Origin: Halothiobacillus sp.
Lineage (GTDB): Bacteria; Pseudomonadota; Gammaproteobacteria; Halothiobacillales; Halothiobacillaceae
DNA: 63,101 nt
Reading direction: 5' to 3'
Assembly (NCBI GenBank): GCA_020061705.1
Contig: JAGUXT010000019.1
Location: 1 to 63,101, forward strand
The position numbers and the translations under genes are program-made. Under the pieces are notes generated by a model. That model saw only the letters and a list, made by a program, of their open reading frames with translations, had not been told where the DNA came from and ran no database searches. Below are positions 1 to 63,101 of the stretch, piece by piece (the first letter of the stretch is position 1; each line of letters begins with the position of its first letter).

Positions 1-86
1 ATTCATGGGCGTGTGTCAAAGTAGTTCGCGTTATTCATGACTAAAGGTTGCGGAGTATCCAATGTGTGCAGCAAAGGCGGGCGAAC

Positions 87-1025
87 ATGACTCTTAAGCC
101 TGGAGTGGCTCTTTTGGAGCCGGGAACGCGTCCAGGAGTTTTTGCACTTTGGGTCTGTGTTGCTTTTTGCTTTGGCCTCCTCGTGTCCTCTGGTGTAAAA
201 GCGGCAGAGCCAAAATCGGGAAATGGAAATACTTTTGTGATTGGCGTTGTGCCGGTTAATAGTGCCCGCGCCTTGTTTGCCAGCTACCAGCCCCTGCGCC
301 TATTTTTGCAGAAGCACTTGCAGCGTGATGTGCGCATTGTTACTGCGCCAAATTTTGAAGAGTTTATGCGCCGTGCTCTAAAGGGGAGTTATGACCTTGC
401 GATAACGGCCGGACATCAGGCGCGTGCGTTGCAAACTGATGCGGGTTTTTTGCCGCTGGTGGCCTATCAAGCCGACTTTAGGGTGGTGTGGGTCAAGGCT
501 GCCAATAACCCGGCTGTCATGCGGCTTGAAGACTTAAACGGGCGCAAGGTTTTGAGCTTGGGGATAAGCTCGCTTGCGTGGTTATGGGGGCGGCAAGATC
601 TGGTTGAGCGTGGTGTTGTGCCTGCAACAGTAGGCTTTGTAAGTGCCTCGGATAGCGTGGCTGAAATAATTCTTGCCGGGGGGGCGTCGGCGGCGGTGCT
701 GACGCAGGTGGGTGTCGATCAATTGAATGTCAATGTAAGCAGGCAACTCCAGGTTTTTGAGCGTAGCCCGTCGTTCGTGGGGCGGGTGTATATGTTGAAT
801 CCACGCTTTGTAGATGAATACTCAAGCCTGCGGCAGGCGCTTGATGCATTTGCACTCACCGATGCGGCGCAGGAGTATTTTCAGCGCAGCAAACTTTTGG
901 GTTACCGCGATGTTCAGCCCGCTGATTTAGAAGCGATGGAGCCTTATGCGCATGCCCTGCGCGAGCAATTAAACGACGAAGGCAAGGTAAAACGCACGGA
1001 GTATGTACCGAATGATGCCAAGTAA
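87..1025 (+). CDS. PhnD-like periplasmic substrate-binding protein
   Basis: Periplasmic solute-binding protein of the phosphate/phosphite/phosphonate (PhnD) type, about 312 residues. A hydrophobic signal peptide covers roughly residues 20-40 and ends near VKAAEP. The mature protein opens with FVIGVVPVNSARALF, and the stretch with SYDLAITAGHQAR resembles the ligand-pocket region of this family. The ATG at 87 follows an AAGGCGGG-like site; an in-frame TTG at 48 would add 13 residues before the signal peptide and is less likely. It overlaps the following GGDEF/EAL gene, and no ABC permease or ATPase gene lies beside it. I infer a sensory rather than transport role: the ligand-loaded protein may act on the periplasmic loop of the next gene product. 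The ligand cannot be read from the sequence. Confidence 0.8.
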   Translation: MTLKPGVALLEPGTRPGVFALWVCVAFCFGLLVSSGVKAAEPKSGNGNTFVIGVVPVNSARALFASYQPLRLFLQKHLQRDVRIVTAPNFEEFMRRALKGSYDLAITAGHQARALQTDAGFLPLVAYQADFRVVWVKAANNPAVMRLEDLNGRKVLSLGISSLAWLWGRQDLVERGVVPATVGFVSASDSVAEIILAGGASAAVLTQVGVDQLNVNVSRQLQVFERSPSFVGRVYMLNPRFVDEYSSLRQALDAFALTDAAQEYFQRSKLLGYRDVQPADLEAMEPYAHALREQLNDEGKVKRTEYVPNDAK

Positions 1026-3489
1026 GTTTCTGCCTAAAACTGTACATGCTCGCTTGTTGTGGATGGCCATCGTGGTGCAAGTGGTGATGCTGGCGGTCTT
1101 GATTGGTCGCACGGTTTCTATTTATGAAGAGGGGTTGGTCGCACAATCAAAATCCTGCGTGGGTCGTCTAACTCCCGCGCTTGAGGCAGCCTTGATTGCC
1201 CCCTTGTTGCAGGAAGACATTGCCACAATTCAAAGCGTGTTGAATCTTGCTGGAAGGGCTCCTGGGATTGTTTATCTGGGCGTGGAAAGCTCCTCGGGTG
1301 ATCTGTTAGCTTCAGTCGGTTGGCCTGTGTCGAAGCCTTTCCCTGAGCCAAATCAAAATGTTATCCAGTCGCTGGATACGATGGATGAGCGCATGGATGC
1401 GATTATTCCTCTGCGTATTGATGATCAAAACTTGGGTCACCTGCATATTGGCCTTAGCCTTCAGCATATCGTGCAAGCACGTAATGCCCTTCTATGGCAG
1501 GCGGGCTTTCTCGCATTTTTGGCAGTTTTTTTTACCGTTCTTTCGCTGAGCCTTGTGGGGCGGTTGCTCACACGAAAATTTTCGCGACTCACGGAAGCCA
1601 GTGAACATATTGCTCGAGGCGAATTCATTTTTAAGCCACTGAGCGAGGGTTCGGACGATGTGGGACGTATGGGCGCGGCATTTAATGCGATGGCGCAGGT
1701 CTTGCAGCAGCGCATGTTGGATATCGAGGGTACGCATGCCTTGCTCATACATGAAAAGGAATTGTTGCATGTCACGCTGAGCTCAATTGGAGATGGTGTG
1801 ATGAGCTTTGATCATGATGGTCATGTGGTTTTCATGAATCCGGCTGCCGAGGCGTTGACAGGCTGGACATTGAGCGATGCGCTTGGGCGACGCGCAGACG
1901 AGGTGCTTAAACTGGTTCATGCGCAGACCGAGGAGCTTATAGAAAATCCGGTTGAGCGCTGCTTGCGTGAACACACTTTGGCGCGCATGGAGGCGCATGC
2001 GTTGCTTATCACGCGTGACGGACGGCGTTTGTTTGTGTCGGATACGGTCGCGCCTATTCGTAATGTCAGAGGCGAATTAAGTGGCGTGGTTCTGGCTCTT
2101 CAGGATGTAAGTGCGAAACGTGAGATGTTGGAAGAAATGCACTGGCAGGCCAATCATGACAGCCTGACCGGTTTGATGAATCGGCGCAGTTTTGAGGCGC
2201 AGTTGGCTCAGTTGATGAACATGGAAAAGTACGACAGCGAAACACAAGCCGATCATGCTTTGATGTACATCGATTTGGATCAATTCAAAATCGTGAATGA
2301 CACCAGTGGACATATGGCTGGGGATGAGTTGCTGCGTCAGGTAACGTTTTTAATGCAGCAAACCTTGCGCAAAAGTGATGTCTTTGCCCGTTTGGGTGGG
2401 GATGAGTTTGGAGTATTGCTACCCAATTGCCCTGAGGAGCATGCCCTTGGTATTGGTAATGCCTTGCGTGAGGCGATTCATGATTTCCGTTTTGTCTGGC
2501 GAGATAAGGTATTTCAAATTGGTGTGTCGATCGGTTTGGTTATGCTCACACGCGATATGCATTCCACCACAGAGGTATTGAGCTCGGCGGATGTGGCTTG
2601 TTACTCGGCCAAGGAGGAAGGACGTAATCGCGTACATGTTTACAGGGCTGATGATGCTGCCATTTTGAATCGGCGTGCAGAAATGTTGGTGGCCTCAAGT
2701 CTGCGCGAAGTATTGCGTGAAGACCGCTTTGTACTTATGGTGCAGGAGATTCACCCGGTAAGTGTCGAGGCAAAGAGCCTGAATAGGCGCCATTTTGAAG
2801 TGTTGTTGCGTATGCGCAATCAAAATGGCGAAATCATGCCGGCGGATAGTTTTATTCCCGCTGCCGAGCGCTATGGCGTGATGCCGCATATTGATCGTTG
2901 GGTGATACGCCATACGCTACATCAAGCGGCGCAGGTGTGCGCCAGTGGCCACGTGCATTTGGCCATCAATCTTTCAGGTTTATCGATTATTGATCCATTG
3001 ATGCCGGAATATATTCGTTTGGAAATGTTGTCGAATAATATTGACCCGCATGTGGTTTGTTTTGAAGTTACCGAAACATCGGCCATTAGTTATTTAAGTC
3101 AAGGCGTGGAATTTATGCGGCAACTCCAGTCGTTGGGTTGTCAATTCGCGCTGGATGATTTTGGCAGTGGCATGTCGTCATTTGGTTATCTCAAAACTCT
3201 ACCGGTACAGTGTCTGAAGATTGATGGCGCATTTGTGCGCGATATGTTGAACGATCCGCTGGATCGAACCTTGGTGGAATCCATTCAGCATATCGGCAAG
3301 GTTATGGGTATGAAGACCATTGCTGAGTATGCGACCAGTGTCGAGCATGTGGCTGCACTGCAGGCGATTGGGGTGGACTATGTGCAGGGTTATGCTTTGT
3401 CCAAACCGGAATTTATGAGTCAAGTTTTTGCACAGATCAAGGCCGATCAAGCGCAGAGTCCAGATCCGTCCAGCGTTGGCGAGTCTTGA
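1012..3489 (+). CDS. HAMP-PAS-GGDEF-EAL cyclic-di-GMP enzyme
   Basis: Inner-membrane cyclic-di-GMP enzyme of about 825 residues. A first membrane helix lies near residues 10-30, then a periplasmic loop of about 130 residues, a second helix near 160-185, HAMP, PAS (about 250-365), GGDEF and EAL. The GGDEF motif is intact (RLGGDEF, about residue 462) with an RKSD inhibitory site five residues upstream. The EAL domain has EVLL for the motif, NLSG, FEVTET, DDFGSG, LKIDG and IAEYA, so the catalytic carboxylates appear complete. Both synthesis and hydrolysis are therefore possible. The frame overlaps the upstream binding-protein gene. GGAG at 998-1001 best fits the ATG at 1012; ATGs at 1003 and 1015 are alternatives. 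Confidence 0.9.
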   Translation: MMPSKFLPKTVHARLLWMAIVVQVVMLAVLIGRTVSIYEEGLVAQSKSCVGRLTPALEAALIAPLLQEDIATIQSVLNLAGRAPGIVYLGVESSSGDLLASVGWPVSKPFPEPNQNVIQSLDTMDERMDAIIPLRIDDQNLGHLHIGLSLQHIVQARNALLWQAGFLAFLAVFFTVLSLSLVGRLLTRKFSRLTEASEHIARGEFIFKPLSEGSDDVGRMGAAFNAMAQVLQQRMLDIEGTHALLIHEKELLHVTLSSIGDGVMSFDHDGHVVFMNPAAEALTGWTLSDALGRRADEVLKLVHAQTEELIENPVERCLREHTLARMEAHALLITRDGRRLFVSDTVAPIRNVRGELSGVVLALQDVSAKREMLEEMHWQANHDSLTGLMNRRSFEAQLAQLMNMEKYDSETQADHALMYIDLDQFKIVNDTSGHMAGDELLRQVTFLMQQTLRKSDVFARLGGDEFGVLLPNCPEEHALGIGNALREAIHDFRFVWRDKVFQIGVSIGLVMLTRDMHSTTEVLSSADVACYSAKEEGRNRVHVYRADDAAILNRRAEMLVASSLREVLREDRFVLMVQEIHPVSVEAKSLNRRHFEVLLRMRNQNGEIMPADSFIPAAERYGVMPHIDRWVIRHTLHQAAQVCASGHVHLAINLSGLSIIDPLMPEYIRLEMLSNNIDPHVVCFEVTETSAISYLSQGVEFMRQLQSLGCQFALDDFGSGMSSFGYLKTLPVQCLKIDGAFVRDMLNDPLDRTLVESIQHIGKVMGMKTIAEYATSVEHVAALQAIGVDYVQGYALSKPEFMSQVFAQIKADQAQSPDPSSVGES

Positions 3490-3525
3490 TTTTGTTTCTG
3501 TGTATACCATGACAGGTGCCCGACA

Positions 3526-4818
3526 GTGACACCGTGGTTCGCTGAGGGGCAGGTAGCACAAACGCGCCATGCACTGGTGATTGGCGCAGGCATTGCCGGG
3601 GCGAGTGTGGCACGTAGTCTGGCTGAGCGCGGCTTTACGGTGCAGGTACTGGAACGCCATGCATTGGTCGCGCAAGAGGCTTCGGGCAATCCGGCGGGAA
3701 TTGTGTTGCCGGTATTAAGCCGCACGGGCAATGCTTTAAGCCACTTGACCCAGCTTGGTATGCGCCATGCGCAGCAGCGGATGAGCACATTGATGCAGCA
3801 CGATACGCGTATTGATTGGCAACAGAGCGGCGTGTTGCGTTTGGCGCGTAATCCGCGCCACGCGGCACAGCAGGAAATCATTGCGGCGCAAAGCGCCTTC
3901 CCGGCTGACTTTGCGCGTTGGGTGGATGCCGCTGAAGGTTCAGCTTTGGTGGGCGTGTTTGTGGAGCAACCAGGCTGGTGGTTTGCGGGTGGTGGTTCGG
4001 TGTGTCCTCCCGCCTTGGTTCATGCGCTTTTGCAGCATGAGGGTATTCGTTTGCACACAGGGGTTGAGGTGAGGTTTCTGCGCCGCGAGGCGAATGCGTG
4101 GGTACTTGCGGATGCACAGGGGGCTGTTCTGGCGCACTGTGAAACTGTGGTGTTAGCCAATGCGGATGCGGCGTTGAATTTGTTGCCCGACGCATATGCC
4201 AAATCCTTGCCGCTGGCGGCGATACGCGGGCAAATCAGTTTGGCTCGCATGACGGAAGGTGCTCAGGATTGGACGCGGTTGCACGCGGTGGCCTGTCGTG
4301 AAGGTTATGTGATTCCTGCGCGTGATGGGCAGGTCTGTTTTGGGGCGAGTTTTACCCACCATGCGCAAGGGCGCGAGCCATCCGAGGCTGAGCACCAAGG
4401 TAATATCGAACGTTTGCAAGCCATTTTTCCGCAGGTCACCGCATTGAATATGGCGCAGCTTGGTGGGCGGGTGAGTTACCGTTGCGCTACACCAGATCGG
4501 TTGCCCATGCTGGGGCCGCTGCATGATGCGCCAAGCTTTCGCGAGCGTTTTGCGCGCCTGCATTTGGGCGGCACGATGCAGCGTTATGCGACGGCGGATG
4601 TGCTGCCCGGACTGTGGCTGAATGTTGGGCACGGCGCGCGTGGTCTGGTTTGGGCGGGGCTGCTTGGTGAAGCGCTGGCTTGCATGATTAGTGGTGAGGC
4701 ATCGCCCTTGCCGCGCGATTTAATCCACGCGCTGCACCCGGCGCGCTTTGATTATCGGCTGATGCGCAGCGCCCCAGCGCACCGTAAGGCGTGGGTGGTT
4801 GGTGTGGATGAGGATTGA
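3526..4818 (+). CDS. Stand-alone MnmC-type FAD-dependent oxidoreductase domain
   Basis: FAD-dependent oxidoreductase of 430 residues matching the C-terminal half of MnmC, which removes the carboxymethyl group from cmnm5s2U at the tRNA wobble position to give nm5s2U. An FAD-binding GAGIAGASVARSLAERGF segment lies near residues 20-37, followed by the family-typical ASGNPAG at about 57, and a C-terminal HGARGLVWAG segment. The N-terminal methyltransferase half of bifunctional MnmC is absent, and the upstream DNA is the GGDEF/EAL gene. GTG start with AGGTG about ten bases before it. If there is no separate methyltransferase elsewhere, the pathway would stop at nm5s2U. A D-amino-acid-dehydrogenase-like enzyme is the main alternative. 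Confidence 0.8.
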   Translation: MTPWFAEGQVAQTRHALVIGAGIAGASVARSLAERGFTVQVLERHALVAQEASGNPAGIVLPVLSRTGNALSHLTQLGMRHAQQRMSTLMQHDTRIDWQQSGVLRLARNPRHAAQQEIIAAQSAFPADFARWVDAAEGSALVGVFVEQPGWWFAGGGSVCPPALVHALLQHEGIRLHTGVEVRFLRREANAWVLADAQGAVLAHCETVVLANADAALNLLPDAYAKSLPLAAIRGQISLARMTEGAQDWTRLHAVACREGYVIPARDGQVCFGASFTHHAQGREPSEAEHQGNIERLQAIFPQVTALNMAQLGGRVSYRCATPDRLPMLGPLHDAPSFRERFARLHLGGTMQRYATADVLPGLWLNVGHGARGLVWAGLLGEALACMISGEASPLPRDLIHALHPARFDYRLMRSAPAHRKAWVVGVDED

Positions 4819-4879
4819 GTTTTTTGTTGATGCCGGTGTTTGTATAACGAAGGTTATGTGGACAACTCCGCCGCAGGCG

Positions 4880-5520
4880 TGGATTTGGATTTCCCTCCCC
4901 GTGTGGGGTCGCCGTGAACGGAGTGCCGTAGGCGGACTGAATAGGCCATGGATGGCCTATTCAGTCCCGACGCAACATGGATGTTGCGTCGGGACGGCCT
5001 TGCCGTAGGCATTGCGTTCACGGCTTGCCCGCAGGGCGACCCCTTGGGGCGTGTTCTTTTGGTTACTTTGCTTGCACGACAAGCGCCGCCTGGAGCGGCG
5101 CTGGGATGCGCAGCATCACCCGAAGGGCTGAAGGCACGGATGCCTTCAGCAACAAGAAAAGTGACTCGCCCGTGGCCACGTTAACTGGCAACGGAGTCGC
5201 TACGTCAATACGGGCGAAAAAAACCACTAACCGTTCAAGGCCGGTGGCATTGTTTCGCCCGTCTCCACGGTGCGACTTTGCACAAAACATGATTGATACG
5301 GGCGAGTAACTTTCTTTGCTTGCACAAAGAAAGTCACCAAAGAAATGCACCCCGATGGTGCCGCCCTGCGGGCAAGCCGTGAACTGACCTGCTCCAGCCG
5401 GGTCGTCTCAACGCGACATCCTGTCGCGGAGAGACTAAATGCGCCATCCATGGAGCTTTTACCCGGCCTCCACAGGCCAGTCCACGGCAGCATCAAAAGG
5501 GGACGATAAATCCAAATCCG
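4880..5520. repeat. Family A long non-coding repeat, copy 1
   Basis: The 722-base gap after the MnmC-like gene holds one large repeat. It is bounded by inverted copies of a GGATTTGGATTT/AAATCCAAATCC motif (4880-4892 and 5508-5520). Inside are several perfect palindromes, such as GGCCATGGATGGCC and a longer one centred on AACATGGATGTT near 4970-4995. Copy 2 lies in opposite orientation at 56500-57085. Small open frames inside it encode the same peptide in both copies and look like by-products of the repeat. The two edges of the gap, outside the repeat, show nothing recognisable. Confidence 0.8.
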
Positions 5521-5540
5521 TCACTTCGCGCAAATTAAGC

Positions 5541-6020
5541 TCAAAACCCGCCATAACTCACCGCAAGAATCACATACACCCGCTCACCCGAAGGCAGGAG
5601 AACACGCACCTCATCCCCCTCGCAGCGGCGCAACAAGGCCCGTGCCATCGGTGAATCAAGGCTGATCCAGTTGCGTTTGGGGTCAAATTCATCGGGGCCG
5701 ACGATGCGTAGCTCGATTACCAGGCCGTCGTCATCTTCAAGTTGCACCCATGCGCCAAAAAAGATACGAGAAGTGTCTGAAGGTGTGGCGTTGACCACCG
5801 TCATGCCCTCCAACCGTTTGCGCAAGAAGCGCACTCGGCGGTCGATTTCACGCAGCATTTTCTTGCCGTAAATATATTCGGCATTTTCCGAACGGTCGCC
5901 CATGGCGGCGGCTTCGGATACGGCCTGCACGACTTTGGGGCGCTGCACGCGCCATAGGTCGTTCAGCTCGTCCGTGAGGCGGGCGTGCCCTTCGGGGGTT
6001 ATGTACTTCGAGGTGCTCAT
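5541..6020 (-). CDS. greB: Transcription elongation factor GreB
   Basis: GreB rescues backtracked RNA polymerase by inserting its coiled coil into the secondary channel and stimulating cleavage of the nascent RNA. The 159 residues have the family layout: N-terminal [14 protein letters not shown], a coiled coil with the acidic tip region ([15 protein letters not shown]) and a C-terminal FKBP-like domain containing [12 protein letters not shown]. The YIYGKK segment favours GreB over GreA. The start is preceded by AGGA at about ten bases. It stands alone, between a long repeat downstream and a small palindromic repeat upstream. Confidence 0.93.
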
Positions 6021-6037
6021 GAAAGAAAAATCCTATA

Positions 6038-6113
6038 TTTAGCCGCAGAGAACACTGAGTTCACCGAGAAATATATGTCTTTGGGATTTATCTCCGTGGC
6101 CTCTGTGGCTAAA
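6038..6113. repeat. Family B palindromic repeat, copy 1
   Basis: A 76-base element with inverted ends TTTAGCCGCAGAGAACAC and GTGGCCTCTGTGGCTAAA. It fills the gap between greB and the DHH gene. The same ends recur at 14819-14902. Confidence 0.75.
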
Positions 6114-6116
6114 AAT

Positions 6117-7385
6117 TCAGGCCTTTTCCACCGGCTCGACTTCGATCTGCTCCGGTGGTTGCATCTGGCACGTTTGTACCAAGCCTTTTTTTTCGGTGAC
6201 GGCCATGCTAATCGCACGCATGGCTTGATCGACATCTTTCAGGCGGTTGTCGCGCAATACGCCACCGGCTGCACCGGGATGACCGCCGCCCTCAAAGTAC
6301 ATGCCGGAGATAATGCCGACATCCACGTTCTCATTGGCACGCAGTGACATACGCCCGTTGCCGCCAACGCGAATCGCGATATCCATTTGTTTGCGCTGCT
6401 CCATTAGTACCATGGCCACGCCACGAAACACATCGTGCGGCCAGTTGAAGAAAATACCCGTGCGGTAGCTGTCGATGCGTAGCATGGGGATATCTTCGGG
6501 CAGGACAGCATCAGCCGCGAGACGGTGAAATTTTTCCTTGAGGGTATTTTCCGGGTTTTCACATAAATCGCTGGCAATACGCTCGCGCAAAAAAGCCTTG
6601 CGGTAGTCGTATACACCGCGCTCCAACTCTTCAAGCGTGGCACCTTGCTCCATAAGTTGGAAAAAAGATTCCATCATGTGAAAACGGTAGTCACGCTTGA
6701 GTTCAACCAGAGGTGGGGCGAGTTGGTCGTCCTCCATAATCAGTCCAATCAGGTAAATCGCCCGATTGAAGCGCGGATCGTCTTTCAGCCAGCGGTCGCC
6801 GACATCGACGAATTCTGCACGGCTGGCATACAGCGCGCGCTGGTCGTCGCCCAGATAGGGCGCTATCGCCTCGAACGCAAGGCGCGTGGCACAGCGTTCA
6901 GTGTCGAGGTAGTACCAGTCGTATTTTTTGGCGGAGTCTTCTCCCGTGGCGTGATGGTCGAGCAGTTGCAACAGCGGTTTGATTGGTTCGGCTTCCGGTT
7001 CGTCGCTGCTGGCGGTGAGTGCGCCCTTGAGCATGGCCGCCATTTCGGGAGAAAGCAGGCTGGTTTTGGCAGGCGCTTTGCCCGTTTTTTTGCTGCTTGA
7101 GGGACTGCCTTTGCCTAAATTCTGAATCCGCTGCGCTACCATGTCGGATTGCTCGAGCGTTAAATTCAGGTCGGTAATCAACAACATGCACGGCTCTTTG
7201 GCCTTGGACATATCATCAAAAATTTGATCCAGCGCGTAGGGAATATCGCGGTAATCAGCATTGTAATAACGTGCGCGGTAGCCTGCCGCACGGGTCATGT
7301 ATTGCGCGCCGTAGCCATCAAGGTCGATGTGGCTGAGGTGGAAAAGAAGAATGTCGGAAGGCTTGGGCAGAATGGGCGTGGTCAT
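6117..7385 (-). CDS. DHH/DHHA1-family phosphoesterase
   Basis: Cytoplasmic DHH-superfamily phosphoesterase of 422 residues; relatives hydrolyse nano-RNA, cyclic dinucleotides or single-stranded DNA using two Mn ions. Motif I is HIDLDGYGA near residue 18, the namesake LLDHHATGE is near 142, and the C-terminal DHHA1 substrate motif is EGGGHPGAAGG near 366. A low-complexity segment rich in Ser, Lys and Ala around residues 92-110 links the motifs and is unusual. The length exceeds NrnA (about 320), and RecJ is longer, so it belongs to a less studied subgroup. The substrate cannot be assigned. Confidence 0.85.
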   Translation of the reverse strand: MTTPILPKPSDILLFHLSHIDLDGYGAQYMTRAAGYRARYYNADYRDIPYALDQIFDDMSKAKEPCMLLITDLNLTLEQSDMVAQRIQNLGKGSPSSSKKTGKAPAKTSLLSPEMAAMLKGALTASSDEPEAEPIKPLLQLLDHHATGEDSAKKYDWYYLDTERCATRLAFEAIAPYLGDDQRALYASRAEFVDVGDRWLKDDPRFNRAIYLIGLIMEDDQLAPPLVELKRDYRFHMMESFFQLMEQGATLEELERGVYDYRKAFLRERIASDLCENPENTLKEKFHRLAADAVLPEDIPMLRIDSYRTGIFFNWPHDVFRGVAMVLMEQRKQMDIAIRVGGNGRMSLRANENVDVGIISGMYFEGGGHPGAAGGVLRDNRLKDVDQAMRAISMAVTEKKGLVQTCQMQPPEQIEVEPVEKA

Positions 7386-7481
7386 GCGGTGGAAGTAGCT
7401 TGAAAATAAAGGCAGCCATTGTGCCGCAGTGTGCAGCTTTACCCAAGATTGTTGACTGCGTGATGTGAAATATCACTATCA

Positions 7482-7560
7482 GGACTTACGCAAAAACACC
7501 CCAGCGTAGCTGTACTGTCTTCGTCGCTTTGCCTTGCCGGGGCGCTTTTGCGTAAGCCCT
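7482..7560. repeat. Family C small TIR element, copy 1
   Basis: A 79-base element in the 245-base gap between two minus-strand genes. Its ends are GGACTTACGCAAAA and TTTTGCGTAAGCCC, inverted copies of each other. The interior shares TGTACTGTCTTCGTCGCTTT and TGCCTTGCCGGGG with copy 2 at 19732-19837. No coding capacity. Confidence 0.75.
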
Positions 7561-7630
7561 AAATATTTTTGCCATAGCGAACACAGACAAAAACAACGCA
7601 TTCTTCTCTTTGGCTAATAGTGGCGCTGTT

Positions 7631-8539
7631 TCAGGCTGGCAGGCTGGCTTGCGCCACGCTGGCGGGCTCTTCGTGAATCATAATGTCGGCAGTGGGATAC
7701 GCGGTGCAAAGGACAGCTTTCACTTGGTCACCAATGTCATGCGCGGCGCGCAGCGGTAGGCGGTCGTCGAGCACGATGTAGAGCTCAAAGAAGTACACAT
7801 TGCCGGATTGACGGGTGCGCAGGCTGGCAATGTGCTGGACACCAGGTACATTCAAGGCCAATTCGCGGGCATGCTGCGCAATGTCATCAGGAAGTTCACG
7901 ATCCATAAGTTGATTGAGCGCCACGCGGGTGATTTGCACCGCGCTCCACGCAACATAGGCGGCAATCAGCAGGCCAAACAGCGCATCGGCCCGCGCCATG
8001 CCCCACGCGCTTAACAGTAGAGCAATAATGACCGCAAGATTGCTTAATAAGTCTGTCGCATAGTGCAATGCATCGGCTTGAATCGCGGTCGAGCCAGTGC
8101 GCCGCACCACCGAGTACTGAAACACCACTAAAAGCGCGGTTAAAACGATGGAGAACAGCATGACTGCAATGCCAAGGTCGGTGTTGGCAATCGGTTGCGG
8201 ATTGGTCAAACGTCCAATAGCCTGCAGGGTGAGCATTACAGCGGAACCAAGAATAAACATGGATTGTGCCAGAGCAGCGAGGGCTTCGGCCTTGCCGTGA
8301 CCGAAGCGATGGTCATGGTCGGGGGGGATTAGCGCCCAGCGCACCGCCAAAAAGGTGAGCATCGAAGCGATCAGGTCAGCCGAAGAATCCAGCAATGATG
8401 CCAGCAGGCTCACGGACTCAGTCAGCCACCAACCGCTGATTTTGACTAGAATTAGCACCAGGGCTACACCGAGGCTGGCTTGGGTGGCCAGGCGTAACAA
8501 CCTAGCGTGTGAGTCAGGATTGGACATGTGCGGTTTCAT
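7631..8539 (-). CDS. Cation diffusion facilitator (FieF/CzcD type)
   Basis: Inner-membrane divalent-cation/proton antiporter of 302 residues that exports Zn, Fe or related metals. It shows the multi-helix CDF core with the metal site DSSAD at residues 51-55 in the second helix and HYATD in the fifth. A HDHRFGHGKAE loop lies near 75-85, and a C-terminal cytoplasmic domain with HDIGD follows (about 210-300). The HYATD site plus HDHRFGHGK resembles FieF. An ATG four codons downstream is an alternative start. No metal regulator is adjacent. Confidence 0.9.
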   Translation of the reverse strand: MKPHMSNPDSHARLLRLATQASLGVALVLILVKISGWWLTESVSLLASLLDSSADLIASMLTFLAVRWALIPPDHDHRFGHGKAEALAALAQSMFILGSAVMLTLQAIGRLTNPQPIANTDLGIAVMLFSIVLTALLVVFQYSVVRRTGSTAIQADALHYATDLLSNLAVIIALLLSAWGMARADALFGLLIAAYVAWSAVQITRVALNQLMDRELPDDIAQHARELALNVPGVQHIASLRTRQSGNVYFFELYIVLDDRLPLRAAHDIGDQVKAVLCTAYPTADIMIHEEPASVAQASLPA

Positions 8540-8602
8540 TGGGTGATAATCAAATGCGTTTATTTGGGTATGTTTTTAGTTAATTAACGTAAGGAAGTAG
8601 TC

Positions 8603-8995
8603 ATGAAGCAAAGCATTTTGATGGAGCGTTATCCGGTTTTTGAGATGGAGCTTCCCAAGGTTGAAACCCGTTTGCAGAGCGTGGATGAGATTATCGCGTT
8701 TCTGCATGCCAAGATCGAAGCGCATCCTATCGCAGCTTACATCGGCACGTTCGATCATTTTGCCCATACCAAGGCGTTGCCGGAAGGCAAAATTGCCCCT
8801 GAAATTGTGGATGCCAAGCTGATCGTGTTCTGTTTTGGCTCGGCGCTGCCCAATCCGCACGTCATGGCCGTGCGCCCGCGCTCCATTGGCGTGGCCGATT
8901 TGGGTGACAAATTTGTGGTTAATTTCATGGAGCCACCGATGCCGGTTGCGACCACAGCGATGGAAGCCTGGGTGAAGGAGTTGAGGAACGCCTGA
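8603..8995 (+). CDS. Conserved protein resembling DUF6858
   Basis: A 130-residue soluble protein with no signal peptide or membrane helix. The sequence includes YPVFEMELPK at the start, IGTFDHFAHT in the middle and FCFGSALPNPHVMAVRPRS, then a C-terminal MEAWVKEL. I associate this pattern with DUF6858, a family I recall mainly from sulfur-oxidising bacteria, but that memory is not certain. A strong AAGGAAG site precedes the ATG. The histidines in FDHFAHT could bind metal. It has its own terminator 200 bases downstream and seems to be monocistronic. Function unknown. Confidence 0.65.
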   Translation: MKQSILMERYPVFEMELPKVETRLQSVDEIIAFLHAKIEAHPIAAYIGTFDHFAHTKALPEGKIAPEIVDAKLIVFCFGSALPNPHVMAVRPRSIGVADLGDKFVVNFMEPPMPVATTAMEAWVKELRNA

Positions 8996-9002
8996 GCCTA
9001 GC

Positions 9003-9166
9003 AGCAGCCTGTCGGACTTGAGCCGATCTGGCTGCAAAAGCCGCTGACCAGTCCATATTTCACCGATTTTTTAGCCAATAGTCCCTGCTATTGCCGAAAA
9101 AATCGGCAAAACCTGTCCTCGGTCGGCAACTTTTTCGCTTCAGCCGCTCAAGTCCGACAGGCTGCT
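9003..9166. repeat. Family D TIR element, copy 1
   Basis: A 164-base element whose ends AGCAGCCTGTCGGACTTGAG and CTCAAGTCCGACAGGCTGCT are perfect inverted repeats of 20 bases. A central hairpin region contains CAATAG...CTATTGCC and AAAAAATCGGCAAAA. Copy 2, almost the same size, lies inside the rnf operon at 34325-34487. Confidence 0.8.
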
Positions 9167-9190
9167 TGTCGTTGTGCTGAGCTTAAACCA

Positions 9191-9218
9191 GCCGGAGATT
9201 ATGAACTCCGGCTTTTTT
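9191..9218 (+). terminator. Rho-independent terminator
   Basis: Stem GCCGGAG (9191-9197) pairs with CTCCGGC (9206-9212) across an eight-base loop and is followed by six T. It probably ends the transcript of the DUF6858-like gene. Confidence 0.8.
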
Positions 9219-9285
9219 GTGCGTGAATGTTTGATGTGGTCTATTTGAATGCTAAGGAAATTTTGAACCATCACCGAGACGTAAC

Positions 9286-9921
9286 ATGATCCAAGTGAAT
9301 GAGTTTTTGAAAATGACGGTGAGCCTGTTTGCCATTGTCGAGCCGATCGGCATTGTGCCTTTTTTCCTCAGCGTGACTCACGGCTGGACTAGAGAGCGTA
9401 CTCATGCAGCGGCTCGGGCGGCGGCGCTAACGGTGTTTGTGGTATTGATGGTTTCGCTGTTGCTTGGTGAAGGCTTGTTGAGTGTTTTTGGCATTAGTCT
9501 GGCCTCATTCTCGGTCGGAGGCGGCTTGATTTTGTTAGTGCTGGCCCTGTCGATGTTGAGTGCAAATGAAAAGGGAATGCATCAAACTCCAGAGGAGGCC
9601 GAAGAAGCCATGGAACGCAATGCCGTCGCGGTAGTGCCACTTGGTGTGCCCTTGTTGGCGGGGCCGGGGGCGATGGGTAATGTCATCGTGCAATCGCATC
9701 AATACGGCGGCGGCGTCGATGTTTATCTTGCCTTGGCTTTAGCGATTGTGGTGGTAGCGCTGACCGTGTTTTTGGTGTTCCGTTCGGCGGGATTGATCGC
9801 CAGTCGCTTGGGCACCACCGGTGTGAATCTCGTCACCCGCTTGATGGGTATGATTCTCGCGGCGCTTGCCGTGGAAATGATGGCGGGCGGATTATTGGAG
9901 TTGTTTCCTGGGTTGGGGTGA
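9286..9921 (+). CDS. MarC-family integral membrane protein
   Basis: Inner-membrane protein of 211 residues with about six predicted helices; the MarC/YchE/YhgN family has no settled function. Family-like features are the N-terminal FLKMTVSLFAIVEPIGIVPFF, the VVPLGVPLLAGPGAM loop near residues 110-125, and the C-terminal GVNLVTRLMGMILAALAVEM helix. The length matches the family. It is followed by a separate promoter-sized gap before the transglycosylase gene. Confidence 0.88.
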   Translation: MIQVNEFLKMTVSLFAIVEPIGIVPFFLSVTHGWTRERTHAAARAAALTVFVVLMVSLLLGEGLLSVFGISLASFSVGGGLILLVLALSMLSANEKGMHQTPEEAEEAMERNAVAVVPLGVPLLAGPGAMGNVIVQSHQYGGGVDVYLALALAIVVVALTVFLVFRSAGLIASRLGTTGVNLVTRLMGMILAALAVEMMAGGLLELFPGLG

Positions 9922-10111
9922 CAGCCTCTTGTCCGTACAAGGAATTTTCCTCAGTCGACCGTATAGCCCGACATGGTGCTCTTTCGGAAAATCCCTCGTT
10001 CGAACAATATCCTGCGCGATCATCGCGCGAATTTATGAAGCATTCGGGCCAAGTGTTGTATCAATGATATGCCTGCTTGCACCCGCCTCAGGTAGGGCTA
10101 TCATTCGCGCT

Positions 10112-10969
10112 ATGAAACCTTATCCAAAAACACCGCTACTGCTGCTGAGCGCGCTCATGAGCTTGCCTGGTCTTGCGTTTGCGGGTGATACAAAAATCCG
10201 CTGTTTTGTGGATAACAAGGGCGTCACCAACTGCACCAATATTTATGTTGGCAAGCCTGCGAAAGCAACGCCAAAGCCTGTGGCACAAGTTCAAAAGCTT
10301 GCCGAGAAGGCGATTACGGAAAAGCCAGTAGCAGCGGCGCCGCAAGTGAGTGCAGCGCCGCTGGTGGCGCAAGCCGTGCCGACACCAGCTGCACCCGCAG
10401 CTACATCAGGACAAGCCAGGACAACCTATGTCTACCGCTACAAGCAGAAGAATGGCGCAGCGCTGTTAACCAATGTCCCTCAACGCTCGCTGACTTTGGT
10501 ATCCACCGCGGTCTATCAGTCATTTGATAAGGGATGGACGGGTAGCCTCTTTAAAACTGCCAACTGGAAGCTCAACCGCGAAGCCTACAACGATACGATT
10601 TTGGCGATGGCGAATGAGAAAGCTGTGGATCCGGCGCTGGTGCGCGCAGTGATTCATGCGGAAAGCAGCTTTAATCCGACGGCGGTGTCGCGTACCGGAG
10701 CCATGGGGTTGATGCAGTTGATGCCGGGGACAGCAGCGCGCTTTGGCGTGGGGAATGCGTTTGATCCACAGGAAAATATCCGTGGCGGGGTGACGTATTT
10801 GCGCTTCTTGTTGGATAAATTCGATGGTGACGTGCGTCTTGCAGCGGCGGGTTACAACGCAGGCGAGGGCGCAGTGATGAAATATGGTGGTGTTCCGCCG
10901 TATAACGAAACGACGGAGTACGTAGCGCGGGTTTTGGATCTACATGGACAATATAGTGGATCAAACTGA
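10112..10969 (+). CDS. Lytic transglycosylase (SLT domain), exported
   Basis: Periplasmic murein lytic transglycosylase of about 285 residues, cleaving the MurNAc-GlcNAc bond to give 1,6-anhydro products. A signal peptide (about residues 1-25) ends near GLAFAGD. A short N-terminal domain with paired cysteines (IRCFVDNKGVTNC) resembles a DUF4124-like region, then a Pro/Ala/Lys-rich linker. The SLT domain starts near residue 170: HAESSFNP with the catalytic Glu, GAMGLMQLMPGTA, and AAGYNAGEGAV. The frame extends upstream to 9929, but only the ATG at 10112 places the signal peptide at the N-terminus. It overlaps the next gene by 26 bases. Confidence 0.88.
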   Translation: MKPYPKTPLLLLSALMSLPGLAFAGDTKIRCFVDNKGVTNCTNIYVGKPAKATPKPVAQVQKLAEKAITEKPVAAAPQVSAAPLVAQAVPTPAAPAATSGQARTTYVYRYKQKNGAALLTNVPQRSLTLVSTAVYQSFDKGWTGSLFKTANWKLNREAYNDTILAMANEKAVDPALVRAVIHAESSFNPTAVSRTGAMGLMQLMPGTAARFGVGNAFDPQENIRGGVTYLRFLLDKFDGDVRLAAAGYNAGEGAVMKYGGVPPYNETTEYVARVLDLHGQYSGSN

Positions 10970-11453
10970 GCGAGATAAGGATTTCTCAGCCGTACAAAAC
11001 CAGCTTGAAAGCTTCATTGCAGCACGGCAATCACTTGTTTTGGCAACACATGCTGCGCAAGGTGAGTGCGAAATGGGCGTTGCCTCTTTTGTGCATGTGG
11101 ACGGCGCGTTGGCCGTGCTGTTAAGCGGCCTTGCCGCGCATACGCGTCATCTGGAGCGCGAGCCGCGTGCACAAGTAATGTTGTTGGAAGATGAAGTTGA
11201 AACGCGCCAGCCCTATGCGCGCTTGCGTATGAGTGTACATTGCGACGTGACGCGACTTGCGCGTGAGGATGAGCGTAGCGACGTGATTTTTGAACTCATG
11301 CAAGCGCGTTTTGGCTCGATTGTGCCGCTATTACGCGGCTTGAATGATTTTCATGTGTTTATCCTTGCACCCAGGCACGGGCGATTTGTCGCCGGGTTTG
11401 GCAAAGCCTATCGCCTGGAAGAACTGTGTGTCGTGGAACATCTGCGAGGTTAG
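10944..11453 (+). CDS. HugZ-like split-barrel protein (PNPOx-like fold)
   Basis: Cytoplasmic protein of 169 residues resembling the pyridoxamine-5'-phosphate-oxidase-like split barrel of HugZ/HutZ haem-utilisation proteins. Matching features are SLVLATHAAQGECEMGVASFV near residues 29-49, LSGLAAHTRHLEREPRAQVML, and the C-terminal RHGRFVAGFGKAYRL. The haem-binding C-terminal extension of HugZ is missing or reduced, so FMN or haem binding is uncertain. It overlaps the transglycosylase frame by 26 bases and is probably translationally coupled. No TonB receptor or haem transporter is adjacent, so a haem role is not supported by context. Confidence 0.75.
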   Translation: MDNIVDQTERDKDFSAVQNQLESFIAARQSLVLATHAAQGECEMGVASFVHVDGALAVLLSGLAAHTRHLEREPRAQVMLLEDEVETRQPYARLRMSVHCDVTRLAREDERSDVIFELMQARFGSIVPLLRGLNDFHVFILAPRHGRFVAGFGKAYRLEELCVVEHLRG

Positions 11454-11504
11454 TGGTTAACTGACGCGTAAGTAGCGCAATGCAAAACTCAAATGTGAGG
11501 ACTA

Positions 11505-12209
11505 ATGATGTCGTCGATACCGCCAATTGATCGCTTGGTGCAGTTGATTTTTGATGAACACAAGCATCTTCAATCGCGTGAGAACCGCCCGGAAAAGCAG
11601 GTCGTGCCGCCATTGGTGACGTTGACCCATGATTATGGGTCGGGTGCCGAGGCGATTGGTCGGGCTTTGGCGCGTGCGCTGCACGTTGAATTTATTGGCG
11701 ACGATGTGACTCACCGTCACGACGATAAGCATCATCTTGAAGCGCTGATTCTCAAACGTCTTGAGGCTGCGCATGGTACATCGCAGCAACGCGGCCTGCT
11801 GGACTACCTTGGAGGCAATCCAGATACATTGCATACTTACCGCCGCGAATTAGTGCATGTTTTGCTGCATTTTGCCGAGCACGAGGGTGGGGTAATCGTA
11901 GATCGTGGTGCGCATGTAATTTTGCGTGACCGCCCTGTGTTTCGCCTGCGTATTGTGGGTTCTGAAGCGGTATGCGCTCGACGCGTGGCGCAGCGCGAAG
12001 GGATCGATTACGAGCTGGCGCTCAACAAGCTGCGTAAAATCAATCAACAGCGTCTGGGGTATTTGCGTGCCTTGGTGGGGGTGGATAATCTTGATGCGCG
12101 CCAGTTTGATCTCACACTGAATACCGATCACTTCAAGGATTTAAGCAACGTGCATCTGGGGTTGGTTGGTGCCATGCGTGCCATGGGCTTGAACACGGGG
12201 GCAGCATGA
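11505..12209 (+). CDS. Cytidylate kinase-like family protein
   Basis: P-loop protein of 234 residues resembling the cytidylate-kinase-like family (PF13189). The nucleotide-binding loop reads DYGSGAEAIG near residue 43, unlike the GxxxxGK of classical kinases, as is usual in this family. VIVDRGAHVILRD (about 128-140) and RLRIVGSEAVCARRVAQREG follow the kinase fold. The first 40 residues are an extra segment. The substrate is unknown, and it is not the housekeeping cmk. The stop overlaps the start of the AtpC-like gene by four bases, so the two are probably co-translated. Confidence 0.75.
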   Translation: MMSSIPPIDRLVQLIFDEHKHLQSRENRPEKQVVPPLVTLTHDYGSGAEAIGRALARALHVEFIGDDVTHRHDDKHHLEALILKRLEAAHGTSQQRGLLDYLGGNPDTLHTYRRELVHVLLHFAEHEGGVIVDRGAHVILRDRPVFRLRIVGSEAVCARRVAQREGIDYELALNKLRKINQQRLGYLRALVGVDNLDARQFDLTLNTDHFKDLSNVHLGLVGAMRAMGLNTGAA

Positions 12210-12667
12210 ATCAGGCTTTGTCCACCGCGCTGATACTCGATATCGTCACCATGCCGCGTCCAGTGTTAAGCATGCCCATTCGTCAGGTGGTGGTGCGTAG
12301 CTTTGACGGCGAGTTGGCTATTTTGGCCGGCCACATGCCCCTGATGGCCTTGCTTTTGCCCTGTGTGGTGCAGGTTTGGCCTGTGCAGCCCATGGGCACG
12401 GTTGAAATGGTACAGCGGGTCTTTATCAGCGGCGGTGTCCTGGAAGTCCAGCCGCAGCATGTCACGATTCTGGCGGAAGATGCCTTGTCCGCCGAAGAAA
12501 TAGACATCGAACATGCGCGTATTAGTCTGGCGGATGCTCATCAGCGTATGCGGGAGAATTTCCTGCTGGAAGACCGTGAGCGCGCACGCGTTGATGCGAT
12601 GAGTGCTCAGGCGCAGATTGATCTGTGGCAGTGGGCAAAGGAAAGCAAGCTTACCAGCCCAGTTTAA
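12206..12667 (+). CDS. Orphan ATP-synthase epsilon-like protein
   Basis: A 153-residue protein matching the F1 epsilon subunit (AtpC): SFDGELAILAGHMPL near residues 33-47, then FISGGVLEVQPQHVTILAEDAL, then a C-terminal helical part with IDIEHARISLADAHQRM. Epsilon is the central-stalk subunit that couples to gamma and inhibits ATP hydrolysis. No other ATP synthase gene is nearby. Instead it follows the cytidylate-kinase-like gene in an ATGA overlap. Either this is a duplicated, re-used epsilon fold, or a genuine atpC dislocated from its operon. The match to the family is clear, the role is not. Its 3' end overlaps convergent dusA by 17 bases. Confidence 0.78.
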   Translation: MNQALSTALILDIVTMPRPVLSMPIRQVVVRSFDGELAILAGHMPLMALLLPCVVQVWPVQPMGTVEMVQRVFISGGVLEVQPQHVTILAEDALSAEEIDIEHARISLADAHQRMRENFLLEDRERARVDAMSAQAQIDLWQWAKESKLTSPV

Positions 12668-13691
12668 TTCCCACGTAATACAGCGCTTCACGCAGTACAT
12701 CAGCGCTGTTTTCCTTGTGTAAATCAGGCTGGGTGGCGTATTCGCTCAGGTGGCGGCGGAAGGCGCGCGCTCCGGATGCGCCACGGAATGCGCCAAGGAT
12801 ATGACGCGTCATGGCGTGCAACTCAATGCCTTTTTTCAGCTGGAACTCAACGTAGTCCAAAAACTGACGCATCACATCTTCTGGAGTCGGGTCGGCTTGA
12901 GTGCTTCCAAAAATCAGGCGGTCGGCTTCGAGTAACAAAAATGGATTGTCGTAAGCAGCGCGTCCGATCATAACTCCATCGACCTTTTCGAGTTGCTCCA
13001 GACTTTCATTCAGTGTGCGAATGCCGCCGTTGATGACGATATTGAGCTGCGGAAAGTCCTGTTTGAGCTGATGTACAAACTCGTAGCGCAAGGGGGGGAT
13101 TTCACGGTTTTCTTTCGGCGAGAGTCCTTGCAGCCAGGCTTTGCGTGCGTGCACGATAAATGTGTCACAGCCCGTGGCGGCAATGGTTTGCACAAACAGG
13201 GCGAGCGGCTCATAACCTTCCTGGTGGTCGATACCGATACGCGATTTGACCGTCACGGGGATGCTGACGGCATCCGACATGGCAGCGATGCAGTCTGCCA
13301 CGTGCTGTGGCTCGGCCATTAAACAGGCACCAAAACGCCCGTTTTGCACGCGATCGGATGGGCAGCCGACGTTGAGGTTGATTTCGTCATAGCCGTAGTC
13401 TTCGCCAATGCGCGCACAGGTGGCGAGCTCCTGCGGATCGCTGCCGCCGAGTTGCAGGGCGAGCGGATGCTCTGAGGGATCAAATGAGAGCAGGCGTTCG
13501 CGTTTACCGTGAAAAATCGCCCCGGTAGTGACCATTTCGGTGTACAGGCGCGTGTGGACAGACAGTAGGCGCAGGAAAAAGCGCGCATGCGTATCCGTCC
13601 AGTCCAGCATCGGGGCTACGCACAGGCGGTGCGAGACCTGCTTTGTGGCCGAGGTCGTGGGCAGCGTTGTGGCTGCGTCAGGGAGTGACAT
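12651..13691 (-). CDS. dusA: tRNA-dihydrouridine(20/20a) synthase DusA
   Basis: FMN- and NADPH-dependent reduction of uridine 20/20a in the tRNA D-loop. The 346 residues begin with a nonconserved 20-residue tail, then LCVAPMLDWTDTHARFF, EMVTTGAIFHG, ALQLGGSDP, INLNVGCPSDRVQNGRFGA containing the catalytic Cys, VKSRIGID, FIVHARKAWLQGLSPKENR and INGGI near the phosphate site. These are DusA-specific in combination. The start overlaps the stop of hemE by one base (TGATG), so the two probably form an operon. Confidence 0.95.
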   Translation of the reverse strand: MSLPDAATTLPTTSATKQVSHRLCVAPMLDWTDTHARFFLRLLSVHTRLYTEMVTTGAIFHGKRERLLSFDPSEHPLALQLGGSDPQELATCARIGEDYGYDEINLNVGCPSDRVQNGRFGACLMAEPQHVADCIAAMSDAVSIPVTVKSRIGIDHQEGYEPLALFVQTIAATGCDTFIVHARKAWLQGLSPKENREIPPLRYEFVHQLKQDFPQLNIVINGGIRTLNESLEQLEKVDGVMIGRAAYDNPFLLLEADRLIFGSTQADPTPEDVMRQFLDYVEFQLKKGIELHAMTRHILGAFRGASGARAFRRHLSEYATQPDLHKENSADVLREALYYVGIKLGW

Positions 13692-14764
13692 CAGTTTGAG
13701 CTTGTGTGATACGCCGGGCTGAGCTCATGCAGCGCGCTGACCAAGGCGGAAACGTGGTCGGGGTTGATGCCGGGGTGAATGCCATGGCCGAGGTTGAAAA
13801 CATGCCCCTCGCCGGAGCCGTAGGCAGCAAGCACGCTGGCGACTTCTTCACGAATACGTTCGGGTGAAGCGTAGAGCACGTTGGGATCCATATTGCCCTG
13901 CAGGGCGACTTTGTGGCCGACGCGCTGGCGTGCCGAACCGAGGTCGGTCGTCCAGTCGATGCCGAGTGCATCCGCGCCGCAGTCTGCCATGCTTTCCAGC
14001 CATTGGCCGCCGCCCTTGGTGAAGACCACCACGGGCACGCGACGGCCATCGGCTTCGCGGGTGAGCTTGGCAATGATCTTTTGCATCGGTTCCAGGGAAA
14101 AACGCAGGTAGTCACGCGGCGAGAGCATTCCGCCCCAGGTATCGAACAGCATGACAGCTTGTGCGCCGGCAGCAATTTGGCCGTTGAGGTAGGCGGCAAC
14201 CGAGTCGATGAGCTTGTCCAGCAAGCGCTCCATCAGGTCGGGGCGATCGAACATCATGGCTTTGGCTTTGGAAAAGTCGCGGCTGCCTTCACCTTCGACC
14301 ATGTAGGCGGCCAGTGTCCACGGGCTGCCCGAGAAGCCGATCAGCGGCACGCGGCCATGCAGTTCGTGGCGAATGGTGCGCACGGCATCCATCACATAGC
14401 GCAGTTCGCCTTCCGGGTCGGGGATGGGGAGACGGTCAATGTCGGCGGCAGTGCGTACCGGATTGGAAAAACGCGGGCCTTCACCTTCATAAAAACCCAG
14501 TCCCAGTCCCATGGCATCCGGCACGGTGAGAATGTCGGAAAACAGAATCGCCGCATCCAGCTCAAAGCGTGCCAGTGGCTGCAGCGTGACTTCGCAGGCT
14601 AGTTCCGCATTTTGGCACAGCTGCATGAAACTGCCCGCTTTGGCGCGGGTGGCGCGATATTCGGGCAGGTAGCGACCAGCTTGGCGCATGATCCACAGCG
14701 GGGTGCGGTCTACGGGCTGACGCATGAGGGCGCGCAGGAAACGGTCGTTTTTGAGTTCGGTCAT
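13691..14764 (-). CDS. hemE: Uroporphyrinogen decarboxylase
   Basis: Fifth common step of haem biosynthesis: decarboxylation of uroporphyrinogen III to coproporphyrinogen III in the cytoplasm. The 357 residues match the family throughout: [20 protein letters not shown] near the N-terminus, [15 protein letters not shown] carrying the catalytic Asp, [25 protein letters not shown] and the C-terminal [10 protein letters not shown]. It is first in an operon with dusA, one base overlapping. A family B repeat lies just upstream in the gap to gltD. Confidence 0.96.
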
Positions 14765-14818
14765 GGGGGTGTTTCGGTGTTGCGTCGAAAAAAAAGCGAT
14801 GCGGAGGAGTTGAAATAG

Positions 14819-14902
14819 TTAGCCACAGAGAACACAAAGGGCACTGAGAAAACACTTCACATGTTTTCCCCTCTGCATCCTCTGTGTTCTCTGTGGCTAA
14901 AA
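14819..14902. repeat. Family B palindromic repeat, copy 2
   Basis: An 84-base element with ends TTAGCCACAGAGAACAC and TGTGTTCTCTGTGGCTAA, the same ends as 6038-6113. It lies between gltD and hemE, both on the minus strand, and could form a long hairpin at the end of the gltD transcript. Confidence 0.75.
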
Positions 14903-14908
14903 AAGCCT

Positions 14909-16342
<1,434 letters not shown>

Positions 16343-16465
16343 TTACCCATGCTGGCGGCTCGCTGTGATCTGCACCGAATAAAAAATCGTACCTGCCCGG
16401 ATTCGTCCGTTTAGCTCAGGTGAACGTCAGCATCCACCATGCCAAGGATGTTTGATGTCTGAATT

Positions 16466-16942
16466 TTAGGCACCGAGAGCTGCTTTGATGCGTGCGCTAA
16501 CAAGGCTCATGTCGGCACGGCCCTGCAGTTGTGGCCTAAGTTGCGCCATGACCGCACCCATTTCGCGCACACTGCTCGCGCCCGTGGACTGGACGGCTTG
16601 GGCGATCAAGGTATCAATCTCGGCATCGCTCAGCGGCGTTGGGAGGTAGCTTTGAATTACGCCGAGCTCGAAGGCTTCTTGTTGTTCAAGATCGTCACGC
16701 CCGGCGGTTTTGAATTGTTCAATCGACTCGCGGCGTTGTTTGGCCATTTTGTCGAGAATTGCCAGCACATCGGCATCGGTCAGAACCACACGCTCGTCCA
16801 CTTCTTTCTGCTTGAGTGCAGACTGAATCAGGCGGATGACGGCCAAGCGCGTTTTATCGCCGGATTTCATCGCGACTTTCATTTCATCGCTGAGGCGCTC
16901 TTTGAGGCTGCGTTCAGTTTGGGTAGAAATTGAGTCGGTCAT
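16466..16942 (-). CDS. GatB/YqeY domain protein
   Basis: A 158-residue YqeY-type protein, built from the tRNA-binding tail domain of GatB. Features are SLKERLSDEMKVAMKSGDK, LAVIRLIQSALKQKEVDE and IQSYLPTPLSDAEI, and it ends with MSLVSARIKAAL. Function is not established; YqeY commonly neighbours rpsU, as here, and the two are on the same strand. It may share the rpsU transcript by read-through of the terminator at 17027-17047. Confidence 0.88.
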   Translation of the reverse strand: MTDSISTQTERSLKERLSDEMKVAMKSGDKTRLAVIRLIQSALKQKEVDERVVLTDADVLAILDKMAKQRRESIEQFKTAGRDDLEQQEAFELGVIQSYLPTPLSDAEIDTLIAQAVQSTGASSVREMGAVMAQLRPQLQGRADMSLVSARIKAALGA

Positions 16943-17019
16943 GCCGAAACCTCACTTTATATATGTGTGAACAGAGCTGCGGAGGACTCTTGATGGCAAA
17001 GCCAAGAAAACAAAGCCAA

Positions 17020-17047
17020 GAAAATAAAGGCTGGGTAAACCAGCCTT
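17020..17047 (-). terminator. Terminator-like hairpin after rpsU
   Basis: On the minus strand AAGGCTGG pairs with CCAGCCTT (17027-17034 with 17040-17047) around a five-base loop, followed by a T-rich tail. It could limit read-through from rpsU into yqeY. Confidence 0.7.
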
Positions 17048-17058
17048 GCTACAAGCAC

Positions 17059-17274
17059 TCAGAACAGGCGAGTGCGGCGTGCAGCTTCTTTTTGCAGGCG
17101 CTTTTCGTTGCGCTTGACCGCTGAACCAAGCTTGCGCTTGCGTTCGGTGGTTGGCTTTTCGTAGAACTCGCGTGCGCGCAGGTCGGTGATAACGCCGGCT
17201 TTTTCTACGGTGCGCTTGAAACGACGAATGGCAACTTCAAAAGGCTCGTTTTCTTTGATGCGGACGGAAGGCAT
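17059..17274 (-). CDS. rpsU: 30S ribosomal protein S21
   Basis: Small basic ribosomal protein of 71 residues that sits near the anti-Shine-Dalgarno end of 16S rRNA. It begins [20 protein letters not shown] and continues with [14 protein letters not shown], the standard gammaproteobacterial S21 sequence. The frame opens ten codons earlier, but the ATG at 17274 is preceded by GGAG at a good distance and gives the usual length. It is divergent from tsaD, a widely conserved neighbour pairing. Confidence 0.96.
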
Positions 17275-17447
17275 GAAGGCTCCAAATAGTGGTGTAAAAC
17301 TCAAGCCGACAAGATGCAGGATTGAATGATGCGGTGAGTGTCTGATTGACAGGACAAAATTGTTAGGCGCGGAATTATACGTCCTATGCCCGTTAATGCA
17401 ACAATAGCGCCCCTTTTTCCGCCGGGCAGCTAACTAGAGTGATTGAA

Positions 17448-18497
17448 ATGATTGTGCTTGGGATTGAAACATCGTGTGATGAAACCGCCTGCGCGCTGTA
17501 TTCGTCTGAGCGAGGTTTGATCGGTGATCGGGTGCTGACGCAGGCGATTCATGCTGAATATGGCGGGGTGGTGCCTGAGTTGGCCTCGCGCGACCATGTG
17601 CGGCATTTACTCCCAATGGTGGATGGATTGTTACGTGACTCGGGTGTGGCGCGAGAGGACATTGGTGGCGTGGCTTATACCGCAGGCCCCGGCCTTTTGG
17701 GGGCGTTGCTGGTGGGGTCGGCGTTTGGCGCAGGTTTGGCGTTTGCACTGGGCGTGTCGGCGATTGAAGTGCATCACATGGAAGGTCATGTGCTTGCGCC
17801 GATGCTGGATGATGCGAGCATCAAGCCGCCGTTTGTGGCCTTGCTGGTGTCGGGCGGGCATACCATGCTGGTGGCCGTGCCTGAAATCGGGCGTTACGAG
17901 GTGTTGGGCGAGAGCCTGGATGATGCAGTGGGCGAGGTGTTTGACAAGGTGGCCAAGCAAATGGGTTTGGGCTATCCCGGTGGCGCAGCCTTGGCCAAGC
18001 TGGCGGAATCGGGGCGCGCGCCTACTCACGCGGGTGCACAGGCCGGTGTACCGCCTTTTCCGCGTCCGATGACGGATCGACCTGGACTGGAGTTCAGCTT
18101 CAGCGGCCTGAAAACGCGCGCGATGCAGATTTTGCGTCAGGTCGAGGCGGGTGAGAGCCCTGAACAGGGGCGCGCCGATGTGGCGCGCGCCTTGCAGGAA
18201 GCGATGGTCGATACCCTGGTCATCAAATGCGTGCGCGCTTTGGAGCAGGTGGGAATGCGCAATGTCGTTGTGGCGGGCGGCGTGGGTGCCAATCTGTATT
18301 TGCGCGAACGTTTGAGCGCGACTTTGGAGCAGCGCGGTGGGCGCGCCTATTTCCCGCGTCAGGCTTTTTGCACGGATAACGCCGCCATGATCGCCTATGC
18401 GGGCTGGTTACGCCTGAACGCAGGGCAGGGGGCTTTGGTCAGCAGTTTTGCGGCACGCGCGCGCTGGCCTCTGGATCAGTTGTCGCCGTTGGCTTGA
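17448..18497 (+). CDS. tsaD: tRNA N6-threonylcarbamoyladenosine transferase
   Basis: Catalytic subunit that transfers threonylcarbamoyl from its AMP adduct to A37 of ANN-decoding tRNAs, working with TsaB and TsaE. The ASKHA fold shows [12 protein letters not shown] at the N-terminus, the metal-binding HHMEGH near residue 109, [11 protein letters not shown], and [10 protein letters not shown] in the C-terminal half. An in-frame GTG at 17439 is possible, but ATG at 17448 gives the canonical MIVLGIETS start. Divergent from rpsU; its last 22 bases overlap convergent plsY. Confidence 0.96.
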
Positions 18498-19129
18498 GTG
18501 GAGCTGACTTGAGCGACAGTTGATTCCGCAGCGGCTTTTTTCTCGCCAATGCGGGTTTCCTGGCCTTGCAGCAAACGCTGGATATTACCGGCATGACGCC
18601 AGATCAGCAGTACGCTCATGATGACGATGGCGAGCAGAACCGGGTCACCAAGATGCAAAAGCCAGGCAATGAGCGGGGCGGCCAGTGCAGCGGTCAGCGC
18701 GGCGAGAGATGAGTAGCGCAAGCCAAACGCCATCGCCAGCCACACGGCCAGCGTGCCCAAGCCCAGCCACGGCGAAAGCCCAAGCAGTACGCCCAAAGCC
18801 GTGGCCACACCCTTGCCGCCCTTGAACTGGAAAAACACGGGGAAGATATGGCCGATAAAGGCCGCAAGCGCTGTCAATGCGATGACAAGCTCGCTGGCAT
18901 CCAGCGCGCGGGCGACAACCACGGGGATCAGACCCTTGAGCAAGTCGCCGATCAGGGTGGCCAGTGCGGCGAGCTTGTTGCCGGTGCGCAGGACGTTGGT
19001 CGCTCCGGGGTTGCCCGAGCCGATGGTGCGCGGGTCAGGCAGCCCAAAAAGGCGGCTGACCACCACGGCGGTGGCAATCGAGCCAAGCAGGTATGCGCCT
19101 ATCGGCAAGGCAAAATTGATCCAGTTCAT
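18476..19129 (-). CDS. plsY: Acyl-phosphate:glycerol-3-phosphate acyltransferase PlsY
   Basis: Inner-membrane enzyme that acylates glycerol-3-phosphate with acyl-phosphate in the first step of phospholipid synthesis. Hydrophobic, with about five helices over 217 residues. Motifs are [35 protein letters not shown] (acyl-phosphate/G3P site) and [19 protein letters not shown]. The C-terminal 25 residues are hydrophilic and not conserved. It is convergent with tsaD with 22 bases of overlap. Confidence 0.95.
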
Positions 19130-19171
19130 CAGAATAAAATGACTCGAAAGATGTTGAGGCGGAAATGCGGC

Positions 19172-19657
19172 CTATTGGATTTTCAGGTAGGCCGCGCCCT
19201 GCATTTGCAGGTCGGCAATTGTGGCGACACCTGAAGGCGTCAGACTGATGCCGGGGTAAACCTTGCCCTTGTCCAGCGCGATTTCGTCGCGTGTCTTGTC
19301 ACACAACAGCGCCTTGACGCCCTTGATCTTGACCAGGGTATCCAGTCGCCCCTTGAGTTCGGCGCGACGATCCAGCAAAGCCTTGTCGGCCACATACGGC
19401 GTGCCCTTGAGCGCGTCATCTGTCACAAAGCGTATCCCGTGACCGACAAAGACCACGGACACTTCGTAATCACGCAGTTCGCTTTCATAGGCGTTGATAA
19501 TGTTGTTGATTGAGGTCAGCGTGGCCGAATAGCGCGTGACATCATTAAAATCAACGTGATAAACCACTTTGGCCGGAGCGGCGTAAGCCATCGCGGAAAG
19601 CAGTAAAAAGCTCAGAGCGAAGAGACCCTTGAACCAGTTTCGTGTTGCGTGATGCAT
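19172..19657 (-). CDS. Exported DsrE-family protein
   Basis: A 161-residue protein of the DsrE/DsrF fold with a signal peptide (residues 1-26, ending AMAYAAPAK). The mature part reads VVYHVDFNDVTRYSATLTSINN, then YEVSVVFVGHGIRF, and ends with DLQMQGAAYLKIQ, a layout seen in exported DsrE-like proteins. A single mature cysteine (ALLCDKTRDE) may be the sulfur-handling residue. Cytoplasmic DsrE relays sulfur, but what exported relatives do is not established. GAGGAAAG precedes the ATG. It is followed by plsY without a shared frame. Confidence 0.78.
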   Translation of the reverse strand: MHHATRNWFKGLFALSFLLLSAMAYAAPAKVVYHVDFNDVTRYSATLTSINNIINAYESELRDYEVSVVFVGHGIRFVTDDALKGTPYVADKALLDRRAELKGRLDTLVKIKGVKALLCDKTRDEIALDKGKVYPGISLTPSGVATIADLQMQGAAYLKIQ

Positions 19658-19731
19658 TGTTTTCTTTCCTCGTGGGTGGATACGCCAAGTTTAACCATAA
19701 ATCAGGCAGAAGCTGTTAGCGATCATTCTTG

Positions 19732-19837
19732 GGACTTACGCAAAAACACCCCAGTGGCGTCGGCGTTAGAGCGACTCGCCGTACCAAGTGTACTGTCTTC
19801 GTCGCTTTGCCTTGCCGGGGAATTTTTGCGTAAGTCC
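19732..19837. repeat. Family C small TIR element, copy 2
   Basis: A 106-base element with ends GGACTTACGCAAAAA and TTTTTGCGTAAGTCC, near-perfect inverted repeats. It shares interior sequence with copy 1 at 7482-7560 but carries about 27 extra bases in the middle. It lies in the 298-base gap between two minus-strand genes, and nothing else recognisable is in that gap. Confidence 0.78.
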
Positions 19838-19955
19838 TGGTTCTTTTGCAGCGGCCAGTCATGCTGCGTTCGCCGCTGTCATGGCTCGACGTTCCACGGG
19901 TTGATGATCTTCAAGCCCGTAGCTGCAAAAGGATAGATGTCACGCGTTGCGGGCA

Positions 19956-21599
19956 TTACTCCAGTTGAATGCGATAGGGGCCTATGACGGAATTGAAAAG
20001 CATATCGCCGTCTTCAAGAAACTGCAGGATGGCGTAGGCACCGTTGCCTTTGTTGTTGTGGCCGAAAATGGTTCTGGACACAGTGGTGCCGGTTTCCCAG
20101 TCGAGTCCGGTCACTTCCCACCCATCCTTTTCGCTATATCCGTTTACGAAAACCGCGCTCGCGCCAGAGCTTGCCAGCGGAACCATGCTCACAGAGACAA
20201 CATCCCCGCGTGCCCATGCGGAATAGAAGCGGTTGTTCTTTTCGTTCCACACCATCTTCTCCACACCGCGCGGCGGGCGATGCACGGGGCCGACCGTCAT
20301 GACATCGATCACTCTGTCAGGATGCCCTTCTTCAATCAGGTTGTTTACGACGAACGCCCCATACCCCAAAGCAATGACTGTTTGCTCCGATTGAAGCCAG
20401 GGACGTTGTTCGGATATGCCGGCGGTAACCGGCTTTTGGTCGGCGATTCGAGGCGACAGCGCACCTTCAACCTTGCGTGCGTCAGCGGGAATGTCATTAC
20501 GCCAGAATGCCACCAGTCGCATGCGGTTTGCGCCATCAGTGATAAGCACCAGCTTGTCCTCATCCTCCCCGAACCCCATGAGCGTGGGTGTGGAACCGGT
20601 TCCGGTGCCTGCCTTGATGGCCGGTGGCCAGTCGCCACCTTCGTACTGTGCCTTCCATGCGCCATCTTTTGGGTCATCCGAAATCTTGCTGCCTGTCCAG
20701 ACCAGCTTATGCATCACTCCAGGTATGCGTGGCTTTTTCGAACCGGTAGCGACGTAGATACCGCCGTCCTTGTCAACGGCCAGAGAGTTTGTGGCCATCT
20801 GATTGTCATCGTCAAAGCGATAGAACAGCCCCTTCGTGAGAGCGGTATCAATAACCGCGATGCCATTCAGTGCGCCTAAAACGACATGCCCATCGTATGT
20901 CATGTTCATGCCGACCAGACCCACTCTTGGCTTCTCGCCGAAAACACTGGTTGGGGGGATGATGGTTGCCGTATCGAACTGAGCTTTGACCTCCAGACCC
21001 TTGGAAATATCTTTGGGGTCTTTCCGTCCAATGGCTGAAACAATCGTTCCCGCGTTTGCATAAACAACGTCCTGGTTGGACACCAACGCATAAATACCAG
21101 CAGGCATGATACTGCCCGGCGAATCTCCGAGAATCTTCTTGAGGTGTTCCTCGGCACTCTTCATGTCGCGGTACTGGTAAGCGACAATCTTGTTCAGTGC
21201 ATCCAGTGACCTGCGCTGTGCGCCGGGAAGATCAATATCCGCAACCTTGTTCCAACGCTTTCCCCGCGCATCAATCAGGGCTACGCGATCCGTGGAGACA
21301 GACCAGAAATAACCGGGAGTCGCCGAAGCATAGGTGGCATTGTTAACCGGGCCGCCCCAAACGGGAACCAGGGATTCCAGATCGATGTGCTGCGTCTTGA
21401 GCGGAATCCGGTAAGGAATGCTGTTCTGCTTGGCCGGATTGATATGGGTGACCCCGTAGATATCCGCCGATAAAAACAGATTCCGCTCAGGGCGCTGTTG
21501 CGCTGTGGCAGCGCAGGCAAAAAAGGCGATGGACAGAAACGCCAAACACGAGGCTAGTTTGTGAGGGAGCATTGCCGACTTACCAAGCGATTTCATCAC
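19956..21599 (-). CDS. Secreted protein of unknown function, probable beta-propeller
   Basis: A 547-residue exported protein that I cannot assign to a named family. The signal peptide spans about residues 1-33 (ending ACAATAQQ). The rest is rich in short beta-strand-like repeats with Gly-Asp turns, such as YDGHVVLGALNGIAVID, DKDGGIYVATGSKKPR and DKLVLITDGANRM, as in SMP-30-like or quinoprotein-type beta-propellers. No CxxCH haem motif or PQQ-specific signature is seen. The start is certain: a full AAAGGAGGT lies five bases before the ATG at 21599, suggesting strong translation. It appears monocistronic. Confidence 0.75.
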   Translation of the reverse strand: MMKSLGKSAMLPHKLASCLAFLSIAFFACAATAQQRPERNLFLSADIYGVTHINPAKQNSIPYRIPLKTQHIDLESLVPVWGGPVNNATYASATPGYFWSVSTDRVALIDARGKRWNKVADIDLPGAQRRSLDALNKIVAYQYRDMKSAEEHLKKILGDSPGSIMPAGIYALVSNQDVVYANAGTIVSAIGRKDPKDISKGLEVKAQFDTATIIPPTSVFGEKPRVGLVGMNMTYDGHVVLGALNGIAVIDTALTKGLFYRFDDDNQMATNSLAVDKDGGIYVATGSKKPRIPGVMHKLVWTGSKISDDPKDGAWKAQYEGGDWPPAIKAGTGTGSTPTLMGFGEDEDKLVLITDGANRMRLVAFWRNDIPADARKVEGALSPRIADQKPVTAGISEQRPWLQSEQTVIALGYGAFVVNNLIEEGHPDRVIDVMTVGPVHRPPRGVEKMVWNEKNNRFYSAWARGDVVSVSMVPLASSGASAVFVNGYSEKDGWEVTGLDWETGTTVSRTIFGHNNKGNGAYAILQFLEDGDMLFNSVIGPYRIQLE

Positions 21600-21668
21600 T
21601 GACCTCCTTTCTCCATGAACCGAATCTGTAACTTCAAATTTCCGAGCGCATGAACGGGGATCAGTGGG

Positions 21669-22391
21669 TCAGACTCGGTGGTTTTGTCCTGATTCGTCCC
21701 GTTGACCTGATTTCCTGTCGCCGCCTTTGGGAAGTGGGCTGGCGCGGCGGTTGAGCTGTGCTTCGATCCTGCTTTTGAAGTGCTCGCTCCCCAGCACCCA
21801 TGCCTTGTTGATGGATGATCTGACGTCCTCCAGCGTTTTTTCGTCCAATGCCGCCGCGAACAAGGCCTGGTAAGCGGCTTGTCGCTCATCGTCTGAGCCG
21901 CCCAATGCGAGAAAAAGCGGGTGAGGTGTCAGCCGTACGTCATTCTCGCCCAGCGCATTGCCCCGGTAGCTTGACCATGGATACTCCGCCGGATGCGCAA
22001 CCATATTGGCTCGCACCGGATTAAGCTCGATATAGCGGTAGCATGTCAGCGCATAGGCATCGCTATCAATCAGGCTGGCCTTGTAGCGCCCTTCCCAAAG
22101 CGTACCGCTGCGGCGGTAAGTGGAGTTGAAATACTGGACGTAATAGCGCCCCAGCATCTGGATCATCTTGGAAATACCATCCACCGAATGCGGCGTAACC
22201 AGCAGATGGACATGATTCGTCATCAACACATAGGCGTGGACGTCGCATGAGTGCTTCCTGGCCGCATCCTGCAATTTGTCGAGGTAAAAACGGTAGTCCT
22301 CATCAAAGTTGAAAATTGGATCGCGGTTATTGCCACGCACAATCACATGCTGGGGATGACCAGGCAGGACAAAACGCGGGAGACGTGCCAT
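21669..22391 (-). mobile_element. REP-associated tyrosine transposase (RAYT), full length
   Basis: Y1-family single-strand transposase of 240 residues. RAYTs are HUH nucleases that act on REP-type palindromes and are usually single-copy and domesticated. N-terminal MARLPRFVLPGHPQHVIVRG, the HUH pair in MTNHVHLLVTP near residue 60, a likely catalytic Tyr within GRYYVQYFN, then GTLWEGRYKASLI and YRYIELNPVRANMV follow the family. The C-terminal 60 residues are a poorly conserved basic tail. A second, truncated copy lies immediately upstream and related 45-base repeats flank it. Confidence 0.9.
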
Positions 22392-22426
22392 GGGGTGGGA
22401 TGATTGAAGTTAGGGAAGCGTGGAGT

Positions 22427-22470
22427 AACGGCTAAGGGGCGGGAAATCAATCGAGTCTGACCCCATTGAT
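22427..22470. repeat. RAYT-associated 45-base repeat, unit 1
   Basis: Contains TAACGGCTAAGGGG followed by AATCAATCGAGTCTGACCCC. Related units lie at 22486-22530 and 23020-23064. The reverse complement GGGTCAGACTCG also appears once just beyond the other end of the full-length RAYT (about 21667-21680). Confidence 0.75.
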
Positions 22471-22485
22471 TTGCATTGATTAGGG

Positions 22486-22530
22486 TAACGGCTAGGGGAT
22501 AGGAAATCAATCGAGTCTGACCCCATTGAT
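22486..22530. repeat. RAYT-associated 45-base repeat, unit 2
   Basis: TAACGGCTAGGGGATAGGAA followed by the shared ATCGAGTCTGACCCCATTGAT segment. Its end marks the break point where the truncated RAYT loses homology to the intact copy. Confidence 0.75.
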
Positions 22531-23019
22531 CCATCATTCTCGCCCAGCGCATTGCCCCGGTAGCTTGACCATGGATACTCCGCCGGATGCGCAACCATAT
22601 TGGCTCGCACCGGGTTAAGCTCGATATACCGATAGCACGTCAGCGCGTAGGTATCGCTATCGATCAGGCTGGCCTTGTAGCGCCCTTCCCACAGTGTTCC
22701 GCTGCGGCGGTAAGTGGAATTGAAATACTGGACGTAATAACGCCCCAGCATCTGGATCATTTTGGAAATGCCATCCTCCGTATGCGGCGAAACCAGTAGA
22801 TGGACATGATTCGTCATCAATACATAGGCGTGGATGTCGCATGAGTGCTTCTTGGCGGCATCCTGCAATTTGTCGAGGTAAAAACGGTAGTCTTCGTCGG
22901 CGTTGAAAATGGGATCGCGATTATTGCCGCGCACAATCACATGTTGTGGATGGCCGGGCAGGACAAAACGCGGGAGACGTGCCATGGGATGGGCTTATCG
23001 AAGTGTGGGAAGCGTAGGG

Positions 23020-23064
23020 TAATGGCTAGGGGATAGGAAATCAATCGAGTCTGACCCCATTGAT
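23020..23064. repeat. RAYT-associated 45-base repeat, unit 3
   Basis: TAATGGCTAGGGGATAGGAA followed by the shared ATCGAGTCTGACCCCATTGAT segment. It lies just upstream of the truncated RAYT, at the same place relative to its start as unit 1 relative to the intact RAYT. Confidence 0.75.
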
Positions 23065-23099
23065 TCCTTAAACCGTGGTCCGCGATTGATTTTGCAGTG

Positions 23100-23471
23100 T
23101 TATTGCAAAGATTGATTCAGCGCGGCGCTTGACTGATTGATGCGCTTGACACGGTGGCTTCCTGGCAATGCAATCCGGCGCTGTATGGATTGAAAATCAC
23201 CATCGGTAATGGCTCGGCGAAAATTGAAAAGCTCGTTTTCTGCCTTGCCATTAAGCGTTAGCTCAAGCTCCTCCAAGTGGGAAACGATGATAAATGATTG
23301 GGCGTTTGAATCCTCGTTTTCGGCAGATGCCCAGTACTCTAGGGCTTTGTCAGTAATAGAGCGCACCGCTTGCCTTAATTCCCTCTTCGCCTCGATATGT
23401 TTGCCAAAATAAAAACCGCCCAAAGTCAGGGCGGCTGTTATTACAATATTGACGATCTCAGTCCAGTTCAT
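23100..23471 (-). CDS. Small membrane-anchored protein of the STAS/HATPase cassette
   Basis: A 123-residue protein I do not recognise. One N-terminal membrane helix (about residues 5-23, IVNIVITAALTLGGFYFG) is followed by a charged, probably helical cytoplasmic part (KHIEAKRELRQAVRSITDK, then SHLEELELTLNGKAENE). Its ATG overlaps the stop of the STAS-like gene by four bases, so it is probably co-translated. It could anchor the cassette at the membrane or be its output component. Base composition of the cassette looks more AT-rich than flanking genes, suggesting acquisition. Confidence 0.65.
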   Translation of the reverse strand: MNWTEIVNIVITAALTLGGFYFGKHIEAKRELRQAVRSITDKALEYWASAENEDSNAQSFIIVSHLEELELTLNGKAENELFNFRRAITDGDFQSIQRRIALPGSHRVKRINQSSAALNQSLQ

Positions 23472-23833
23472 GATGCTGCATCGGCGCTATCGATATAATC
23501 CCATGCGTCACGCACAGGGCTTTTCAGGCGTGAGCGCAGTTCGATTTTCTGGTGCATTTCTTCCTTGCTGAATGCGCCCATACGCACCAGACCGCCAAAG
23601 GCTTCTTCGAGGAAGGATGAGCCATACCCTACCACACCGTCCATTTCGACAATGACGCGATCATACTTTTCGAGAGCGGGGCGCAGCAGCTCATCACGAA
23701 AACGTGCACCAGTATTGGGACCATCTTCAAGGAAACGCCCTGCCGGAAAGCGGGAGAATTGCTTGGCAATATTGATAATGGCGGTAGACATGTCTTGAAT
23801 CATGTAGGTCTCGTTTGTAATGGGATCATCCAT
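23468..23833 (-). CDS. STAS-like (DUF4325) protein
   Basis: A 121-residue protein resembling DUF4325, a STAS-like domain. The diagnostic stretch is FRDELLRPALEKYD, then VIVEMDGVVGYGSSFLEEAF around residues 60-79. In SpoIIAA-type anti-anti-sigma factors the corresponding loop carries the phosphorylated serine, so Ser in YGSSF is a candidate site. It overlaps the upstream ATPase gene by 34 bases and the downstream membrane protein gene by four. I infer that it is the phosphorylatable or binding partner of the ATPase encoded just before it. Confidence 0.75.
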   Translation of the reverse strand: MDDPITNETYMIQDMSTAIINIAKQFSRFPAGRFLEDGPNTGARFRDELLRPALEKYDRVIVEMDGVVGYGSSFLEEAFGGLVRMGAFSKEEMHQKIELRSRLKSPVRDAWDYIDSADAAS

Positions 23834-24834
23834 CCGATGACCGTTCCCTGTATGGCGTCGCGATGGCTTTTATGATAGTCCTGTTGGCCGCTTTTGAAAA
23901 CATACCGGCCACGATCACTGCATACCATCAGGCCGCCTCCATTTTCTTCTGCGGCTTGTCTGAGCTTAGCCATGCCCTTGCCGCGATGTCGCTCATGTGT
24001 GCGTGAACGCGCGTGTTCAATTGTGGCTTGAATGATGCTTCCATCATCGTTGCTTATGCTCTGTCTAACGTTTTCCCACCAACCTTTACGTTGCACGGTG
24101 GACGGAATGCCAAGACCGAGGTCACATATGACAATGACCATGCGCTGATCAACCACGCCGAAAAACATCCACCAACGACGATCATCAGGAAATATAGCAT
24201 TGTGTCCGCGCATAATATCTTGGTCATAGGCGTGGCTGTAGGCATTGTCGATGGCTTCGGTCATGGCGTTAAACAATACATTACGTGACTCCTCGCTCAT
24301 CTGTGTTTCATTACACAACGATTCGAAGTCCGCACCGACGTCGCTTGCATCGACACTTGCGCCAGATATGCAGCGCCACAGTCGCACATCGTCACGGGTG
24401 ATGGGGATGGTGTGATGAAAGCCCAGTTTTTCAGCTAGGCCAATTTGCTGCAAAACTTGCCGTACACGGTCAGAGCGTACGTTAACGGCTTTGATGCTGA
24501 TTGATGGAGCCTTGGCGCGAATAAGGTCGGCAAGAGCTAGTAGATAGATCATTCCCATTGAATCGGGGTATGTTGTTTTGCTGAAATCCAGCACGATCTT
24601 GGTGCGTTGTAGCACCGTCTGAGCAATGATTTGCTCTACCGCGTTCAGTGTTTCTGTGCGTCCCTTTCCTTCTTCAAGACCGATTTTTTCAGGCATGATA
24701 ATTCGGCTTGGGTGTATCGAGTGGGTCTTGCGAAGAGCTTTTTTACGTCGAAAGCGGATTGATCGCATGTGACGCTTGGTGATGATTTTTCTTTCGATAC
24801 GCCTTGACTTATAGCGTTTCGGGCTTCGATTCAT
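23800..24834 (-). CDS. STAS plus histidine-kinase-like ATPase protein with basic N-terminus
   Basis: A 344-residue protein. Residues 1-45 are strikingly basic (RYKSRRIERKIITKRHMRS, then FRRKKALRK) and could bind nucleic acid. Residues 75-135 look like a STAS domain (VLDFSKTTYPDSMGMIYLLA). Residues about 190-335 form a GHKL ATPase: N-box AMTEAIDNAYSHAY, G1 box DLGLGIP, and RGKGMAKLRQAAEENGGG as the G2 region. No phospho-accepting His dimerisation domain is visible, so it resembles SpoIIAB/RsbW-type anti-sigma kinases rather than a two-component sensor. First gene of an overlapping three-gene cassette. Confidence 0.78.
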   Translation of the reverse strand: MNRSPKRYKSRRIERKIITKRHMRSIRFRRKKALRKTHSIHPSRIIMPEKIGLEEGKGRTETLNAVEQIIAQTVLQRTKIVLDFSKTTYPDSMGMIYLLALADLIRAKAPSISIKAVNVRSDRVRQVLQQIGLAEKLGFHHTIPITRDDVRLWRCISGASVDASDVGADFESLCNETQMSEESRNVLFNAMTEAIDNAYSHAYDQDIMRGHNAIFPDDRRWWMFFGVVDQRMVIVICDLGLGIPSTVQRKGWWENVRQSISNDDGSIIQATIEHARSRTHERHRGKGMAKLRQAAEENGGGLMVCSDRGRYVFKSGQQDYHKSHRDAIQGTVIGWMIPLQTRPT

Positions 24835-25052
24835 ACCATCTCGCTATGTTTGGAGAGATCAAAAGGGTCATTCTTAGCTGATTAGTCAGAAATTAAGTTT
24901 TTTCCAAATCTCAAGCGCCTGCTTTCATGACTTGGGTTATCACACCCATCGTCGCTAGCAGTCGCCCGCTGAGTTTAGCTTCTTTTTGGATGATTGAGCA
25001 GTGTGTTCTCGTGTAGCATCCATGGGTTTTTGCATGTTGGTGGGTATGTACC

Positions 25053-25874
25053 TTGGTAGATCGTGGCGAGGATTTGGCTGGGCGGCCTGTGGTGTGGTTG
25101 CATGGTTGGGGCATGAGTCCGGCGATTTGGCAGGCGGTGCCGGAGTTTGCTCGCTTTGATTCCCATGCCCTGGCCTTGCCGGGGCATGGCGGCGAGGCCA
25201 ATGGTCAGGCCAATAATGAAGCCTGGGATGAGGCGCTGGGGTCGGATATTACGCGCTGGGCTTTGTGGTTGCTTGCGCGTGCGCCGCAACAGGCGATCTG
25301 GGTGGGTTGGTCGTTGGGTGGTTTGCTTGCGCTGGAGGTGGCGCGTCTTGCGCCGGAGCGGGTGGCGGGTTTGTGTTTGCTGGCCAGCAGTCCGTGTTTT
25401 ACGGTGCGCGAGGATTGGCCGTGTGCAATGAGTGCGGAGACTTTTGCGCAGTTTGAGGCGGGGCTGGTGCAGGATCATGCCTTGACCTTGCGCCGTTTTC
25501 TGGCTTTGCAGTCGGTGGGGGCGGACGATGCCAAGCAGGTGCGCACTCTTCTTAATGCGGCGGCGCTGGATGCGGCTTCGGCGGATGTGCGTGCCTTGAA
25601 GGCAGGATTGGAGGTGTTGCGTCAGGCCGATCTGCGGCAGGCGTTGGCTGAGTTGAAAATGCCGCTAGCGGTAATGTTGGGTGGGTTGGATCGCATTGTG
25701 CCGCCGTGTATGGCCGAGGTGTATCGGGATGTGCAGCCGGGGGCGAGGATTTTGACCCATGCGCGCGCCGGTCATGCTCCTTTTTTATATTGTGGTGGAG
25801 AGAGTGTGCAGGACTTATTGTCGAGGCTGCGAGCGCTACAGGATCCGATGCTAAGGGAGATTAGGCGTGAATGA
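25053..25874 (+). CDS. bioH: Pimeloyl-ACP methyl ester esterase BioH
   Basis: Alpha/beta hydrolase that removes the methyl group from pimeloyl-ACP methyl ester, ending the BioC-BioH route to pimelate for biotin. The oxyanion region VVWLHGWGMSPAIW is at residues 13-26. The triad appears as Ser in GWSLGG (about residue 90), Asp in GGLDRIVPP and His in RAGHAPFL. At 273 residues it fits the family. The start is probably TTG at 25053; no ATG lies in frame upstream of the fold. It is followed directly by bioC, whose GTG start overlaps this stop by eight bases. Confidence 0.88.
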   Translation: MVDRGEDLAGRPVVWLHGWGMSPAIWQAVPEFARFDSHALALPGHGGEANGQANNEAWDEALGSDITRWALWLLARAPQQAIWVGWSLGGLLALEVARLAPERVAGLCLLASSPCFTVREDWPCAMSAETFAQFEAGLVQDHALTLRRFLALQSVGADDAKQVRTLLNAAALDAASADVRALKAGLEVLRQADLRQALAELKMPLAVMLGGLDRIVPPCMAEVYRDVQPGARILTHARAGHAPFLYCGGESVQDLLSRLRALQDPMLREIRRE

Positions 25875-26751
25875 GTTTCAGGTGGACAAGCTGCGGGTGC
25901 GGCGGGCGTTTGATCGGGCGGCCAGGACGTATGCGCAGCACGCGCGGCTGCAAGCCTTGGTGCGTGATGAAATGTTGATGCGTTTGCATGGGTTGAAGAT
26001 CGAGCCGCATACGGTGGTGGATATGGGCTGCGGATCGGGGGAGGCGGTGCGGGTGTTGCGACAGCGTTATCCGCGTGCGCGGGTAGTGGGGTTGGATTTT
26101 TCCAGTGGCATGTTGCAGGAGGCTAGCCGCTGGCGACCTTGGGTGCGCAAGCCCATGTGGCTGTGTGGCGATATGGAGCGCCTGCCCTTGCGCGATGCGA
26201 GTGTCGATCTGCTGTTTTCCAGTCTGAGCGTGCAATGGGGCAACGATCTTGCGGCGACGTTCAGTGAGGCTAGGCGAGTGCTCAAGCCGGGTGGGGTATT
26301 CATGTTTTCCACGCTGGGGCCGGACACCTTGAAAGAGTTGCGCGCAGCGTGGCGCAGTGCAGATGGCGGTCAGCATGCGCATGTGAATATGTTTCTGGAT
26401 ATGCACGATGTGGGCGATGCGCTGTTGCGGGTCGGACTGCGTGATCCGGTGATGGATGTCGAGCGCATGACGCTGCGTTACGCCGATGTTGACGCGATCA
26501 TGCGCAGTCTGAAAGGTATCGGTGCGCAGAATAGTACTCAGGGGCGTGCACGCGGTTTAACGACCAGGACACGGTTGCTGCGCGTGTGCGAAGCGTATGA
26601 GGAATGGCGCGGCGGGGATGGTTTATTACCCGTGACTTACGAGGTGGTGCACGGTCTAGCCTGGGGTGGCGAGGCCGGGCGTTTTTACGCGGATGCCGCC
26701 GGCGAGGTGAAAGTTCCGTTGCACGCACTGCTTGGGCGCACGAAAAAGTAA
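25867..26751 (+). CDS. bioC: Malonyl-ACP O-methyltransferase BioC
   Basis: SAM-dependent methyltransferase that masks malonyl-ACP as its methyl ester so that fatty acid synthesis can build pimeloyl-ACP. The 294 residues show VRRAFDRAARTYAQHARLQ at the N-terminus, SAM motif VVDMGCGSGEAV near 54, acidic motif VVGLDFSSGML, FSSLSVQWGNDL and FMFSTLGPDTLKELR, all characteristic of BioC. GTG start overlapping bioH, which makes a two-gene operon and supports both assignments. The rest of the biotin genes are not in the window. Confidence 0.93.
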   Translation: MNEFQVDKLRVRRAFDRAARTYAQHARLQALVRDEMLMRLHGLKIEPHTVVDMGCGSGEAVRVLRQRYPRARVVGLDFSSGMLQEASRWRPWVRKPMWLCGDMERLPLRDASVDLLFSSLSVQWGNDLAATFSEARRVLKPGGVFMFSTLGPDTLKELRAAWRSADGGQHAHVNMFLDMHDVGDALLRVGLRDPVMDVERMTLRYADVDAIMRSLKGIGAQNSTQGRARGLTTRTRLLRVCEAYEEWRGGDGLLPVTYEVVHGLAWGGEAGRFYADAAGEVKVPLHALLGRTKK

Positions 26752-26969
26752 TCAAACTTTTTTATGTAGGGTGTCGTTTTATTCGGCTTATGTTTGAAAA
26801 GACCATGTAAAACATGGTATTACACCAATCTCCTAGATTTTTGCCCGGAAAAGAAATCAACTTTAGCGTTTACTAACGTTGAAGTACCATGCGCGCAGCG
26901 GGTAAAGCTGAAAAATTGATTTTTTCTTGTGCAGTATCCAATCAGGCTAACAATTCGGAGGGTCATGCA

Positions 26970-28478
26970 ATGACAATGAGTACAACAGCCGGCACGGTGG
27001 CGGGCGCTCAAGCCAACCCGGTGACAGGCAAAGCCGCTGCGGTGGAGCAGTACAACTACGACATCGTTAAAAAATTCGCCATCATGTCCCTCGTTTGGGG
27101 CGTTTTGGGGATGTTTGCTGGTGTGTGGATTGCCAGTGAGCTGGCATGGCCGTTTTTGAACTTTGATGTGGCGGAAATTACCTTCGGGCGTCTGCGTCCG
27201 GTGCACACCACGCTGGTGATTTTCGGTTTTGGCGGTAGTGCGCTGTTTGCAACGTCCTATTACATTGTGCAACGCACCTGCCAGGCGCGCCTGTGGGGCG
27301 GTCGCTGGCTGGCTGAGTTCACCTTCTGGGGCTGGCAGGTTGGTGTGGGTGCGGGCGTGCTTCTGTACATGATGGGCTTTACTCAAGGCCGCGAGTACGC
27401 TGAATTCGTCTGGCCGCTCGACATTGCCATTACAGTGGTGTGGGTTGCCTACTTCCTCGTGTTCACCATGACTCTCGTGAAGCGTTCGCAGCCACATATT
27501 TATGTGGCGAACTGGTTCTTCATGGCCTTCATCCTGGCGACGGCGTTGTTGCATATCTTCAACAACCTCGCTGTACCTGTGTCGTTCACCAGCCTTGAGT
27601 CCTATAGCCTGTTCTCAGGCGTACAGGATGCAATGACCCAGTGGTGGTACGGTCACAACGCGGTAGGTTTCTTCCTTACCGCAGCCTTCCTCGGCATGAT
27701 GTACTACTTCGTGCCCAAGCAGGCCGGTCGCCCGATCTACTCCTATCGCCTGTCCATCGTTCACTTCTGGGCACTGTCGTTCCTCTACATGTGGGTCGGT
27801 ACGCACCACCTGCACTGGACGGCCATTCCTGACTGGACTTCAACTCTGGCGGCAACCTTCTCCATCCTGCTGTTGTTGCCTTCCTGGGGCGGCATGATTA
27901 ACGGTGTGATGACGCTGTCCGGCGCGTGGGACAAGCTGCGCACCGATCCGATCATTCTCTTCATGATTACTTCGCTGTCCTTCTACGGTATGTCTACCTT
28001 TGAAGGCCCGCTGATGTCACTTAAAAGCGTGAACGCCCTGTCGCACTACACCGACTGGACCGTGGGTCACGTGCACTCGGGTGCTCTTGGCTGGGTAGCA
28101 ATGATTACTTTTGGTTCGTTCTATCACCTGATCCCGCGTCTGTGGGGCGTGGCCAAGGGCATGCATAGCACCAAGCTGATCTACGTCCACTTCTGGCTGG
28201 CGACCATCGGCATCGTGCTTTACATCTCTTCCTTGTGGGTCGCAGGTATCGGCCAGGGCTTGATGCTGCGTGCCTTCGATGAATACGGCAACCTGGGTTA
28301 CACCTTCATTGAAACCGTGACCTTCATGCACCTGCCTTATGTGGTGCGTGCAATTGGTGGCATGTTCTTCCTCGCCGGCATCATCCTCATGGTTTACAAC
28401 GTGTACATGACGATTGCCGGTGCCAAGCGCAGTGTTGAAGTTGATGTGACCGCGCGCTCTGCCGCTGTCGCTCGCTGA
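26970..28478 (+). CDS. ccoN: Cytochrome c oxidase cbb3-type, subunit I
   Basis: Catalytic subunit of the high-affinity cbb3 oxidase: reduces O2 with electrons from CcoO/CcoP and pumps protons across the inner membrane. About 502 residues with twelve or so helices. Haem and copper ligands are visible as [37 protein letters not shown] and [19 protein letters not shown] at 26957-26962 picks the ATG at 26970; an in-frame start at 26889 has no such site. First of four oxidase genes. I looked for an FNR/ANR-type TTGAT-N4-ATCAA site upstream and found no convincing one. Confidence 0.97.
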
Positions 28479-28492
28479 TTGGAGAGAATCGA

Positions 28493-29227
28493 ATGAAGCA
28501 TGAAAGCGTTGAAATTAATGCCGGGTTACTGATTGTTCTGACCCTGGTGGTCATCAGTATCGGTGGGTTGGTTGAGATCGTTCCGCTGTTCCACATCAAG
28601 GACACCGTGGAAGAAGTGAAAGGCGTGCGCCCCTACACCCCCTTGGAGTTGCGTGGACGTGATCTTTACATTCGTGAAGGTTGCTACGCCTGTCACTCGC
28701 AGATGATCCGCCCCTTCCGTGATGAGTACCTGCGCTATGGTCACTATTCATTGGCGGCGGAATCCAAGTACGACCACCCCTTCCAGTGGGGCTCCAAGCG
28801 TACCGGTCCGGATATCGCACGTTTGGGTGAAAAATATTCCGACCAGTGGCAAACCCAGCACTTGGTGAAGCCGCAGGCATTGGTGCCGGAGTCGATTATG
28901 CCTCCCTACCCGTGGTTGCTGAAAAACGAGCTGATGTATACCGACATCGAAAATCGCATGAAGGCGCTCAAGGCTACCGGCGTGCCTTACTCCCTGACCG
29001 CAGAAGAGTATCAAGCCAACGTGACCAACTTTGGTCAGCCGATGGCCGATAAGTTGCACATTCCAAACGGCAAAGCCACGCTTGAAGCGGAAGCCAAAGG
29101 GCGCAATTGGGATGGTGACAAAGAGCGTATTACTGAAATGGATGCGATGGTGGCTTACCTGCAAATGCTGGGTACGTTGGTTGACTTCAAAAAGTATGAC
29201 CAGGGTTATTTTGCAAGTTTCCGCTAA
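28493..29227 (+). CDS. ccoO: Cytochrome c oxidase cbb3-type, subunit II (monohaem)
   Basis: Membrane-anchored monohaem cytochrome c of 244 residues that passes electrons from CcoP to CcoN. One N-terminal helix (about residues 10-32) is followed by the periplasmic domain with the haem motif CYACHSQM and the family stretch RPFRDEYLRYGHYSLA. The distal Met ligand is likely in the ESIMPPYPWL segment. It starts 14 bases after ccoN with GGAGAG before the ATG. Confidence 0.97.
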   Translation: MKHESVEINAGLLIVLTLVVISIGGLVEIVPLFHIKDTVEEVKGVRPYTPLELRGRDLYIREGCYACHSQMIRPFRDEYLRYGHYSLAAESKYDHPFQWGSKRTGPDIARLGEKYSDQWQTQHLVKPQALVPESIMPPYPWLLKNELMYTDIENRMKALKATGVPYSLTAEEYQANVTNFGQPMADKLHIPNGKATLEAEAKGRNWDGDKERITEMDAMVAYLQMLGTLVDFKKYDQGYFASFR

Positions 29228-29289
29228 TGGCCGTATGCGGTTGTTTGTGAGCTTGAGTAGGCTTCAGCGCATGTCAAAGGTGAATGTAA

Positions 29290-29502
29290 ATGTCTGATCT
29301 ATGGATGTGGTTGGGAAACTTGACCAACAGTAAAGTCACGGCATTGCTGATCTTTTTCACGAGTTTCGTCGTGATCGTGCTCTACGTCTACAGCGGCAAA
29401 AAACGCAAGGTCAGGCTTGAATCTTACAAAGACATTCCATTTGTTGACGATCACGACAAGATTCCAGGCTCCTCCGCCGGATCAAATAAGGGAGATAACT
29501 AA
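29290..29502 (+). CDS. ccoQ: Cytochrome c oxidase cbb3-type, subunit IV (CcoQ)
   Basis: Small single-helix subunit of 70 residues. One membrane helix (about residues 17-35, ALLIFFTSFVVIVLYVYSG) is followed by KKRKVRLESYKDIPFVDD, the typical C-terminal tail. CcoQ stabilises the assembled oxidase. It sits between ccoO and ccoP in the usual order and is separated from ccoP by two bases. Confidence 0.9.
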   Translation: MSDLWMWLGNLTNSKVTALLIFFTSFVVIVLYVYSGKKRKVRLESYKDIPFVDDHDKIPGSSAGSNKGDN

Positions 29503-29504
29503 TC

Positions 29505-30413
29505 ATGGCGCTCTCAAGCGATAAGAAGCCCGCACAGGTTGAAACCACCGGGCATGTGTGGGATGGCGATTTGCGTGAATACAATAATCCGCTGCCGCGT
29601 TGGTGGTTGTGGACGTTTTACGCCACCATTGTGTTTGCGGTTGTGTACTGGATCATGTATCCCGCATGGCCAGTATTTAAGACCTTTACCCCAGGTCTTT
29701 CCACGCTAACCATCGAGAAGGATGGAAAGATGGTGGAAGTGCCCTGGAACTCGCGCAACCTGTTTATTCAGGAAATGCAGGTCAGTCCCTCGGCGGTACG
29801 TCAGCGTGAGTTTGTCGAAAAAGTAAGCAATGCGAGCTTTGAGCAGATTGTGGCTGATCCAAGCATGATGGCTTTTGCACGCTCCATGGGTGCGGGGCTG
29901 TTCGGCGACAACTGCGCCGCCTGCCATGGTCAAGGCGGTCAGGGAAATCTTCCCGGCTATCCTAGCCTAGCGGATAACGACTGGCTGTGGGGCGGTTCGT
30001 TCGCCACCATCAGCACCGATATCCAGAAAGGCTTGAAGGGCAATATGCCCGCCTTTCCGACCATTCAAGGCGCGGCGTTGACCGATCTGGCCAACTATGT
30101 ACTGAGTATGTCTGGTGTTGAAACCGATGCAGCTTCGGCCATGCGTGGCAAGGCTGGGTTTGCCATGTGTGCAGCCTGCCATGGCGCAGAGGGGAAAGGT
30201 AATCCGATGCTTGGTGCTCCAAACCTGACCGACATGGCTTGGTCAAACATTGATGTCGTGGGAGCGCCTACGGTGGATGCCAAGCGCAAGATGATCGAGG
30301 GCGTGGTGTCCAAGGGTATTCAGCGTCAAATGCCCGGTTTTACCAATCGCCTGACTCCAGTGGAGATCAAGATGTTGACCGTGTACGTGCATGAGCTGTC
30401 CGGCGGGCAATAA
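29505..30413 (+). CDS. ccoP: Cytochrome c oxidase cbb3-type, subunit III (dihaem)
   Basis: Dihaem cytochrome c of 302 residues that receives electrons from soluble cytochrome c or the bc1 complex. N-terminal VWDGDLREYNNPLPRWWLW and one helix near residues 35-55, then two haem motifs, CAACHGQGGQGN at about 137 and CAACHGAEGKGN at about 224. The second domain ends with QRQMPGFTNRL carrying the Met ligand. GGGAGAT precedes the ATG. A strong terminator follows, so the operon ends here; ccoGHIS assembly genes are not in the window. Confidence 0.97.
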   Translation: MALSSDKKPAQVETTGHVWDGDLREYNNPLPRWWLWTFYATIVFAVVYWIMYPAWPVFKTFTPGLSTLTIEKDGKMVEVPWNSRNLFIQEMQVSPSAVRQREFVEKVSNASFEQIVADPSMMAFARSMGAGLFGDNCAACHGQGGQGNLPGYPSLADNDWLWGGSFATISTDIQKGLKGNMPAFPTIQGAALTDLANYVLSMSGVETDAASAMRGKAGFAMCAACHGAEGKGNPMLGAPNLTDMAWSNIDVVGAPTVDAKRKMIEGVVSKGIQRQMPGFTNRLTPVEIKMLTVYVHELSGGQ

Positions 30414-30439
30414 GCTGCGTAGCGTGTGAGATTTGAAAG

Positions 30440-30460
30440 GCCGGCTTTGCCGGCTTTTTT
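30440..30460 (+). terminator. Rho-independent terminator of ccoNOQP
   Basis: GCCGGC-TTT-GCCGGC hairpin followed by six T, 26 bases after the ccoP stop. Confidence 0.9.
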
Positions 30461-30505
30461 ATGAGCAAAATTTATGGAGCCTCAGCGGGCGAGGGATGCG
30501 AGTGT

Positions 30506-31003
30506 ATGCGTTACGACGATGCGATCAACCTTATGGCGTTTGAGTTGGGTCAGACATTGGCGGCGCGAGGCCTGATGCTGGCAGTGGCAGAGTCCTGCAC
30601 GGGTGGTTGGCTGTCCAAGGCGGTGACGGATATTGCGGGCAGTTCTGCATGGTTTGACCGTGGATTCGTGACCTACAGTAATCAGGCCAAGCAGGACATG
30701 CTGGGCGTAGCGGAAGCTGTATTGCGCAGCCATGGGGCAGTGAGTGAGGCGAGTATTTTGGCCATGGCAGAGGGGGCGCTGGAGCACAGCCTGGCAGATA
30801 TCAGCGTGGCGATCAGTGGCATTGCCGGTCCGGGTGGGGCAACACCCGGCAAACCTGTCGGCACGGTATGGTTGGCTTGGGCGCGGCGAGGAGAGCAGGC
30901 CAGGGCACGACGCTTCGTGTTTGATGGTGATCGTGAAGCAATCCGTGCTCAGGCCGTGGTGGCGGGGATTGATGGAGTTTTACTTTTACTGCCTGCGATT
31001 TGA
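30506..31003 (+). CDS. pncC: Nicotinamide-nucleotide amidase (CinA C-terminal domain)
   Basis: Deamidates nicotinamide mononucleotide to nicotinate mononucleotide, recycling NAD-derived NMN. The 165 residues contain only the C-terminal domain of CinA: AESCTGGWLSKAVTDIAGSS with the catalytic Ser, RGFVTYSNQAKQDMLGV, HGAVSEAS, ISGIAGPGG and GKPVGTVWLAW. An ATG at 30461 lies in the T-run of the upstream terminator, so the ATG at 30506 (MRYDD) is preferred and gives the usual length. No recA follows, unlike in many gammaproteobacteria. Confidence 0.92.
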   Translation: MRYDDAINLMAFELGQTLAARGLMLAVAESCTGGWLSKAVTDIAGSSAWFDRGFVTYSNQAKQDMLGVAEAVLRSHGAVSEASILAMAEGALEHSLADISVAISGIAGPGGATPGKPVGTVWLAWARRGEQARARRFVFDGDREAIRAQAVVAGIDGVLLLLPAI

Positions 31004-31010
31004 TTTGTCG

Positions 31011-31071
31011 CTACCTAATCCGGGCGTGTACCGGATTGGGTAGGGCTGAGAAACCCATGGATGAGTTTCTC
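31011..31071. other. Two tandem hairpins between pncC and rnfA
   Basis: A 13-base stem pairs CTACCTAATCCGG (31011-31023) with CCGGATTGGGTAG (31031-31043). A second, GAGAAAC with GTTTCTC, spans 31048-31071. Neither is followed by a T-run. They could stabilise the pncC message end or lead the rnf transcript. Confidence 0.45.
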
Positions 31072-31186
31072 CGCATCCTGATAAAACAGGCTTTGTACGG
31101 TTATCGTCACGACAGCATCGGTTATTGTGCTTTTGGCGTAAAATCCCTTGCCATGTTTGGTTTTCAAGGTCGTTGCGCGTGGTTTT

Positions 31187-31768
31187 ATGACCGAATTCCT
31201 GCTTATTTTCATCAGTACGGTGCTGGTCAATAACTTCCTGTTGGTGAAGTTTCTTGGCCTGTGTCCGTTTATGGGCGTTTCGCGCAAGCTGGAAACGGCC
31301 ATGGGCATGGGTTTGGCTACCACCTTTGTGCTCACGCTTTCCTCGGTATTGAGCCATCTGGCGCAAAACTACCTGCTGGAGCCGTTCGGGCTGGAGTATC
31401 TGCGCACCATCGCCTTTATTGTTTTGATTGCGGCGGTGGTGAATTTCACTGAAATGGCGCTGAAAAAAGCCAGTCCGGTGTTGCACAACGTATTGGGTAT
31501 TTATCTGCCGCTGATTACCACCAACTGCGCGGTCTTGGGGGTGGCGCTGTTGAACGTGCAGGAAGAACACAATCTGGCGCAGGCTGCCGTGTATGGCTTT
31601 GGCGCGGCGGTGGGGTTTTCGCTGGTGCTGGTGTTGTTTGCCGCGATGCGTGAGCGGCTGGCGGCTGCGGATGTGCCCAAGCCGTTTGTGGGCACACCGA
31701 TCGGTCTGGTGACTGCGGGCTTGATGGCCTTGGCATTCATGGGCTTTGCCGGGTTGGTCAAAGTCTGA
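31187..31768 (+). CDS. rnfA: Rnf electron-transport complex subunit A
   Basis: Integral membrane subunit of Rnf, the complex that couples NADH:ferredoxin electron transfer to ion movement (called Rsx in E. coli, where it keeps SoxR reduced). About 193 residues, six helices. [19 protein letters not shown] and [17 protein letters not shown] carry the two conserved Cys regions, and the protein ends [10 protein letters not shown]. The start at 31187 gives MTEFLLIF as in homologues; the frame extends 13 codons further. Its stop overlaps rnfB by one base. Confidence 0.95.
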
Positions 31769-32343
31769 TGCTTAGCGCACTTCTGGTTTTTACCCTCCTG
31801 GCCCTGGTGTTGGGGCTGCTGCTCGGTTATGCCGGGCAGGCGTTCAAGGTCGAGGGAGATCCGCTGGCAGACAAAATCGACGCGCTGCTGCCGCAAACGC
31901 AGTGTGGGCAGTGCAGCTATCCCGGTTGCCGCCCGTATGCGGAGGCGATTGCGCGCGGCGAGGCCGACATCAACCAATGTCCGCCCGGCGGCGAGGCCAC
32001 AATCAAGGCCTTGGCCGACTTGCTGGGGGTTGAAGCCAAGCCGCTCAGCGCCGAGCACGGGGTTGAAAAACCGAAAAGCGTGGCCTGGATTGATGAGCAG
32101 GTGTGCATCGGGTGCACGCTGTGCATTCAGGCCTGCCCGGTGGATGCAATCTTGGGCGCACCCAAGTTGATGCATACGGTGATTGTTGATGAATGCACGG
32201 GCTGTGAGTTGTGTGTTGCGCCCTGTCCGGTCGATTGCATTTATATGCTGCCGCTGGTGCCTGCGTTGGAGCAGTGGCGTTGGCCAAGCCCAGAGGAGCG
32301 TTTGGAGATTGCGGAAACGGGTCGCGTGGGTGAGACGTTATGA
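31768..32343 (+). CDS. rnfB: Rnf complex subunit B, Fe-S protein
   Basis: Membrane-anchored polyferredoxin of 191 residues. An N-terminal helix (about residues 4-24) precedes the first cluster motif [16 protein letters not shown]...CPPGG near residue 48, then two 4Fe-4S ferredoxin motifs [16 protein letters not shown] and [16 protein letters not shown]. All cysteines needed are visible. It overlaps rnfA by one base and rnfC by four, so translation is probably coupled. Confidence 0.95.
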
Positions 32344-33980
32344 CTGAACGCATCCTGCACCGTTTCCCCGGCGGATTTCATCCTGAGCAGCATAAGAGCG
32401 AATCGAATGCCACGCCGATACGCATGGCGGGTATGCCTGCGCAATTGGTCATTCCGCTAAAGCAGCATATCGGCGCGACTGCGGAGGTGATGGTTAAGGT
32501 CGGTGAGCGCGTGCTGCGCAATCAGCGTTTGGCCAAGGCTGATGGTTATGTCAGTGCGCCACTGCATACGCCGACGTCCGGGGTGGTCACGGCGATTGAA
32601 GAGCGAGCTGTGCCGCATCCTTCCGGCCTGTATGCACCGTGCATCGTGTTGAGTCCCGATGGTCTGGACGAGGCCATGCAGGCGTTTGAGCCGTGGGCGG
32701 ATTTTGGCTCGGTTTCACCCTTGTTGTTGCGTGAGCGGGTACGTGATGCGGGCGTGGTGGGTTTGGGCGGGGCGGTGTTTCCGAGTGCGGTGAAACTGGC
32801 GGGAACGCCCGGCACGCCGATTCACACCGTATTGCTCAATGGTGCCGAATGCGAACCGTATATCACCTGCGACGATCGTCTGATGCGCGAACGTGCCGAT
32901 GAGGTGCTGCGTGGCGGGCAGATTCTTTTGCATGTATTGGGTGCGCAAACCTGTCTGGTCGGGGTGGAGGACAACAAGCCGGAAGCGATTGCCGCGTTGC
33001 GTGCGGCTTTGATGGCGCTCGGTGACGCGCGTTTCGAGATTGTACCGATTCCGACGCTGTATCCCTCCGGTGCGGAGAAGCAGCTAATCTACATCCTGAC
33101 CGGCGAAAAAATCAGCCGGGAAAGGCGAGTGACCGAGCGGGGTTTTCTGGGGCACAACGTGGCGACTGCGGCGGCGATTTACCGTGCCGTGGTCTTGGGT
33201 GAACCGGTGACGCGCCGGGTGGTGACCCTGACCGGTAGCGGTGTGCAGGCTCCCGGCAATTGGGATGTGCCGCTGGGAATGTTGGCGAGTGATTTGATCG
33301 CTCAGGCCGGGGGCTATCAGCCCGATGTGGCGCGGCTGGTGTTTGGCGGGCCGATGGGTGGTTTTGCGCTGGCCACGGACGAGGTTCCTGTGACCAAGGC
33401 GGCGAATTGCCTGTTGGCGCTGGCCGCCAAGGATGCGCCGGTCGAACCTTTGCCCATGCCCTGTATCCGTTGCGGCAAATGCGCCGAGGGCTGTCCTGTC
33501 GAGTTGCAGCCGCAGCAAATGCTATGGGATGCGCGTGCAGGTGATTTCGAGCGGGCAGAAAAGCAGGACAGCCTGTTCGAGTGTATCGAGTGCGGGATAT
33601 GTTCGGCAGTGTGCCCGTCGCATATCCCGCTGGTGCAGTATTTTCGTTATGCCAAAACCGAGATTTGGCAGCGCGAGCGTGAGCATGAAAAATCCTCCCT
33701 TGCCCGCGAGCGTTTCGAGTTCCGCAATACACGAATCGAACGCGATAAACAGGAACGTGAAGCCATGCTGGCACAAAAGCGCGCCCAGCTTGCAGCGCAA
33801 AAGGTCAGCGAGTCGCCTGCCAGTGGGGTATCGGCCGGTGGAGTATCGGTCAGCGGAGCCGCCCCGGATGACAAACAGCGCGCGATTGCAGAGGCCATGG
33901 CGCGTGCCAAGGCGCGCAAGGAAGCTGCTCAGGCTGAAAAGCAGGCCGCTCCATCGCAGGATGAGGGCACATCAGCGTGA
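32340..33980 (+). CDS. rnfC: Rnf complex subunit C, NADH-binding
   Basis: Peripheral subunit of 546 residues with NADH/FMN-binding and 4Fe-4S domains. [13 protein letters not shown] opens the protein, and [13 protein letters not shown] and [17 protein letters not shown] follow in the NADH dehydrogenase-like core. Two ferredoxin motifs, [12 protein letters not shown] and [12 protein letters not shown], lie near 375 and 417. The C-terminal 110 residues are a charged coiled coil followed by an Ala/Lys/Glu-rich tail, shorter than the long repeat tail of enterobacterial RsxC. The next start overlaps its stop by four bases. Confidence 0.95.
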
Positions 33981-34303
33981 GCAAGCCGCGTTTTGTCGAT
34001 GCTCTTTGGCGCATGGCCTTGTTGATGCTGGTGGCCTTTGCGCTGGTTTTGGTGTTGATTCGCGGCCCGCTGGTCATGCCGCTGATTTTTTCCGGGATAC
34101 CGCTGGCATCTTTGCTGGAGCGCGTTATCTACACACCGCTCATGGGCTTGGTGGAGTCTAAACATCGTTTGGATGTTGCCATGTGGCTGATGATAGTCGC
34201 CGCGTATCTGCAATGGACGCTGTTAGGCACCTTGTTGTCGTACCTCTGGCAAGTCGTGCGCTATCGCCGTTTTTTGGCGACTCAGTCCAAGGAGACGGTT
34301 TGA
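33977..34303 (+). CDS. Small membrane protein inserted in the rnf operon
   Basis: A 108-residue protein I do not recognise. Three probable helices are seen: about residues 10-30 (ALWRMALLMLVAFALVLVLI), 31-48 and 65-88 (VAMWLMIVAAYLQWTLLGTLL), with a basic C-terminal tail (RYRRFLATQSK). GTG start in a GTGA overlap with rnfC, so it is likely translated with the Rnf subunits. It is not one of the standard rnf genes (A-H). A role in Rnf assembly is possible but unproven. Confidence 0.6.
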   Translation: MSKPRFVDALWRMALLMLVAFALVLVLIRGPLVMPLIFSGIPLASLLERVIYTPLMGLVESKHRLDVAMWLMIVAAYLQWTLLGTLLSYLWQVVRYRRFLATQSKETV

Positions 34304-34324
34304 TGCGATTGATTTTAAAACCCG

Positions 34325-34487
34325 GCAGCCTGTCGGACTTTAGGAAACGTAGCGAAAATCTGGCTGGGCGAGGGCAGATTTTGCCACTTTTGCAGGGCAA
34401 TAGTGGGTTCTATTACCCAAAAAAGCGGCAAAATATGCACCGCCCAGACGGATTTGCAGCCGATTCTCCTAAAGCCCGACTGGCTGC
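34325..34487. repeat. Family D TIR element, copy 2, inside the rnf operon
   Basis: A 163-base element with ends GCAGCCTGTCGGACTTTAGG and CCTAAAGCCCGACTGGCTGC, inverted repeats with two mismatches. It shares the ends and the central CAATAG...CTATT and GCGGCAAAA parts with 9003-9166. It lies between the small membrane protein gene and the hydrolase gene. Confidence 0.8.
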
Positions 34488-34526
34488 TTGCTCAGTGTCG
34501 ACTCATTCAAGTGGGCAGGGCTTGTC

Positions 34527-35144
34527 ATGAATATTGTTTTGCTGCATGGCATCTTCGACAGCGGACGCATTTTCGACAAGCTGGTGCGCGCCCTCGAGGC
34601 CGAAGGGCATGTTTGTCATGCGCCATCCATGCAGCCCGCGGATGGGCGGCATGGCATTCACCATCTTGCGTGTTCGGTCGAGCGCTATATTGCTGAGCAT
34701 CTGCCGCAAAATGCGCCTTTCCTGCTGGTCGGCTTCAGCATGGGTGGCATCGTGTCGCGCCAATATCTGCAGGTTTTGGGTGGGTGCGAGCGTGTGCCGG
34801 TTTTTTTCTCCATTTCCTGCCCCCATGCAGGCTCGCTGGCTACTTATCTGTATTTTGGCCAGGGCGCACGGGACATGCGTCCGGGAAGCGCGCAATTGGC
34901 GCAGCTTAAGGCAAGCGAATCGACTCTTGACGGTATGCAGATTCACAATTACTGGACATCGCTGGATCTGGTCATTATTCCCGCCAGCCATTGCCGCTGG
35001 GCGCGGGCGGACACTGAAATGGAAACGCGCGTATTGCTGCATCGCTGGATGCTCAGTGACCGTCAGGTGTGTGCGGATATCGTGCGCCGCGCAGGCGAAG
35101 CAGCGGCCAGATTAGAGCGCTTAGAGCGTCCTCAACGAGACTAA
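34527..35144 (+). CDS. Alpha/beta hydrolase, lipase-like
   Basis: A 205-residue alpha/beta hydrolase. IVLLHGIFDSGRIFDKL gives the oxyanion region, Ser lies in GFSMGGIVSR near residue 78, Asp probably in SLDLVIIPA and His in ASHCRWA. No signal peptide, so the protein is cytoplasmic and similar to small lipase or esterase members. The frame could start 13 codons earlier, but ATG at 34527 has GGGCAGGG upstream and begins directly at the beta-strand. It lies between the family D repeat and rnfD and ends four bases before rnfD. Substrate unknown. Confidence 0.75.
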   Translation: MNIVLLHGIFDSGRIFDKLVRALEAEGHVCHAPSMQPADGRHGIHHLACSVERYIAEHLPQNAPFLLVGFSMGGIVSRQYLQVLGGCERVPVFFSISCPHAGSLATYLYFGQGARDMRPGSAQLAQLKASESTLDGMQIHNYWTSLDLVIIPASHCRWARADTEMETRVLLHRWMLSDRQVCADIVRRAGEAAARLERLERPQRD

Positions 35145-35148
35145 ACTC

Positions 35149-36183
35149 ATGCGATTTCCCACCACAACCTCCCCACATGTTGCGCCAGCCAACGCGCTTA
35201 GCCAGCTCATGCGTCAGGTACTGCTGGCGTTGATTCCGGGCAGTATGGCGGCTATTTATTTCTTCGGCTGGGGTGTGCTGATCAATATTCTGTTGAGCGT
35301 GGCCGCAGGTTTGCTCAGCGAAGCCTTGATGCTGGCGCTGCGCGGGCGTCCGCTCAAGCCTTTCCTCAGTGATGGCAGCGTGATTGTTTCGGCATGGTTG
35401 CTGGCAGTGTGTCTGCCGCCGCTTGCGCCATGGTGGTTGCCCGTGGTCGGCATCAGTTTTGCCGTCGTGTTTGCCAAACACTTGTATGGCGGGCTGGGTT
35501 ACAACCTGTTCAACCCGGCCATGGTGGGTTATGCGGTTTTGCTGGTGTCATTCCCCAAGGAGATGACGCAATGGGGGCTGCCGCACAGCCTGGCGGAACA
35601 TCCGCTTGGTCTGGGCGAGAGCCTGGCCCTGGTGTTTGGCGGGGCGCTGCCGCCCGGCGTGGCCTGGGATGGCCTGAGCGGTGCGACCCCGCTGAATCTG
35701 TACAAAACCGAGCTGGGGCAAGGTCTAAGCTGGGACGCCATGACCCAGGCCGCGATGTTTACCCCATGGGGGGGCATCGGCTGGCAGTGGATGGCGCTGG
35801 CCTGGCTGCTCGGTGGGCTGTGGCTGTTGTGGCAAAAGGTCATTACCTGGCGGATTCCCGTGTCGATTCTTTTCACATTCACCGTGTTGAGTCTGGGTTT
35901 TCACCTTTACGACCCGGTACACTTCGCCCCACCGCTGTTTCATCTGCTCAGTGGCGGTTTGATGTTGGGTGCGTTCTTTATCGCCACCGATCCGGTCAGC
36001 GCCGCGACCACCGCGCGCGGGCAGTTGATCTTTGGCGCGGGTATCGGCGTGCTGGTGTTCGTGATTCGCGGCTTTGCGGGTTTTCCGGATGGCGTGGCGT
36101 TTGCGGTGTTGTTGATGAATATCGCCGCGCCGCTGATCGACCACTACACCCCGGCCAAACCCTTCGGGCGGCACAAACCATGA
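35149..36183 (+). CDS. rnfD: Rnf complex subunit D
   Basis: Integral membrane flavoprotein subunit of 344 residues, about nine helices. The flavinylated Thr is probably in LSGATPLNLY (near residue 180). RGRPLKPFLSDGSVIVSAWLL and YNLFNPAMVGYAVLLVS are conserved in RnfD/NqrB-type proteins. It ends with [16 protein letters not shown]. Separated from rnfC by two extra genes and a repeat, an unusual break. The stop overlaps rnfG by four bases. Confidence 0.94.
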   Translation: MRFPTTTSPHVAPANALSQLMRQVLLALIPGSMAAIYFFGWGVLINILLSVAAGLLSEALMLALRGRPLKPFLSDGSVIVSAWLLAVCLPPLAPWWLPVVGISFAVVFAKHLYGGLGYNLFNPAMVGYAVLLVSFPKEMTQWGLPHSLAEHPLGLGESLALVFGGALPPGVAWDGLSGATPLNLYKTELGQGLSWDAMTQAAMFTPWGGIGWQWMALAWLLGGLWLLWQKVITWRIPVSILFTFTVLSLGFHLYDPVHFAPPLFHLLSGGLMLGAFFIATDPVSAATTARGQLIFGAGIGVLVFVIRGFAGFPDGVAFAVLLMNIAAPLIDHYTPAKPFGRHKP

Positions 36184-36797
36184 ACAAGCTGCAAATTATG
36201 CTGACCGGTCTGGTGTTGGCAGCGTTTAGCGTGCTTGGTGTGGGCATTGTGGCGTTTATGCACCAGCAAACCGAGCCTTTGATCCAAAAGCAAACCGAAG
36301 CCGCTTTGAATCGACAATTGGCGGCCGTATTGCCCGCAGGTTTTGACAATGACCCGGCGGCCACAGCGCGACCTTTAGCCCATAATGCCCTGCTTGGCGG
36401 CAAGGGCAAGCCGATACTTTACACCGCACGCAAGGGCGGGGCGGTGATTGGATGGGCGCTGCGGGTGATCGCGCCGAATGGATACAGTGGCGCGATTCAT
36501 CTGCTGATCGGAGTCGATACGCAAGGACGGGTGGTGGGCGTGCGCGTGGTCGAACACAAGGAAACCCCCGGTCTGGGCGATCCGATAGAGGAAGCAAAAT
36601 CGGACTGGATTCATGCTTTTCAAGGCAAATCGCTGCACGATCCATCCGGCAAGGGCTGGGGTGTGAAAAAGGACGGCGGTGTGTTCGACCAGTTCACTGG
36701 CGCCACCATTACGCCGCGTGCCGTGGTGCAGGCGGTGCAGCGTGCCTTGTTGTACGTTGAGCAGCACAAAACCGAGCTAATGGAGATGCAACCATGA
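36180..36797 (+). CDS. rnfG: Rnf complex subunit G, covalent-FMN protein
   Basis: Membrane-anchored protein of 205 residues carrying covalent FMN on its periplasmic domain. One N-terminal helix (about residues 5-25), then [33 protein letters not shown], and the attachment motif [11 protein letters not shown] near residue 176, with Thr in TGAT as the flavin site. The same open frame runs back through rnfD in another phase; the true start is the ATG at 36180 overlapping the rnfD stop. Confidence 0.94.
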
Positions 36798-37498
36798 CCA
36801 GTCAGGTCGAGGCAATGCCGGGGGATGCCCCAGAGCTAAGCGTCAAGCCAGTACCCAGCGGGCCAAGCTACCGCCAGTTGGCGTTGGATGGCCTGTGGCG
36901 CAATAACCCGGCGCTGGTACAGGTTTTGGGCTTGTGTCCGTTGCTGGCGATTTCCAATACCACGGTCAATGCGCTGGGTCTTGGTCTGGCCACACTTTTA
37001 ACCTTGCTGGTGAGCAATACGCTGGTGTCAGTGATTCGCCACTGGGTGCGCCCTGAGATACGTTTGCCGGTGTTTGTGCTGGTGATTGCGGCGGTGGTGA
37101 CGGCGATCGAGTTGGCGATGAACGCCTGGTTGCATGGCCTATACCTCGTATTGGGCATCTTTTTGCCGCTGATCGTGACCAATTGCATCATTATCGCGCG
37201 TGCAGAAGGTTTTGCAGCCAGACATGATGTAGGGCGCGCGGCCTTTGATGGCCTGATGATGGGTGCGGGGTTTGCCCTGGTACTCGTTGCGCTGGGAATG
37301 GTGCGCGAAGTTCTGGGGCAGGGAACCTTGTTTGCCAATGCACACTTGATGTTCGGCGAATGGGGTCGCGGTTTGACCGTGCAGGTCATGCCCGAGAATT
37401 ACGGCTTTTTGCTGGCTATCCTGCCGCCGGGCGCGTTTATTGCGTTGGCGTTGTTGATCGCCTTGAAGAATGCGCTGGATCAGCGGCGGGTTAACTGA
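36794..37498 (+). CDS. rnfE: Rnf complex subunit E
   Basis: Integral membrane subunit of 234 residues, paralogous to RnfA. A hydrophilic N-terminal 35 residues precede [21 protein letters not shown], and the second Cys region reads [19 protein letters not shown]. Ends without the nth gene that often follows in gammaproteobacteria. Starts in a four-base overlap with rnfG. It is convergent with the PAP2 gene 22 bases away. Confidence 0.94.
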
Positions 37499-37520
37499 GC
37501 CTTTATCGGGCAAACGCCTG

Positions 37521-38348
37521 TTAAGTGGCACGCCGCCCGCGCCACATGCCCCACAACACCCAGGCCGAGCCGCCCACTGCCCATATCAACAACGGAATCA
37601 CGATCCAGCGTCCCTCGGGGTAGCCACCGTCAAACGGTATGACGGCAAGCGCTGCGCCGATCAGAATGATGGCCAGAATGGGACGCCCCCAGCGCACATT
37701 CAGCGGGAAACAGCGCACCAGGCGCATTCCCAGTCCGGCCGCCAGCCAGCCGATCAGGGCACCGGCCAGAATATCCTGTGGCCAGTGAGCCCCGACAATG
37801 ATGCGCGACAAGGCCGGAATCAGCGCCAGCCCTGCGGCGAGCAGGACGCCCTGCCAGGGCAGGCGCAAGGCGAGGGCGAACACCCCGGCTGTGACTAGCG
37901 CGGTGGTGGCGTGACCGGAGGGAAAGGCCTTGCTGTGCAGGCTGTGGCCGATGATGTGCAACAGGTGTTCCGGATACACGCCGGCAGGGCGCACCTGGTT
38001 CATGGCGGGTTTGATGTCGTGCACGATCAGGGTGGCCACAATGCCCGCCAGCACTGCGACCCATACCAGTTCAGGCTTTCGCCACACCAGGGGCAGCAGC
38101 AAGACCACGGCGGGCAAGGTATCGGCCAAAAGGCTCATGCCTGCCCAGAAGCTGATCCACAGCAACGCTTTGTCCAGGCCAAGCCCGGCACCTAGCGAGT
38201 TGATAAAAAAGAAGGCATTGACGTTGTTGCCCTGCGGCCAGGCCAAAGCCAGCAAAACGGCAAACAATGCGGTCATTGCCCAGTAGGCCCGACGCGCGGC
38301 GGCATCGACAAAGATCGACTCCGCCACAGGATTTAAGCGTTTTTCCAT
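37521..38348 (-). CDS. PAP2-family lipid phosphatase
   Basis: Inner-membrane phosphatase of 275 residues, probably acting on a lipid pyrophosphate or phosphatidyl headgroup facing the periplasm. About six helices. The three catalytic motifs are KPAMNQVRP, FPSGHATTALV and SRIIVGAHWPQDILAG. It overlaps the upstream glycosyltransferase gene by 16 bases. Third gene of an operon with a flippase-like protein and a GT2 transferase, which suggests undecaprenyl-phosphate or lipid A metabolism rather than general phospholipid turnover. Confidence 0.85.
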   Translation of the reverse strand: MEKRLNPVAESIFVDAAARRAYWAMTALFAVLLALAWPQGNNVNAFFFINSLGAGLGLDKALLWISFWAGMSLLADTLPAVVLLLPLVWRKPELVWVAVLAGIVATLIVHDIKPAMNQVRPAGVYPEHLLHIIGHSLHSKAFPSGHATTALVTAGVFALALRLPWQGVLLAAGLALIPALSRIIVGAHWPQDILAGALIGWLAAGLGMRLVRCFPLNVRWGRPILAIILIGAALAVIPFDGGYPEGRWIVIPLLIWAVGGSAWVLWGMWRGRRAT

Positions 38349-39334
38349 GCTACGTCATCGTTTTCAGGGGAGGCATCCTTGTTGCGCACGATGTAACTCT
38401 TGCGCTCCTGCGATTCGAAATATACCCGCGATACCATTTCGGCCAAAACCCCGGTGGTGAGCATTTGCACGCCGACAAGAATCAGCAGGATCGAGGTAAA
38501 AAACAGCGGACGTGTACCGATGCTCTCGCCAAAAAGCTTCAGTACCAGCATGTAACTCATCAACACGCCGCCCAAGCCCCCCAGACCCAGGCCTACCATG
38601 CCGAAAAAATGCCCCGGACGCGCCGAAAAGCGCATGAAGAAGAACACTACCAGCAAGTCGATAATGACGCGGAAGGTGCGCGAAATACCGTATTTGGACA
38701 CGCCATGCGTACGCGCATGGTGCGAGACGACTTCTTCGGCAATGCGGTTGGGCGCGGTATAGGTTGCAAGCCAAGCTGGAATGAAGCGGTGCATTTCGCC
38801 ATATAAACGAATGCTTTTCACCACTTCGGCACGGAAGACCTTCAGGCTGCAACCATAGTCATGCAGATGCACCCCGGTAATTTTGCGAATCAATTTATTG
38901 GCAATGCGCGAAGGAATTTTGCGCATAATCACCGCATCCTGGCGGTTCTTGCGCCAGCCGGAGACTAAGTCCAAGTCTTCATCAAGCAGGCGATTGACCA
39001 TGCGCGGAATGTCGATGGGGTCGTTCTGCAGATCGCCATCCAGGGTGGCAATCACATCGCCGCGCGCCAGATCAATGCCTGCCTGCATGGCGGCGGTCTG
39101 GCCGAAATTACGTCGTAGCTCGACCACGCGTACATGCTCGCCGTATTGTGCCTGCCCTTCGCGCATGGTGGCCAGGGTGGCATCCGAGCTACCATCGTTG
39201 ACCAGCAATACTTCCCAGGGCATGGGGTAGCTGCCCAGAACTTCATGTACACGCGCCAGCATGGGCATGACATTGTCCTGTTCGTTGTACATGGGGATGA
39301 CGAGGGATAAGCGGTGGTCGGTCGTTGTAGTCAT
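38333..39334 (-). CDS. GT2 polyprenyl-phosphate glycosyltransferase (GtrB/ArnC-like)
   Basis: Membrane-bound family 2 glycosyltransferase of 333 residues, likely moving a sugar from a nucleotide donor to undecaprenyl phosphate. LSLVIPMYNEQDNV opens the GT-A fold, TLDGDLQNDP holds the DXD-type metal site near residue 97, and DYGCSLKVFRAEVV follows. Two C-terminal helices (about 230-300) anchor it, as in GtrB and ArnC. It overlaps the upstream gene by four bases and the downstream PAP2 gene by 16. ArnC itself is not claimed because no other arn gene is near. Confidence 0.88.
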   Translation of the reverse strand: MTTTTDHRLSLVIPMYNEQDNVMPMLARVHEVLGSYPMPWEVLLVNDGSSDATLATMREGQAQYGEHVRVVELRRNFGQTAAMQAGIDLARGDVIATLDGDLQNDPIDIPRMVNRLLDEDLDLVSGWRKNRQDAVIMRKIPSRIANKLIRKITGVHLHDYGCSLKVFRAEVVKSIRLYGEMHRFIPAWLATYTAPNRIAEEVVSHHARTHGVSKYGISRTFRVIIDLLVVFFFMRFSARPGHFFGMVGLGLGGLGGVLMSYMLVLKLFGESIGTRPLFFTSILLILVGVQMLTTGVLAEMVSRVYFESQERKSYIVRNKDASPENDDVAWKNA

Positions 39335-40263
39335 TCTGGGTTCGTGGTTTTATGAGGTGGAGGCATGGTAGCCGATTTGCCCGCAATCAGCATGGCAAGC
39401 AGGCCAAAGACCAGACTTGTGCCCAGCAAGAACAGATGAGTGTTGATCGCCGCCGTGGTTGCTGACGCAAGTTCCAGCCCCTGGGGCAGCAGGGCAGCCA
39501 GCATTCCCGCCTCATAGGTGCCAAACCCGCCCGGCGCATGAATCGGCAACACCGAGGTCACTTCACCGCCCAGCACGCCAAGACCTGCGCCCGTCCAGGA
39601 GATCGGCACAAACTGGCGCAGCACCCAGGCCAGTGCGGCCAGCTTGACCAGCCAGTTGGCCCATGTGAGCAGCACACCACGTGCAAAATGCGCCGCATCA
39701 TGCGGCAGCCCGGCGAGCAGCTTCTCGAACAGACCACGCAACTTGCCTGCGTTGAGCCGGGCAACCCGAGCACCCAGCCACCCACGCAACGCCCAAAGCA
39801 CAAACGGTGCGATCAAGGCGAGCAGCACCAGCCCCAGCGCCAAGGCTTCTATTTTCGCCAGCCACAACAGACTGCCCAGCGCCAAAGCCGCCAATACCTG
39901 CGCATCCACCAGGCGAATCCAGAATAACCCCGCCAGGGCATACGCCGGATCGGTGCCGAAGTTTTGCCGCATCAGTAGTGGAAAACTCAATTCCCCGGCG
40001 CGCATCGGCAACAGATTGTTCCACAGGTTGTGCTGCAAATTGAGTGACAAAACCGCGCCAAAAGCCCCGCGAATTTCGAAATGATCGGCCACCCGCCAGG
40101 CGCGCAGAACATAACTTGTCAGCATCAAGCCAATCGCCAAGGCCAGGCCGCCCAATGAAATGCTTGTCCAGGGCGCAAGCAAACGCGCCCAGCCAAATGC
40201 CCATTCGATGACTAGGGCTAGGAGGAGAACCAGCAGATAGGGCAGTAAGGTGCGAATCGACAT
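39331..40263 (-). CDS. LPG-synthase-type transmembrane protein (UPF0104 family)
   Basis: Integral membrane protein of 310 residues of the lysylphosphatidylglycerol-synthase flippase-like (UPF0104) family. Features include LRAWRVADHFEIRGAFGAVLS near residue 50, NNLLPMRAGELSFPLLMR, and HAPGGFGTYEAGMLAALLPQ in the C-terminal half. Start at 40263 (MSIRTLLPYLL); the frame extends 35 codons upstream across the neighbouring toxin gene. First gene of an operon with the GT2 transferase and PAP2 phosphatase. I infer transport or modification of a glycosylated lipid carrier. Confidence 0.82.
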   Translation of the reverse strand: MSIRTLLPYLLVLLLALVIEWAFGWARLLAPWTSISLGGLALAIGLMLTSYVLRAWRVADHFEIRGAFGAVLSLNLQHNLWNNLLPMRAGELSFPLLMRQNFGTDPAYALAGLFWIRLVDAQVLAALALGSLLWLAKIEALALGLVLLALIAPFVLWALRGWLGARVARLNAGKLRGLFEKLLAGLPHDAAHFARGVLLTWANWLVKLAALAWVLRQFVPISWTGAGLGVLGGEVTSVLPIHAPGGFGTYEAGMLAALLPQGLELASATTAAINTHLFLLGTSLVFGLLAMLIAGKSATMPPPHKTTNPE

Positions 40264-40264
40264 G

Positions 40265-40603
40265 TTATTTGGGGTGCTGCTGCCCAATAAATTGGCAAAG
40301 TGCATCTTGTGCGGCAGACAGCGCATCTTTGCTGACGATGGCAAACGATTTGATAACCAAGCTGACATTCAGTGTGACCACACGGTCAATACGAATCCAG
40401 CTCGCTACGGGCAAAGCGCCTGCATCAAGATCCTCAATGCCGAGTGGGATGGCAAGCTCATGATGCGAGCGTGAGGTCACCGCCAAGGCAATAAAATCGC
40501 CGTAACCATCCGGCGTGGTTAGCGCAAGCACAGGGCGGCGCTTGCTGGATGATAGATCCGTGAATGGGAATGGCACTAGAAGTAGGGCGCCGGGCTTAAA
40601 CAT
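40265..40603 (-). CDS. PemK/MazF-like toxin
   Basis: A 112-residue protein with the PemK/MazF endoribonuclease fold: FKPGALLLVPFPFTDLSSSK then RRPVLALTTP, and a C-terminal ALSAAQDALCQFIGQ. Family members cleave mRNA at short sequences and stop growth. The ATG at 40603 overlaps the antitoxin stop by eight bases; starts further upstream lie inside the antitoxin. The activity of this member is not shown by sequence alone. Confidence 0.8.
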   Translation of the reverse strand: MFKPGALLLVPFPFTDLSSSKRRPVLALTTPDGYGDFIALAVTSRSHHELAIPLGIEDLDAGALPVASWIRIDRVVTLNVSLVIKSFAIVSKDALSAAQDALCQFIGQQHPK

Positions 40604-40790
40604 GATTCCAAACCTCATCGTCTGGATTGTCCCAGACGTGTTCGAGAGCATTGCTTTGAGCCTGCACCAGATTTTGCCATTCCTGATTTTCCTGTCGTGT
40701 CTTGAGATAGCCAATGAAATCCAGTACTTCACGCGCTTGCTCAATCGGCAGGGTTTTAGCCTGTTCCTGAATCATTTCCGCCCATGTCAT
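40596..40790 (-). CDS. Small antitoxin of the PemK/MazF-like module
   Basis: A 64-residue acidic protein preceding the toxin gene: EMIQEQAKTLPIEQAREVLD and IGYLKTRQENQEW. It resembles DUF2281-type antitoxins, in which a short helical region blocks the toxin. First gene of a two-gene operon, as usual for antitoxins. Divergent from valS with 87 bases between. Confidence 0.72.
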   Translation of the reverse strand: MTWAEMIQEQAKTLPIEQAREVLDFIGYLKTRQENQEWQNLVQAQSNALEHVWDNPDDEVWNHV

Positions 40791-40877
40791 TGATCTGTTC
40801 CTCGCTCAGTACAAGTCGATGTGTTCTTCATGCCGCTATAATGCCCCATCTTTAACACCGCACCGAACTCTTACATC

Positions 40878-43679
40878 ATGGAAAAAACCTACGAACCCCA
40901 CGCCATTGAAGCCCGTTGGTATGCAGCCTGGGAGCAGGCGGGGTACTTTGCACCCAGGGAAAACGCTGCTGCGCCTGCCTACTGCATTATGCTGCCGCCG
41001 CCGAATGTGACCGGCAGCCTGCACATGGGGCATGCGTTTCAGGACACCATCATGGATGCGCTGACCCGCTATCACCGCATGAAGGGCGAGCCGACGCTGT
41101 GGCAGCCGGGTACGGATCATGCCGGGATTGCAACCCAGATGGTGGTGGAGCGTCGCCTGGCCGCGCAGGGCTTGAGCCGTCACGATGTGGGGCGCGAGGC
41201 GTTTATTGACAAGGTTTGGGAGTGGAAGGGCGAGTCGGGCGATACGATTACCCGCCAGATGCGCCGTCTGGGCGCTTCGCCGGACTGGTCGCGCGAGCGT
41301 TTCACCATGGATGAAGGGCTGTCGGATGCGGTGAAGGAAACCTTCGTGCGTCTGTATGACGATGGCCTGATCTATCGCGGCAAGCGTCTGGTCAACTGGG
41401 ACCCGGTGCTGCACACGGCGGTGTCGGATCTGGAAGTTATCAGCGAAGAAGAAAATGGCTCGATGTGGCATTTTCACTATACGTTAAGCGATGGCAGTGG
41501 ACATTTAACCGTCGCCACCACCCGCCCGGAAACCATGCTCGGCGACACCGCCGTGGCGGTGAACCCTGAGGATGAACGCTATAAGCATATGATTGGCAAG
41601 ACGATTACCCTGCCGCTGGTCGGGCGCGAGATTCCGATCATTGCGGATGATTACGTCGATATGGCGTTTGGCACCGGCTGCGTGAAAATCACCCCGGCGC
41701 ATGATTTCAATGACTATGCCATTGGACAGCGGCATAACCTGCCGATGATTTGTGTGCTGACCAACGATGCGCGCATCAACGACAACAGCCCGGAGAAATA
41801 CCGTGGCCTTGACCGCTTTGAGGCGCGTGATGTGATCGTGCACGACTTGAAGGAGCTTGATCTGCTCGGCGAGATCAAGCCGCACAAGCTGATGGTGCCG
41901 CGTGGCGACCGCACCGGCGCGGTGATCGAGCCGATGCTGACCGACCAGTGGTTTGTTGATCTGACCCGTGAAGTGCAGCCCGATGGTCGCCCCGGCGGCA
42001 AGACCGCCATCACTGACCCGGCGCTGGCCTGCGTGCATGATGGTCGCGTCAAGTTCGTGCCGCAGAACTGGGAAAACACCTATTTCCAATGGCTGAACAA
42101 TATCCAGGACTGGTGCATCAGCCGCCAGATCTGGTGGGGTCACCGCATTCCGGCCTGGTATGACGCAGGCGGCAATGTGTATGTCGCCCGCGACGAGGCT
42201 GAGGCGCGCAGCAAGTACAACCTGCCTGCCGCGACCGCGCTGAATCAGGATAACGATGTGCTGGACACCTGGTTCTCCTCCGCCCTGTGGCCGTTCTCTA
42301 CCCTCGGCTGGCCCGAAAAAACCCCGGAGCTTGCGACCTTCTACCCCACCAGCGTGCTGGTCACCGGCTTCGACATTATCTTTTTCTGGGTCGCACGCAT
42401 GGTGATGATGGGTAACTACTTCATGGGCGAGGTGCCGTTCCGCGAGGTCTACGTCCACGGTCTGGTGCGCGACGCGCAGGGGCAGAAAATGTCCAAGTCC
42501 AAGGGCAACGTGCTCGACCCGATTGACCTGATCGACGGCATCGACCTGGAAAGCCTGGTGCAGAAGCGCACTAGTGGCCTGATGCAGCCGCAGATGGCGA
42601 AAAAAATCGAGAAAGACACGCGCAAGGAGTTCCCGGAAGGCATTCCCGCGCTGGGAACCGACGCGATGCGCTTTACCTTCGCTGCGCTGGCCTCCAACGG
42701 GCGCGATATTCGCTTTGATTTGCAGCGTGTGGAGGGTTATCGCAATTTCTGCAACAAGCTGTGGAACGCCAGCCGCTTTGTGTTGATGCAGTGCGAAGAA
42801 CATGACACCGGGCTGGAAGGCGATGTGTCGCTCACCTTGGCCGACCGCTGGATTATCAGCCGCTTACAACAGCTCGAAACCGAGGTGATTCGCCAGTTCG
42901 AGGCTTACCGCTTCGATTTGGCGGCGCAGGCGCTGTACGAATTCACTTGGAACGAGTATTGCGATTGGTATCTGGAACTGACCAAGCCTGCCTTGCGCAC
43001 GGGTGATGAACAGACCCAGCGCGGAACACGCCGTACCTTGGTACGAGTCCTGGAAACCCTGTTGCGCCTGCTGCATCCGATCATGCCGTTCATTACCGAA
43101 GAAATTTGGCAGCGGGTTGCGCCGCTGGCGGGCAAACAAGGTGCAACCATCATGCTGCAAGCCTTCCCGCAGCCGGATGCCAGCCGTATCGACGAGGGCG
43201 CATTGGCGGATATTGAATGGCTCAAGACCTTCGTGCTCGGCGTGCGCAAGATTCGTGCGGACATGGACATTGCGCCGGGCAAGCCGCTGCCGGTGTTGTT
43301 GGGTAAGGCAACACAGAATGACCGTCGCTTGCTGGACGCCAACGCCAGCTTCATCACCTCGCTGGCGCGGGTGGAAAGCATCAGCGTATTGGATGATGAG
43401 TCCGCCGCGCCGGAGTCTGCCGTGGCGCTGGTTGGCGAAATGAAAGTGATGATCCCGCTGGCGGGTTTGATCGACAAGGACGCTGAACTGGCGCGCTTGG
43501 CGAAGGAAATCGAGCGTTTGAGCAAGGAACTGGACAAATGTCGCGCCAAGCTCGGCAACGCCGCCTATACCGATAAAGCCCCGCCCGCGGTGGTCGAACA
43601 AGAACGCCAGCGCGAGCGCGACTACAGCTCAGCACTGGAGCAGTTGCAGGCGCAGCATGTGAAGATTGGCGCGCTGTGA
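40878..43679 (+). CDS. valS: Valyl-tRNA synthetase
   Basis: Class I synthetase of 933 residues that charges tRNA-Val and edits mischarged threonine. The HIGH-type site is [15 protein letters not shown] near residue 40, the CP1 editing domain includes [19 protein letters not shown], the KMSKS loop is [14 protein letters not shown], and a C-terminal coiled coil (about 860-933) ends the protein. Length is normal. The next gene starts with GTG overlapping its stop by four bases. Confidence 0.97.
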
Positions 43680-44200
43680 ACGATGAGTTAAAGGTCATCA
43701 TCATTGCTGGCCCCAACGGTGCGGGTAAAACCACGTTTGCGCGTGAATTTTTGCCTCATGAGGCGAGCTGCCCGGTGTTTGTGAACGCTGACTTGATCGC
43801 CGCCGGGTTGGCTCCTTTCGCGCCGGAAACTGCCGCTGTTACGGCCGGGCGCGTGATGTTGCAGGAGTTGGCGCGTCATTGTGCATCGCGCCGGAGCTTT
43901 GCTTTTGAAACGACACTTTCCGGGCGCGCTTATTTGCACCACATCCGCCAGTGGCAGGCGGCAGATTACCGCGTCAAGCTGATCTTTCTGCAACTCGACA
44001 GCGCTGAAGAAGCCATTGCTCGCGTGGCACAGCGCGTTCGTCAAGGCGGTCACTCTATTCCCGAAGCCACTATTCGGCGACGCTTTGTCGCCGGGCGGGA
44101 GAACTTCACACGGCTTTATGCGCCGCAAGTCGACGCATGGGCGCTGTATGACAACGCGGGCACACAGCCCGTGCTGCTGGACTGGAGCGAAAAACCATGA
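43676..44200 (+). CDS. Zeta-toxin-like P-loop kinase
   Basis: A 174-residue P-loop protein resembling zeta-toxin-family kinases: [20 protein letters not shown] (Walker A, residues 7-26), [32 protein letters not shown] and [11 protein letters not shown]. Zeta toxins phosphorylate UDP-N-acetylglucosamine and block cell-wall synthesis; chromosomal relatives like this one are largely untested. GTG start overlapping the valS stop; followed by a 72-residue partner in a four-base overlap. Confidence 0.78.
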
Positions 44201-44415
44201 ATAAGCAACCGATCGAAATGGCGCGTGATGCCGATCTGCGTCTCTCCCAACAGGCTTTGCAGCGTGCGGCGCAGCGCGCGCGAGAGCTGGCCGTGCAAAC
44301 GGGCACGGCCATCGTGGTGAGTCACCTTGGGGTGATCGAACAGATCAATCCCAAGGCGGAGGTGGCAGCTCAATGTGTTCAGGAGCCGGTCAAACCCTAT
44401 GGCGACAAGCCATGA
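44197..44415 (+). CDS. Small partner of the zeta-like protein
   Basis: A 72-residue protein: a helical region ([20 protein letters not shown]) followed by [15 protein letters not shown]. It overlaps the zeta-like gene by four bases. I infer an antitoxin or cofactor on the basis of this coupling, although the toxin-first order differs from epsilon-zeta operons. Confidence 0.55.
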
Positions 44416-44443
44416 ATGTGCCGTATGTGAAGGCTTGCCTGAT

Positions 44444-44848
44444 ATGAGTGATGCCACCACCATCCCCGAGTCTGAAATCGAATTCACTGCCATCCGCGCC
44501 AGCGGGCCGGGCGGGCAGAATGTGAACAAGGTCTCGACGGCGGTGCATCTGCGCTTTGATGTACGCGCTTCGTCGCTGCCGGAGGAGATGAAAGAGCGCG
44601 TGCTGGCGGCGCACGACTCACGCATCAGCCGTGACGGGGTGATTATCATCAAGGCACAGCGGCACAACAGCCTGGAAAAAAACCGCGCCGATGCCATCGA
44701 ACGCCTGCATGCATTGATCGCCAGCCTGACCCGCCCGATCAAACTGCGCAAACCCACCAAGCCCACGCGCGCATCCAAAACCCGGCGCATGGATAGCAAA
44801 ACCAAGCACGGCCAAACCAAGGCTTTGCGCGGCAAAGTCACTGAATAA
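44444..44848 (+). CDS. arfB: Alternative ribosome-rescue factor ArfB
   Basis: Codon-independent peptidyl-tRNA hydrolase that releases ribosomes stalled without a stop codon. The 134 residues have the GGQ catalytic motif in [20 protein letters not shown] (residues 23-25) and the basic tail [14 protein letters not shown] that enters the empty mRNA channel. GAAGGC lies before the ATG at 44444; the frame opens further upstream. A family E repeat starts directly after the stop codon. Confidence 0.92.
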
Positions 44849-45070
44849 AGGGCACTTCTATAAACTCGCTGAAGCCGCGCGTCCTGTTCTCGCACCCCTT
44901 GGGCATCCTTGCCCAAGGCCTGCTGCGCAGGAAAGGCGCTCGAATCTGACTGCGACAAAATACGACTCAAAATGCTCACATATTGCGTATATGCTGCGCC
45001 TTTTCGTCGTATTTTGGCTTGTCCCAAATTGATAGACTGGTCGCCTTGATCGAATTTATAGAAGTACCCT
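44849..45070. repeat. Family E TIR element, copy 1 (after arfB)
   Basis: A 222-base element starting at the base after the arfB stop. Ends AGGGCACTTCTATAAACTCG and CGAATTTATAGAAGTACCCT are inverted repeats. An internal stem pairs CAAAATACGAC with GTCGTATTTTG. Related copies are at 45620-45725 and 50444-50587. Confidence 0.8.
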
Positions 45071-45084
45071 AAAGGATTCTCGCC

Positions 45085-45621
45085 ATGGCGCTTAGCTCCA
45101 CGATTTACAAAGCCGATCTCGATATTTCCGATATGGATCGGCACTACTACGCCAATCATGCGCTCACCCTCGCCATGCATCCGTCGGAAAATGAAACGCG
45201 CTTGATGTTGCGCTTGTTGGCGTTTGCCCTGCATGCCAACGAGGCTTTGAGCTTTACGCGCGGGCTGTGTGCAGAAGACGAGCCGGATTTGTGGCAGAAG
45301 GATTTGACCGGTGACATTGAACTGTGGATTGAGGTTGGTCAGCCGGATGAGCGCCGCTTGCGCAAGGCCTGCGGGCGGGCGCGGCAGGTGGTTGTGTATA
45401 ACTATTCGGCGCGTGCGGCGGCGATTTGGTGGGACAAGTCGGCCAAGGATTTTTCCAAGCTGAATAATTTAAGCGTGTTCGTGGTGGATGATGCCTCGGT
45501 CGAGGCGCTGGAGGCCTTGGCTGCGCGCACCATGCGCTTGTCGTTCACCATTCAGGATGGCGATGTATGGGTTTCAGATGGGGCGGTCAATGTTCCACTT
45601 GTTTTTCAAAAGCTTATGTAG
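45085..45621 (+). CDS. yaeQ: YaeQ-family protein
   Basis: A 178-residue protein matching YaeQ across its length: STIYKADLDISDMDRHYYANH, HPSENETRLMLRLLAFALHA, and DEPDLWQKDLTGDIELWIEVGQP. YaeQ has a PD-(D/E)XK nuclease-like fold and was linked to suppression of rfaH mutants; its biochemical role is unknown. AAGGA precedes the ATG. A degenerate family E repeat begins at its stop codon. Confidence 0.92.
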   Translation: MALSSTIYKADLDISDMDRHYYANHALTLAMHPSENETRLMLRLLAFALHANEALSFTRGLCAEDEPDLWQKDLTGDIELWIEVGQPDERRLRKACGRARQVVVYNYSARAAAIWWDKSAKDFSKLNNLSVFVVDDASVEALEALAARTMRLSFTIQDGDVWVSDGAVNVPLVFQKLM

Positions 45622-45725
45622 GGCGCTTCCATACATTCGCTGAAACCGTCATGTCTGCGCCAAAAGCCGACTCACAATGCTTACATACTGCATGTATGCG
45701 GCGCTTTTACGCCGAATTTTGAACA
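45620..45725. repeat. Family E element, copy 2 (degenerate, after yaeQ)
   Basis: Starts within the yaeQ stop codon with AGGGCGCTTCCATACATTCG and continues with CGACTCACAATGCTTACATA, matching copies 1 and 3. The right-hand terminal repeat is lost. Confidence 0.65.
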
Positions 45726-45736
45726 GGCACCAAGCT

Positions 45737-46472
45737 TCAGGGCAGATCGAATAGCAGGAACTCCGCGTCCTTGCTCACTTCCCGGCTCTCGTCCTGCCCC
45801 TGTTTGTGGCCTTGGCTGAATTCCAGCATGGCCTCCTGCATGATCTTCGCACCGTCGCCTGCCTGCATCGTTATCCCGTTCAGGTTTAGCGTGCCGCGTA
45901 CAAGATGCACATAGGCTCGACGCTGCGCATCCATCGGGTAACGAATGCGCTGCCCGCCATTGAGCAGCCCGGAGTAAATCAGGGCATCCTGAACCATTCT
46001 AAGCGAGCCGTCGCGACCGTCAGGGGAGGTTAAAAGTTTGAGCTCACCCACAACGAGCCCGCCAGGAATCGCTTGTTGCTGGTAGTTGGGTTCGATTCCA
46101 CTCTGGTTGGGGGTCACCCAGATCTGCAAGAAATGCGTGCGTTCAGTGGACGATGGATTGAATTCGCTATGCGTGATGCCCCGGCCAGCGCTCATCAACT
46201 GCACTTCGCCGGGGCGCAGCACGGAGCCGCCGCCGGTGGAATCTTTGTGCGCCAGTGCACCCTCAAAGGACATAGCTGAGGATTTCCATGTCACGGTGTC
46301 CATGCGGGCTGAAGCCTGCATTGGACTCCACCATGTCGTCATTGATGACGCGGAGTACACCCCAGCCCATTTCGTTGGGGTCTTGGTAGTGTCCAAAGGA
46401 AAACGTGTGGCGACTGTCGAGCCAACCCGCCCGCACATGGCCTCGATCTCCAGACGGTCTGAGGGAAATCAT
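45737..46472 (-). pseudogene. Pirin-family protein, split by a frameshift
   Basis: A cupin-fold pirin relative of about 245 codons in two frames. The first part (46472 to about 46265) reads RHTFSFGHYQDPNEMGW, SPHGHRDMEILSYVL and then stops. The second (from about 46268 downward) continues EGALAHKDSTGGG, RGITHSEFNPS. Joined after SYVL, these give the family sequence without a gap if one base is removed from the three-A run at 46265-46267 (TTT on the coding strand). The metal ligands (HGH, HSEF) are intact on both sides. It is either a recent pseudogene or a sequencing error. Second gene of the azoR operon. Confidence 0.85.
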
Positions 46473-46499
46473 GGAAAAACCTCCAATTGTCGCTGCTGA

Positions 46500-47102
46500 T
46501 TAAATTGCACTGAGCTCGGCGATACGGGCTGCGGCGTGCAGTCTGGCCTTGCTTGCTGCCTCATCACCTTTTGCCAAGCCTTCGGCATAAACAAACTCCA
46601 CCTCGGTAATGCCGACGAAGGCGAGGAAATCGCGCAAATAGGCGCTCTGCGTATCCATGAGTGTGCCGCTGTAGATGCCGCCGCGCGCGGCGAGGATGAT
46701 GGCACGCTTGCCTTTGAGCAGACCTTCCGGGCCGTTGGATGTGTAGCGGAAGGTGATGCCCGCACGGGCAATGTGGTCGAAATAGGCTTTGAGGGTGGAT
46801 GGAATGCCAAAGTTGTACATCGGCACGCCTATCGCGACCACGTCTGCAGCTTGCAACTCGGCGATCAGTTCATCCGACAGGCGCACGGCAGCCTGTAAAT
46901 CGGCGTCGCGCTGTTCCGGCGGAGTGAAAAATGCATTCAGGGTACGTTCGTCCAGATGCGGGACGGGGTGGCGGGTCAGGTCGCGCAGTATGATGCGATC
47001 CTGCGGATGCTGGTTGTGCCAGGCCTGAACAAAGTCGTCAGCCAGACGATTGGCCTGACCCGCTGCGCGGGCGCTGGTGTTGATCTGAAGTAGGGTGCTC
47101 AT
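46500..47102 (-). CDS. azoR: FMN-dependent NADH-azoreductase
   Basis: Flavodoxin-fold quinone and azo-dye reductase of 200 residues. LLQINTSARAAGQ is the FMN-phosphate loop, PMYNFGIPSTLKAYFDHIARAG (about residues 95-116) forms the flavin pocket, and AARGGIYSG follows near 140. AzoR-type enzymes act mainly as two-electron quinone reductases. The pirin gene follows 27 bases downstream, and a LysR regulator is divergent, as in many quinone- or electrophile-response loci. Confidence 0.92.
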   Translation of the reverse strand: MSTLLQINTSARAAGQANRLADDFVQAWHNQHPQDRIILRDLTRHPVPHLDERTLNAFFTPPEQRDADLQAAVRLSDELIAELQAADVVAIGVPMYNFGIPSTLKAYFDHIARAGITFRYTSNGPEGLLKGKRAIILAARGGIYSGTLMDTQSAYLRDFLAFVGITEVEFVYAEGLAKGDEAASKARLHAAARIAELSAI

Positions 47103-47181
47103 GCTTAGGCTCTCTGTAATATTTTGATGGTGAATTGAGTCTATAGATCGACAATTTGATTAAAAAGCGCAATTATTTGGC

Positions 47182-47201
47182 CTAATTCATCGAAGTATTA
47201 G
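47182..47201. promoter_or_regulatory. Possible LysR-type operator
   Basis: CTAAT (47182-47186) and ATTAG (47197-47201) form an inverted repeat just before the LysR start, in the 103-base azoR/LysR divergent gap. A location close to the regulator's start suits auto-repression. Weak evidence. Confidence 0.3.
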
Positions 47202-47205
47202 ATTA

Positions 47206-48111
47206 ATGACACATCCAAAAACCACACTGGAGCAATGGCGCGTCTTGCAGGCTGTGATCGAGCACGGCGGTTACGCGCAGGCCGCAGAAAAATTGCACCG
47301 CAGCCAGTCCTCGGTCAGCTATGCGCTTGCTCGCCTGCAAGACAGTCTGGGGCTCGAGCTGCTGGTGATCGACGGGCGCAAGGCGCGTCTGACTGAAGCG
47401 GGGTGTGCCTTGCTCGAACGCTCGCGTGAAGTGATGGCGAAGGCGCGTGCGCTGGAAGTGCTTGCGTCCACTTTGCATCAGGGCTGGGAGCCGGAGGTGG
47501 GGCTGGCCGTGGATGCCGCTTTTCCGACAGATGTGTTGTTGCAGGTACTGGCGCGTTTTGCCGAGCGCGCGCCGCAGACTCGGGTGCAGCTGCGCGAGGA
47601 GGTGTTGTCCGGCACCGACGAAGTCTGTGTGCAACGCGCGGCCGATCTGGTGATTGGCACGTCGGTTCCGCCCGGATGGCTGGGTGATCGGCTGATGGAG
47701 GTGGAGTTTATTGCCGTTGCGCACCCCCAGCACGCACTGCATCGCCTTGGGCGTGAATTGACGGCGGATGACTTGATGCAGGCTCAGCAAATTGCCGTGC
47801 GCGATTCGGGGCGAGCGAGCCCGCGCGATGGTGGTTGGGTCGGCGCGCCGCTACGCTGGACGGTCACCAGTATGGACACCGCGCTGCGTATGGTGTCCGC
47901 CGGACTGGGGTTTGCCTGGTTGCCGGCACATTTGATTCGCGAGCAGCTGGCCGAAGACAGTCTGCGCATCCTGCCCTTGCGCGAGGGGCGATTCAGCCGC
48001 GCTCCGCTGTTCCTGATTTTTGTGCAGACAGAACACAGCGGACCGGCGATTCGTCTGCTGGCTGATATTTTGCTCGAAGTTGCCGGGGAGATTGAGGGCG
48101 GGACTAGGTAA
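47206..48111 (+). CDS. LysR-family transcriptional regulator
   Basis: A 301-residue regulator. The winged HTH is in HGGYAQAAEKLHRSQSSVSY (about 23-42), and the effector domain spans about 95-295. Divergent from azoR; the LysR rule predicts control of the neighbouring azoR-pirin pair, perhaps in response to quinones or electrophiles. Followed by hairpin-rich DNA (family F) and convergent ubiA. Confidence 0.9.
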   Translation: MTHPKTTLEQWRVLQAVIEHGGYAQAAEKLHRSQSSVSYALARLQDSLGLELLVIDGRKARLTEAGCALLERSREVMAKARALEVLASTLHQGWEPEVGLAVDAAFPTDVLLQVLARFAERAPQTRVQLREEVLSGTDEVCVQRAADLVIGTSVPPGWLGDRLMEVEFIAVAHPQHALHRLGRELTADDLMQAQQIAVRDSGRASPRDGGWVGAPLRWTVTSMDTALRMVSAGLGFAWLPAHLIREQLAEDSLRILPLREGRFSRAPLFLIFVQTEHSGPAIRLLADILLEVAGEIEGGTR

Positions 48112-48113
48112 AT

Positions 48114-48252
48114 GCTGATTTATTCCATCCCTGGAATAAATCAGCTCGCTCATCGCGGTACACGCCCGCGATGGCTCTCACGAATCAAAGACGTACGTCT
48201 TTGTTCGTGTTGGGGCATCCTGCCCCAAACGGGAAGCACTGAATAAATCAGC
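48114..48252. repeat. Family F hairpin-rich element between LysR gene and ubiA
   Basis: GCTGATTTATTC at the left and GAATAAATCAGC at the right are inverted repeats. The left end is itself a hairpin (48115-48144, CTGATTTATTCC with GGAATAAATCAG). A further palindrome centred on GACGTACGTC spans about 48179-48209. It probably terminates transcription from both sides. Only one copy in the window. Confidence 0.65.
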
Positions 48253-48258
48253 GCTTCC

Positions 48259-49143
48259 CTAGAGAATAATGCCTATAAAAACGACCGCGCCGAACCATTG
48301 ATTATTCTTGAAGGCGCGGATGCAGGCGGCGGGGTCGTAGTCACGGATCAGCCACTGTTGCCACAGGCTTAAAGCCGTCGCAACGAGCAGGCCGAGGCCA
48401 AAGATCATGCCCAGGTCGTGTATCCAGCCCACGAGCGCCAGGATCAGCAGGGTGGTCATTTGGAACAGGCCAATGATAAGGCGGTCGTGTTTGCCGAAAA
48501 GAATGGCGGTGGATTTCACGCCGATTTTCAGATCGTCTTCGCGGTCGGCGAGGGCGTACATGGTGTCGTAAGCGATGGTCCAGGTGACGGTGGCGAGAAA
48601 CAGCAGCAGCGCGCTGAGGTTGAATTGCCCGCTTTGCGCGGCATAGGCCATGGGCACAGCCCAGGCGAAGGCGATGCCCAGGTGCAGTTGCGGCAGGGCG
48701 TGGATGCGTTTCATGAACGGGTAACTGGCGGCGAGCAGCAGGCCGACGACGGCGAGTTGTTGGGTGAGCGGGTTGAGCAAAAACACCAGAGCGAAGGCCA
48801 GCAGGCTTAAAACCGCAAACACGGCGAGGGCTTCCCACGGACGAATCAGTCCGGCGGCCAGAGGGCGGTTGCAGGTGCGCGCGACATGCGGGTCGATATG
48901 GCGATCGGCGTAGTCGTTGATGGCGCAACCTGCCGAGCGCATGAGCACGACTCCAGCGATAAATACGCCAAGATTGAGCAGGCTGGGTGTCTCCGGTGCG
49001 GCGGCAAGCCATAGCGCCCACAGGGTCGGCCACAGCAAAAGCAGGGTGCCGACGGGTTTGTCCAGACGGGTGAGTTGGGCGTAGAGTTTAAGGCGTTGCA
49101 GCATGAGTGAGGTTTTTATGGGAAAGATGACTGTATCATCCAT
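48259..49143 (-). CDS. ubiA: 4-hydroxybenzoate octaprenyltransferase
   Basis: Integral membrane prenyltransferase of ubiquinone synthesis. RLDKPVGTLLLLWPTLWALWL starts the fold, and the two Asp-rich Mg sites are NDYADRHIDPHV and YALADREDDLKIGVKSTA. About nine helices. An in-frame ATG 13 codons downstream (49104) gives a length closer to E. coli UbiA and leaves more room for a promoter, so the first 13 residues are doubtful. Divergent from the gamma carbonic anhydrase gene. Confidence 0.93.
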   Translation of the reverse strand: MDDTVIFPIKTSLMLQRLKLYAQLTRLDKPVGTLLLLWPTLWALWLAAAPETPSLLNLGVFIAGVVLMRSAGCAINDYADRHIDPHVARTCNRPLAAGLIRPWEALAVFAVLSLLAFALVFLLNPLTQQLAVVGLLLAASYPFMKRIHALPQLHLGIAFAWAVPMAYAAQSGQFNLSALLLFLATVTWTIAYDTMYALADREDDLKIGVKSTAILFGKHDRLIIGLFQMTTLLILALVGWIHDLGMIFGLGLLVATALSLWQQWLIRDYDPAACIRAFKNNQWFGAVVFIGIIL

Positions 49144-49172
49144 GTTTTGCGAATTTTGGATGATATACGCGC

Positions 49173-49730
49173 ATGACGATTCGAGCTTTTGAGAATTTTA
49201 CACCGCAGCTTGCTCTGGGCGCTTGGGTCGATGACTCCGCCGAGGTGATCGGGCAAGTGGTGCTGGGAGAGGGCAGTTCGATCTGGCCGACGTCCGTTTT
49301 GCGCGGCGATATTAACTGCATTGAGATCGGTGCGCGCACCAATGTGCAGGACGGCTCGGTTATCCACGTCACTCACTCCAGCCGTTTTCACAGGCAAGGG
49401 GCGCCGGTGTGGGTGGGCGATGATGTGACGATTGGGCATCGCGTGGTGCTGCACGCTTGCACCATCGAGTCGCGTAGCCTGATCGGCATGGGCTCTCTGG
49501 TGCTGGATGAAGCGGTGGTGCAGTCGAATGTGATTCTCGGCGCAGGCAGTGTGGTGCCGCCGAAAAAGGTGCTGGAGAGCGGCTTTTTATGGCTGGGGGC
49601 ACCGGCGCGCAAAGTGCGGGCATTGACGGACGAAGAGCTGGATTATCTTGGCTATTCAGCCACGTACTATGCCGAATTGGCGGCGCGGCATCGTGCCAGC
49701 GCCTTGATGAATGCGCCTTACGAGCCATGA
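49173..49730 (+). CDS. Gamma-class carbonic anhydrase-like protein (YrdA type)
   Basis: A 185-residue left-handed beta-helix protein with hexapeptide repeats. Metal-ligand histidines are likely those in VIHVTHSSRFH and TIGHRVVLHACTI. GSVVPPKKVLESGFLWLGAPA precedes the C-terminal helix (LDYLGYSATYYAELAARH). The family includes CamH and YrdA; whether such proteins hydrate CO2 is case dependent. Its stop overlaps the start of the next gene in ATGA. Confidence 0.9.
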   Translation: MTIRAFENFTPQLALGAWVDDSAEVIGQVVLGEGSSIWPTSVLRGDINCIEIGARTNVQDGSVIHVTHSSRFHRQGAPVWVGDDVTIGHRVVLHACTIESRSLIGMGSLVLDEAVVQSNVILGAGSVVPPKKVLESGFLWLGAPARKVRALTDEELDYLGYSATYYAELAARHRASALMNAPYEP

Positions 49731-50479
49731 TGCCGCGTTGCCTGGCAGGTGGTGTATACGGCGTGCTGCTATGGGTTGTCGCTCTGTGGCTGGCTTGGCT
49801 GGCGCTAGCAGCGGTCGAATTTCTTTATCCACTGGCCTATGGCTGGCTGGATATCGGTACAACCTTGCAGACGTATGTGCCGCAAAACCGTTTTGGCAAA
49901 CAGGATTATCCCGTGAGCGATATGGCGCAGCACATGCAGCACTTCGCGGCGATCAGTCATGCGATTCATTTTCAAGGGGCAGGCTTGGCGCAACTGAGTT
50001 ATCACGATGCTCAAGGCAAGGTTTTGGGGCTGTTACTGACGCGCGATGAAGTGCTGCATTTGCAGGATGTAGCGCGTCTGGTCACTGGCGGCATGGCCGT
50101 GGGTGCGGTGGCGACGTTGTTGTGGCTGGCCTGGCTTGTGCCAATGGCAAAACAGGGGTGGCATTTACCGTCGCTGAGCGTGTTATTGCTGGGGAGTGCG
50201 GGCGTATTGGTCGTGCTGGCCGCAGTGCTTTCAGCCTTTGGTTTTGAATCGGTGTTTTACGCACTCCACAGATGGATATTCCCCGCCGATCATGCGTGGT
50301 TTTTTTATTATCAGGATTCGTTGATGAGCAGCTTGATGCAGGCGCCCAATCTGTTTGCCGTGATTGGGGTGGCTTGGTTGGTGTTGAGCCTTATGTTCTT
50401 GTTGTTGCTCCACACAAGCGCTAAATTCCTGCTTCGATATTTTCAGGGCACTTCTATAAACTCGCTGAAGCCGCGCTGA
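49727..50479 (+). CDS. DUF1461-like membrane protein whose C-terminus comes from a repeat
   Basis: Integral membrane protein of about 250 residues with four to five helices and a periplasmic loop (about 35-110: TYVPQNRFGKQDYPVSDMAQH and RDEVLHLQDVARLVTGG). The layout resembles DUF1461 (TIGR01906), of unknown function. The start at 49727 sits in an ATGA overlap with the carbonic anhydrase gene. The last ten codons (GTSINSLKPR) and the stop lie within the family E repeat that begins at 50444, so the original C-terminus may have been replaced. Confidence 0.72.
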   Translation: MMPRCLAGGVYGVLLWVVALWLAWLALAAVEFLYPLAYGWLDIGTTLQTYVPQNRFGKQDYPVSDMAQHMQHFAAISHAIHFQGAGLAQLSYHDAQGKVLGLLLTRDEVLHLQDVARLVTGGMAVGAVATLLWLAWLVPMAKQGWHLPSLSVLLLGSAGVLVVLAAVLSAFGFESVFYALHRWIFPADHAWFFYYQDSLMSSLMQAPNLFAVIGVAWLVLSLMFLLLLHTSAKFLLRYFQGTSINSLKPR

Positions 50480-50587
50480 GTGCGCCAAAATCCGACTCAA
50501 AATGCTCACAAATTGCGTATATGCTGAGCTTTTTCGCCGTATTTTGGCTTGTCATCATCGCCTTGATCAAGTTTATAGAAGTGCCCT
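50444..50587. repeat. Family E TIR element, copy 3 (fused to the DUF1461-like gene)
   Basis: A 144-base element with ends AGGGCACTTCTATAAACTCG and TTTATAGAAGTGCCCT. It shares AAAATGCTCACA and ATTGCGTATATGCTG with copy 1 but lacks about 78 bases of it. Its first 36 bases are read as coding sequence of the upstream gene. Confidence 0.8.
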
Positions 50588-50630
50588 TCAGCTTTAAACA
50601 TGCAAACCGCGTTCTAAAAGGAGAAATAGC

Positions 50631-50756
50631 ATGAAATTTATTCCAGTCGTGGTCGTTTTGAGCGTCAGCATGCTGCTTGCCGCGTGTAATACCGTGGAAG
50701 GTGTCGGCAAGGACATTCAAAGCGGTGGCAAGGCGATTGAAAAGGCGGCCAAGTAA
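50631..50756 (+). CDS. Entericidin-like small lipoprotein
   Basis: A 41-residue lipoprotein. Lipobox LLAAC at residues 15-19 (signal peptide MKFIPVVVVLSVSMLLAAC), then TVEGVGKDIQSGGKAIEKAA, the amphipathic entericidin A/B pattern. AAAAGGAG is well placed before the ATG. Entericidins are short envelope lipoproteins, in E. coli described as an antidote/toxin pair; only one such gene is seen here, so the role is open. Confidence 0.85.
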   Translation: MKFIPVVVVLSVSMLLAACNTVEGVGKDIQSGGKAIEKAAK

Positions 50757-50773
50757 GCGTTCGGTCTGAGCAA

Positions 50774-51190
50774 CTACCCAAGCAGCTTCTTGAGGAATTC
50801 GGCATCCGAGGGGCTGATAGTCGCGCCTTTGGCGAGCAGGGCGATCAAGCGATCCTTGCGTTCGTCCGAGGTTTCCAGGTGCTCGGGGTCAAGGTTGCGG
50901 TGCTGGATGTAAACCCCTTCAAGATACAGGCTGTCCGGGTCGAGGTTGTGCGTGAAAAAGGGCGGCTCCTTTTTCACAATGTGGCGCATGACACGCTTGA
51001 ACATGTCGCGCGCTGGAGTGGGTGTAAGAAAAATATCGGCACCTAGTGCATGCCCCAGATGTTCCTCGACCGGACTCCATGAGTAGGTCGAGTGGCTGAA
51101 TGTCCGCTCGTTGGACAGGTTGTGTTTTGTTCCGTTGATGTGCACGGAAATAAGGTAGTAATTGGGCCTTGTGTGAGGTGTTGTTTTCAT
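50774..51190 (-). CDS. Hypothetical protein
   Basis: A 138-residue soluble protein I do not recognise. It starts NYYLISVHINGTKHNLSN, has a central IVKKEPPFFTHNLDPDSLYL segment and ends with a charged helix (SDERKDRLIALLAKG). No signal peptide or membrane helix. It lies 12 bases upstream of nothing on its own strand except the convergent entericidin end, and 12 bases downstream of the RND permease gene, with which it may share a transcript. Confidence 0.55.
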   Translation of the reverse strand: MKTTPHTRPNYYLISVHINGTKHNLSNERTFSHSTYSWSPVEEHLGHALGADIFLTPTPARDMFKRVMRHIVKKEPPFFTHNLDPDSLYLEGVYIQHRNLDPEHLETSDERKDRLIALLAKGATISPSDAEFLKKLLG

Positions 51191-51202
51191 GCTTTGAGGT
51201 TG

Positions 51203-54200
51203 TTATGTGGCAGTGCCAAACGACTTTCCGTTGCGTTTGACCAGGCCGCGTATCAGTAAATAAAACACAGGGGTCAGCAGTAATCCAAAGAAGGTTACGC
51301 CAAGCATACCGAAGAAGACCGGTGTGCCGATGGCATGACGCATTTCCGCGCCGGCACCGCTGGCGAGTACCAGCGGCACGACCCCGGCAATGAAGGCGAT
51401 GGATGTCATGATGATCGGGCGCAGGCGCAGGCGGCAGGCTTCCAGTGCCGACTCCATGGCGCTCAGGCCGTGATCTTCACGAATCTTGGCAAACTCGACC
51501 AGCAGAATGGCGTTTTTACTCGCAAGCCCGATCAAGACCAATAGCGCCACCTGGGTGAGGATGTTGTTGTCGCCGCCGGTCATTTTCACACCCAGCATGG
51601 CGAACAGGATCACCATCGGCATGATGAGAATGATGGCAAACGGTAGTGACCAGCTTTCATACATCGCCGCCAGCACCAGGAACACCACCAGCACCGAGAT
51701 GGCAAAGATTTGCAGGGTGGTATTGCCGGCGATGATCTGCAAATAGGTTAGTTCGGTCCATTCATAACCCACGCCGGGTGGCAGGGTTTCGGTCATGAGT
51801 TTTTCCATCACGTTGATGACCTCACCGGAACTGGTGCCCGGTGTGGCCGAGCCGTTGATTTCAATCGCAGGGTAGGTGTTGTAACGCACCACGCGATCCG
51901 GACCGGTGAGTTCGGTGATGTCCACGAGGCCGGAGAGCGGCACCATATTGCCTTCAATGTTGCGCGTTTGCAGTTGTCCGATGCTCCGCGCGCCGAGGCG
52001 GTAGTCGCCATCGGCCTGGGCAATCACCTGGTAGGTACGGCCGAACAGGTTGAAGTCGTTGACATAGAGCGAGCCAAGGTTGATTTGCAGCGTGTCGTAG
52101 ATGTTCTGCAAGGGGATGCCGCTCACCAAGGCGCGTTCGGTATCAATTTCGGTGTGCAACTGCGGCACGTTGTTCTGAAAACTGCTGAACAATGCGGTCA
52201 CACCGGGGGTTTGCTTGCTCATGGCGTTGCCTGCGGCCATGACTTGCTTGGCGGCAGCATCCAGCGCATCCAATCCCACGCCGCTGCGATCCTGCACTTG
52301 TAACTTGAAACCGCCGAGTGAACCCAGGCCGCGAATCGGCGGCGGCGGGAACACGGCAACGAAGGCTTCTTCAATACCGCCAAGGCGTTTACGCATCTCC
52401 ATGGCGACGGCATTGGCACTTTGACCCAGCGGGACGCGCTCGCTAAACGGTTTGAGGGGTACAAAAATGGTGGCGGCGTTGGATGTCGGCCCGAAGCTGA
52501 CAATCGACAAGCCGGGGAAGGACACGGCATGAGCCACGCCAGGGGTTTCAAGGATGCGCTGGGTGGCTTCGCGCGTGACAGCGGTGGTGCGTTCGAGCGA
52601 GGATGCGGGCGGTAGCTGGATCACGCCAATTAAATAGCCACGGTCGCCGGGCGGGATAAATCCACCGGGAATGCTCATCAGCGTTTGCCCAGTCAGGTAC
52701 AACAGCCCACCGAAAACAACCAGCACAATCAGACTGATACGCATCAGGCGTTTAACTATGAACACATAGCCGTTGCTGGCCGCGTTGAAGGCGATATTGA
52801 ATAGCTTGAAAAACCAGCCAAACAGCAGGTTGATGAAGCGGGTCACCAGGTCGGGCTTGGCGTCGTGGGCTTTGAGCAGCATACCCGCAAGTGCAGGGCT
52901 CAGGGTCAGGGAGTTGAAGGCGGAAATCAGCGTAGCTGCCGCAATAGTCAGACCAAACTGGCGGTAGAACTCGCCGTTGATGCCGCTAATGAATGAGGAC
53001 GGAATGAACACGGCAGCCAGAACGAGCGAGATGGCGATAATTGGCCCGGTCACTTCCTGCATCGCCATGCGTGCTGCGGCCTTGGGCTCCATACCTTCGC
53101 TGATATGGCGTTCGACGTTTTCGATCACCACGATGGCATCGTCCACCACGATACCGATGGCAAGTACCAGACCGAACAGGGTCAGGGTGTTGATGGAAAA
53201 ACCAAGTGCATTCAACAGGATAAAGGTACCGATGATCGACACCGGCACGGCAATCAACGGAATGATTGCCGCACGCCAGGTTTGCAGGAAGAGCATCACC
53301 ACGATGATGACGAGCAGCAGTGCCTCGAAAAAGGTCAGGATAACCGCGTCAATCGACTGCTGCACAAACTGGGTGGTGTCGTACACGATGCGGTAATCCA
53401 CACCCGCCGGAAAGTTTTGCTTGAGGCGTTCGATGGTCTTTTTCACCGCCTCGGAGGTCGCTAACGCATTGGCACCGGGTCGTAGAAAAATCGGGATGGC
53501 GACGGCGGGCTGATTGTCGAGCGTTGAGCGCAGGGCATAGGTTGCTGCACCAAGCTCAAGCCGTGCCACGTCGCTGAGGCGCACCATCTGGCCATCAGTG
53601 TCGGTTTTGACGATGATGTTGTTGAACTCGTCAACTGAACGCAGGCGGCCTTGCGAGGTCACGGTGAGCTGGAATGCGCTACCGGCGGTACCGGGAGGTT
53701 GACCGACCGAGCCGGCGGCGACCTGGGCATTTTGCGCGCGAATGGCGGCGGCGACATCGCTGGCAGTCAGGCTACGGGCGGCGAGTTGATCGGGATTGAG
53801 CCAGACGCGCATGGCGTATTCGTCCGAGCCGAACACACGCGTGTCACCCACGCCATCCACGCGCTTGAGCTGGTCGCGGATATTGAGCACGGCGTAGTTG
53901 CCAAGGAACAGCGAGTCGTAGCGTTGATCGGGGGAAATTAGGTGGATGACCAGCATCAAGTCCGGCGATTGCTTGCGCGTCACAATGCCCTGGCGGCGCA
54001 CCTCTTCGGGCAGGCGCGGTTCGGCGTTTTGCACCTTGGCCTGCACCTGCATCTGCGCAATGTCGAGGTCGGTGCCGATTTCAAACGTCAGGGTCAGGCT
54101 CATCGAGCCGTCGGCGGTGGACTGCGAGGACATGTACAGCAGGTGCTCAATGCCCACCAGTTCCTGCTCAATCGGCGCAGCCACGGTTTCGGATAGCGTT

Positions 54201-54370
54201 TGCGGGCTGGCACCGGGGTAGCGGGTGCTGACCTGGATGGTGGGCGGCACGACCTCGGGGTATTGCTCGATCGGTAAACTTTTGAGCGAGACCCAGCCGC
54301 CAATTAAAACCAGTGCCGAGAGGACGATGGCGAAAATCGGGCGGTCAACGAAAAAACTGGCAAAACGCAT
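51203..54370 (-). CDS. RND multidrug efflux permease (AcrB/MexF type)
   Basis: Inner-membrane proton antiporter of 1,055 residues. N-terminal FFVDRPIFAIVLSALVLIGG, two large periplasmic loops, twelve helices. The proton-relay aspartates are in GIVVDDAIVVIENVERH near residue 407, and the second half has the conserved TQVALLVLIGLASKNAIL. HAE1-type features, with no metal-specific signs, favour drugs or hydrophobic compounds. The adaptor gene is upstream on the same strand but separated by a toxin-antitoxin module; no outer-membrane channel gene is adjacent. Confidence 0.95.
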   Translation of the reverse strand: MRFASFFVDRPIFAIVLSALVLIGGWVSLKSLPIEQYPEVVPPTIQVSTRYPGASPQTLSETVAAPIEQELVGIEHLLYMSSQSTADGSMSLTLTFEIGTDLDIAQMQVQAKVQNAEPRLPEEVRRQGIVTRKQSPDLMLVIHLISPDQRYDSLFLGNYAVLNIRDQLKRVDGVGDTRVFGSDEYAMRVWLNPDQLAARSLTASDVAAAIRAQNAQVAAGSVGQPPGTAGSAFQLTVTSQGRLRSVDEFNNIIVKTDTDGQMVRLSDVARLELGAATYALRSTLDNQPAVAIPIFLRPGANALATSEAVKKTIERLKQNFPAGVDYRIVYDTTQFVQQSIDAVILTFFEALLLVIIVVMLFLQTWRAAIIPLIAVPVSIIGTFILLNALGFSINTLTLFGLVLAIGIVVDDAIVVIENVERHISEGMEPKAAARMAMQEVTGPIIAISLVLAAVFIPSSFISGINGEFYRQFGLTIAAATLISAFNSLTLSPALAGMLLKAHDAKPDLVTRFINLLFGWFFKLFNIAFNAASNGYVFIVKRLMRISLIVLVVFGGLLYLTGQTLMSIPGGFIPPGDRGYLIGVIQLPPASSLERTTAVTREATQRILETPGVAHAVSFPGLSIVSFGPTSNAATIFVPLKPFSERVPLGQSANAVAMEMRKRLGGIEEAFVAVFPPPPIRGLGSLGGFKLQVQDRSGVGLDALDAAAKQVMAAGNAMSKQTPGVTALFSSFQNNVPQLHTEIDTERALVSGIPLQNIYDTLQINLGSLYVNDFNLFGRTYQVIAQADGDYRLGARSIGQLQTRNIEGNMVPLSGLVDITELTGPDRVVRYNTYPAIEINGSATPGTSSGEVINVMEKLMTETLPPGVGYEWTELTYLQIIAGNTTLQIFAISVLVVFLVLAAMYESWSLPFAIILIMPMVILFAMLGVKMTGGDNNILTQVALLVLIGLASKNAILLVEFAKIREDHGLSAMESALEACRLRLRPIIMTSIAFIAGVVPLVLASGAGAEMRHAIGTPVFFGMLGVTFFGLLLTPVFYLLIRGLVKRNGKSFGTAT

Positions 54371-54373
54371 TGA

Positions 54374-54727
54374 TTAAGTGTCCTGGCGGGGGGCATTGGT
54401 CATGGAAAGCATGGAAAGGACACATGCTTCGAGCGGAGGAAGATGCTTATCTATCACCGTAGCGATGGTGTTTGGGTCAATGTCGCCCAAGTAGTTGTGC
54501 ACGAGGATATTACGAAAGCCGCTGATTTCCCGCCAAGGTATGGCAGGGCACAGCGCTTTTTGTGCATCGGGTACTAACTGGGTCGCCTCGGACAGGGTTT
54601 GCAGATTACGCAAGGCTGCGTCGTACAACACCTCATCCTTCGTCACATCGCCGCGTGTCTGAATACGTCGAATTTTGGCAATGGCATCAAGAATATGTTG
54701 CGCATATACCTGCCAGGACTTGCTCAT
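54374..54727 (-). CDS. HepT-like toxin
   Basis: A 117-residue HEPN-domain protein of the HepT (DUF86) type. The RNase motif R-x4-H-x-Y is visible as RNILVHNY (Arg72, His77, Tyr79). HepT proteins degrade RNA until AMPylated at the Tyr by their MntA partner. It overlaps mntA by four bases and ends three bases before the RND permease start. Confidence 0.88.
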   Translation of the reverse strand: MSKSWQVYAQHILDAIAKIRRIQTRGDVTKDEVLYDAALRNLQTLSEATQLVPDAQKALCPAIPWREISGFRNILVHNYLGDIDPNTIATVIDKHLPPLEACVLSMLSMTNAPRQDT

Positions 54728-55014
54728 AGCGCCACGGCCTCATTGAGAACGTGCTCACGAATGTGTCGATTGAGTTCATGTTCGGGTATCAGATCAATGC
54801 GGCATTGCAGTAAATCGGCGAGTTTTTCTGCGAGGGGTAGGCGCTGGGCAAAAAGGTCATATCCGCGTGGAAATTCCACTAGAAAATCGATGTCACTGTC
54901 GGCGCGTTCCTCTCCTCTGGCCACGGAGCCGAATACGCGAAAATGCCGGGCGCCGAATTGTTCACCCAGCGCCAAAATACTGGCTTTATGGGCTCGAAGT
55001 TGTTCCATCTGCAT
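54724..55014 (-). CDS. MntA-like nucleotidyltransferase antitoxin
   Basis: A 96-residue minimal nucleotidyltransferase. The active site GS-x(10)-DxD is seen as GSVARGEERADSDID (residues 29-43), with a further Asp in CRIDLI near 73. It adds AMP to HepT, which silences it. It precedes hepT in a four-base overlap, and starts 21 bases after the adaptor gene. Confidence 0.88.
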   Translation of the reverse strand: MQMEQLRAHKASILALGEQFGARHFRVFGSVARGEERADSDIDFLVEFPRGYDLFAQRLPLAEKLADLLQCRIDLIPEHELNRHIREHVLNEAVAL

Positions 55015-55035
55015 GTTTAGAAGCTCCAGCGTTGC

Positions 55036-56265
55036 TTAGTTCTTATTGGCCGAAAAGCAGCTTTGCAGCGGTGCGCTAGGCACGGCTTGGGCATTGTCGG
55101 CCTTGCATTCATCCTTTTGCGGCTTGGCGGCAATCAGTTCGGGTGTGACCTTGGTTCCGGGGCGGGCACGCTGTAGACCTTCGATGATGATGTGTTCGCC
55201 GGGTTTGAGGCCTTCAATGACCGGGCGCATGCCGTTGATTTCCGGGCCGAGTTTGACCGGGCGCATGTGTACGCTGTTTTCCGCATCCACCACCATGACG
55301 AAATGCTTGCTTTGATTCATGCTCACGGCGGCGGCGGGAATGGCCGGATTATTGAATACTTGCGCGGTGTTCATGCGCACACGGGCAAATTGGCCGGGGG
55401 CGAAGCGGTGCGCGCGGTTGTCGAGCAAAACGCGCGCTTGGCGCGTGCCTGTTTTGGCATTGAATGTTGGGGCGAGGTAGTCGATTTTGGCCTGGTCTTG
55501 GGTTGTATTGTCGCCTTGCAGGGTAACCAGAACATTTTCGCCCAGTGGTGCGCTTGCGCTTAGAGCAGAAAAACCGTTCTGTGTGGCTTCATCAATTTGG
55601 AAGTAAACGTAGAGCGTGTCGGTGGGCGTAATGGTGGTGAGCAAGGTGGTGCCGCTGCCGAGCGGTGAAGTAACAAGGTTGCCAGCGGTCATTTGGGTGC
55701 GGTCAACGTAACCGCTGATGGGCGCATGGATTTGAGTGTAATCAAGGTTGATGCGTGCCGATGTGAGGCGAGCTTGCGCAGCGCGCAGATTGGCATCGGC
55801 CACTTGCTTGGCGGTGTTGCGTTGCTCGATGGCCTCACGCGAGAGGGTTTGACTTGGTGCAAGGGCATTGCCGCGTTCCTGCTCCTTGGTAGCAAGTCGT
55901 AAGGAGGCCTCGGCCTGGGCAACAGCAGCTTCGGCAGCGGCGACCTCGGCGGCAAACGGGCGGCGGTCGATGGTATAGAGCAACTGGCCTTTCTCCACCC
56001 GGTCACCATCATTGAAGTTGACGCTGGCTAGCATGCCGCTGATTTGCGGGCGTACTTCGACGCGCTGCACCGCCTGGATTTGCGCAGGATAGACCACGCT
56101 TGAACGCAGGGTTTGTGTTTGCACTTCAATCACGCTGACTTTGGGCGGAGGCGGCGCGCCCGCTCCGGCGGCGGGAGCATTGGCGTAAGCGTTGGAAAAA
56201 CTTATGAAAAACAGCAGGAAGCCAAGGCTTGGTCGCGAACGCAGTGCATGGATGCAGTTGGGCAT
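55036..56265 (-). CDS. RND efflux periplasmic adaptor
   Basis: Membrane-fusion protein of 409 residues of the AcrA/MexE type. An N-terminal signal peptide ends near NAYANAPAAG with no lipobox, so it is not a typical lipoprotein. Then a Pro-rich spacer, beta-barrel part and lipoyl half (GMLASVNFNDGDRVEKGQLL), a long coiled coil (about 105-175), the second lipoyl half INLDYTQIHAPISGYVDRT, and a C-terminal domain. It works with the permease at 51203-54370; the channel is presumably encoded elsewhere. Confidence 0.92.
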   Translation of the reverse strand: MPNCIHALRSRPSLGFLLFFISFSNAYANAPAAGAGAPPPPKVSVIEVQTQTLRSSVVYPAQIQAVQRVEVRPQISGMLASVNFNDGDRVEKGQLLYTIDRRPFAAEVAAAEAAVAQAEASLRLATKEQERGNALAPSQTLSREAIEQRNTAKQVADANLRAAQARLTSARINLDYTQIHAPISGYVDRTQMTAGNLVTSPLGSGTTLLTTITPTDTLYVYFQIDEATQNGFSALSASAPLGENVLVTLQGDNTTQDQAKIDYLAPTFNAKTGTRQARVLLDNRAHRFAPGQFARVRMNTAQVFNNPAIPAAAVSMNQSKHFVMVVDAENSVHMRPVKLGPEINGMRPVIEGLKPGEHIIIEGLQRARPGTKVTPELIAAKPQKDECKADNAQAVPSAPLQSCFSANKN

Positions 56266-56499
56266 GGTTTCTCCGTAAGCATCTGTGTGGATTATTTGAC
56301 GAGAGTTTAACCCAGCCGAACGCTCAGGTCGGCATCAAAAATTCTTGGCTGACCTTGGTGTTTTCATGTTTTCTTTGGCTGATTTTTGTGAGCAAAGTAC
56401 GAAAATGGTGGTGCGACAAATTCGTACGCTGTGGATGAGTCCGCGTGTGCAGAAGGTGGTTACAAACCGGAGGTTTGTTTGACACTTGCGCCAAAGGCG

Positions 56500-57085
56500 C
56501 GGATTTGGATTTCAGGCTTTCACTTCCCCTTTTGATGCCGCCGTGGGCTGGCCTGTGTAAGCCGGGTAAAAGCGCCATGGATGGCGCATTTAGTCTCTCC
56601 GCGACAGGATGTCGCGTTGAGACGACCCGGCTGGAACAGGTCAGTCCACGGCTTGCCCGCAGGGCGGCATCAGTGGGGTGCATTTCTTTGGTGACTTTCT
56701 TTGTGCAAGCAAAGAAAGTTACTCGCCCGTATCAATCATGCTTTGTGCGAAGCCGCACCGTAGAGACGGGCGAAACAATGCCACCGCACTCGAACGGCTA
56801 GTGGGCTATTTCGCCCGTCTTAACGTGAAGGCTCCGTTGCTAATGAACGTGGCTACGGGCGAGTCACTTTTCTTGCTCGTGCAAGCAAAGTAACCAAAAG
56901 AACACGCCCCAAGGGGTCGCCCTGCGGGCAAGCCGTGAACAAAGCGCCTATGGCAAGGCCGTCCCGACGCAACATCCATGTTGCGACGGGACTAAACAGG
57001 CCATCCATGGCCTGTTTACCATGCCTCCAGCACTCCGTTCACGGCGACCCCAAACGGGGGGAACCGAAATCCAAATCCAAATCCG
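56500..57085. repeat. Family A long non-coding repeat, copy 2 (inverted)
   Basis: A 586-base element, reverse orientation to copy 1 at 4880-5520. It lies in the 907-base gap between the adaptor and porin genes. The ends are GGATTTGGATTT (56500-56512) and AAATCCAAATCC (57073-57085), and the interior shares long stretches such as GTCTCTCCGCGACAGGATGT and CAAGCCGTGAACA. Outside the repeat, 56266-56499 and 57086-57172 show no gene or clear signal. Confidence 0.8.
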
Positions 57086-57172
57086 TGCCGTCGGCGGAGG
57101 CTGACCAACGTTGGCACTCGCAAAAGAAATTGCCACCGGATACTTGATGCAGTGCCTCGCGCGTCGAGACAC

Positions 57173-58336
57173 TTACTCAATATGCAACCGCACAATCCCA
57201 ACCCAGGCATTGGGGTACTCGCCACTCGGGCTTTGGATGTATTGCAGGTCAGGCTGGATGTAAACGTGCTCACTGATTTGGGCGACGTAGCTGATTTCAA
57301 CAAAGCGCTCGCGTCCACTGTTGGCGGTACCGCCGCCCTCAAGCTGCAGGTCGCCAAAGCCCAGAGTGAAGATGTCATTCGGGCGGCCTGTCAGCGGCGC
57401 ATCCCAGCTTAGGCCCGCCGCCCAGTAGTTTTTCGGACGAATATCGCCATCCGTTTCTTGTTTGTTATCTGCATAACTGGCGCGCACGAAGCCATCAAGC
57501 GCGCTGTTCTCATGCTGCCAAAGGCGTCCTTCGGCGCTCAGGTAGGCGCCATGTACGCTTGGCAGGTCATTGCCGTGCTTTTCCCACACGCCGAGCTTGA
57601 GCGCACTGTATTCAACGGGACTCCAACGCGCTTCGGCCATACTGAGCAGGCCCTGCGAAAACGGGTGGGTCTGCGTGTCCACATCCCCTTGAAACAGGGC
57701 GACTTTCAGCGCCAGTGGCGCATTGTCCGTGTCAGCGCTCGTGCCGAGAGTAGCCACCAGACCACTGCCGTTTTTGGGGAAAGTGGATACCGTGAAGTTT
57801 TCGGTCATGCACGGATCCATGCCAAACGAACTGTTGATAAGCTGCGCCGCGCTTTCGGTGCTGATGAACTCGGAGTTCAGGTCAAACATGCCAAGGCGCG
57901 TGGTAAAGCCCAGGTCGGCGTGCTTGAGCCAAGCTTGCTGCCAGTACGCGGTGTCGAGCACGACGCGGGTGACGTTGCCTTCGATATTGCTTGGGTTGGT
58001 GATCGCTCCGACGTAGCGCCCGTTAACGTCATCGGCATATATCGCCATGGCGGAGAGATTAAAGGTGCTGCCTTGCAGACCCAATGCATTACCGCTCACG
58101 GTGATGCCGCCTACGGCTACGCTGTCCACGCCGTGACCGGTCCGAATCCCCCCTTGAAGATTGCTCACAAAGTCAGTGTCGATATGGCCATAGAGCGCAA
58201 AGTTCTGGCTGTCATCCAGTGCTGGCGGTCGGCTGGCGGCGGTCGGTGCCGTGTCGGTTTCTTCTGCGGCGGCGCAGGGCGTGTTCATGCACAGCAGGGC
58301 AGGGATGAATAGAGCAAAAGAACGGCCGAAGGTCAT
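57173..58336 (-). CDS. OprB-like outer-membrane porin, coupled to mntH
   Basis: A 387-residue exported beta-barrel protein of OprB-like (carbohydrate-selective porin) type. A signal peptide ends near PCAAAEE (about residue 28), the first strand reads FALYGHIDTDFVSN, and it closes with ISYVAQISEHVYIQPDLQYI and an IVRLHIE terminal strand. The ATG at 58336 overlaps the mntH stop as ATGA, so translation is coupled; a longer start at 58393 lies within mntH. The context suggests that it lets manganese cross the outer membrane, as MnoP does in Bradyrhizobium. This is inference; sequence alone does not fix specificity. Confidence 0.78.
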   Translation of the reverse strand: MTFGRSFALFIPALLCMNTPCAAAEETDTAPTAASRPPALDDSQNFALYGHIDTDFVSNLQGGIRTGHGVDSVAVGGITVSGNALGLQGSTFNLSAMAIYADDVNGRYVGAITNPSNIEGNVTRVVLDTAYWQQAWLKHADLGFTTRLGMFDLNSEFISTESAAQLINSSFGMDPCMTENFTVSTFPKNGSGLVATLGTSADTDNAPLALKVALFQGDVDTQTHPFSQGLLSMAEARWSPVEYSALKLGVWEKHGNDLPSVHGAYLSAEGRLWQHENSALDGFVRASYADNKQETDGDIRPKNYWAAGLSWDAPLTGRPNDIFTLGFGDLQLEGGGTANSGRERFVEISYVAQISEHVYIQPDLQYIQSPSGEYPNAWVGIVRLHIE

Positions 58337-59601
58337 GTCAGGAAATCGCTCAATAGAAACCATAGATTGAGAGCGATGATAAGCAAGGCGCATGCCCAGG
58401 CGATGACGAGCATCCAGCGTGGTGCAACCAAATCACCCATCAAAGCGCGATTGGACACCAGCAGAATCAGCGGAATCAGGGTAAAGGGAAGCTGCATCGA
58501 CAGGATGACCTGCGAAAGCACCAGCAGGCTCAGGGGCTTGGCGGCCAGCAATATGGCGATGACAGCCGGAATCATGGTCAAAAGACGCAGGCCAAGGCGC
58601 ACACGTGCCATGTTGACCTTGCGCCCGAGTAGAGGCTCGAACACGATCTGTCCGGCCATGGTGGCGGTGGTCGAGCTGGCAATGCCTGCTGCAAGCAGAG
58701 CCAGGGCGAAGGTCAGCGCCGCCGCACCGCCAAACAGTGGGCCGAGGGTGTGATAGGCCTGGTCGATGTCGGTAATCATCAGACCCTTGGCATGGAAGGC
58801 GGCAGCGGCAGTAATCAGAATGGCCGAGTTGACCATCCATGCGACGAATAATGCACCGAGGGTGTCCCATTTCAGTAGGCGGTAGGCGCGTGCTTTGTCG
58901 TGGTTGAGATCCTGAATGCGGGTGAGTACCTGCGAGGTGTGTAGGTAGATATTGTGCGGCATCACCGTCGCGCCAATGATGCCGAGGGCAATGAACAGTG
59001 CGGTGGTGTCGGTAATGGTCAGATTAGGCATGAAGGCATTGCTGGCAATCGCCACGATGTCGGGCTGGATGATGAACATCTGAATCACATAGCCCAGCCC
59101 AATGGTGGCAACAAAGGCGATGATGGTCATTTCCACCCAGCGAAAGCCAAAGCGCTCCAGCCACAGAATCAGCAGCACATCGAACACGGTGAGGATAATG
59201 GCGACCGGCAAGGGAATGCTGAACAACAGATTGAGCGCAATCGCCACGCCGAGAAATTCGGCCAGGTCGGTGGCCATCATGGCCAGGGCAGCCGTGGACA
59301 GCAGCCCCTTGGCGCGCCAGCCCGAGTAGCGTTCGGCAATAAGCTGAGCTAGGTCTTTTTCGGTGGCAACACCGAGGCGGGCGGCCAAAAGCTGCATCAG
59401 AATGGCAATGCCGCTGGCCATGGTGACCACCCAGAGCAGGGCATAGCCATAACGGCTGCCTGCTTCGAGCGAGGTCGCCCAGTTGCCGGGATCCATATAG
59501 CCGACCGAGACCAGAAAGGCGGGGCCGAGAAAGAACCAGAACGGGCGGCGCAAGGGGCGGGAGGTGTCGGATGGGGGCTTGTTCAGTAACACAGCGTTCA
59601 T
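58333..59601 (-). CDS. mntH: Nramp-type divalent metal transporter MntH
   Basis: Proton-coupled Mn(II) (and Fe(II)) importer of the inner membrane, 422 residues, about eleven helices. The metal-site motifs are DPGNW (Asp37, Asn40) in helix 1 and MPHNIYLHTS in helix 6. A DtxR-type box lies directly before the start and mntR is divergent, supporting manganese repression. It ends in a four-base overlap with the porin gene. Confidence 0.95.
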   Translation of the reverse strand: MNAVLLNKPPSDTSRPLRRPFWFFLGPAFLVSVGYMDPGNWATSLEAGSRYGYALLWVVTMASGIAILMQLLAARLGVATEKDLAQLIAERYSGWRAKGLLSTAALAMMATDLAEFLGVAIALNLLFSIPLPVAIILTVFDVLLILWLERFGFRWVEMTIIAFVATIGLGYVIQMFIIQPDIVAIASNAFMPNLTITDTTALFIALGIIGATVMPHNIYLHTSQVLTRIQDLNHDKARAYRLLKWDTLGALFVAWMVNSAILITAAAAFHAKGLMITDIDQAYHTLGPLFGGAAALTFALALLAAGIASSTTATMAGQIVFEPLLGRKVNMARVRLGLRLLTMIPAVIAILLAAKPLSLLVLSQVILSMQLPFTLIPLILLVSNRALMGDLVAPRWMLVIAWACALLIIALNLWFLLSDFLT

Positions 59602-59602
59602 T

Positions 59603-59621
59603 TTAGGTAAGACTAAATTTT
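59603..59621. promoter_or_regulatory. Putative MntR/DtxR-type operator
   Basis: TTAGGTAAGACTAAATTTT, one base upstream of the mntH start codon, agrees with about 13 of 19 positions of the DtxR/IdeR consensus as I remember it. It lies in the short gap shared with the divergent mntR-like gene. Confidence 0.5.
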
Positions 59622-59714
59622 AAGTTAGTGCAATCTAGCTCAAGTATTGTCATGCGGTCAAATGCAAAATAGTGATAGCTTTCATACCCTGTCGCTATGA
59701 GGTCTGGAGCAGTT

Positions 59715-60401
59715 ATGAGCACGCGCGCACTTCAGGATTACCTGAAGACCATATACAAACTGGCCGGTGATTCGACTCAAGCGGTATCCACATCGGCACT
59801 CGCTGATCGCTTGGGTGTTGCCGCGCCTTCGGTATCAGGCATGATGAAAAAACTGGCTGCCGAAGGCTTGATCGAGCATGTGCCTTATCAGGGTGTGACG
59901 CTGACTGACGAAGGGCGGCGGGTGGCGGTGGAAACCATCCGCAAACATCGGGTTGTGGAGCAGTTTCTGGTGCAGGTGCTGGGCTTGACCTGGGATGAAG
60001 TGGATGCCGAGGCGGAGATTCTGGAGCATTGCGTGTCCAGTCGCGTGGTCAATCGCATGTGGGAGGTTTTGGGGCGGCCACTCAGTGACCCGCATGGTTC
60101 GCCGATTCCGCCGCCGGATGAAGATCTGCATGATGCCCGCAGTCTGTGTGCCCTGAGTGATGCGCCGCTGCATGTGGGGTTGCGTCTGGCGCGTTTGTCC
60201 GAGCGTTTGCCCGAGGAGTTACGCTATCTGGCTGAGCGCGGCCTGGTGCCGGGGGCACGTGTCAGCATTGAAGAGCGCGCGCCTACCAGCGGCGCGTTGA
60301 TGGTACGCGTCGGTGAGCGTCTGCACGTACTGGATGCTGCATTGGCGCAGGCATTGTTGGTGGATGCGCTGGCGGGAGAGGAGGTTGGAACATGCATTTG
60401 A
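59715..60401 (+). CDS. mntR: MntR/DtxR-family metal-dependent regulator
   Basis: A 228-residue DtxR-type repressor: HTH in LADRLGVAAPSVSGMMKKLA (about residues 30-50), dimerisation and metal domain with RKHRVVEQFL and AEILEHCVS, and a C-terminal SH3/FeoA-like domain (about 155-228). It probably represses mntH when Mn or Fe is plentiful. ATG at 59715 has GGAG at eight bases; an in-frame ATG at 59697 is the alternative. The next gene, corA, overlaps by ten bases. Confidence 0.88.
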   Translation: MSTRALQDYLKTIYKLAGDSTQAVSTSALADRLGVAAPSVSGMMKKLAAEGLIEHVPYQGVTLTDEGRRVAVETIRKHRVVEQFLVQVLGLTWDEVDAEAEILEHCVSSRVVNRMWEVLGRPLSDPHGSPIPPPDEDLHDARSLCALSDAPLHVGLRLARLSERLPEELRYLAERGLVPGARVSIEERAPTSGALMVRVGERLHVLDAALAQALLVDALAGEEVGTCI

Positions 60402-61444
60402 TGGGCGATGCTCTGGGTGATTTTGACGATGCCATTGTCAACTGCGTGGCCTGGTCACAGGACGGCAGGCGCATGGAATGCACAGCGTCTCAGATTCCCG
60501 AAATTTTGGCTCAGCCCGAAGGTTTCCTGTGGTTGGAGTTGCGTCAACCCAGCCCGCTGGTACTGGAGCGTGTACAAAGCTTGTTTGATGTGCATGAGCT
60601 GGCGATCGAGGATGCGCACCTTGCCGAGCAGCACCCCAAGTTCGAGGTCTACGAGCCGGTGGTGGGCGAGACCGAGCGCGAAAGCTTTTTCATGGTGCTG
60701 ACTCCCGTGGTGACGCGCGGTGCGGCTCATGGTGGGGCTAGCGATTTTGCCTTGGGCGAGCTGCATGTGTTTTTGGATTCACGCGTCATACTGCTGCTGC
60801 ATTTGGGGCGTTATGCGCGCGACTTCGATGCTTTGGGGCGATTTGAACGCGCGCCGCTGCGCCTTGGGCGCGGCATGAGCAATGCGTTGCATGCGGTGCT
60901 GGATGAAGTGGTGGACGACTACATACCCTGGCATGGCGTGTTTGAAGAGCGTCTGGATGCCCTGGAGCGGCAAGTCATTTCAGATAGTGTGCGTGAGCAG
61001 GGCGTTTTGACCGAGTTGTACGCACTCAAGCGCACGATTTTGCGCTTGCGTCATGCCTTGATTCCGGTCGAGGAGATGACCTTGTCGCTGATAGCCGGGG
61101 CGCATCGGCAAAATGTGCCCAAATTGATGCGCCCCTATTTTCGCGACGTGCACGACCATGTTGTGCAGCTGCTGGCCGGGCTGGAATTTTTGCGTGAAGC
61201 GCAGATGGGCGTGCTGAATCTGCATATCGCCCTTGGCGCCAATCGGCAGGGCATCGTGGTACGCAAACTGGCAGGTTGGGGTGCGATTCTGGCCGTGCCG
61301 ACCATGGTGTTCAGCATGTATGGCATGAACTTCGACAATATGCCGGAGCTACACTGGGCGTGGGGCTATCCGCTGACCCTTGTGGTCACGCTTTTGGGCA
61401 GTTATGGCTTGCACCGTTGGTTAAAGCGTAGCGGGTGGTTATAG
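60392..61444 (+). CDS. corA: CorA-family divalent cation transporter
   Basis: A 350-residue pentameric Mg/Co channel-type protein. A long cytoplasmic N-terminal domain is followed by two helices; the selectivity motif YGMNFDNMPE is near residue 310, and the basic C-terminus is HRWLKRSGWL. Overlap with mntR suggests co-expression, so this member may take part in Mn, Co or Ni homeostasis rather than bulk Mg uptake. Inference from context. Confidence 0.9.
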   Translation: MHLMGDALGDFDDAIVNCVAWSQDGRRMECTASQIPEILAQPEGFLWLELRQPSPLVLERVQSLFDVHELAIEDAHLAEQHPKFEVYEPVVGETERESFFMVLTPVVTRGAAHGGASDFALGELHVFLDSRVILLLHLGRYARDFDALGRFERAPLRLGRGMSNALHAVLDEVVDDYIPWHGVFEERLDALERQVISDSVREQGVLTELYALKRTILRLRHALIPVEEMTLSLIAGAHRQNVPKLMRPYFRDVHDHVVQLLAGLEFLREAQMGVLNLHIALGANRQGIVVRKLAGWGAILAVPTMVFSMYGMNFDNMPELHWAWGYPLTLVVTLLGSYGLHRWLKRSGWL

Positions 61445-61573
61445 GTCGGGTGGATTTTCTGTCAGTCGCGTAGTTAAGGAGGGATTCGCCCGAGATAGCC
61501 CTGCAAAGTCCTGGCGTCAATCTCTCCCTGCCATTCAGCTTGGTTTAAGCGCCAGGATGGTTTCATTCCACCC

Positions 61574-62809
61574 ATGAATAAAAATTTCCTTTTTGTCGGC
61601 ATGTTGGGGCTTGTTTTGGGCTGGTGCGGCGCGGTGAGCGCGGCCTCGCCCGGAACGGGGATTGTTTTGTCGCAAGCTTTGGATGCCGCCTTGAGTGATG
61701 CACCGGAACGCGCGCTGGCTTCGGGGCGGGAGGCGCAGGCGCAGGCTTTGCAGCGTCATGCGGATGCGCTGTTACCGCAGGCACCGAGTCTGGCGCTGTC
61801 GGCGCAGGGCGGGGCGTACAGCCCGAACGAGCCTTCGGGAACCTACAGCGAATGGGTCGCCGGGGTGGAATTGCCGCTGTGGCGACCGGGGCAGGCTGAG
61901 GTTTTGCGGCGTTTGGCGGCGGGCATGCAGGATCTGGCGGATGCGGAACGTGCCGCCTTGCGCCTGGAATTGGCCGGTTTGCTGCGCGAGGCGGGTTGGG
62001 ATGTGCTTCTGGCGCAGGCACGGATGGAGGGGATGCAGCGCAGCCTTGCCGGTCTGCCTGCTGCCGAAAAGCGGGTGCAGCGCGCGGTGGCACTGGGTGA
62101 GCGGGCGCGGGTGGATGCATTGACTCTGGCGGCTGAAGTGGCCGATGTGGAGCTACAGGTGGCAGCGGCGCAGCTTGCGTATGAACAGGCCGTGGCGGTG
62201 TGGCGGGTACTGAGCCGACAGAACACGCTGCCCGGAGTATGGCGCGAGGCTTTGGTCGATGAGCGTCCCATCGAATCGCTAATGGAACGGCACCCGCAAG
62301 CGTTGGCGGCACGGGCGGCCTGGCAACGGGCGGGCAGTGAGCGTCAGGCGGGCGTGCTGGCTGCGGAAGGCGCCCCGGTGTTGGGAATCGGTGCCAAGCA
62401 GGATCGCACACCGGGTTCGGAGACGCTGAATGCCGTGGTTGTCACCCTGTCCGTGCCCTTGCCCTGGGAGACGGCACGAGGGGCAGCGGAAGCGCCTTTG
62501 CGTTATGCCGAGCTGGAAGCCGAGGTGGCCTATGCAAAACAGTTGCGCAGCTTGAATGCGGCGCGTGCGGCGGCGCGCGTGGCCTTGGACGGTGCGCGCA
62601 GGCAGGCCGTGTTGGCCGATGAGCGGGCGAAGCTTGAGCACGCGGCTTTGCATCTGGCGCAGCGTCAGATGGACGAGGGACAGTTGGATGTGCTGGATTT
62701 TGTCACGGTGTTGCGCCGGGTGCGTGAGGCCGAGCTGGCAGCGGCATTGGGGCGTTTGGAGGTGGAACGCGCGGTATCGCGGGTGAATCAGGCGGAGGGA
62801 GTGATATGA
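61574..62809 (+). CDS. TolC-family outer-membrane efflux protein (CzcC-like)
   Basis: Outer-membrane channel of 411 residues. The signal peptide ends near GAVSAASPG (about residue 24), followed by long helical repeats rich in Ala, Glu and Arg. It resembles CzcC-type subunits of heavy-metal RND pumps in length and the short conserved stretches, such as GIVLSQALDAAL near the N-terminus. Its stop overlaps the following adaptor start in ATGA. The whole operon is likely a CzcCBA-type exporter that continues beyond the window. Confidence 0.82.
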   Translation: MNKNFLFVGMLGLVLGWCGAVSAASPGTGIVLSQALDAALSDAPERALASGREAQAQALQRHADALLPQAPSLALSAQGGAYSPNEPSGTYSEWVAGVELPLWRPGQAEVLRRLAAGMQDLADAERAALRLELAGLLREAGWDVLLAQARMEGMQRSLAGLPAAEKRVQRAVALGERARVDALTLAAEVADVELQVAAAQLAYEQAVAVWRVLSRQNTLPGVWREALVDERPIESLMERHPQALAARAAWQRAGSERQAGVLAAEGAPVLGIGAKQDRTPGSETLNAVVVTLSVPLPWETARGAAEAPLRYAELEAEVAYAKQLRSLNAARAAARVALDGARRQAVLADERAKLEHAALHLAQRQMDEGQLDVLDFVTVLRRVREAELAAALGRLEVERAVSRVNQAEGVI

Positions 62810-63101
62810 GTCGTTTGGTTTATGCCTTGATATTGGCGGGAGTTTTGGTATTGCCGGGTTTGGTTTATGCCGAAGATGTCTTGAGCCTGACACCAGCACA
62901 GCTGGACTCGCTGGGCGTGCGTTTTGAAGCGCCGCAGGCGGTAGATTCGGCGCAGGGTTCGCTCTGGTCGGGCATGGTGAGTGTGCCGCCGCAGGGGTTT
63001 GAGCAGGTGGTGGCTCCTCTGGCCGGGCGGGTGGTGCGTGTCGAAGCGGCCAGCGGGCAGGCGGTGTCCAGGGGGCAGGCTTTGTTGGCGCTGTTCAGCC
63101 C
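62806..63101 (+). CDS. RND efflux periplasmic adaptor (CzcB-like), partial
   Basis: First 98 residues of an adaptor cut by the window end. A signal peptide (about residues 1-22, ending LVYAED) is followed by LTPAQLDSLGVRFE, and then a lipoyl-type segment APLAGRVVRVEAASGQAVS. These match CzcB-type periplasmic adaptors, in agreement with the upstream CzcC-like gene. Starts in an ATGA overlap. Confidence 0.8.
   Translation, partial: MSRLVYALILAGVLVLPGLVYAEDVLSLTPAQLDSLGVRFEAPQAVDSAQGSLWSGMVSVPPQGFEQVVAPLAGRVVRVEAASGQAVSRGQALLALFS

Follow-up and report, generated by a model that had tools for sequence, protein, structure and literature searches.

We identified a three-gene cassette, A-B-C, in which a kinase-STAS pair of the kind already described in VapKSC and CapKS is followed by a membrane protein; what is new is this membrane output, which takes the place of a PIN RNase. 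The observation from which we started is right and, judging from sequence comparisons, more general than was initially visible. We put at about one half the probability that the cassette (K-S-M) is a VapKSC/CapKS-like three-part phospho-switch with a membrane output that would defend the host of a prophage or plasmid. With slightly less assurance, we propose that it represents an undescribed and widespread immune or addiction module – found mostly in prophages and plasmids of several phyla – in which a phosphorylatable STAS antitoxin would restrain a membrane effector of a new family until a nucleic-acid-sensing kinase frees it.

An overlapping three-gene cassette in accessory DNA

The window analyzed here is a 63,101-nucleotide stretch of Halothiobacillus sp. 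DNA (contig JAGUXT010000019.1). The initial annotation described three overlapping genes in AT-richer DNA next to RAYT repeats. The ORF coordinates, all on the minus strand, agree with the first of these (Table 1). Overlaps of 34 bp between A and B and of 4 bp between B and C are right for the longest ORFs, the larger one depending on the start codon of B: the conserved part of B begins at about Met15 (nucleotide 23791), which may be the conserved start and would leave an 8-nt gap between A and B instead of the overlap. The cassette has a G+C content of 49.6% (versus 56.6% for the window) and is adjoined by two RAYT genes, and B is the sole DUF4325 gene in the genome.

Table 1. Features of the cassette and its surroundings (window coordinates).
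Feature	Position	Strand	Description
Gene A	24834-23800	minus	344 aa; VapK/CapK-like protein kinase (predicted): basic N-terminal helix, STAS domain, GHKL kinase domain
Basic N-terminal region of A, residues 1-42	24709..24834	minus	predicted helix 6-37, moderate confidence
GHKL kinase domain of A, residues 152-341	23812..24381	minus	N-box TEAIDNAYSHAY, G1 DLGLGIP, G2 RGKGM
Gene B	23833-23468	minus	121 aa; DUF4325 STAS-like, VapS-like
Ser72 and Ser73 codons of B (YGSSFLEEAFGG)	23615..23620	minus	Ser72 aligns with VapS Ser48
Gene C	23471-23100	minus	123 aa; membrane-anchored four-helix bundle (predicted), putative effector/output
Predicted membrane segment of C, residues 6-22	23406..23456	minus	hydrophobicity; basic stretch behind
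C family motif T-x-x-x-F (TDGDF here, residues 89-93)	23193..23207	minus	loop between helices 3 and 4
Accessory insertion carrying the cassette	19130..25090		between plsY and bioH; absent from same-genus genome G024

Window positions 17059-19129 and 25091-25363 align to positions 5649-7666 and 7743-7991 of locus L254 in the same-genus genome, where they lie 76 bp apart. Because the plsY and bioH blocks are separated by 76 bp in that genome and by 5.9 kb here, and because the G+C content is lower, the cassette region is accessory DNA. The 5.9-kb insertion contains a DsrE-like gene, a 547-aa ORF (19956-21599) that begins like a signal peptide and has no match in Pfam, the two RAYT genes and the cassette. 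The RAYT (Y1_Tnp) genes are arranged in tandem (21669-22985 and 22421-23064) and are recent duplicates, with 94% identity over 300 nt; three copies of a 50-nt repeat with TCAATCGAGTCTGACCCC lie in this region, the last just past the stop codon of gene C. A homologous cassette, with an A that is 45% identical, is present in a same-family Halothiobacillus MAG (G008 contig 18; JADQCE010000003.1).

The three genes recur as a unit

To collect homologous loci, we used the B family alone as the query and searched one genome each of 84,980 species along with IMG/VR. A search of viral contigs for close relatives of A found nothing, and the conserved B was used instead. This approach identified 321 B relatives in bacterial genomes and 165 in IMG/VR viral contigs. 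Within the best 160 loci, B is immediately preceded by a same-strand A gene in 151, and in 154 of the 158 loci with enough downstream sequence it is directly followed by a third ORF, the N-terminus of which is nearly always hydrophobic. The initial annotation had proposed co-occurrence across genomes as a check, and these counts show that genomes, prophages and plasmids alike carry the three families in one order. At the 137 loci where all three genes are complete, the median overlaps are 19 bp (A-B) and 4 bp (B-C), figures that are affected by the choice of start codons.

This arrangement is far from what chance would produce, because the same order repeats at more than 100 diverse loci. We also compared pairwise identities of the A, B and C families and found them to be correlated (0.68, 0.77 and 0.63; permutation maximum 0.08). 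Because of this correlation, we conclude from the aligned sequences that the three genes travel together and co-evolve.

Several loci depart from the common arrangement. Pseudomonas thivervalensis (L117) encodes an A-B fusion (7365-8300) followed by a C-type membrane protein (8303-8743). A recognizable A is missing beside B at L091, L098, L120 and L169, three of which have a C-like ORF; the resulting B-C pairs without a recognizable kinase (L091, L098 and L120; also L257, 3510-4232) come from Pseudomonadales MAGs and a Vibrio plasmid. In a same-family genome (G021; L012, 5731-6693), a kinase-like ORF has a stop inside the match and is likely a decayed copy of an A-family kinase. Marinitoga phage MPV1 (L010, 3855-6375), which is distant from the clade of the window cassette, has a kinase and STAS pair without a third gene immediately behind a DUF4041/T5orf172 protein.

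Gene A has the features of a STAS-GHKL serine kinase

Searched alone, A gives Pfam matches to STAS (E=5.8e-4) and HATPase_c_2 (E=0.014) that are both under the Pfam cut-offs, and it matches phrog_3364 with E=5.7e-49. Consistent with the STAS-like segment and GHKL boxes initially noted, an AlphaFold (AF2) model of A (pLDDT 88) and the family profile identify a GHKL domain of the SpoIIAB/RsbW type. The nearest fold is SpoIIAB (Z 13.9, 2.6 A over 130 residues), then RsbW (Z 12.7), and both rank ahead of CheA and histidine kinases. N197, H201, D238, G240, G285 and G287 are invariant in the family, and more than 95% of its members keep the N-box Glu and Asn, the G1 Asp-x-Gly and the G2 Gly-x-Gly (E193 in 132/138, N197 in 133/138, D238 in 134/138 and G287 in 136/138, the exceptions being mostly gaps). 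By these conserved active-site residues, A is predicted to be an intact kinase of the STAS-GHKL serine type.

The Pfam scores under the curated cut-offs would fit chance ORFs or the decay of a two-component kinase locus, the latter named by the initial annotation as its own possible refutation. All catalytic motifs, of the serine-kinase type, are kept across more than 130 loci and the three ORFs are conserved as a unit; this conservation of motifs and gene order rules the reading out and leaves it a negligible probability.

A second family feature, as read from the sequences, is the basic N-terminal helix. Lys and Arg make up 45% of the first 40 residues of A (versus 14% of its remainder), in line with the very basic N-terminus initially described; the family median is 32%, and the N-termini of two VapK-like proteins have 7.5% and 15%. 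Domain searches returned no HTH match on A, the N-terminus of which is predicted to form one basic helix (residues 6-37).

Because the serine of A's own STAS domain (PDSMG) is kept in only 29 of 138 relatives, this domain is probably a structural or ligand site. We also considered the column of VapK F54, the putative ssDNA-stacking aromatic, which we placed by inference from two VapK-like loci (L018 and L023) rather than from the Escherichia VapK sequence. In this column the window A has Tyr89, while the family has Lys or Arg in 63/138 and Tyr or Phe in ~16/138. The ligand of A or its binding mode may differ from that of VapK, because the aromatic column is mostly Lys/Arg and A has a basic helix.

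Gene B resembles the phospho-switch protein VapS

The initial assignment of B to DUF4325 holds (PF14213, E=9.9e-15, residues 42-100). B consists of DUF4325 only, and no DNA-binding domain was found in its 121 aa. When a clade-only B profile was compared to all PDB sequences, the best match was Escherichia VapS (9z7o, E=0.0088), with Ser72 placed over the VapS serine. A first B profile, which contained VapS-like members, matched VapS with E=1e-9; we rely on the clade-only value as the unbiased one. Position 66 of the 9z7o chain would correspond to VapS Ser48 if the 134-residue chain is the 116-residue protein with an 18-residue tag.

The serine-bearing loop pointed out in the initial annotation is thus aligned to the phospho-switch serine of VapS and is conserved. 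Ser72 is present in 131 of 138 family members and lies outside both search patterns; Ser73 is present in 138/138 but falls inside the genome search pattern (SFLEE), so that its conservation is partly imposed. We consider Ser72 a putative phospho-acceptor kept from a VapS-like switch.

Gene C encodes a predicted membrane-anchored helical bundle

C has one hydrophobic N-terminal segment, consistent with the single membrane helix initially proposed. The N-terminal segment has a KD value of 1.4 or more in 120/138 members. Because positive charge follows the membrane segment in 127/138 (charge after the segment exceeding charge before it), the positive-inside rule predicts that the bundle is cytoplasmic and anchored in the inner membrane. 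The AF2 model of C (pLDDT 96.5) has helices at residues 3-48, 55-73, 78-89 and 106-122. T89 and F93 of the family motif are conserved in 117/138 and 107/138 members, respectively.

We found no Pfam, PADLOC or shared PHROG family for C. A PIN domain was not matched in the window C and is absent from the families listed for 86 relatives, and no recognizable toxin fold was found. The PADLOC-DB 2.0 models left the cassette unmatched, the one hit, to C, being weak and attributable to chance (E=0.021). REase, holin and MSC matches were rejected as weak and not common to relatives. A Foldseek search of the C model against PDB and BFVD returned nothing with an E of 1e-3 or lower. The best VIA-align scores, with Z reaching 10, belong to generic bundles of helices (sensor domains like that of NarQ among them) and fall in the chance range for bundles. 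With no significant structural match, we claim no fold assignment for C.

The bundle matches bear on a reading of C as a sensor or anchor rather than an effector. C would then sense phage adsorption, DNA injection or membrane stress and tether B and A, and the output would lie elsewhere, at a target of B or the kinase in the host. C does resemble four-helix sensor bundles with membrane helices (NarQ, Z 10; Vc1313), and it is the fastest-evolving of the three families (mean pairwise identity 18% versus 27% and 45%), which might be expected if it sensed components of phages or membranes. However, for helical bundles a Z of 10 carries no significance, the charge pattern places the bundle in the cytoplasm, unlike periplasmic sensor domains, no fourth partner recurs among the upstream or downstream neighbors of the cassette, and the third gene of sister vapKSC operons is a toxin. 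We regard this reading as unlikely, if a serious alternative.

Relationship to VapKSC, CapKS and other systems

VapKSC consists of a STAS-GHKL kinase (VapK), a STAS antitoxin (VapS) and a PIN RNase (VapC) that is blocked by VapS, and it protects against a phage (Chambers et al., EMBO J 2026, PMC13373217). Phosphomimic and genetic evidence indicates that phosphorylation of VapS Ser48 releases VapC (PMC13373217). CapK is activated by ssDNA and the same is predicted for VapK; a response to DNA damage is reported or predicted for CapKS and VapKSC (PMC13373217). The initial annotation knew of no described system with a three-part layout of this kind, a claim that is not supported: the anti-phage VapKSC has the same kinase and STAS genes in first and second place and a PIN RNase in third (PMC13373217). 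As to a membrane-protein version, the words 'transmembrane' and 'membrane protein' are absent from the text of PMC13373217.

Like VapKSC, the cassette is a three-gene operon with a STAS-GHKL kinase first and a DUF4325 STAS protein with a conserved serine second, and it occurs in mobile and defense contexts. The two VapK-like loci match the same phrog_3364 as A but are distant – the clade-A HMM does not match L018 and gives 28 bits to L023 – and PF14213 is found both in B and in their vapS-like genes. Unlike VapKSC, the third gene encodes a predicted membrane-anchored helical bundle rather than a PIN-domain RNase, and the kinase has an extra basic N-terminal helix and, at the probable position of the ssDNA-stacking aromatic, a Tyr in the window but more often Lys or Arg in the family. 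In sister operons (L018, L023 and L234), members of the same A and B families precede a gene for a PIN-like protein, the L234 PIN call having been made by eye. Because these operons carry the PIN nuclease there, the third gene would be where the output sits. Because the defining VapC is absent, the cassette is not a member of VapKSC; it probably works like VapKSC.

CapK and CapS (PMC13373217) likewise pair a kinase with a STAS substrate, which is phosphorylated on a serine at the equivalent place. CapK is an HTH-STAS-GHKL protein, whereas A lacks the HTH, and CapS has a C-terminal wHTH and represses transcription, whereas B lacks a DNA-binding domain. The output of CapKS is the promoter of an adjacent immune operon, while the output here would be a protein within the operon.

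The initial annotation had compared the cassette to the SpoIIA and Rsb partner switches. The comparison is apt for the mechanism, but among known systems VapKSC/CapKS is a closer relative than a sigma-factor switch. SpoIIAB/SpoIIAA and RsbW/RsbV share with A and B a GHKL serine-kinase fold with intact N, G1 and G2 boxes and a STAS partner whose corresponding loop contains a serine. A classical switch, in which A would be an anti-sigma factor and B its antagonist, would account for these shared features, including the closeness of the A GHKL fold to SpoIIAB/RsbW. However, neither SpoIIAB nor RsbW has the fused STAS domain or the basic helix of A, the membrane component C is nearly always the third gene, and the closest PDB homologue of B is VapS rather than SpoIIAA or RsbV. 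No sigma factor is present in the window operon, and one sigma-70 gene was found among 118 upstream neighbors. We therefore rejected the sigma-factor switch, which we consider very improbable, for want of a recurring sigma factor and because of the fused STAS domain and the nearness of VapS to B.

To estimate how common the membrane form is, we examined 398 evenly sampled Pseudomonadota genomes. DUF4325 occurs in 29 of them, at 31 loci. From our reading of the downstream ORFs, we assigned ~9 of the 31 to the membrane form, 3 to the PIN/VapC form and ~10 to single-chain kinase-DUF4325 fusions. The membrane form is not rare, because it accounts for ~9/31 DUF4325 loci in this sample. The GHKL-DUF4325 fusions (L226, L228, L229, L235, L236, L237, L238, L240, L244 and L246) mostly lack a small third gene and are another undescribed arm of the DUF4325 family.

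Genes in the same order, next to the repressor region, are present in Francisella phage KIRK (Fhv_0046-0048; PMC7924643) and Marinobacter phage AS1 (AS1_41-39). The KIRK trio was described as an AS1_41-related hypothetical protein, a DUF4325 protein and a short TM protein – as hypothetical only, with no system recognized (PMC7924643). The exclusion genes of Pseudomonas phage Fc02 (PMC9936078) were considered as relatives and rejected, as their description does not fit the cassette.

Cassettes are carried by prophages and plasmids

Carriers of the cassette include Marinobacter phage AS1, plasmids of Acinetobacter, Vibrio, Novosphingobium and Leptospira, and phage-like regions of Helicobacter and Pasteurella. 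CI/S24 families are found among the upstream genes of cassette relatives, and a CI-like repressor is directly upstream and co-oriented in 18 of 129 loci (16 of 59 viral loci). From this position behind a co-oriented CI repressor, the cassette could be expressed in a lysogen. Downstream neighbors at some loci include AriA, NgoMIV, AbiLi and MADS; seen without a background comparison, these occasional defense genes are weak evidence alone for a defense role. The defense-type reading of the initial annotation is matched by a context of mobile elements (prophages, plasmids and islands) with some defense genes nearby. The commonest first genes downstream of C are SRAP (SOS-response-associated peptidase) and integrase, each at 5 of 118 loci, which fits a DNA-damage setting.

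The same context could point to a control circuit of the prophage or plasmid, in which the kinase would read DNA damage and tune lysogeny, induction or host lysis instead of combating other phages, with C as a holin- or antiholin-like timer. The many prophages in which the cassette comes right after a CI repressor of the same orientation (as in phage KIRK; PMC7924643), the reported or predicted response of CapKS and VapKSC to DNA damage, and weak single holin matches for C would be consistent with such a circuit. Yet the holin match occurs in only 1 of 84 C proteins, the relative VapKSC protects against phage, and plasmids and chromosomal sites free of phage genes, such as the plsY-bioH site in the window, carry the cassette by itself as well. 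We consider a control circuit distinctly unlikely.

A model for cassette function

We propose a phospho-switch that is built like VapKSC and probably serves prophage or plasmid defense. A defense role is suggested by the relatives of the cassette, its carriage by prophages (often behind the CI repressor) and the occasional defense genes next door. At rest, B would bind C and keep it inactive, as VapS keeps VapC. A signal – probably nucleic acid, sensed by the STAS/GHKL groove of A and its basic N-terminal helix – would cause A to phosphorylate B at Ser72, and phosphorylated B would let go of C. Freed C would then act at the inner membrane, most simply by oligomerizing and impairing it, and the infected cell would be arrested or killed. 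In this way the cassette would shield a lysogen or plasmid host from other phages. What the comparisons show is that the kinase and acceptor residues and the gene order are kept, that the three families co-evolve and that sister operons differ in their third gene; the fast divergence of C also speaks for the model. Against it count the want of a recognizable toxin fold in C, the prevalence of Lys/Arg in the column of the VapK aromatic, and the few loci that have B beside no recognizable A. We infer how B and C interact, which way control runs, the damage to the membrane and the nature of the signal.

Implications

These results suggest that the kinase-STAS pair known from VapKSC and CapKS serves bacteria and phages as a general control module, to which they couple different outputs. 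An unannotated membrane family would be among the commonest of these outputs, on the basis of ~9 of the 31 DUF4325 loci having the membrane form versus 3 having the VapC form in the 398 Pseudomonadota genomes. With one predicted phospho-serine in a small three-gene cassette, the model lends itself to testing by point mutations. It offers a testable function for hundreds of proteins annotated as 'STAS-like domain-containing' or hypothetical.
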